From assembly GCA_027322215.1 (NCBI GenBank), contig DAHVRW010000009.1:1-35525 (forward strand): a stretch of 35,525 bases of DNA, written 5' to 3'. Under the pieces are notes generated by a model. It saw only the letters and a list, made by a program, of their open reading frames with translations. It had not been told where the DNA came from and did no database searches. The translations under genes and the position numbers were made by a program. This DNA comes from Marinimicrobium sp. (GTDB lineage Bacteria; Pseudomonadota; Gammaproteobacteria; Pseudomonadales; Cellvibrionaceae). Each line of letters begins with the position of its first letter. Within the stretch, counting starts at the first letter, position 1. Of the stretch, positions 1-35,525 are shown piece after piece.

Positions 1-688
1 AAAACGTTTGACGCGTCATTGGCTGGGCTCGCTGGCTCGGGAACAGGACGTCTGCGGGCCGATGGTTCAACAGTATCGGCCGAGCTTCGCGCAGGTAGCG
101 CTCCAACCAATCACAGGCTTCCTGCCCCAAAGGCACCAGGCGCTCTTTACTGCCTTTGCCCATCACGCGGATGACGCCTTGGCGCAGATTAAGCTGGCCC
201 AATGTGAGCCCCACCAACTCCGACACCCGTAAACCGCAGGCGTAGAGCACTTCTAACATGGTTCGGTCTCGTAACCCCAGGGGCTCATCCAGGTTCGGGG
301 CCGCCAACAGTTGCTCGACATCCGCCTCAGTGACTGACTTCGGCAGAGCTCGCGGCAATTTCGGGTGATCCACCAAGGCCAAGGGGTCTTCTTTTAACAC
401 CCCTTCGCGCAGCTGAAACCGGTAAAAACCCCGCACACAAGACAAAAATCGAGCGCTGGAGCGACTGGAAAAGCCCTGCTCGTAGCGGTGCGCCAAATAG
501 CGCAGGAATTGTCCGTGGCTAACCGCGAGTAACCCACTACCCTGTGCACTCAGCCAGTGCGCATAGGCTTCTAAATCACGCCGGTAAGAGCTTAAGGTAT
601 TTTCACTCAAACCTCGCTCCATCCACGCAGCGTCCAAATAACGCTCTAGGACTTGGGCTTCTTCGGCTGGCAGAGGGGTACGCGTCAT
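1..688 (-). CDS. xerD: Tyrosine recombinase XerD (3' end truncated by the window edge)
   Basis: Minus-strand translation from ATG at 688: MTRTPLPAEEAQVLERYLDAAWMERGLSENTLSSYRRDLEAYAHWL...LYACGLRVSELVGLTLGQLNLRQGVIRVMGKGSKERLVPLG...; typical XerD core-binding and catalytic domain motifs. Open to the window edge. Confidence 0.93.
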   Translation of the reverse strand, partial: MTRTPLPAEEAQVLERYLDAAWMERGLSENTLSSYRRDLEAYAHWLSAQGSGLLAVSHGQFLRYLAHRYEQGFSSRSSARFLSCVRGFYRFQLREGVLKEDPLALVDHPKLPRALPKSVTEADVEQLLAAPNLDEPLGLRDRTMLEVLYACGLRVSELVGLTLGQLNLRQGVIRVMGKGSKERLVPLGQEACDWLERYLREARPILLNHRPADVLFPSQRAQPMTRQTF

Positions 689-833
689 GACGCCCAGTAT
701 AACCTGCTGGCAAGCCAAAAGGGCCGATGATTAGCCTGTTGCAGCTGAGTTGTCGTTGTCTGTGCGCTCCTTCACGTTGCGCTTTTATACACCGTTCGCT
801 TTGACCGCGCTCGGTTTTCGCGCGCTGTGGGCA

Positions 834-869
834 TAAAAAAAGCCGGGGAGACTTGGCACCCCGGCTTTC
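834..869 (-). terminator. Rho-independent terminator downstream of rplS
   Basis: Minus strand AGCCGGGG-N10-CCCCGGCT followed by TTTTTTT. Confidence 0.85.
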
Positions 870-909
870 TCGTCGCGCAACATCCGAACCCAGGGTTCGA
901 ACGAGACGC

Positions 910-1260
910 TTAGCGCAGCTTTTCTTTAATCCGCGCCGCTTTACCGGTCAGCTCACGCAAGTGATACAGCTTGGCCTTGCGCACATCACCGCGACGCTTG
1001 ATTTCAATGCTGTCCACCTGAGGGCTATGGGTTTGGAACGTACGCTCCACGCCCACACCATGGGAAATTTTGCGAACAGTGAAAGCCGAGTGCAAACCGC
1101 GCTTGCGACGGGCAATCACCACACCTTCGTAAGCCTGCAGGCGCTCGCGGGTACCTTCCTTTACTCTTACCTGTACGACAACGGTGTCGCCCGGGGCCAG
1201 GTCAGGAACGTCTTTCTTCAGTTGCTCGTTTTCCAGCTCCTGAATAATTTTATTGGTCAT
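910..1260 (-). CDS. rplS: 50S ribosomal protein L19
   Basis: [80 protein letters not shown]; start at 1260 chosen because AGGAG lies 7 nt upstream. Confidence 0.97.
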
Positions 1261-2119
1261 GGTCATTCTCCTGAAAATTTGTAGCTTCACAGCTAGAGTG
1301 CGTCGTTGGACCGATCCGCGCCTTCGGGGAAGTCAGCGGCTTCTGGTCATGTTCAAGGTCCCGACGAAAGTCCGTCAGCAGCGCCTGCTGCTCCTTGGTT
1401 AAGTTTTTCACTTGCAGTAAATCTGGCCGTTTCAGCCAGGTTCGCCCTAACGCCTGTTTCAGGCGCCAGCGCCGAATTCGTTCATGGTCACCGGATAACA
1501 GCACTTCCGGAACCGGCCTGCCCTCGAATACCTCGGGGCGTGTGTAATGGGGGCAATCCAGTAAGCCCTCGGCGAATGAATCCTCTTGCGCCGAATCCGC
1601 GTGCCCCAAAGCACCGGGGATTAACCGGGTGAGCGCATCGATCAGTACCATGGCCGGCAATTCGCCGCCACTGAGTACGTAATCGCCGATGGACCACTCT
1701 TGGTCAATGACCGTCTCCAACAGGCGCTCATCGATCCCTTCGTAGCGCCCGGCTACCAGCACCATGCCGGGATAGTCACTCAGTTGACTCACGCCGCTTT
1801 GGGTTAACGGTCGCCCTTGGGGTGACAGGTAAATCACCGGCGCGTCGACCCCAGCCCAGGCCTTGGCAGCGACGATCGCGTCGCGCAAGGGCTCTACCTT
1901 CATTAGCATACCGGGGCCGCCACCATACGGTCGGTCGTCCACGGTACGGTGCTTGTCCTGGGTAAAATCCCTGGGATTCCAGCACTGCAGGGTTATCAGG
2001 CCCTGATCTACCGCTCGCCCCGTTATGCCGTAATCGGTCAGCGCGCGGAACATGTCAGGAAAAAGGCTCACCAGCGCCAATTTTCGCGCCCCGGTGTTGG
2101 CCTCCTGTGGCTGATCCAC
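1250..2119 (-). CDS. trmD: tRNA (guanine-N1)-methyltransferase TrmD
   Basis: [24 protein letters not shown]...[18 protein letters not shown]...[44 protein letters not shown]. Confidence 0.97.
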
Positions 2120-2150
2120 GTCGCCGCCTCCGTCGATGCCTGAGCTCCGC

Positions 2151-2690
2151 CTAGAAATCCGGATCCCAGTCTACTTCTATAATGCCCGACACCAAGTTTA
2201 CGCTGAGTACGTACTGCTCTGGTACGTAGGGAACCAGCCGCTCACGCTGATCTAAACTCTCAGCGTCTGGCGCAACAACCAACACGTCGTTAGCGCCGGT
2301 TTCCAGCAGGTTGGCGACCCGCCCAAGATCCCACGACTGCCCTTGGTGGCGGCTGATAACTCGCAAGCCCTGCAATTGGTGCCAATAGTAATCACCGCTA
2401 TCCAGAGCTGGCAGCTGCGCTCGCTCAATGGCGATAACTTGACCAGCATAACGACTGGCCAGATCCCGGTCGTCGACACCTTTTATGTGTACGACGTAAC
2501 CTTTGCCTTGGGGGCGAGAGGCGTCTATCTCTACCTGTTTGACCCCGTGAGGCGTTTTCAGCCACCAAGGCTGGTACGCAAACAGGTTGTCAGCAGGCTG
2601 GGTAAAAGACTGAACCTTGAGCCAGCCCTTGATCCCGTACGCCGCGCTAATGCGGCCTACATCAATCAACCCCGATTCGCTGTCTGACAT
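2151..2690 (-). CDS. rimM: Ribosome maturation factor RimM
   Basis: [20 protein letters not shown]...[11 protein letters not shown]...[28 protein letters not shown]; position in the rpsP-rimM-trmD-rplS operon. Confidence 0.95.
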
Positions 2691-2705
2691 TTTCTGTCGA
2701 CGACC

Positions 2706-2975
2706 TTAAGCCGCTTTTTCGTCGGCCTTTTGCGCTTCGCGGCTTTCTTTCACCAGCCCAGCCACACGCTCGCTGAGCTGCGCTCCCTGGCTAATCCAGT
2801 AGTCGACGCGCTCCAAATCCACACGCAGACGCTCTTCCTGGCCGCGCGCAATGGGGTTGAAAAAGCCCACGCGCTCGATGAAACGGCCATTACGGGCACT
2901 GCGGCTGTCGGTGACGGACAGGTGGAAAAAAGGACGCTTCTTGGAGCCGCCACGAGCCAAACGAATAATTACCAT
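2706..2975 (-). CDS. rpsP: 30S ribosomal protein S16
   Basis: [41 protein letters not shown]. Confidence 0.97.
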
Positions 2976-3134
2976 TGAGGACTTTCCTGTATTTTCTCAG
3001 TTTGGCACCAGCACAACGGGCTGGTACCCCATAAAACGGTCAAAGCCACACCCACATAGCGGGCGCAGAAGGCGCGGTATTTTAAGGGAACGCGCGGGCT
3101 TTGTATAGCCTTTTGGGGCGCAATCGACCGTGAA

Positions 3135-5036
3135 TCAAACCATATCCGAAAAGCGATTGGGTAATTCCAGGGATATTTCCTGGCCAAACCCCGGCACCTT
3201 GATGCCCTTTTCGTTCACCGCCAACTCTTTATCGTCGATCAACCCTTCACCGAACTGGTAAACCGTCCGGAAGCGTCCCGTCAGCGCCTCGGCATCATAG
3301 GCAGCGGCGCGCTCGCGCACCGCCTCGCGCCGTTGCGCGTAGGAATCGAACTGCTCCTGACCGTGGCGCTTGACCAGCATCCGCTCCACTACCCTGGGTG
3401 CCAGTACGCTGGCGGTGGCATTGTTACCCCCGAAGCCTTTGGAATTCAAAAACGCGACTTCGATAGGATCGTCTCGACGGTCCAAATCCGCCAGCGGAAT
3501 GTCCAGTCGCTCCGCTACAACATCGTCCGCCACACGATCGATGGTTTTTATACCGGGAACCCAGCCGTAGCGGAACATCCCCAGGGTACATATGAGCTGC
3601 TCGCCACTGGCCGGAGCCAATGAATGACCAACATATGCCTTTATTGCCGCCACCGGCCAATTCTCAATTCCGAATACACGCGCCACCCGATCAAAAATTT
3701 CGGACTCGCTAACCCGGTTCTGCGGCGTGCTGGAACCATGGGCCTGCACCATGGAGCGGCGCTGAATCGTCTCATCGCCGACAATCGCGCGGGCCGATGC
3801 GACCGCTTTCGCCATGGTGATGTAGTTACCCGGCCCAGGTGCGGAGATGGATTTCTTGTAGCCATCGGCATTGATAAATACATCGTTGACCGCACCGTGA
3901 ATATCCGCCCCCAACTCCAGGGCCAGGGCGTCGTCCATCAACACCACATAAGTACTGGCCTCGGCGATGGTAAAACCGCAATTCTCACCAAATGGACGAC
4001 TGGAACGCCGCAGATCAGTGGTATCGCTGCCATCGAGCTTCTTCAGCCGATCTTCCTGGGCCAGCGCACCCATGGTGGCATAACCATCGATAATCTCGGA
4101 AGTGATGGGCGCCTCGGCGTTGCCCACGATGGCGACTCGGGCGCGGCCGCTGACAATATCTTCCACAGCGGCATTCAGATTGTACAAGAAGGAGGCACAC
4201 GCCCCCGCAATGGCGCCAGTACGGCCCACGCTGCCGATAATGTAAGCGTTGACGAAGTCCGCCGGCATGCTGTTCAGACCCAAAGGACACTGCTTGGTGG
4301 ACACCCGACCGCCCTTAAGGCGCGACTGCAACAGCCCGCCGAGCCCCGGCTCATCCATCTGGCTCATCACGTTGCTGGCGTAGACGCTGATTTGATCGGG
4401 TGGCACGGTCCGAGTGATCTCTGACCAGGGAATACCCATTGATTGCACCGCATCCGACGCCCCGATCACCGCCAGCTGCAAGGCACGTGGGTGAAAGCGG
4501 GCATTATATAAATCCGCCGGGTCGAATCCCGTGGGCAACTGACCGGCTGATTTAACCGCCATGGCACGGTAGCTATCCAGTTTCACGGCTACAGAACCGC
4601 TTACACTCACCTGTACTCGCCGGTTGGGCAACGGGGTTACGCTCCACTCTGTCGGCAGCGGCTCGGGCAGTTCCCGCTCATCCATTTCAAAGCACACCGG
4701 TTGGGCTGTGCCATCCAATACAGCCGACTTTTGCCAATGCACCGCATCCACGTCGAAAAAACCGGCCTCAATGCGCCGAATCAGCGTGCCATCAAGCACC
4801 TGTTGGCCGAAGCGGGCTTCTATTTCCGGCAGCTCCAGAGCCTGCCCGCCCTCATCTCGATAGGCGCCCTCGGTGTGCGTCACCAGGCCCATCATCACCG
4901 CCAGCCCAGCCAAAGTCTCCTGCCGCTCCTGGGGGCTCAGACTCTCTAACACCATGCGACGATAGGCGTGATGACCCGATGCGCGGCCCGCCGCATTAAA
5001 ACCGCCAAAGCCCACAATCACCGGTAATGCGGACAT
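3135..5036 (-). CDS. fabY: Beta-ketoacyl-ACP synthase, FabY-type (633 aa)
   Basis: MSALPVIVGFGGFNAAGRASGHHAYRRMVLESLSPQERQETLAGLAVMM...; GACASFLYNL active-site region, HGSSTPQNRVSESEIFDRV, VGHSLAPASGEQL, NSKGFGGNNATASVL. Length and sequence match my recollection of Pseudomonas aeruginosa FabY (PA5174). Confidence 0.85.
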   Translation of the reverse strand: MSALPVIVGFGGFNAAGRASGHHAYRRMVLESLSPQERQETLAGLAVMMGLVTHTEGAYRDEGGQALELPEIEARFGQQVLDGTLIRRIEAGFFDVDAVHWQKSAVLDGTAQPVCFEMDERELPEPLPTEWSVTPLPNRRVQVSVSGSVAVKLDSYRAMAVKSAGQLPTGFDPADLYNARFHPRALQLAVIGASDAVQSMGIPWSEITRTVPPDQISVYASNVMSQMDEPGLGGLLQSRLKGGRVSTKQCPLGLNSMPADFVNAYIIGSVGRTGAIAGACASFLYNLNAAVEDIVSGRARVAIVGNAEAPITSEIIDGYATMGALAQEDRLKKLDGSDTTDLRRSSRPFGENCGFTIAEASTYVVLMDDALALELGADIHGAVNDVFINADGYKKSISAPGPGNYITMAKAVASARAIVGDETIQRRSMVQAHGSSTPQNRVSESEIFDRVARVFGIENWPVAAIKAYVGHSLAPASGEQLICTLGMFRYGWVPGIKTIDRVADDVVAERLDIPLADLDRRDDPIEVAFLNSKGFGGNNATASVLAPRVVERMLVKRHGQEQFDSYAQRREAVRERAAAYDAEALTGRFRTVYQFGEGLIDDKELAVNEKGIKVPGFGQEISLELPNRFSDMV

Positions 5037-5221
5037 AGAAAAAACTCCAGAAATTCAATATTCAATGAACAACGCGCAGCGCTGTGGGAATCAAGAACCC
5101 GCGCAACATTTAAATCGGCGTAAAGTTTATGGCCAAGCCCTAAGCTTGTCATGGTCATTCTAGCCATAAACTGTGGTATTTTAGCCGTTTTTCCCCTCAC
5201 GTGTGTTTAAAGGAAAGGATT

Positions 5222-6241
5222 GTGAATCAGCCCCTGCCCAACCGGGTCCGGATTAGCTTTTTGCTGAGCGAGAATATGCTGGCAACCAGTGCCACCCTAC
5301 CCATGGAAATGCTATTAACGGCCGAGAGTGCCGGTGGCGTCGCGCGCCGCAGAGGCAGCGCTAAAACCCTAATTGAGCTGCGCACGACGGGCGTAGCTGG
5401 GGCTGCGGTCAACACCCGTGCGGGAATGAAGTGGACACCGGAACTGACGCTTGAAGAGGCGGAACAAAGCGACATCATCTACGTACCCGGCCTGTGGCGC
5501 AACCCCCGGCCCGTAGTACGTCGCCACCCCGAGGTATTACAGTGGTTACGCCGCCAACACGAAAACGGTGCACTAATCAGTGCCGTTGGCACCGGTGTGT
5601 GCTATCTGGCTGAGGCCGGCCTGCTGGACGGCAAAGCCGCCACTACCCATTGGCATTACTTTGATCAGTTCCATAAGGATTATCCGTCGGTGCAGCTCAA
5701 GCGCCAGTACTTCATTACCCAGGCAGGCACTCTTTATTGCGCCGCCAGCGTAAACTCCCTGGCGGATTTAACCGTGCACTTTATCCAGCGTCTCTACGAC
5801 AAGACCATAGCCAGCCATGTGGAGCGGCATTTCTCCCATGAGATTCGTCGTTCATATGAAAGTTCGGGCTACTTTGAGCAGGCTCGCAGCCGTCATCCCG
5901 ATGAGGACATTGTGCAGATCCAAATCTGGTTACAAGACAATTACTCAAGAAGTATTGTGCTCAGTGAGGTCGCTGGGCGTTTCGGGATGAGTGTGCGCAC
6001 GTTGAACCGGCGCTTCCGGGCCGCCACCGGCCAAACACCCTTGCAGTATTTGCAGGAAACCCGCATCAATCATGCCCGCGGCTTGCTAAAAACCAGCAAT
6101 CTTTCCATCAGTGAGATTGCGGATAAGGTCGGCTATCAGGACGTGGGCCATTTCAACGCTTTATTCAAAAAACAGTTAACCACCACACCGGCCCAATACC
6201 GGGCAACGGTGCGCGCCAAACTGTTCAGCGCCGATTATTGA
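5222..6241 (+). CDS. GlxA-like transcriptional regulator: N-terminal DJ-1/PfpI-like domain plus C-terminal AraC HTH
   Basis: RISFLLSENMLATSATLPMEMLLTAE...YVPGLWRNPRPVV...AVGTGVCYLAEAGLLDGKAATTHWHYFDQF...; AraC domain VAGRFGMSVRTLNRRFRAATGQTPLQYLQETRINHARGLLKTSNLSISEIADKVGYQDVGHFNALFKKQLTTTPAQYR. GTG start at 5222 preferred (AAGGA upstream) over GTG 5201. Confidence 0.9.
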   Translation: MNQPLPNRVRISFLLSENMLATSATLPMEMLLTAESAGGVARRRGSAKTLIELRTTGVAGAAVNTRAGMKWTPELTLEEAEQSDIIYVPGLWRNPRPVVRRHPEVLQWLRRQHENGALISAVGTGVCYLAEAGLLDGKAATTHWHYFDQFHKDYPSVQLKRQYFITQAGTLYCAASVNSLADLTVHFIQRLYDKTIASHVERHFSHEIRRSYESSGYFEQARSRHPDEDIVQIQIWLQDNYSRSIVLSEVAGRFGMSVRTLNRRFRAATGQTPLQYLQETRINHARGLLKTSNLSISEIADKVGYQDVGHFNALFKKQLTTTPAQYRATVRAKLFSADY

Positions 6242-6247
6242 CCGGAT

Positions 6248-6333
6248 AAAAAAAAGCGCTGGCCGGGGTTAAGTGGCCAACGCCAAAAGGAGAAAGAAAA
6301 GAACAAATTCAATGGGCCCGCCTGAGCGGGCCC
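6248..6333. terminator. Convergent terminator region (two hairpins) between the AraC-type gene and hsp20
   Basis: A8 tract 6248-6255 then GCGCTGGCC...GGCCAACGC (6256-6283; acts on the minus strand with a U tract); second hairpin GGGCCCGC-CTGA-GCGGGCCC at 6314-6333. Confidence 0.7.
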
Positions 6334-6340
6334 TTCAGGA

Positions 6341-6838
6341 TTATGCCACTGCCGTGTCTTTATCGGCGCGGGGCACTTGTTTAATATCGGCGGCCGCTCC
6401 GGCATCGCCCTGCTCCAAAGCTCCCTGAATCTCGATGGTCCGAGGCTTCATGGCTTCAGGTATTTCGCGCACCAAGTCCACGTGCAAGAGGCCATTTTCA
6501 AAAACGGCGCCCTTAACCTGGACGTAATCAGCCAATTGGAAACGACGCTCAAAGTTGCGCGCGGCGATTCCCTGGTACAGGTAGTTGCGCTTTTCGTCTT
6601 CCGCTTGCTTTTCAGCGGACACGGTTAGAGTGTTCTGGTTTACCTCGATACTCAGCTCTGAGCGGTCAAAGCCCGCAACGGCCATAGTAATCCGGTACTG
6701 GTCCTCCCCGGTTGACTCGATATTGTACGGGGGATAGCTGGGCTGCTGATCCGCGCGGCTCAGGCTGTCGAGTATGCTGGCCATACGGTCAAAACCGATG
6801 GCGGAACGATAAAGTGGTGTCAGATCAAATGTACGCAT
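6341..6838 (-). CDS. Small heat-shock protein, Hsp20/IbpA family
   Basis: MRTFDLTPLYRSAIGFDRMASILDSL...YPPYNIESTGEDQYRITMAVAGFDRSELSIEVNQNTLTVSAEKQ...YLYQGIAARNFERRFQLADYVQVKGAVFENGLLHVDLVREIPEAMKPRTIEI. Confidence 0.96.
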   Translation of the reverse strand: MRTFDLTPLYRSAIGFDRMASILDSLSRADQQPSYPPYNIESTGEDQYRITMAVAGFDRSELSIEVNQNTLTVSAEKQAEDEKRNYLYQGIAARNFERRFQLADYVQVKGAVFENGLLHVDLVREIPEAMKPRTIEIQGALEQGDAGAAADIKQVPRADKDTAVA

Positions 6839-6842
6839 GGTT

Positions 6843-6866
6843 TATATCCTCATGTTGAGCAATATA
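6843..6866 (-). promoter_or_regulatory. ROSE-like RNA thermometer hairpin sequestering the hsp20 Shine-Dalgarno
   Basis: mRNA 5'-UAUAUUGCUC-AACAU-GAGGAUAUA-3': nine pairs with one bulged G in the UUGCU anti-SD motif; AGGA lies 8 nt upstream of the hsp20 AUG. Confidence 0.75.
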
Positions 6867-6979
6867 GTGGCGACCCATCATTACGATCAGGTCATGTTGG
6901 TATTTGCCACAATACGAGGCGTCAGCATTGACTCCCCATCTTGTAGCCCGCACCCCTCCTAAGAGCGGGTACACTACTT

Positions 6980-7007
6980 ATATGGAGATAAAAAAAATAA
7001 TTTCAAG
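6980..7007 (-). promoter_or_regulatory. Sigma32 (RpoH)-type promoter for hsp20
   Basis: Minus strand CTTGAAA (7007-7001), 13-nt spacer, CTCCATAT (6987-6980); close to the consensus CTTGAAA-N(11-16)-CCCCATNT. Confidence 0.7.
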
Positions 7008-7034
7008 CCCTGCTGCGCTATAAAACCCCAAATA

Positions 7035-7961
7035 TCAAGGTGTCGTTAAAATCTGTTCCAGCGCAGGACGCAGCTGCGAAAATTGGAAGGCATACCCTTG
7101 TTCAAGCGCAACACTTGGGAGCACCCGCTGCCCTGCCAACAACAACTCATCCGCCAGTTCACCCATGACGGCACGCAACATAAAGCCAGGCACAGGCGCT
7201 AGTGCGGGGCGATCCAATACACTCGCCAGGGTCTTGGCAAAAACGCGATTGGTTACTGGAATGGGCGCGGTTCCATTGACCGCACCGCGCACCGCAGGGT
7301 TGCTCAAACACAATAGAATAATGCCCAGCAAATCATCGCGATGAATCCACGACATCCATTGTTTTCCGCGCCCCATTCGGCCACCTAAGCCCAATTTAAA
7401 CAACGGCAACATCGCTTTCAAAGCGCCCCCGTTTGGACCCAGAACGATACCGGTGCGCAGTCGGCAAACTCGTGTGCCATAATCCGAAAATCGCTCCGAT
7501 GCGGCCTCCCACGCCCGACAAAGTTGCGAGGCAAACCCATCATCGCTCTTATCGTCCTCTTCGGTAATCGGCTCATCGCCCTGCTTACCATAGACACCGA
7601 TGGCGCTGCCATTAATCAGTACCTCGGGGAAATCCCCCAGACGCTGGAAGTAATCAAACAGCGCTTCGGTGGTACCGATCCGGCTGCGCCGCATCTCCGC
7701 CTTAAGGTCTGTATTCCAGCGACGGGTGGCCAGGGGCTCACCGGCCAAATTGATTACTCCACCACAGATGGTGCCCTCCAATTCATTCAGGTCTGTCACC
7801 AACTGGACGTTGTCGCCCAAGCGCTCACGGGCTCGGTGGATGTCCCGGGTCAACGCCGTTACCGGGTGACCCAATTCGTCCAGCCGGGCGCACAGAGGCG
7901 TGCCAATAAAACCTGTGGCACCGGTTACCAATATGCGCGGATTGTCAGCAAGTGCGGCCAT
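7035..7961 (-). CDS. TIGR01777-type SDR epimerase (YfcH-like)
   Basis: ILVTGATGFIGTPLCARLDELGHPVTALTRD...GVINLAGEPLATRRW...GSAIGVYG...RLRTGIVLGPNGGALKAMLPLFKLGLGG; ATG 7961 preceded by GGAGGAG. Confidence 0.92.
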   Translation of the reverse strand: MAALADNPRILVTGATGFIGTPLCARLDELGHPVTALTRDIHRARERLGDNVQLVTDLNELEGTICGGVINLAGEPLATRRWNTDLKAEMRRSRIGTTEALFDYFQRLGDFPEVLINGSAIGVYGKQGDEPITEEDDKSDDGFASQLCRAWEAASERFSDYGTRVCRLRTGIVLGPNGGALKAMLPLFKLGLGGRMGRGKQWMSWIHRDDLLGIILLCLSNPAVRGAVNGTAPIPVTNRVFAKTLASVLDRPALAPVPGFMLRAVMGELADELLLAGQRVLPSVALEQGYAFQFSQLRPALEQILTTP

Positions 7962-8074
7962 GGTCTCCTCCGGGGTGCGATCGTCTGTAAGGCACCTGTC
8001 GTTGCCCACTGCTTGGCAGGGCAGCCGCCTTAACGCTACACTCACTATGCCATAAAAAAACCAAGAGAATACCT

Positions 8075-8506
8075 ATGACGGGCTACGAAAAAATTTTGGT
8101 CGCAGTGGATTTAACAGAGGATGCGAAAACGGTTTTGCGTCAGGCGCGGCGCTTGTGCGGACCGGATGATTCCAGCCAACTGCACCTGATTCATGTGTCA
8201 GAACATCCGGTGACTGGGCATGGCAACGTCACCAGCAAAAATCACCGGGTTGGGGAAATACATCTGCGCCAGGAAATATTCCCGCGCTTACAGGCGCTGG
8301 CGGATGATCTGGATGCCGAACAGCTGCACATCGCGTTCGGCGATGCCGCCGAGGAAGTGAATCGACTGGCGGACTCTCTGGGCGCCCACGTTATCGTGAC
8401 CGGCAGTCATGGGGAACGAGGCATTCGCCGCTTACTGGGGACCACCGCTAACAGCATTGCTCATCACGCCAACTGCGACGTACTGACAGTGCGGATTGCC
8501 CACTGA
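8075..8506 (+). CDS. Universal stress protein UspA family
   Basis: MTGYEKILVAVDLTEDAKTVLRQAR...HVIVTGSHGERGIRRLLGTTANSIAHHANCDVLTVRI. Confidence 0.93.
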   Translation: MTGYEKILVAVDLTEDAKTVLRQARRLCGPDDSSQLHLIHVSEHPVTGHGNVTSKNHRVGEIHLRQEIFPRLQALADDLDAEQLHIAFGDAAEEVNRLADSLGAHVIVTGSHGERGIRRLLGTTANSIAHHANCDVLTVRIAH

Positions 8507-8598
8507 CGCATTGTCTATCGAGAACTCAGCCAATAAAACGGGCCCATCGATCGCGCTATTGCTTTCAACGAAACGCCGTTCAGACAAATCACCGTCAA

Positions 8599-8636
8599 AC
8601 AAAAAAGCCCCGGTGCAATGCACCGGGGCTTTTCAT
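8599..8636. terminator. Strong, likely bidirectional terminator between uspA and the sapC-like gene
   Basis: AAAAAAGCCCCGGTGCAATGCACCGGGGCTTTT; near-perfect inverted repeat flanked by A and T tracts. Confidence 0.9.
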
Positions 8637-8664
8637 TTAAGCAGTCTGTCTTTCAGCGCCGTTG

Positions 8665-9420
8665 TTACACGCTCTTTTCACCGTGCTTTTCAGAATATCG
8701 GTTTACCAGAGTGTTCATGTTCTGCAGCGATTGCAAGTGGCTGAAAATCAGCTCCAGACCATCTCGTTTGAACAGACCCAGAATTTCCTCATCGCCGAGT
8801 TCCTTCAGGCGCTCACGATTCACCACGTAAAAGCCGGTCAGGTTGAAGCCTTCTTCATCACTGCCCTCTTTGGCTTTGATGCTCGCTTCCATTGGATCCA
8901 GGAGATTCAGCTCGGCCAACTTTTTGCAAAAGGCGGCGGTCAGGTCAGCGCGGTGCTGGTACTCTTTCAAAAACTCCATGGCGCTTTTCAGCGTCTCCGT
9001 CTGCTCACCCTCATCGGTAAACAGGCGCTGTCCCTTGCTGCCGTCTTTGCTCCAGCCTTCGAAGTCGGCATCGATGCACAAGGTGAAGTTCTCTTCTTCA
9101 TTCGGACCGGCGAAAACAAACGGATAACGACGAATAAAACCAGGCGCGTACTTAAGTACCGAGCGTTTGTTGTCATCCAGCATCAGATTCTCGCCCCGCT
9201 TCAGTCCGGTGACTGCCAGGGGGATAAAGTCGCCGCTATTTGCGGCTTTGGAGAAGATCACGGGTAGCTCACGGGCCACCTGTACAATTTCGCTGGAAAC
9301 CAGCGGAATGGAGTTGATCTCGCTGACGAAGCTATGATCGTTGATCTCAACAGCCCAGGTACGATGTGTCTCGCTGGACAGCGGCACAATTTCATTGTAA
9401 ATCAGCAGTTGTTTTGACAC
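8665..9420 (-). CDS. SapC family protein
   Basis: MSKQLLIYNEIVPLSSETHRTWAVEI...SEIVQVARELPVIFSK...RRYPFVFAG...NFTLCIDADFEGW...GFYVVNRERLKELGDEEILGLFKRDGLELIFSHLQSLQNM. Confidence 0.85.
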   Translation of the reverse strand: MSKQLLIYNEIVPLSSETHRTWAVEINDHSFVSEINSIPLVSSEIVQVARELPVIFSKAANSGDFIPLAVTGLKRGENLMLDDNKRSVLKYAPGFIRRYPFVFAGPNEEENFTLCIDADFEGWSKDGSKGQRLFTDEGEQTETLKSAMEFLKEYQHRADLTAAFCKKLAELNLLDPMEASIKAKEGSDEEGFNLTGFYVVNRERLKELGDEEILGLFKRDGLELIFSHLQSLQNMNTLVNRYSEKHGEKSV

Positions 9421-9577
9421 GAGTTACCTCATTGTTATTAGGGGGCTACACTGGCTCTGGGCTCAGCAAAGTGCGGATATTAGCACCTTCTTCAGGTTTA
9501 TCGCCAGTCGACGAACCGGCGCTGCGACCCGAGCGGGACCGCTGTGTTAACGCCAAAGGTACAGCCCATAAACAAAT

Positions 9578-9599
9578 GAGGCGCCTGCAAGGGCGCCTC
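9578..9599 (-). terminator. Hairpin downstream of the tRNA-Pro gene, possible terminator
   Basis: GAGGCGCC-TGCAAG-GGCGCCTC; minus-strand 3' flank ATTTGTTT. Confidence 0.55.
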
Positions 9600-9625
9600 A
9601 AGTGAAAGTCATTCAGACTGTAATA

Positions 9626-9702
9626 TGGTCGGAACGGCAGGATTTGAACCTGCGACCCCTACACCCCCAGTGTAGTGCGCTACCAAACTGCGCTACGCTC
9701 CG
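9626..9702 (-). tRNA. tRNA-Pro (anticodon GGG)
   Basis: Minus strand CGGAGCGTAGCGCAGTTTGGTAGCGCACTACACTGGGGGTGTAGGGGTCGCAGGTTCAAATCCTGCCGTTCCGACCA; 77 nt, cloverleaf arms, GGTTCAAATCC T-arm and encoded CCA; anticodon loop CTGGGGG. Confidence 0.95.
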
Positions 9703-9815
9703 ATTTTGATGCTGTGACTCGCTTTACAGCACGGGCCTTGGTGAGGGGCTCCGGTCACAGGGATGGGCATAATACCGCAAATTTTCAGGATTGCAAGACT
9801 CGGCTGGGCCCGACT

Positions 9816-10175
9816 TTAACGTGCTTTAAGCACTTCGAGCACCTGCTCCAACTCGGCTATCATCTGGCTGACCAGCTGACTGAACTGGCTGGCGTCTTGC
9901 TGCGCGCCCTCGCCTTCCATCTGCTGACGGGCGCCACCGATGGTAAAGCCCTGATCGTACAGCAAGGCGCGAATCTGACGGATGGTCAACACATCCTGGC
10001 GTTGATAATAGCGTCGGTTGCCGCGTCGTTTGACCGGTTTCAATTGGGGAAACTCTTGCTCCCAGTAACGCAGTACGTGGGGTTTCACCGCGCACAGCTC
10101 ACTTACCTCACCAATGGTGAAGTAGCGTTTGCCGGGAATAACCGGCAACTCATCGTTATGGCTTGGTTCCAGCAT
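9816..10175 (-). CDS. MerR-family transcriptional regulator (the type adjacent to ihfA)
   Basis: [65 protein letters not shown]; overlaps the ihfA 3' end by 20 nt. Confidence 0.93.
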
Positions 10176-10464
10176 AAGCTTCCACTTTCGCCTTTAGTTT
10201 TTGTCCTGGGCGAAAAGTCACCACGCGACGCGCACTAATAGGAATCTCTTCCCCTGTTTTGGGGTTACGCCCGGGCCGCTGGCTTTTATCACGCAATTCA
10301 AAGTTGCCGAAACCAGACAGCTTAACCGGCTCGTTTTCCTCCAACGAGCGCCGGATTTCCTCGAAAAACAGCTCGACCAGCTCTTTCGCTTCGCGCTTGT
10401 TCAAACCAAGCTCGTCGTAGAGTTTTTCGGCTAAATCCGCTTTCGTAAGGGCTCCGCCCGACAT
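10156..10464 (-). CDS. ihfA: Integration host factor alpha subunit
   Basis: [87 protein letters not shown]. Confidence 0.97.
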
Positions 10465-10476
10465 TTTATTGATTCC

Positions 10477-12855
10477 CTACCTAAGGGTGGCCTCAAATTC
10501 TGCCTGTAAATGCTGAACTATACGATCCACCGCAGCGTTGATTTCATCCTCCGCAAGAGTGCGTGATGGATGCTGAAAGGTCAAGCCCAAAGCAACACTT
10601 TTTCTTTGTGGATCAATACCTTTGCCCATGTAAAGGTCAAATACCTTTAAGTCCACAAGGTGCTCACCGGCGTTATTTTTAACCCCTTCGAGCACCTGGC
10701 TCACCGCCGTATCGCGCTTGAGTAGCAGCGCTAAATCACGCCGAATGACCGGGTGACGAGACAGCGGCTGGAAAACCGGGACCCGGGCGTCCCGTAATGC
10801 CCATTGAGTCACTTCAAACACATAGATGCTCTGAGGGATATCCAGCGCTTGCTGCAATTGTGGATGCACGGCACCCAGGTACCCCGCCAACTGATCGTCA
10901 CGATACAAGGCGGCGCACTGGCCCGGATGCAGGGCTGGGTGCTCGGCGGCCTCAAAGCGGAACTTGTCTGTTGCGCCTGTGAGAGCCAGCAATCCCTCCA
11001 AATCGCCCTTAATATCGTAAAAATCCACGTTGTCCTGGCTGTTGGCCCAACCTTCGGGCTGGCGGCTGCCATAGATTAACCCGGCCAGCATGGGTTCTTG
11101 GGTAAGTTCGTCACCGCTCAGCACAAAACGCAGCCCGGACTCAAACAGGCGTACGCGCTCTTGTTGGCGGTTCAGGTTATGTTGCAACGTTTTGACCAGC
11201 CCCGGCAGCAAACTGGTGCGCATAGCGGCCATATCGGCGCTGATGGGGTTTTTAAGGGTTACCGGCTGTTGATCGGGGTCGAACTGACGGTTCAGCTCCG
11301 GCTCGAGGAAGCTATAGGTGATGGCTTCCTCGAAACCTCGGGCCACCAAGTGCCGACGCAGCGCTGGCAGGCCAAGCTCACGCTCTGGCTGCGGTGGCAC
11401 CGCAATTGGCGCGGCAAGGCTGCGCTTGGGCAGACGATTGTAGCCGTAAATTCGTGCCAGCTCTTCCAGCAAATCCACTTCCAAGGTTAAATCGAAACGG
11501 TAGCTGGGCACCTTGAATACCCAGCCGTCCGCCGTGCGATCGATCAGGGTCAAACCCAGCCCCAACAACATGGCTTCCACTTCCTCGTCGGCGATTTGCA
11601 AGCCAAGAGTGCTGGCAATACGCTCGCGCCGTAGCGCTACCTGTGGCGCTTGAGGAAGGTGCTCCTCGTCTTTGACTTCAATCAGAGGGCCGGCTTGGCC
11701 ACCCACGATTTCCAGCAAGAGTGCTGTCGCCCGCTCCATAGCCTCGACCTGAAGTTCGTAATCCACACCCCGCTCAAACCTGTGGGAGGAGTCGGTGTGC
11801 AAGCCGTAATTGCGAGCCCGCCCGGCTATGGCCAGCGGGCTGAAGAAGGCGCTCTCAAGGAAAATATTTTCGGTAACGTTGCTGACGCCACTGTCTTTGC
11901 CGCCCATAACGCCAGCCAGTGCCAACGGCCGTGCGTCATCCGCGATCACCAGCGTATCGGATGTAAGGCTTAGCTCCTGATCATCCAGCAGCACTAATTG
12001 CTCGCCTTCTTGCGCCATGCGCACATTGATGCCGCCTTTTAGCTTTGCCAGATCGAACGCATGCATGGGCTGGCCCAATTCGAGCAGCACGTAGTTGGTT
12101 ACATCGACTACCGCATCGATGGAGCGCACACCCGCACGGCGCAGCTTTTCCTGTAACCACACGGGACTTGGCTGGGTAACGTCAATGTTGCGAATCACCC
12201 TCCCCACATATCGACTGCATGCTTCGGGTGCGTTTAACGCTATCGGGAAAGTGTCGGTGGCGGTCACGGAAGCGGGCTCGATGGCGGGCGCCGTCACCGT
12301 GCCGCGATTCAGCACAGCCACCTCTCTGGCCAGGCCTTTGATGCTCAGGCAATCGCTGCGGTTCGGCGTAAGGTCCACCTCGATAATACAGTCTTGCAAC
12401 TGCAGATAGGTTTGCAGGTCCTGTCCCACTGGCGCATCGAGGGGCAGCTCCCACAGGCCGTCGTCATCATCGCCCGCCTCCAGCTCGGTTTGAGCACAGA
12501 GCATGCCGAAGGATTCGACTCCACGGAGCTTGGCTTTTTTGATTTTGAAATCGCCGGGCAATTGCGCCCCAACTAGTGCAAAAGGCACCTTAATACCCGC
12601 CCGCGCGTTGGGAGCACCACACACCACTTGGCACACACCTTCGGGATTGCCCGCCACTTGGCAAATGCGCAGTTTGTCCGCATCCGGGTGGGGCTCAACG
12701 GACAAAATCTCGCCCACCACGACACCGTCAAAGCGGCCCGCGACGGCTTCGATTCCGTCCACTTCCAGGCCTGCCATGGTGAGCTGCGCCACCAATTCAT
12801 CGGTGCTCAGCTCGGGATTAACCCATTCGCGCAACCAGGCTTCGCTTAATTTCAT
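10477..12855 (-). CDS. pheT: Phenylalanine-tRNA ligase beta subunit
   Basis: MKLSEAWLREWVNPELSTDELVAQLTMAGLEVDGIE...VCGAPNARAG...HRFERGVDYELQVEAMERATALLLEIVGG... Confidence 0.97.
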   Translation of the reverse strand: MKLSEAWLREWVNPELSTDELVAQLTMAGLEVDGIEAVAGRFDGVVVGEILSVEPHPDADKLRICQVAGNPEGVCQVVCGAPNARAGIKVPFALVGAQLPGDFKIKKAKLRGVESFGMLCAQTELEAGDDDDGLWELPLDAPVGQDLQTYLQLQDCIIEVDLTPNRSDCLSIKGLAREVAVLNRGTVTAPAIEPASVTATDTFPIALNAPEACSRYVGRVIRNIDVTQPSPVWLQEKLRRAGVRSIDAVVDVTNYVLLELGQPMHAFDLAKLKGGINVRMAQEGEQLVLLDDQELSLTSDTLVIADDARPLALAGVMGGKDSGVSNVTENIFLESAFFSPLAIAGRARNYGLHTDSSHRFERGVDYELQVEAMERATALLLEIVGGQAGPLIEVKDEEHLPQAPQVALRRERIASTLGLQIADEEVEAMLLGLGLTLIDRTADGWVFKVPSYRFDLTLEVDLLEELARIYGYNRLPKRSLAAPIAVPPQPERELGLPALRRHLVARGFEEAITYSFLEPELNRQFDPDQQPVTLKNPISADMAAMRTSLLPGLVKTLQHNLNRQQERVRLFESGLRFVLSGDELTQEPMLAGLIYGSRQPEGWANSQDNVDFYDIKGDLEGLLALTGATDKFRFEAAEHPALHPGQCAALYRDDQLAGYLGAVHPQLQQALDIPQSIYVFEVTQWALRDARVPVFQPLSRHPVIRRDLALLLKRDTAVSQVLEGVKNNAGEHLVDLKVFDLYMGKGIDPQRKSVALGLTFQHPSRTLAEDEINAAVDRIVQHLQAEFEATLR

Positions 12856-12928
12856 AGTCAGTCTCTAGTGATCTCGCTCGTTATATTTCGTACCGCTTTT
12901 CGGTGTCCGCAGCCCGCAAACGACGCGC

Positions 12929-13972
<1,044 letters not shown>

Positions 13973-14024
13973 TTATTCCACAATGGCGGTTGCTGAGTAT
14001 TGGGTGTTTTTATAACCGTAAATT

Positions 14025-14054
14025 AAAAAAGGGAGGAGCCAAGCAGCCCCTCCC
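14025..14054 (-). terminator. Intrinsic terminator between rplT and pheS (possible attenuator)
   Basis: Minus strand GGGAGGGGC-TGCTTG-GCTCCTCCC-TTTTTTAATTT. Confidence 0.75.
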
Positions 14055-14109
14055 TTTCATCGCACCTGTTATAGAAGCCCACAAAGAGCCTCTAAACCGT
14101 TATTGACGA

Positions 14110-14469
14110 TTAAGCAGCCAGAGCTTCTTTAGCCTGTGCAACAACGGCCGCAAATGCGTTTTTGTCGTGAACCGCCAGATCGGCCAGGACGCGACGATCC
14201 AGTACGATATTGGCTTTTTTCAAGCCTGCAATCAGCCGGCTATAACTCAGACCTTCAGCGCGGGATTGCGCGTTAATACGCGTGATCCACAGAGCGCGGA
14301 AGTTGCGCTTTTTATTGCGACGGTCGCGGTACGCGTACTGACCGGCTTTGATAACCGCCTGCTTAGCTACCCGAAATACCCGAGACCGGGCGCCGTAATA
14401 ACCTTTTGCAGCTTTAAGAACTTTTTTGTGCCGGCGACGAGCCTGCACTCCACGTTTTACACGAGCCAT
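14110..14469 (-). CDS. rplT: 50S ribosomal protein L20
   Basis: [67 protein letters not shown]. Confidence 0.98.
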
Positions 14470-14506
14470 GTTGAACTCCTCTCAAAATTGAATTTTTCGA
14501 CGCGAC

Positions 14507-14704
14507 TCAGTCGTGGCGAAGCATACGTTTAACCGCCGGAACATCCGCTGCATTGAGGATGCTCGTACCGCGAAGCTGACGCTTACGCTTGGTGGTCATT
14601 TTGGTGAGGATGTGGCTCTTGTTAGCGTGCTTGTGCTTATAGCCACCGCCAGTTTTTTTGAAGCGCTTGGCGGCGCCGCTGTGTACTTTAGCTTTTGTTG
14701 CCAT
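14507..14704 (-). CDS. rpmI: 50S ribosomal protein L35
   Basis: [59 protein letters not shown]. Confidence 0.97.
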
Positions 14705-14762
14705 GGGAAAAACTCCGCATTAAGAATCAATAATCCAGTAACTAAGGCAGCTAAAAGCCCAG

Positions 14763-15302
14763 CTACTTTCGTTTTTTCGGGGCGAGAACCATGATCAATT
14801 GCCGGCCTTCCATTTTTGGCATTTGCTCCACGGTACCCAGCTCTTCCAGGTCCTTTTCGATGCGTTGCATCATTTCCATACCCAGTTCCTGGTGTGCCAT
14901 TTCCCGGCCTCGGAATCGAAGCGATACCTTGGCCTTGTCCCCAGCTTCTAGGAAACGTATAAGGTTGCGTAGTTTGACCTTATAGTCCCCTTCGTCTGTC
15001 CCTGGACGAAATTTCATTTCTTTAATCTGTTGCTGCTTTTGCTTTTTCTTAGCTGCCGCTTTGGTTTTCTTGATCTCAAACAGGTGCTTGCCATAGTCCA
15101 TAAGTTTACAAACTATGGGGTCACTATCGGGTGCTATTTCAACCAAATCCAGGTCGGCGGCTTGAGCCGCTTTTAGAGCTTCCTCCAGGGACACTACACC
15201 CACTTGCTCCCCGTCAGCGCCTACCAGCCTGACTTGTCCGGCCTCTATCTGTTCGTTAATCCGGGCTTTTTTGGACTTTCCTTTAGCGGTTGGTCGTTTG
15301 AT
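14763..15302 (-). CDS. infC: Translation initiation factor IF-3 (likely non-canonical ATC start)
   Basis: ORF track begins at an internal GTG (15203). Homologous sequence continues upstream: (I)[46 protein letters not shown]...; no ATG/GTG/TTG between the upstream in-frame TAA and GTG 15203; ATC at 15302 preceded by GGGAG. Confidence 0.9.
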
Positions 15303-15344
15303 AGCTGTTTTCTCCCAATCTGTTTAAAGATGCAAGTACGCGCC

Positions 15345-17264
15345 TTAACGCTCCACCCGACCGCGCCGTTCGATATCGGCGGCCAGATGTTGCGCGAAGG
15401 CGTCGACACTCATTACGCCCAGCTCTTCGCCCGAACGGGTACGTACCGCCAGGGCGTCGGATGCCATTTCCTTGTCGCCTATGACTAAAAGGTAGGGTAT
15501 CCGCTGGATTGTGTGCTCGCGGATTTTAAAGCCGATCTTCTCGTTTCTCAAGTCCGAAATGACCCTAAAGCCTTTATCGGCGAGGGTTTTTTGCACTTTT
15601 TGTGCATATTCGGCCTGATTATCGGTGATCGTGAGCACCACCGCTTGTTCCGGCGCCAGCCATGCTGGGAAGGCGCCTTCGTAATGTTCGATCAAAATAC
15701 CGATGAAACGCTCGAACGAACCCAAAATGGCCCGGTGGAGCATAACCGGAACCTGCCGAGAACCGTCTTCGGCCACGTACTGCGCGCCCAAGCGGCCAGG
15801 CATGGAGAAGTCCACCTGAATGGTGCCGCACTGCCAGACACGGCCAATACAGTCTTTCAGTGAAAACTCAATTTTGGGTCCGTAAAAGGCGCCCTCGCCC
15901 GGCAGCAAAGTCCACTCCAGGCCTTTGGCGTCCAGCGCGTCCGCCAGGGCTTTTTCGGCTTTGTCCCACACTTCATCGCTGCCAACCCGCTCTTCGGGCC
16001 GGGTGGACAGGCGAATGAGGATTTCGTCAAAACCGAAGTCGGCGTACACCTGGTACAAGAGGTCGGTGAACTGGGACACTTCGCTCTGAACGTCATCTTC
16101 AGCGCAAAAAATGTGTGCGTCGTCCTGTACAAAGCCGCGAACACGCATCAGCCCCTGCAAGGTTCCGGAGGCTTCATTGCGGTGGCAGCTGCCGAACTCG
16201 GCCAGGCGCAGGGGCAGATCCCGGTAACTTTTCAGCCCCTGGTTAAAAACCTGCACATGGCACGGGCAGTTCATGGGCTTAACCGCAAAATCGCGCGATT
16301 CCGACTCGACCGCAAACATGTTCTCTCGGAATTTGTCCCAATGCCCCGATCGCTCCCACAGGGACCGATCGACGATTTGCGGTGTGCGAATTTCTTGGTA
16401 GCCATTGGCCCGCTGGACCTGTCGCATATACTGCTCCAGTGCCTGATAGAGCGTCCAGCCGTTGTGATGCCAGAACACCATGCCCGGCGCCTCGTCCTGC
16501 ATATGGAACAGGTCGTATTTTTTGGCCAGTTTGCGGTGGTCGCGCTTTTCCGCCTCTTCCAGCCGGTGCAAATAGGCTTTAAGTTCTTTTTTACTGCCCC
16601 AGGCGGTGCCATAAATGCGCTGGAGCATTTCGTTATTGGAGTCACCGCGCCAATAGGCTCCGGCCACTTTCATCAATTTGAAATACTTCAGCTTGCCAGT
16701 GGACGGCACGTGGGGACCGCGGCATAAATCTTCAAAATCACCCTGCCGATACAGTGACAGAGTTTCATCGGCGGGGATGTCTTCAATAATTTGAGCTTTG
16801 TACTCCTCACCCAGCTCGCGGAAAAAGCTCACCGCTTCATCCCGCTCCAGCACTCGCCGGGCCACGGGCAGGTCGGCCTTGGCCAGCTCGGTCATGCGCT
16901 GTTCGATGCGCTCCAAATCTTCGGGAGTAAACGCCCGATGATAAGCAAAGTCGTAGTAAAAACCGTCTTCAATAACTGGGCCAATGGTGACCTGGGCCTC
17001 GGGGAACAGCTCTTTTACCGCTTGCGCCAACAGGTGCGCGGTGGAGTGACGGATGATCTCAAGCCCTTCGGGGGACTTCTCGGTGATGATGGACACTTCG
17101 GCGTCCTGATCAATCACGTAACCCAGGTCGACTTCTTTGCCGTCAACTTTGCCCGCCAGGGCGGCCTTTGCCAGACCAGGACCTATGTCGGCGGCCAGGT
17201 CATAGATAGACGTGGGGTTTGAGAATTCGCGCTGAGAACCGTCGGGCAGACTAATAATGGGCAT
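15345..17264 (-). CDS. thrS: Threonine-tRNA ligase
   Basis: [43 protein letters not shown]...[35 protein letters not shown]...; start 17264 preceded by AGGATCA. Confidence 0.97.
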
Positions 17265-17455
17265 GAGTGATCCTGTTTCAGTGGTGACCCCTACCAAAGG
17301 CCACTTGAGAATGTACTCCGGCCTATGGCCGGAACTGCGTGCAAAACTGTACCACCGTTACGTTCATAACTACGTAAAGGCGCGCCATAGTATATAAAAC
17401 CTGGCGCCAGTGTGCCAGCATCCCGGTGGTTAACGCCCTTTATCCTATTATTCCG

Positions 17456-17812
17456 CTATATATCCGCCAGCATGTGCACGGTGCGCTCCAGGTTCTGCTC
17501 CTGATGATCGACGAACTTAAACTGGTTCCAGGCAATGCGCACAACGTCGTTGTGGTGCAGGCGCTGGCGCCCGTTAATTTTGCGATCGTTTACGAACGTC
17601 CCGTTGGTGCTATTCAGGTCTTCCAGGTAGTACTCATAAAACTGCGAAAAATGTTCATTCGCTTCGGCCACGATTACGGCGTGGCGGGCGCTGACGGCGG
17701 CATCGTCCAGACGAATTTCATTCTCGGGGTGGCGCCCCAGGTGAATGCGGCCGGGAGACACGTCAAATGTGTTGGCCACCACATCGTCAATCAGCTGTAT
17801 AAGTTGTGCCAT
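17456..17812 (-). CDS. FHA domain protein
   Basis: RIHLGRHPENEIRLDDAAVSARHAVIV...YYLEDLNSTNGTFVNDRKINGRQRLHHNDVVRIAWNQFKFV; canonical GR...SxRHA...LxSTNGTFVN motifs. Confidence 0.93.
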   Translation of the reverse strand: MAQLIQLIDDVVANTFDVSPGRIHLGRHPENEIRLDDAAVSARHAVIVAEANEHFSQFYEYYLEDLNSTNGTFVNDRKINGRQRLHHNDVVRIAWNQFKFVDHQEQNLERTVHMLADI

Positions 17813-17841
17813 GTTTCACCTTCTCGCTGGGTTTTCAGGGT

Positions 17842-19518
17842 TCAGAAATCGCGCTCAATGGCTTTAGCGAGCGCCCGTGCCATGTCCGTCGCGCTGGCGT
17901 AACGATTCTCCTGGTCCTTCTGCAGAGCTTTGTTGATTATACGGGTGGCGCTGCGCGGCAGTTGTGGACGCAGATCACGAATACTCTTATGCCGGCCTTG
18001 CACGATGTGATAACTCAGCTCGGCAATGCTCTCCCCCACAAAAGGCAGAACGCCGCTTAGCAACTGGTAGAAGGTCACTCCCAAACTAAAAATATCGCTC
18101 TGGGGCCCAGCGCGCAGGCCTCGTAATTGCTCCGGTGACATATAGAGCGGGCTGCCAAATATTTCCCCCGTTTGGGTGCGGGCACTGCTAGCAATGCGTG
18201 CGATGCCGAAGTCGGTCACCACGACCTGTTGTTGCTGCGCCTTATATACGATATTGCCGGGCTTGATGTCCCGATGCACCACCTCCTGACTGTGCGCATA
18301 GGCCAGAGCCTCAGCCACTTGTCGCACCAGCTCGTATACCTGTGCGATGGGTAACAACTTAGCCTCGCTCACATGTTCACTTAGGGGCACACCGGCTATG
18401 TAGTCCATGGCAATGTAGGCCAGGTCCGGCTCCTCGCCCACGTCATACACTGTGACGATGCCCGGGTGTTTCAACCGCCCCGCCGCTTCAGCTTCGCGGA
18501 AAAAACGGGTTTTTACCGACTCGCGCTCTGTGCCGTCCAGGTGGGCATAGTTGAGGGTTTTGATGGCCAAGGGCCGGGCGATGTGCGGGTCGTGGCCCAG
18601 GTAAACGATGCCCATGGCGCCGCGCCCTAACTCCCGTTCAATTTCATAACGGCCCAGCCGCGTGGGCGCCTGAGCAATCTCCAGCACCATGGTTTTTGCC
18701 AAGCCATCCGTACCAACGGTCGCGGCGGCCGCCGCAGGTGGTATTTTGGTCAACCGCTGGGGCACGTCCCGGTAACGGCTGCGTCGTTGCTGAATAAGCG
18801 TGTAAACCCGCCGGGCCTGCACTGCTCGCCCTTGCTCCTCGTGCTCCCGCGCCTGGTCGTAAAGATCCGCCAACACCTCTGGTGCGGTTGCACACTGTAG
18901 CAACGCCGCGCTGGCGCCTTCCCAGTCGCCCTGCTGCATTTTTAACGCACCCAGCTCACGACTCACCACCTGATGGCGACGCTGCCAAACGCCCTGGCCG
19001 TACCAAGCGCCAATCAGCAGCAGTCCCAGCCATAAATACTGGGCGCTCAATCCCAGGGGCAACCAATAATGACGTGCGATCGCCGCTCCCAGCTGGGTGA
19101 CAATCAGAACCATAAACAACAGGAGCGTGGCCAGCATTGCCACACTCAAACGCAGGCGCGGCACCAGCAGGCACAGGTAAGCGGTCAGCGTGAGCGCCAA
19201 CAGGGAGTGCGCGGGGTAAAACCACCAGGGCACGTGAGGATGCGCCCCCCAGTTGGGAGGCGCACCCGCGCTATTCATTACAAGGCCGGGCAAATCGGCC
19301 GCCTGAAGCCACCAGTTTGCCGTCACGGGGCCCACGCCCTGCATCCAGCTGAGGTAAGTAGGATCGTTGGTTAAGGCCGCGGCCAAGGATGCCAGGGTGG
19401 CATCGAGCCACTGCAAGGCGGGGTAATATGGCACGGCCAGCGCCAGGCACACTCCCAGTACAAACGTCAGGGTGCGTAAATTCAGCAGGCTGACAAGCCT
19501 TTCAAATGGTGTGGTCAT
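17842..19518 (-). CDS. Membrane-anchored Ser/Thr protein kinase (N-terminal transmembrane sensor-like region, C-terminal kinase)
   Basis: Hydrophobic helices in the first ~180 aa; kinase ELGRGAMGIVYLGHDPHIARPLAIKTL...VVHRDIKPGNIVYK...VTDFGIARI...GSPLYMSPEQL...DIFSLGVTFYQLLSG. Confidence 0.94.
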   Translation of the reverse strand: MTTPFERLVSLLNLRTLTFVLGVCLALAVPYYPALQWLDATLASLAAALTNDPTYLSWMQGVGPVTANWWLQAADLPGLVMNSAGAPPNWGAHPHVPWWFYPAHSLLALTLTAYLCLLVPRLRLSVAMLATLLLFMVLIVTQLGAAIARHYWLPLGLSAQYLWLGLLLIGAWYGQGVWQRRHQVVSRELGALKMQQGDWEGASAALLQCATAPEVLADLYDQAREHEEQGRAVQARRVYTLIQQRRSRYRDVPQRLTKIPPAAAAATVGTDGLAKTMVLEIAQAPTRLGRYEIERELGRGAMGIVYLGHDPHIARPLAIKTLNYAHLDGTERESVKTRFFREAEAAGRLKHPGIVTVYDVGEEPDLAYIAMDYIAGVPLSEHVSEAKLLPIAQVYELVRQVAEALAYAHSQEVVHRDIKPGNIVYKAQQQQVVVTDFGIARIASSARTQTGEIFGSPLYMSPEQLRGLRAGPQSDIFSLGVTFYQLLSGVLPFVGESIAELSYHIVQGRHKSIRDLRPQLPRSATRIINKALQKDQENRYASATDMARALAKAIERDF

Positions 19519-19558
19519 GACAGGCCGTTGTTATTGGAATCGAGCCACGGGCCGAAGC

Positions 19559-19915
19559 CTACTCGGTGGTGTAGTAAACGCCGGGAATCCAACTCTTTTT
19601 TATTTTCAATGTTTTTTGCAGTGCATCGGATATGTTGTCCACGAAATGTAAATCGTGCGTACCGACCACAATCGTGTCGCCGGCTTTAATCCGCTGGCTC
19701 GGCACCCGCTTACCGTTCACAAACACCCCGTTGGTGCTGTCCAGATCACGAATCTGGTAGCCGTCGTCGGTCTTTTCAATGACCGCATGACGGCTGCTGA
19801 CCGTGGCATCGTCAATCACCAACTGATTGTCCGTGCTACGGCCAATGGTCAGGCACTCTCCCAGCTCGTAATGACAGATGCTGGCGCCATTGAGCTGATG
19901 ATGAATGTACGGCAT
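19559..19915 (-). CDS. FHA domain protein
   Basis: MPYIHHQLNG...CLTIGRSTDNQLVIDDATVSSRHAVIEKTDDGYQIRDLDSTNGVFVNGKRVPSQRIKAGDTIVVGTHDLHFV; ATG 19915 preceded by GGGAGG. Confidence 0.93.
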   Translation of the reverse strand: MPYIHHQLNGASICHYELGECLTIGRSTDNQLVIDDATVSSRHAVIEKTDDGYQIRDLDSTNGVFVNGKRVPSQRIKAGDTIVVGTHDLHFVDNISDALQKTLKIKKSWIPGVYYTTE

Positions 19916-20213
19916 CGCATGGGCCTCCCGGGTAATGGCACGGCATTCAGCATAGCACAAACCCAACACCCGTCGCGTGACGCCCGTCTCCTCATGGGAC
20001 TCTCGTCAGAGCCGCGTTGGCTTCGCCGCACTGGATTCATCCGCCGAATCGCGGCAGTATACTGTCGCACTCGTCATTAACAACCAGTCAGGTCTTTAAC
20101 GATCAGCCAGCGGCCTTTTGGCCAGTCAAAGAGGCGCGGCCCTGATCTCGACACCGTTGCGCTTGACCTATCGCGCAACACGATAAATCGATCAGTTGCC
20201 AGGGACTCTGAGA

Positions 20214-21317
20214 ATGCGGCACCTTATAAACACCTCAAACTTGATCCTGCTTCAGCTGGTTTTAGCCGCTTCAGTAATAGCATCGGGACTGGAGAACGCG
20301 GCTGCGGCAACCGATTTGACCCGCGTCGAACAGGCTGGTGGAAGCTGGCAAGAATGTGCCGATATACCGTGGAAGGTGCAAGAGCTTTACGGCACAACGC
20401 GGGATGGCAAAGTCATTATCGCTGGCGGTATGGCTCTCTCTGAGGCAGACGCCCCTGTAGGAATCGATCGAACCGGCATTTATGACCCGGCCACCGACAC
20501 CTGGACCGAAGGCCCGGCTTTGCCCTCGGCCCGCCATCACTCATTGATGATCAGCGCTGGTGGGCGAATCTACGCCGTTGGTGGGGCGACCCATGGCGCC
20601 TCGAAAGGTCACTGGCAACCCCGCCGGGAGGTGTACGTGCTCGACCGAACCGGGGGCTGGTCCACTTTGACCCAAATGCCCGTCGATCAAACCGAGGCGA
20701 TGGCGGTTGAGCATGAAGGCCGTATTCATATTCTGGGCGGGCGCACACCCAACTTTGACGATGCCAGCCGCTGGAGCGAGTACCGCGATGTGGATTGGCA
20801 TACGGTTTACGATATCCAAAGCAACACCTGGTCAACCGCCGCGGCCCTGCCCTCGCCCCGAAACAGTGCGGCGGTGGCCATTATCGATGGCCTGATTTAC
20901 GTGGCCGGTGGGCGAACGATGAAAGGCGGCAACATAGCTAACCTCGATCGCTACGATCCGGTGACGGACGAATGGCAATCGCTCAGCCCCATGCCCTATG
21001 CCGCCGGAGGTTTTAATGGCGCCGCCGTGGGTGGGAAATTTTATGTTTTTGGTGGCGAAGAGTTAGGTGTTTTAGGCGCGGACGGTGTCTTTGCGCAATC
21101 GATGCGTTACGACCCTGAGACCGATCAATGGCAAGCCTTGCCGAACCTGCCCACGGCGCGCCACGGGCATGCGGTGGTACCGGTACAGGGAAGTTTGTTC
21201 GTCATTGGCGGCGGGGCGCATACGGCCACCGGCATGACCACCAATACCCTTGAAGTCTATACGCCTGAGGGCAACTACCCACCGGTGAGCTGCCAACACA
21301 GGGACGCTAGTAGGTGA
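20214..21317 (+). CDS. Secreted Kelch-repeat protein
   Basis: N-terminal hydrophobic signal-like segment; repeated units such as DPATDTWTEGPALPSARHHSLMISAGGRIYAVGG, NTWSTAAALPSPRNSAAVAIIDGLIYVAGG, DQWQALPNLPTARHGHAVVPVQGSLFVIGG. Confidence 0.88.
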   Translation: MRHLINTSNLILLQLVLAASVIASGLENAAAATDLTRVEQAGGSWQECADIPWKVQELYGTTRDGKVIIAGGMALSEADAPVGIDRTGIYDPATDTWTEGPALPSARHHSLMISAGGRIYAVGGATHGASKGHWQPRREVYVLDRTGGWSTLTQMPVDQTEAMAVEHEGRIHILGGRTPNFDDASRWSEYRDVDWHTVYDIQSNTWSTAAALPSPRNSAAVAIIDGLIYVAGGRTMKGGNIANLDRYDPVTDEWQSLSPMPYAAGGFNGAAVGGKFYVFGGEELGVLGADGVFAQSMRYDPETDQWQALPNLPTARHGHAVVPVQGSLFVIGGGAHTATGMTTNTLEVYTPEGNYPPVSCQHRDASR

Positions 21318-21479
21318 GGGGTTGAGGGGTCAACGTTCGCTGGCTTGGGAAAAGCCAGCGACAATACCTGCCCGCCACCTATCCCGACGTGCAAACCCTC
21401 CGGCTATTTAGCAGAGCCGTCTGGGTTTTGGCTTTCGGCGGCGCTTAAGCGGGTTTAGAAAACGTTTCTCAACGGCCTG

Positions 21480-22577
21480 CTAGGCCGCCGACCCAACCCT
21501 CAGAATCGGCTTGACCGTTACGCCGTTTTTCGAATCCTCGAACGCCTTATCGATTTGATCAAACTCGTAAAACTGCACCAGCTTGTCAAACGGAAAGCGG
21601 CCCTCTTTGTAGTAGGCCACCAACTGAGGAATAAATACCCTCGGAACGGAATCGCCTTCGATGACGCCGATCATGCTCTTACCTTCGGCCATCAAGTCGT
21701 CTTGAACGTTTAGAGTCAGTTCACCGGTCACGCCGACAATGGCACAGGTGCCCAGCGGCCGAAGTGCGTGCAAGGCTTGGCGGACCACCACCGGCACGCC
21801 CGTGCTTTCCACCGCGTAGTGAAGACCGCCGTCGGTGATTTTGCGTATCTCTTCGACAACGTCAACATTCTTGCTGTTTAGCGTATGGGTTGCCCCCAGC
21901 TCTTTGGCCAGAGTCAAGCGGTTGTCGTGGATATCCACGGCAATGATCTGATGACAGCCTACGATTTTCGCCGCCATGATCGCACTCAAGCCAACAGCAC
22001 CGGCTCCAAAAATGGCGATGGCGCTGCCGAACTCGGGCTTCAAACGGTTGAGTATCGTACCCGCGCCGGTTTGAATACCGCAGCCGAGCGGCCCCAGCAG
22101 AGCCAGGTCGACGCTCTTGTCCACCTTGACCACGTTGCGCTCATGGACCACCGCGTGAGTGGCGAAAGAGGATTGCCCAAAAAATGTCGACACACCCTGA
22201 TCGCCCTGACTCAAACGGTGCGAACCATCATCCATTACGCCGCCGAAGTTCAGATCATTGAAGGTTTCGCACACCGTCGGGTGTCCGGTCAGACAGTTAC
22301 CACAACTGCCGCAATGGGCGAATGACATCACCACATGATCGCCTACCTCAAGCCCGGTAACGTTCGGGCCGAGTTTTTCAATAACACCCGAGCCCTCATG
22401 ACCGAGAACGACGGGAAATGGTGATAGCCCCAGCTCACGAGCCACCTCATCAGTGTGACAAACGCCGGTGGCAACAACGCGGACCAACACTTCCCCCGCC
22501 TGGGGCTCCGCCAACGCCACCGACTCGAGAACAAAATCCCCAGCCTGAGCGTGGGTTACCGCTGCTTTAATATCCAT
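21480..22577 (-). CDS. Zinc-dependent NAD(P) alcohol dehydrogenase, aryl-alcohol (XylB)-like
   Basis: GVCHTDEVARELGLSPFPVVLGHEGSGVIEKLG...HCGSCGNCLTGHPTVCE...GCGIQTGAGTILN...AIFGAGAVGLSAIMAAKIVG. Confidence 0.92.
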   Translation of the reverse strand: MDIKAAVTHAQAGDFVLESVALAEPQAGEVLVRVVATGVCHTDEVARELGLSPFPVVLGHEGSGVIEKLGPNVTGLEVGDHVVMSFAHCGSCGNCLTGHPTVCETFNDLNFGGVMDDGSHRLSQGDQGVSTFFGQSSFATHAVVHERNVVKVDKSVDLALLGPLGCGIQTGAGTILNRLKPEFGSAIAIFGAGAVGLSAIMAAKIVGCHQIIAVDIHDNRLTLAKELGATHTLNSKNVDVVEEIRKITDGGLHYAVESTGVPVVVRQALHALRPLGTCAIVGVTGELTLNVQDDLMAEGKSMIGVIEGDSVPRVFIPQLVAYYKEGRFPFDKLVQFYEFDQIDKAFEDSKNGVTVKPILRVGSAA

Positions 22578-22642
22578 AATCTATCCTCAATGTTAAGTTT
22601 CAAAAAAGGTACGTGTAAAAAGTCCTGTTAAACGGGCTGCGT

Positions 22643-24109
22643 TTAAAACGGATACTTTCGGGGTTGGTGCTGAACACTGACCCATTGGTCTGTGGTGAAC
22701 TCGGCGATGGCCCAATCACCACTGAAGCGCCCCAATCCTGAATTCTTTTCACCGCCGAACGGTGCATTCGGCTCATCGTTGACCGGCATATCGTTGACGT
22801 GAACCATACCCGCGCGGATGCGCTGGGCGAAGCGCAAGCCTCGCGCCAAATCACCGGAAAAAACGGCGCTCGACAAGCCATACTCGGTATCGTTAGCCAG
22901 CTCGAGGGCATGGGCTTCGTTGCGGGCTTTAAGAATTCCGATCAACGGGCCAAAAATCTCCTCGCGGCTGATGTTCATCTCCGGCGTTACATCACCAAAC
23001 ACATGAGGTGGCAGCACCTGTCCCTTAACCTCGCCTTCGAGTAAAACCTTTGCACCCTCTTGTTTGGCTTTGGCGATTTTTTCTTGCAGCCCTTCCAGTT
23101 GCGCCTGGTTAATAATCGGCCCGATTGCCGTGGATGCCTGGGCTGGATCACCCACTGTCAATGCCCGCGCCTTGGCGACGAAGCGCTCGACAAACTCGTC
23201 ATAGCGGCTCGCGTCAACAATGATTCGGTTAACCGCCATGCAAATTTGGCCTTGGTGTAAAAAGGTGCCGACGATAGCCGCCGCCACTGCCTGTTCAATG
23301 TCGGCATCATCGAGAACCACAAACGGACCGTTGCCGCCGAGTTCCAGTGCGACCCGTTTAATGTGTTCGCCGCCTCCGGCAATTCGGGCGATGCCTCGCC
23401 CCACCGGGGTGGAACCAGTGAACGAGATCAAGCTCGGCACCGGATGCTCCACAAAGGCATCGCCAATTTCCCGCCCTGGGCCCACCACAACACTGAGCGC
23501 CCCCGCCGGCAAACCCGCCTCTTCAAATAAACGCGCAATCAACAAGCCGCCGGTGACCGGTGTGTCGCTGGCGGGCTTGATCACTACGGTATTACCCAGT
23601 GCCAATGCCGGGGCCACCGAGCGTTGGGATAGATGCAAAGGAAAGTTCCAGGGGCTAATGACGGAAACGACCCCCAACGGCTTTCGGTAAACCAAGTGCT
23701 CTTTGCCCGGAACGTTACTCGCCATTGTGCGACCGTGCATCCGGCTCGGCATACTGGCGGCTTCCAGAGTGATTCCGCGGGCGGACGCCCACTCAATCTC
23801 GGCTTTCATTTTGGTGCTGCCGGATTCGCGCACCAGCCAATCAATGATTTCATCCTTGCGCACATCAAACAACTCAACTACGCGATACAAAATGGCGGCT
23901 CGCGCCGCTGGGGAGGTTGCCGCCCAGTCAGGCTGAACTTCATTCGCCCGGGCGTAAGCCGCGTCCATATCCTCTCGATTGGCTTGACGGATCTTCAGCA
24001 ACTCTTGATCTTGATACGGGTCTTTCACCGTGAGGTCCTGCTTGCCTGATCCCTCGCGCCACTGCCCCGCGATCGGTAACAGATGCATCTCTTCGTAAGG
24101 TTTAGCCAT
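22643..24109 (-). CDS. Aldehyde dehydrogenase, benzaldehyde dehydrogenase (XylC)-like
   Basis: [34 protein letters not shown]...[47 protein letters not shown]...[14 protein letters not shown]; start 24109 preceded by GGAGG. Confidence 0.93.
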
Positions 24110-24272
24110 AACATTTCCTCCTTCCGGACGATGAGTATCGATACGGCAGAGCATGAATGGCGCATTAACCAAAACGGCTCGGCACGCTCCGATATCTGTG
24201 CCGCCTATTCTGCCACATGGGCTATGGCAGATGGGCGTAATAAGAAAGCGTTTCTGTCTGCCCGGGGCGAGA

Positions 24273-25220
24273 CTATGCCCCGCTCGCTTTGTTGAGTCGG
24301 TTGAGCGCCGGCTCAGGTAACGACAGCGTTACCGCACCCATTATTTCCTCGAGCTGTTCCAGCTTCGTGGCACTGGCAATGGGCGCGGTGACACCCGGGC
24401 GGCTCAACAGCCATGCCAATGCCACCTGCGCCGGGCGTGCGGATAGCTCATCCGATACCGCCAGCAACTCGTGCAAAATTCTCTGGCCACGGCCCGTGAA
24501 ATACTGCTGCATGAAGTCGGCTCGGGCACTGCCTTGCAGATCTTCCACCTTGCGGTACTTGCCGGTGAGAAAACCACTGGCCAACGAGAAGTAACTCACC
24601 ACGCCGATCTGCTGTTCCTGTGCCAGATTCGCCAGCTCAGATTCAAAATCATCCCGATCATGCAAGTTGTACAGCGGCTGTATCACTTCATAGCGGGCCA
24701 GCCCCTGTTCCTTTGAGACGTTCAGCGCCTCGCGTAAGCGCTCTGCGGAATAGTTGGACGCCCCCAGTGCACGCACCTTGCCGGCCTTTACCAATTTATC
24801 GAAGGCGGTCATGGTTTCTTCCAAGGGCACCTGCTCGTCGTCAATATGCGCAAAGTAGATGTCGATATAATCCGTGCCGAGGCGTTTTAACGAATCGTTC
24901 ACAGCCGCTTCAATATTGGCGGCGGACAGACCTTTCCGTGGTTCCCACATGCCCACTTTGGTCATGAGGACAATGTCATCGCGTCGGCCGCGTTTGGCCA
25001 GCCACTTGCCCAGCACGGTTTCCGATTCACCGCCGCTAAGGCCGGGTGCCCAAGCCGAATAGGAGTCCGCTGTATCGATCGCGTTAAAGCCCCGCTCGAC
25101 GAATCGGTCCAGCAGTTCAAAAGAGCGGGCTTCATCGGCGGTCCAACCGAAGACGTTGCCGCCAAAAACGATCGGAGCTATTTCGATACCCGAACGACCG
25201 AGTGTGCGCTTTTTCATCAT
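24273..25220 (-). CDS. Aldo/keto reductase
   Basis: [27 protein letters not shown]...[29 protein letters not shown]...[18 protein letters not shown]...[16 protein letters not shown]. Confidence 0.95.
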
Positions 25221-25263
25221 CAGAACTCCTTAATTTGTATGAAAGAACGAGGCGCGAATGAAT

Positions 25264-26247
25264 TTAGGATTTCATCGCCTCGGCGATAAGTTCCAGCGAT
25301 CGCAGCCGTGCTTCATGTTCGTAAACATCTGAGACTATCATGACCTCATCGACGCCGGTATCGGCAATAAACGTTTTAAGTCCGGCGCGCACGGTATCCA
25401 CAGAGCCAAAAATCGAATATTTCAACATATGCATGGCCTGTGCCTTTTCACCGGCCGACCAGTAACTGTCGATATCGTCGATGGGAGGTTTACTTAACCC
25501 CCGCCGTCCGGCGAACAAGTCCGCAAACGACATTTGCTGGGTGGTTGCCAGCCGCACGGCTTCCTCATCCGTATCCGCGGCGATGATATTGATGCCGGCA
25601 ACCGCATAGGGCTCGGCCAGCTGTTTTGAGGGTTTAAAGCGGCTGCGGTATATCTCCAACGCTGGCATCAGCATGTCCGGTGCAAAGTGCGAAGCGAAGG
25701 CGTAAGGCAAACCCAGCTCGGCCGCCAAAGTGGCGCCGAAGTTGCTGGAGCCCAGTATCCACAGGGGCACATTGGTGCCCGTGCCCGGTACCGCAAGAAT
25801 ACGCTGCTGCGGTGTGCGCGGCCCCAGGAATGCCTGGAGTTCCTGAACGTCTTGTGGAAAATGATCCGAGGCATTGGGCGCACGGCGCATGGCGCGCACG
25901 GCAATCTGGTCGGTGCCCGGCGCGCGGCCAAGGCCCAAATCAATGCGCCCAGGGTAGAGATGCTCCAAAGTGCCGAACTGTTCAGCAATGATATAAGGCG
26001 CATGGTTGGGCAACATGATACCCCCCGCGCCAACCCGAATGGTTTTGGTACCGCCGGCAATATGACCGATCACAATGGAGGTGGCGGCACTGGCAATACC
26101 CTCCATGTTGTGATGTTCGGCCACCCACACACGTTTAAAGCCCCAGCGCTCGGCGTGGGCCGCCATATCCCGGGCATTGTTCAAAGCCGTGCCTGGGTCT
26201 GTGTCTTCGGTGACGCGTACCAGTTCAAGAATAGAAAATTCGGTCAT
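25264..26247 (-). CDS. LLM class flavin-dependent oxidoreductase
   Basis: [110 protein letters not shown]. Confidence 0.95.
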
Positions 26248-26900
26248 TTCGGATTGCTCCCGATTGCTGAATGCTTAATGGCTGAGTGCCTAGTTGCTGA
26301 GTGCTCAATAGATTCGTGCGCATTTTTCGTCGAATCGTCGGCCAGATAACCGTAGGCGAGTATCTCGTCGACACTCTCCGGCGCCGCGCCGTACTCGCGT
26401 ACTTTGTCGTGGACAAATGCCGCTCCCAGCACGCTAAAAAATAATGCCTGTGGAGCGACCGACGGGCGCGCGGCACCGTCAGCTTGGGCACGAGATAAAA
26501 ACTCTTCTGTGATGGAAATCAGAGTCTGGCATGTAACAGCCAGAGGCGATGTTTGAGCTTCCATGGCTTTGACAAACGATCTGGGTAGACCGTTGAAAGC
26601 GCTGAGGTAATCTTTGAGTTCGGCCATCCATGTCAGTAGAGCTGTTTTGGCGCAGCTCAGGGCGGCCGCCTTGTCCCGATTAGACAACAGCACCGTCTGG
26701 CGCTCGTGCAACAACTCGCATAATAAGTGCTCGCGAGTCGGAAAATGCCGATAGAGCGTCCCCGGGCCAACCCCGGCGGAGCGCGCCACCTCATCGAGCG
26801 ACGCATCAATACCATCGCGAGCGAACGCGGCCTTTGCCGCCTCGAGAATTAAACCGCGATTGCGTCTCGCATCCGCCCTTTGGACTGTCTGTGCTTGCAT
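26244..26900 (-). CDS. TetR family transcriptional regulator
   Basis: [60 protein letters not shown]; 4-nt ATGA overlap with the LLM oxidoreductase. Confidence 0.95.
26264..26308 (-). repeat. Three imperfect 15-nt tandem repeats in the tetR 3' end
   Basis: Plus strand TTGCTGAATGCTTAA / TGGCTGAGTGCCTAG / TTGCTGAGTGCTCAA. Confidence 0.8.
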
Positions 26901-27049
26901 CAGAGCCTCGTCAGTGGAATGTCAAGTTTTCGAGCATAACGGCAGTATAACATCTATTCGGAGGATATCTCCGTTTTCCGGCTACTGAACGACGTGAACA
27001 ACGCCGCGCGTTGCGGCAACGGTTAACTGCATGAGAAAAGAAAAATTAT

Positions 27050-27088
27050 TAACGCTTGTCGAAATCGCGGATGGGTGTACGACTATTG
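27050..27088 (+). promoter_or_regulatory. Putative ECF sigma promoter upstream of the ECF42-like gene
   Basis: TTGTCGA (27056-27062), then CGAC at 27080-27083 with 17 nt between TGTCGA and CGAC; near-identical to 28430-28468. Confidence 0.65.
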
Positions 27089-27175
27089 AGAAAACCAGTC
27101 ACCCCTGATCACAGTGGTAACGCCTATGGCGCCATGCTATCTAGACGATGGTTACCGTAAATTATAGACTGCAGC

Positions 27176-28432
27176 ATGACACCCTCTTCCATTGAACAAC
27201 GTATTGCAGCGATCTACCGCAATGAATCGCGCAGAGCCCTGGCCACCCTGATTCGGCTGCTACACGGCAACTTCGATCTCGCCGAGGATGCGCTGCAGGA
27301 CGCCTTTATGGCCGCTTTGTCACAGTGGCCCCATGATGGCATCCCCCGCAACCCCCGGGCCTGGTTGATATCCACCGGCCGCTTTAAAGCCATAGACCGG
27401 GTACGCAAAAACGCACGCCTTGAGAAGTATCTGAATGGCCTCGCCCACACTTCGGATATCGGTCCTGAAAGTCAACCCTGGGAAAACGATGAAGCGATCG
27501 AAGATGATCAGCTGCGCCTGATTTTCACCTGCTGCCACCCAAGCCTGGCCATAGAATCCCGCCTCGCACTTACCCTACGGGAAGTGTGCGGCCTCACCAC
27601 CGAAGCGATTGCCGCGGCATTTTTAGTGCCGGTGCCAACGTTGGCACAACGTATCGTCAGGGCGAAAAACAAGATTCGGGATGCCGGCATTCCCTACGAA
27701 GTGCCAGCTCCTGAAGCGCTATCAGAACGCTTGGACGCCGTGGTGCCCGTTGTTTATTTGGTTTTCAATGAAGGTTACTCGGCATCCGGTGGCACGGAGG
27801 TTATCCGGAGAGATCTTTCGGCGGAAGCAATCCGGCTCGGAAGGTTATTGCACGAGTTATTGCCCAACCCTGAGGTCGCCGGCCTGCTGGCCCTGATGCT
27901 GTTACATGATGCTCGGCGCGGCGGACGCACCAACGCCAATGGTGATTTGATTCCCCTGGAAGAGCAAAACCGCACACTGTGGAACCGCGCCCAAATTCGC
28001 GAAGGCTGTGACTTGGTGGTGCAGGCGCTGCGATCTGGACCACCCAGCGCGTATACGCTGCAAGCCGCCATTGCCGCTATTCATGCCGAAGCGCCCACAG
28101 CCGAAGAAACCGACTGGGCAGAAATCACCGGTCTTTACGATCTACTACTTCGTATCAACCCTTCCCCCGTAACGGCACTCAACCGTGCTGCCGCGCTGGC
28201 CATGCGTGATGGGCCAGAAGCCGGTCTGCAAGCGATAGACAAGCTCATGAATCACAAGGAGCTGCAACGTTACCATCTGCTGCACGCTGCGCGAGCAGAC
28301 CTGTTCCGTCGTCTGAACCAATTCCAGGAGGCCATCCAATGCTATCAGCAAGCGCTGGACCTGGCACAGCAAGAACCTGAACGGCGCTTTTTGCAACAGC
28401 GGTTAACGGCATTACAAAATAAAAATTCTTAA
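27176..28432 (+). CDS. ECF-family RNA polymerase sigma factor with long C-terminal TPR-like extension (ECF42-like)
   Basis: RNESRRALATLIRLLHGNFDLAEDALQDAFMAALSQWPHDGIPRNPRAWLISTGRFKAIDRVRK...LRLIFTCCHPSLAIESRLALTLREVCGLTTEAIAAAFLVPVPTLAQRIVRAKNKI...VYLVFNEGYSAS...; neighbouring DUF1428/VOC/YciI genes. Confidence 0.93.
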   Translation: MTPSSIEQRIAAIYRNESRRALATLIRLLHGNFDLAEDALQDAFMAALSQWPHDGIPRNPRAWLISTGRFKAIDRVRKNARLEKYLNGLAHTSDIGPESQPWENDEAIEDDQLRLIFTCCHPSLAIESRLALTLREVCGLTTEAIAAAFLVPVPTLAQRIVRAKNKIRDAGIPYEVPAPEALSERLDAVVPVVYLVFNEGYSASGGTEVIRRDLSAEAIRLGRLLHELLPNPEVAGLLALMLLHDARRGGRTNANGDLIPLEEQNRTLWNRAQIREGCDLVVQALRSGPPSAYTLQAAIAAIHAEAPTAEETDWAEITGLYDLLLRINPSPVTALNRAAALAMRDGPEAGLQAIDKLMNHKELQRYHLLHAARADLFRRLNQFQEAIQCYQQALDLAQQEPERRFLQQRLTALQNKNS

Positions 28433-28468
28433 TGGTTGTCGAAATCGCGTAGGGGCCAACGACTATTA
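28430..28468 (+). promoter_or_regulatory. Second putative ECF promoter, directly after the sigma gene stop codon
   Basis: TTGTCGAAATCGCGTAGGGGCCAACGACTATTAAG; same 17-nt spacing between TGTCGA and CGAC. Confidence 0.65.
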
Positions 28469-28501
28469 AGTGAACCCATTCACCACATGAGGAGTTAAAC
28501 C

Positions 28502-28876
28502 ATGAGTTATATCGATGGCTTCGTTATTGCTGTACCCAAAACCAGCCGAGAAAAATTCATCCAGCACGCGGAAACCGCCGACGCTGTATTTATGGAATGG
28601 GGCGCCACCCGCGTTTTTGAATGCTGGGAAGACGACGTGCCCGATGGCACCGTCACTGACTTTCGCCGGGCCGTTCAGGCAAAAGACGACGAGGCGGTGG
28701 TATTTTCCTGGGTCGAGTGGCCGGATAAGGAATCTCGCGACGCGGGGATGAAGAAGATGATGGAAGCAATGGAGACCGACCCACGCGTCAGCGTCGAGAA
28801 CAACCCCATGCCTTTCGACGGCAAGCGCATGATATTCGGCGGCTTTGTGCCGGTTGTGGCACTGGAAAAATCATAG
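28502..28876 (+). CDS. DUF1428 family protein
   Basis: MSYIDGFVIAVPKTSREKFIQHAETADAVFMEWGATRVFECWEDDVPDGTVTDFRRAVQAKDDEAVVFSWVEWPDKESRDAG...FDGKRMIFGGF. Confidence 0.9.
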   Translation: MSYIDGFVIAVPKTSREKFIQHAETADAVFMEWGATRVFECWEDDVPDGTVTDFRRAVQAKDDEAVVFSWVEWPDKESRDAGMKKMMEAMETDPRVSVENNPMPFDGKRMIFGGFVPVVALEKS

Positions 28877-28910
28877 CCGTGCATTCACATACAGTGACGA
28901 GGAAAACACT

Positions 28911-29705
28911 ATGGCCAACAAACACGGCGAGTTCATTTGGTACGAATTGTTAACTGATGAAAGTGATGCCGCACTCGCCTTTTACAGTTCGATACTCGGT
29001 TGGCAGGCCAGTGATAGCGGTCAGCCAGGCATGGACTACCGCATTCTGCGTGCCCGGGATAAAGACTCCGGAGAAGAACACGAGGTCGGCGGTTTGATGC
29101 AATTAACCGACGAGATGCGTCAACATGGTGCCAGTCCCGTATGGCTGGGTTATATCGGCGTTGATGATGTGGATCTTACAGTGGACAGAATCGTCACCGC
29201 CGGCGGCCGTGTACAGATGCCCCCCTTCGATATCCCGGACGTTGGTCGTCTGACCATGGTCACTGATCCTCAGGGTGCCGTTTTTTACGTCATGCGGGGA
29301 TTCAGCAACCAGACCAGCCTGGCCTTTGCGGCGGACAAACCCCGTGTCGGACACTGCGCCTGGAATGAGCTCAGCACTACCGACCCAGAAGCGGCCAAAG
29401 CGTTTTATTTTAGGGAGTTTGGTTGGACGAAAGACGGTGAAATGGCTCTGGGCCCCATAGGCAATTACGAATTTATCCGTCATAACGGTGTCATCGGCGC
29501 CATCATGCCAAAATTCGAGGAGATGCCGAGACCGATGTGGACCTACTACTTCCGCTGCGCGGACATCGATCAGGCCCACCAAGCCATCACCGACAACGGC
29601 GGAAAAGTGTTAAACGGACCCGATGAGATCCCAGGGGGTGACTATATCCTCAAGGGCGTCGATCCCCAGGGAGCGCTGTTCGCTCTGGTTGGAACAAGGC
29701 GATAA
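28911..29705 (+). CDS. Two-domain VOC (glyoxalase/bleomycin resistance-like) protein
   Basis: MANKHGEFIWYELLTDESDAALAFYSSILGWQ...RLTMVTDPQGAVFYVM...GHCAWNELSTTDPEAAKAFYFREFGWT...YILKGVDPQGALFALVG. Confidence 0.93.
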   Translation: MANKHGEFIWYELLTDESDAALAFYSSILGWQASDSGQPGMDYRILRARDKDSGEEHEVGGLMQLTDEMRQHGASPVWLGYIGVDDVDLTVDRIVTAGGRVQMPPFDIPDVGRLTMVTDPQGAVFYVMRGFSNQTSLAFAADKPRVGHCAWNELSTTDPEAAKAFYFREFGWTKDGEMALGPIGNYEFIRHNGVIGAIMPKFEEMPRPMWTYYFRCADIDQAHQAITDNGGKVLNGPDEIPGGDYILKGVDPQGALFALVGTRR

Positions 29706-29752
29706 CGAGCGTAAAAACGCGCCTGTAACACGACTGTCACGTAAGGAAGGAA

Positions 29753-30124
29753 ATGATGAAATATTTATGCCTTGTCTATTATGACGAAAAGGAAATACAG
29801 CAACTCTCCCAGCAAGAGTGGGACAGGCTCAACCGCGATTGTATGGACTGCGTGGACGATTTTACCCAGGGCGGTCACTTTCTCGACGGTGCGCCGCTGT
29901 TATCCACAGATGCCGCAACCACCTTGCGGGTGCGCGACAACAAGGCGCTTATTACCGATGGTCCGTTCGCGGAAACCAAGGAACAACTGGCGGGGTTTTA
30001 TATGCTGGAAGCCAGGGATATCAACGAGGCCATCCGTTTGGCGGAGAAAATCCCACCAGCGCGCTACGGATGCGTGGAAATTCGCCCGGTACGGGAATTA
30101 ATGGAACAGGGCAATAGCCGTTAA
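29753..30124 (+). CDS. YciI/DGPF family protein
   Basis: MMKYLCLVYYDEKEIQQLSQQEWDRLNRDCMDCVDDFTQGGHFLDGAPL...ALITDGPFAETKEQLAGFYMLEARDINEAIRLAEKIPPARYGCVEIRPV; contains the DGPF motif. Confidence 0.95.
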   Translation: MMKYLCLVYYDEKEIQQLSQQEWDRLNRDCMDCVDDFTQGGHFLDGAPLLSTDAATTLRVRDNKALITDGPFAETKEQLAGFYMLEARDINEAIRLAEKIPPARYGCVEIRPVRELMEQGNSR

Positions 30125-30136
30125 TTGCGAATGAAG

Positions 30137-30157
30137 CCGCCGGGGCAACCCCGGCGG
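30137..30157. other. Perfect 9-bp GC hairpin downstream of the YciI gene
   Basis: CCGCCGGGG-CAA-CCCCGGCGG, 12 nt past the YciI stop codon; no obvious U tract. Confidence 0.75.
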
Positions 30158-30253
30158 AGCGCTGCATTTCATCTAAGGACCGCCGCCTTCGTCACCTCCC
30201 AAATTTAGCCACGATTGCGTTTCATCTCCCCCATGAACCGTCTGTGCTTACAT
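30137..30253 (-). pseudogene. Decayed 5' remnant of a TetR-family gene related to 26244-26900
   Basis: Minus strand ATGTAAGCACAGACGGTTCATGGG...GAAACGCAATCGTGGCTAAATTTGGGAGGTGACGAAGGC...AGCGCTCCGCCGGGGTTGCCCCGG aligns with the intact tetR start ATGCAAGCACAGACAGTCCAAAGG...GAGACGCAATCGCGGTTTAATTCTCGAGGCGGCAAAGGC...GGCGCGCTCCGCCGGGGTTGGCCCGG. Confidence 0.8.
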
Positions 30254-30407
30254 CAGAGGCTCATCAGCTGCGTTTCACTTTTACCGACATAGCCGTCGTA
30301 CGACAGCTATCAACGGTTCTCGATAGTTACTCGACAGCAAGCGAGGTAGAATGTAAACGCCAGTCACAACATGCGCCCTTGCCAGCCATAACGTTTAAGG
30401 AGTTACT

Positions 30408-31424
30408 ATGAAAGCCTATCGCCTCTCCCACGGCGGAAGAATTGACGGACTGCAGTTGCACGACGTTGAAGAGCGCCCGCTCGATCCCCACGAAGTGCGC
30501 GTTGGCGTAAAAGCCGTTTCGTTAAACTACCGCGACCTCATGGTGGCAGAAGGCGGTTACCCGATTAAAAACGACACGCCCATTATTCCCTGCTCCGATG
30601 GCGCTGGCGAAGTCCTTGCCATCGGATCAATGGTCACACGTGTGCAGCCTGGCGACCGGGTGGCCGCCTCCTTTTTTCCGCACTGGTTTGATGGCCAGCC
30701 CACCCAGGAAAAAATCGCCAGCGCACTCGGCGGCGACGTGGATGGCATGTTGGCGCAGGCCGTCACCTTGCATGAGAACACGCTGGTAAAAATGCCGGAT
30801 CAACTGAGCTATCAGGAAGCGGCCACCCTGCCCTGCGCAGCGGTCACTGCCTGGAACGGTCTTTTCGAGTCGTCCCATCTTCGCCCCGGCGATACTGTAC
30901 TTTTGCTGGGCACCGGCGGCGTCTCCATTTTTGGTTTACAGATGGCAAAGGCGGCGGGTTTGCAGGTGATCATCACTTCATCAAGCGACGACAAGTTAGC
31001 GCGAACCCGTGAATTGGGCGCGGATGAAACCATCAACTATCGTACGACGCCCGAGTGGCAAGACGAAGTGCTGCGCCTGACCAGCGGTAAAGGCGTTGAC
31101 GTGGTTTTGGAAGTCGGCGGAGAGGGGACCATCAACCGCTCAATCGCCGCGACGGCGGTGGGCGGCAACATCGTAACCATTGGTGGCGTCAGCGGTTTCG
31201 GCGGCGAGGTTAACCCGCGCTCTTTGGTAACCAGCATCAAACGGTTGTCTGGTATTTACGTGGGCAGCCGAGCCATGCTTGAGCGCACGGCAGCATTCAT
31301 TGGGGGCGCTGGCATAAAGCCGGTAATCAGTAACGTGTTCCCCTTCGCCGAAGCGCAAGCCGCTTACCGACACCTTCAATCCGGCAAGCATTTTGGCAAA
31401 GTCGTCATCGATTTAACGCAATAA
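30408..31424 (+). CDS. Zinc-type alcohol dehydrogenase / quinone oxidoreductase-like MDR protein
   Basis: MKAYRLSHGGRIDGLQLHDVEERPLDPHEVRVGVKAVSLNYRDLMVAEGGYP...IPCSDGAGEVLAIGSMVTRVQPGDRVAASFF...LLLGTGGVSIFGLQMAKAAGLQVIITSSSDDKLARTRELGADETINYRT. Confidence 0.94.
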   Translation: MKAYRLSHGGRIDGLQLHDVEERPLDPHEVRVGVKAVSLNYRDLMVAEGGYPIKNDTPIIPCSDGAGEVLAIGSMVTRVQPGDRVAASFFPHWFDGQPTQEKIASALGGDVDGMLAQAVTLHENTLVKMPDQLSYQEAATLPCAAVTAWNGLFESSHLRPGDTVLLLGTGGVSIFGLQMAKAAGLQVIITSSSDDKLARTRELGADETINYRTTPEWQDEVLRLTSGKGVDVVLEVGGEGTINRSIAATAVGGNIVTIGGVSGFGGEVNPRSLVTSIKRLSGIYVGSRAMLERTAAFIGGAGIKPVISNVFPFAEAQAAYRHLQSGKHFGKVVIDLTQ

Positions 31425-31629
31425 CTCGCCCGCTATCGTTACCCGCGCGTTTTGCGTGTGGCAAGCACGGCTTGCGCTATTCAATAACAACGCTTCCGCG
31501 CTTGCCCTGGGCCTCAGTGGCCGTGGCTAATTCAATGTCGTGGGTAGAATCTGACACGATGGCTGCTATAGCCTGAGCTCCCACTGTGCGTTCGCACCGA
31601 CAACACCCGCCGGGTTGTGTTTTTGGGTT

Positions 31630-31800
31630 TACACCATTGCACGAACTCATCCACTAGCGCGTAGAGCACAGGAATGGCCAACAGGCTTAAAAAGGTCGAG
31701 GTGATTAAACCGCCGATTACGACAATGGCCATAGGCGCACGAAAACTCGGGTCAGCACCAAAGCCAAGCGCGATGGGGAGCATGCCGGCGCCCATGGCCA
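31630..31800 (-). pseudogene. C-terminal remnant of an RND (AcrB/HAE1-type) efflux permease
   Basis: LAMGAGMLPIALGFGADPSFRAPMAIVVIGGLITSTFLSLLAIPVLYALVDEFVQW is the conserved RND C-terminal segment; the upstream part of the ORF does not resemble an RND pump and no full gene is present. Confidence 0.75.
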
Positions 31801-32015
31801 ACAGAAAACTACAGCCCAACTCATTGGAAGTTTCGGCCTCGCCGATGTCAATTTTCACCAAGACCGGCGGCAACTGGAACAGGCTGGACAATGCCGCACT
31901 CCGGCCGATCAACAACAGCTGCGAGAGCTTCTACAGCGGTTGTTTACGCGCGGAAAAAGCTAGTAGAGATGTTTATGGCACGTCACCGCTGCACCGGATT
32001 GCGCTGAGACGGGAC

Positions 32016-33086
32016 TCAATGCGCGGCCTCACCCCTTTGTTTAGGCACCCGCACCTCGGCATAACCGATACCCGCTGGCGCTTCACCCGGCATGGAGTAG
32101 CGCAGGTCCCGGAAAGTGACCAACCAGTGGTCGGTGCTCTCATCTACATCCCAGTATAAAAACCGACTCCAGTAGATGAAGCCTCGTATGCCGGGATCAG
32201 CCATGGCCTGCTGGACAATGGCGTTTGGCGGTTCACGGGGGATTTGCTGCACGTCGCCATCGGCGCTGACTATTTGGTAATGATCCTCATGAACCACCAC
32301 AAGCCGATGTGCCCTGGGGATGCCGGGTATGGGATTGGCCTGCACTTGCGTTGCTGCCCCACCCTCGCTCGCCCAGGCGTGCTCGGCTACCCGGGCCAAA
32401 CCGTAGGCCATACATATATACATCACCAGAGCTGCAAAGCTCACCTGAGCGACCCGCTGCGAAAGCACTGGAGACGGTTGCCGCCAGCGCAGCGTTACTA
32501 TCACCGCAAGGCCAATCAGCCACAGCGACTTAACTCCCCCAGAGACCAAATCGCTGGTGAGAATCAACCCGCTGGTCAGCCCGCCCAGGACTACCCAGGC
32601 GACCCACAGTGGGCGCGATGCCGAGCGGGCCAGCACCACGCCGGCCGCCGCAAGAAGCCAAACCCACGGATCGATAATGAACAAGGTGTCGCCGTAGAAC
32701 CAGGTGTCGTCAAACGGCATGAGAAGGCGAATGCCGTAAGTGTTGAGCCAGTCCAGTAAGGGATGGGACCACACCGCAATAAAACTGATGGCCACCAGCC
32801 AGAGCCAATGCACCGGCGGCGCGTCGGGTCGTCGCCGGTTGCGCCAACGGTGCCATAGCCAGATACCGCCCACCAAGACGACCGGCAGCACAACCATGGC
32901 TAACACGCCGTGGCTCCAGCCCCGACGTATATAGAGTGAAATGTCTTCTCCCCACAACATGGCAACCGCATCAATATCGGGCAAGTTGGCGCCAATGAGA
33001 AGCGTTGCGGTGGCATAGCGGGAATATTTTTTCAGTCCGGTTTCCGCCATGGCGGCGCCGAATAACGTATGAGCGAGAGGATCCAT
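32016..33086 (-). CDS. YdjM-like metal-dependent hydrolase family integral membrane protein
   Basis: MDPLAHTLFGAAMAETGLKKYSRYATATLLIGANLPDIDAVAMLWG...RGWSHGVLAMVVLPVVL...SHPLLDWLNTYGIRLLMPFDDTWFYGDTLFIIDPWVW. Confidence 0.92.
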   Translation of the reverse strand: MDPLAHTLFGAAMAETGLKKYSRYATATLLIGANLPDIDAVAMLWGEDISLYIRRGWSHGVLAMVVLPVVLVGGIWLWHRWRNRRRPDAPPVHWLWLVAISFIAVWSHPLLDWLNTYGIRLLMPFDDTWFYGDTLFIIDPWVWLLAAAGVVLARSASRPLWVAWVVLGGLTSGLILTSDLVSGGVKSLWLIGLAVIVTLRWRQPSPVLSQRVAQVSFAALVMYICMAYGLARVAEHAWASEGGAATQVQANPIPGIPRAHRLVVVHEDHYQIVSADGDVQQIPREPPNAIVQQAMADPGIRGFIYWSRFLYWDVDESTDHWLVTFRDLRYSMPGEAPAGIGYAEVRVPKQRGEAAH

Positions 33087-33169
33087 AAAACCGTATCTGG
33101 GGCTGCGCCCCGACTCCTTATTTTTTTAATGCCAAGCACCGGCAATCAGGGATTAGCACGGCGTCTCAC

Positions 33170-34168
33170 TTAAGGATTGGTATCGTACGACGGATCGTGC
33201 GACGGAAAGTGCGGCAGCACATACTCAGCCAATTCCTCTAAAACCTCAACATACGGCTGGCGACTGACTTTGGCATTAAGCGCTGCGTGGCTAAAACCCA
33301 CCGTTTGGGCTTGCTGCAAGTATTCCACCAAACCGTTGCGACCGGCCCGCAGACCGCCTGGGATTCTCTGAAACGGCTCATCGGGATCGGGACTCAAATC
33401 CAAGAACCCACCCATACCCAAGGGTTTGAAGACATTCTCGCCGGCGGCGGCCCGCACATGGCTGCGCCAGTCGTCGAACGCCCGTTGCAAACGAATGGGG
33501 CTGGGTGCAAACGACAGCAGTCCATCAAGGTTTTGCGCCAACCACTCGGTACTTTGTCGGGAGCGGCCCACCGCGATGGCCGGGATACGGCCAAACAGCG
33601 ATTTGGGAACCAGATCCAGCGCACCGTTTGCGTGGCCATAACGCTCGGAGCGAAAATGCGGGAAACGCTCTTCTGTCAGAGTGCGAAACACAGCGAAAGC
33701 ATCCCGGTAGCGCTCGCCGCGCGAGTCGAAATCAATGCCTAACATCGGATAGTCACTGCGACGATCTCCCGACGATAATCCCATCACCAAACGGGCGCCA
33801 CTGAGCTGATCCAGGGAGGTAGCCTGCTTGGCCAAGTACATTGGCTCGCGGGTCGGCAGCACAATGCCCGTTGTACCTAACGCTATCCGGCTCGTTGCGG
33901 CCGCGAGATAACCGAGATACACCATCGGCTCAAATACCTGCGCAACGTCGTTATACTCCGGGTCAAAAAAAGGTACATCGCGCATCCAGAGCGCCCCAAA
34001 ATCCAGCTCATCGGCCCGTTGAGCCAGCTGTAAATGGTTTTCCATGGTGGGGGCGGCGCGACGGGGATGGGTTTCCAGCGGCAGAATAAGCCCGAGAGTC
34101 AGAGCCTGTGGGCGGAATAGACGTTGAAACCCGGGGTGGCGATCAAGCTGAGGTTGTGAAGGCGTCAT
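33170..34168 (-). CDS. LLM class (luciferase-like) oxidoreductase
   Basis: LTLGLILPLETHPRRAAPTMENHLQLAQRADELDFGALWMRDVPFFDPEYNDVAQVFEPMVYLGYLAAATSRIALGTTGIVLPTREPMYLAKQATSLDQLSGARLVMGLSSGDRRSDYPMLGIDF. Confidence 0.92.
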   Translation of the reverse strand: MTPSQPQLDRHPGFQRLFRPQALTLGLILPLETHPRRAAPTMENHLQLAQRADELDFGALWMRDVPFFDPEYNDVAQVFEPMVYLGYLAAATSRIALGTTGIVLPTREPMYLAKQATSLDQLSGARLVMGLSSGDRRSDYPMLGIDFDSRGERYRDAFAVFRTLTEERFPHFRSERYGHANGALDLVPKSLFGRIPAIAVGRSRQSTEWLAQNLDGLLSFAPSPIRLQRAFDDWRSHVRAAAGENVFKPLGMGGFLDLSPDPDEPFQRIPGGLRAGRNGLVEYLQQAQTVGFSHAALNAKVSRQPYVEVLEELAEYVLPHFPSHDPSYDTNP

Positions 34169-34254
34169 TGTGGCTCCGGTTCAACTCACGTGGGGGGAAC
34201 TGGGGTTGAGTTTGCGCAACGCGGTATTGGTAAACCCATCAGACCTCGTTTCGG

Positions 34255-34947
34255 TTAAGGCGTACCACGACCATCGAGGGACTCCACCTCAACAATGGTC
34301 CCTTGATCATAGTGGTAGCGCAAATAACGCCAGTGGATCGCATCGGAAAGAATTCGGGGGCGCATCACGCCGTAGCACTCTCCTTCTGTTCGGACGCTTA
34401 AGTAGCGGACGCCGAAGCTGTTGGCGTTGCGTAATGCGCGGCCGAGCTGCTGGGCTTCACTGTAGTCATCGAGGTGGTAAATGGCGTTGCCAGACAACGG
34501 CCGCACATCGTGCAAGATGGCGGGGCCCAGGTGGGCGCGGATAACACGCATTTCCAAAGTGGTTTTTTCGATTCGAGATTCCCGCAAAAAACGCGCCCGG
34601 TGGAAGGACGTTTCAGCGATGGCAACGGCTTCCTCGGCGGCGCAATAATAGACTCCAAAGTCCTGATTAAAGCGACCGCCGCGACCATCCACTGGCGGAT
34701 GTGTAAAGGCGGCCATGATCCAGGATGCTCCATCGCCGTAGACGCGGTCTTCCAGGGGCACCAGTCGAATATCACCCACTTCGTCGCGAAGCCTGGGGTT
34801 CGTTAAAGACTCAATGGCATACAGCACATCCCAGTCCTGTGCATTGGCGACTCGCTCGAACAGTTGAATCTGCGGGTAGCGCGCCAGTATGACCCGGTAA
34901 ACCGGCTCATTGATTTCGCTTCTGGGTAGCGTATCGATCGCAATCAC
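34255..34947 (-). CDS. RES-domain toxin (RES-Xre toxin-antitoxin system)
   Basis: VYRVILARYPQ...GGRFNQDFGVYYCAAEEAVAIAETSFHRARFL...VRYLSVRTEGECYGVMRP; RES motifs; ATGA overlap with the upstream gene. Confidence 0.9.
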   Translation of the reverse strand: MIAIDTLPRSEINEPVYRVILARYPQIQLFERVANAQDWDVLYAIESLTNPRLRDEVGDIRLVPLEDRVYGDGASWIMAAFTHPPVDGRGGRFNQDFGVYYCAAEEAVAIAETSFHRARFLRESRIEKTTLEMRVIRAHLGPAILHDVRPLSGNAIYHLDDYSEAQQLGRALRNANSFGVRYLSVRTEGECYGVMRPRILSDAIHWRYLRYHYDQGTIVEVESLDGRGTP

Positions 34948-35345
34948 CAGCCACCGCGCTCCGCATCCAGGAAGTTCCGAACCACGGCCAGGTCCACAAC
35001 CTGCCCCGCCAGCAACCGATCAAGCGGTGCCGTGCCGTTAAATAACGGATTGTCGTTGGGCGTGGCCAGCCACTGATCAGCTAATGTCTGATCGGGCAAG
35101 AGAATTTGCAGGGATTTGTAAATGCCCAAAATATAACTGGCCCGCTCCAACAAGTCCCGGGTCAGCTTGGCCTTTTCGGGCCGGCTCTTCCAGTTATACA
35201 GGGTCTTTTCATTGCTGAGCCCCAATAACGTCATCTGTTGGGCGCCCGTCAGTCGCCACTGGCTGAAGATGTTGAAAAGCGCCGGCAGTAGTGAGCTGGC
35301 GACATCGGAACCACGCTGCAACAGTTGTTCGGCTTGAACGATCAT
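34944..35345 (-). CDS. Xre/MbcA/ParS-type antitoxin (DUF2384)
   Basis: HTH-like LTGAQQMTLLGLSNEKTLYNWKSRP followed by ERASYILGIYKSLQILLPDQTLADQWLATPNDNPLFNGTAPLDRLLAGQVVDLAVVRNFLDAERGGW; the NPLFNGxxPLDRLL segment is typical of the toxin-binding domain. Confidence 0.93.
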   Translation of the reverse strand: MIVQAEQLLQRGSDVASSLLPALFNIFSQWRLTGAQQMTLLGLSNEKTLYNWKSRPEKAKLTRDLLERASYILGIYKSLQILLPDQTLADQWLATPNDNPLFNGTAPLDRLLAGQVVDLAVVRNFLDAERGGW

Positions 35346-35370
35346 GGTGGCCTCCTAAACTGAGCAATAA

Positions 35371-35424
35371 CTGTAACATTACAGTTCATAATGACAGCCT
35401 AGCAGGCTGTAATAGTACAGTCAA
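35371..35424 (-). promoter_or_regulatory. Putative autoregulated toxin-antitoxin promoter with palindromic operators
   Basis: CTGTAACATTACAG (35371-35384), ACAGCCTAGCAGGCTGT (35394-35410), CTGTAATAGTACAG (35407-35420); minus-strand TTGACT (35424-35419), 17-nt spacer, TAGGCT (35401-35396). Confidence 0.65.
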
Positions 35425-35525
35425 TCGTTTCAGAGGCGTTTACGTAACAGCTTGGTGGGCTGAATAGGCGGCGGCGGAAAGGTTCACAACAGCCATTCGA
35501 TAGGAAACAGTCCAGAAATCCACAG

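Follow-up and report, generated by a model that had tools for sequence, protein, structure and literature searches.

ROSE-like RNA thermometers combine an sHsp gene, a sigma32 promoter, two to four hairpins, and an imperfect pairing between U(U/C)GCU and the Shine-Dalgarno (SD) sequence in the 3' hairpin (PMC3669281). The Pseudomonas ibpA leaders, which are of a design like that of the locus described here, are proven thermometers in which melting affects the SD hairpin and spares the upstream one (PMC3669281). In ROSE-like elements, heat induction is reduced when the bulged G is deleted (PMC11342760). The E. coli IbpA protein binds its own 5' UTR and represses it via R93, with Y34 involved (PMC10474464).

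We analyzed a stretch of 35,525 nucleotides (the window) from the MAG of a Marinimicrobium-like gammaproteobacterium, which consists of 310 contigs and is 86.8% complete; its nearest relative among the genomes compared, G001, belongs to the same genus. We are highly confident that the leader of the hsp20/ibpA gene in this window is a ROSE-like thermometer that governs the synthesis of IbpA; its response to temperature would correspond to that of the relatives in which such leaders have been tested.

With the short ROSE-like ibpA thermometers of Pseudomonas (PMC3669281), the window shares the sHsp gene, the sigma32 promoter, the 3' hairpin pairing U(U/C)GCU with the SD sequence, an unpaired start codon, and a stable GC-rich upstream hairpin. 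However, the leader in the window is longer, with four hairpins spread over about 135 nt as opposed to two over about 62 nt in Pseudomonas. The Pseudomonas-like leaders L171-L173 keep the position of the bulge in the upstream hairpin, with a U where the window has a G. The E. coli ibpA ROSE element (RF01832, ROSE_2) has the sigma32 promoter in common with the window and contains three hairpins as read from its leader; both hairpins covered by the Rfam model bulge a G 3 bp below the loop, as in the window. The SD pairings differ (CUCGCUG/CAGGAG in E. coli, AUUGCUC/GAGGAU in the window), and the sequence of the window is too distant for a match to the Rfam model. Rhizobial ROSE (RF00435) shares the UUGCU/AGGA thermosensor with its bulged G, and its consensus 5' hairpin also bulges a G, but it is alphaproteobacterial and its model found no match in the window. 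The ROSE-like thermometer of Providencia stuartii oppF shares U(U/C)GCU with the bulged G, observed there in a crystal structure, but controls an ABC transporter gene (PMC11342760). Finally, the E. coli IbpA self-repression system (PMC10474464) has the gene product, the residues R93 and Y34, and an RNA thermometer leader in common with the window.

The ibpA gene and its promoter

The locus comprises the following features:
6314 to 6333, minus strand: terminator-like hairpin directly 3' of hsp20 (consensus scan)
6341 to 6838, minus strand: hsp20/ibpA coding sequence, 165 aa (Pfam HSP20, E 2.8e-22)
6847 to 6850, minus strand: Shine-Dalgarno sequence AGGA (sequence; conserved)
6858 to 6862, minus strand: ROSE motif UUGCU, the anti-Shine-Dalgarno (sequence; conserved in relatives)
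6843 to 6866, minus strand: hairpin IV, UAUAUU-G-CUC against GAG-GAUAUA, bulged G 6860 (covariance model match and fold)
6872 to 6893, minus strand: hairpin III, GACCU-G-AUC GUAAU GAU-GGGUC, bulged G 6888 (pairing probability 0.95 at 37 C)
6906 to 6947, minus strand: hairpin II, an extra hairpin without bulged G between I and III (minimum-energy fold)
6950 to 6972, minus strand: hairpin I, GUACCC-G-CUC UUAG GAG-GGGUGC, bulged G 6966 (pairing probability 0.99 at 37 C)
6980 to 6987, minus strand: sigma32-type -10 element CTCCATAT (zero-mismatch consensus match)
7001 to 7007, minus strand: sigma32-type -35 element CTTGAAA (zero-mismatch consensus match)

The encoded protein is of the IbpA type, with an HSP20 domain and 56% identity to E. 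coli IbpA in the alignment, where R94 and Y35 of the window protein are the counterparts of the self-repression residues R93 and Y34. A separate intergenic region of 196 bp precedes the gene, which starts with an ATG at 6838 (minus strand); a co-directional epimerase gene lies further upstream. Terminator-like hairpins around hsp20 were not more numerous in the consensus scan than expected by chance for the region. A gene combining DJ-1/PfpI with an AraC-type regulator (5201-6241, plus strand) is convergent to hsp20, and elsewhere in the window tRNA-Pro(ggg) (9626-9702, minus strand) adjoins a MerR-family gene (9816-10175). The same genome carries a second HSP20 gene (L001, 139-579), which belongs to another class and lacks the R93 context of IbpA; neither a ROSE leader nor UUGCU was found before it.

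The sequence CTTGAAA-N13-CTCCATAT at 7007-6980 (minus strand) agrees with the sigma32 consensus without a mismatch, as a consensus match alone. When up to two mismatches were allowed, it was the single site in the window, where 0.8 would be expected by chance. Sigma32-like sites (at least 10 of 13 positions) were present in 114 of 133 gammaproteobacterial leaders, compared to about 13 in shuffles. The earlier note had proposed a putative sigma32 promoter, which is borne out by the zero-mismatch match and by the similar sites in relatives. It had also derived a leader of about 135 nt from this promoter; we obtained the same length, with a transcription start that the promoter places at approximately 6972-6975.

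Predicted leader fold and thermosensor hairpin

The minimum-energy fold of 150 nt comprising the leader and the start has a free energy of -50.6 kcal/mol (z -3.0) and contains four hairpins, which falls within the range of two to four for ROSE-like elements. The multi-hairpin ROSE layout claimed from the first reading of the sequence is thus recovered, with hairpins I and III backed by covariation. In hairpin I, 8 of the 9 pairs show changes on both sides among 32 leaders, and 96.5% of the cells are paired compared to 64% in shuffles, a percentage that is partly due to selection because these leaders were picked for folding in this way. Hairpin III shows compensatory changes, and its helix is 96% paired among 23 relatives; over the whole structure of hairpins III and IV, the same relatives yielded 35 compensatory cells, a number reached by none of 500 shuffles (0/500). 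The 5' hairpin had been drawn differently, as CCCGC...GCGGG. We rejected this version: its predicted probability is 0.0006 compared to 0.99 for GUACCC-G-CUC/GAG-GGGUGC, and the GCGGG partner is absent in L004, a locus of the same genus.

A hairpin is also found at the position of hairpin II in L004, and another one in L005, while hairpin I is followed directly by hairpin III in L037, L034, and others; the extra hairpin II therefore makes the leader longer here. The 3' strand of hairpin I (6966-6950, minus strand) contains AGGAGGGG, a good SD-like sequence inside a stable stem; this strand mimics the real SD hairpin and recurs among relatives. In hairpin I of L034, L010, L011, and L038, GG lies opposite the G at the bulge, similar to the double G of ROSE-G (PMC12857270).

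Directly 5' of the hsp20 start, the minus strand reads UAUAUUGCUCAACAUGAGGAUAUA (6866-6843), and the succession UAUAUUGCUC-AACAU-GAGGAUAUA that the earlier note had placed before the start codon was found at this position. In the predicted fold, the 3'-most hairpin pairs UUGCU imperfectly with AGGA and bulges G6860, in agreement with the single bulged G that had been postulated for this pairing; the predicted pairing probability of hairpin IV is about 0.9 at 37 C. All ROSE-like features that can be tested on sequence (as in PMC3669281) were present in the window.

We considered that the leader should function similarly to its tested relatives. Upon heat shock, sigma32 would transcribe the ibpA mRNA, as the promoter suggests. 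At low temperature, hairpin IV is predicted to keep AGGA paired with UUGCU, and its U-G and A-U pairs together with the bulged G are predicted to render it barely stable. Warming would open hairpin IV and free the ribosome site so that IbpA is made, by analogy with Pseudomonas and E. coli. Hairpins I and III would remain folded and may aid correct folding; their bulged-G shape is probably a structural or protein-recognition module. The predicted probability of AGGA being entirely open increases about 21-fold, from 1.5e-4 at 25 C to 3.2e-3 at 42 C. The predicted opening is gradual, as for any hairpin, and is consistent with a thermometer without being specific for one. An isolated 61-nt stretch around hairpin IV was not more stable than its shuffles (z +0.55).

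Repeated bulged-G hairpins and IbpA

Hairpins I, III, and IV follow a common plan, consisting of an outer stem, one bulged G in the 5' strand, three base pairs (CUC/GAG or AUC/GAU), and a short loop; hairpin IV has 4 bp above the bulge in the minimum-energy fold. For a census of bulges, minimum-energy hairpins of at least 6 bp were considered, the last 34 nt with the thermosensor hairpin were left out, and flanking segments served as controls. A 5' bulged G located 2-4 bp below the loop was present in 95 of 186 gammaproteobacterial and 40 of 47 alphaproteobacterial upstream hairpins, compared to 32 of 1713 controls; owing to the relatedness among the leaders, neither these counts nor those that follow represent independent events. 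The ratio of 5' to 3' bulges was 121:5 in the gammaproteobacterial and 42:0 in the alphaproteobacterial set, against 217:198 in the controls, and when any base was allowed at the bulge, it was G in 152 of 168 and 44 of 47 upstream cases, respectively.

A second covariance model, built from gammaproteobacterial 5' hairpins only, was used as a probe. Its best match in the 35.5-kb window was hairpin I, which had been part of the training set, and its second-best match was the thermosensor hairpin IV (6841-6868, E 0.08), which had not. In the alphaproteobacterial loci, none of which had been used for training, leaders accounted for all of the top six matches, of which two fell on the thermosensor hairpin; SD hairpins in gammaproteobacterial loci were also caught. 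The Rfam consensus structures RF01832 and RF00435 already display the bulged-G plan. A literature search, with most subscription journals outside its reach, found no paper remarking on the repetition of the bulged G.

Statistically, the repetition of the bulged-G module in ROSE leaders is real, although its meaning is unproven. It suggests an operator-like motif, possibly with IbpA as its reader, and the module is similar in outline to a known analogue, the operator hairpin of the MS2 coat protein. In a speculative and rather doubtful extension, the alpha- and gammaproteobacterial ROSE leaders would be tandem arrays of one module, in which a single G bulges from a pyrimidine-rich 5' strand at 2-4 bp below a short loop, while the 3' strand is rich in purines and resembles an SD sequence. 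IbpA oligomers would read these arrays as an operator, the SD thermosensor would be the last copy, and melting and chaperone titration would act on one repeated fold.

The strongest alternative to a thermometer goes in the same direction: the leader might be chiefly an operator at which IbpA oligomers bind the bulged-G hairpins and repress until misfolded proteins titrate IbpA, with melting being secondary. The recurrence of the bulged G in hairpins I, III, and IV and in the upstream hairpins of both proteobacterial classes favors this explanation, as does the conservation here of the residues of E. coli IbpA self-repression, R93 and Y34 (PMC10474464). In Pseudomonas, hairpin I is insensitive to heat (PMC3669281), and its bulge is therefore unnecessary for melting; melting does not explain why stable upstream hairpins retain the bulged G. 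However, the arginine corresponding to R93 was retained in all 20 homologues examined (20/20), with or without the ROSE motif in their leaders, and since it also occurs without the motif, it does not discriminate in favor of an operator. Moreover, when hairpin I of Pseudomonas is deleted, the remaining hairpin II suffices for heat induction (PMC3669281). We consider a predominant operator function possible but improbable.

Conservation among relatives and class assignment

To place the thermometer among its relatives, leaders were gathered from the family, the order, and the class, together with 29 alphaproteobacterial loci. U(U/C)GCU followed by AGG, at most 40 nt from the start, was found in 144 of 164 distinct homologue leaders. 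A genome-wide scan for UUGCU, AGGA, and ATG at rigid distances missed the window, where these distances are different, and returned a single unrelated site. From 23 relatives, with the window excluded, a covariance model was built for hairpins III and IV; it matched the window at 6836-6895 with 56.5 bits (E 5.8e-11, window search). In the whole-genome search with this model, the window locus was the sole match (E 4.2e-9), and no further copies of the element were found in its own genome. The model matched 40 of the 61 family genomes, and these matches abut the hsp20 start wherever the position of hsp20 is known.

The pairs of hairpin IV are nearly invariant among the 23 relatives, and because they change so little, the hairpin is supported by sequence conservation and not by covariation. 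Near-invariant positions whose pairing lacks proof from covariation would also be expected if the UUGCU/AGGA complementarity were a by-product of a sequence conserved for another role, for example in relation to the ribosome or the promoter, and no thermometer existed. This is very improbable: in relatives, hairpin IV varies at its outermost pair and in its loop but retains the anti-SD/SD pairing, there is strong covariation in the companion hairpins, and experimentally proven thermometers have the same design (PMC3669281). A fourU-type thermometer, which follows the same general principle of masking the SD sequence, is excluded for practical purposes because the strand opposite AGGA, AUUGCU, lacks four consecutive U.

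The assignment of the leader to the ROSE type, made in the earlier note, is supported by the motif, the SD pairing, the sHsp gene, the sigma32 promoter, and the multi-hairpin leader. The Rfam ROSE/ROSE_2 search named there as a check was negative for the window: the models RF00435, RF01832, and RF02523 (ROSE, ROSE_2, and ROSE_3) gave no match in the window or the leader at either gathering or permissive thresholds. At the gathering threshold, the Rfam ROSE models also found no match among 20 related loci, and E. coli ibpA, the positive control, scored 100 bits with ROSE_2. Because the 20 relatives were missed as well and E. coli ibpA was recognized, the negative result for the window is attributed to the narrowness of the models.

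These results extend the known ROSE class of thermometers to the Cellvibrionaceae and relatives, where annotation pipelines overlook the element because the Rfam models miss it. The repeated bulged-G hairpin provides a concrete candidate for the recognition site of IbpA in its own mRNA, and a candidate reason why ROSE leaders retain hairpins that do not melt.
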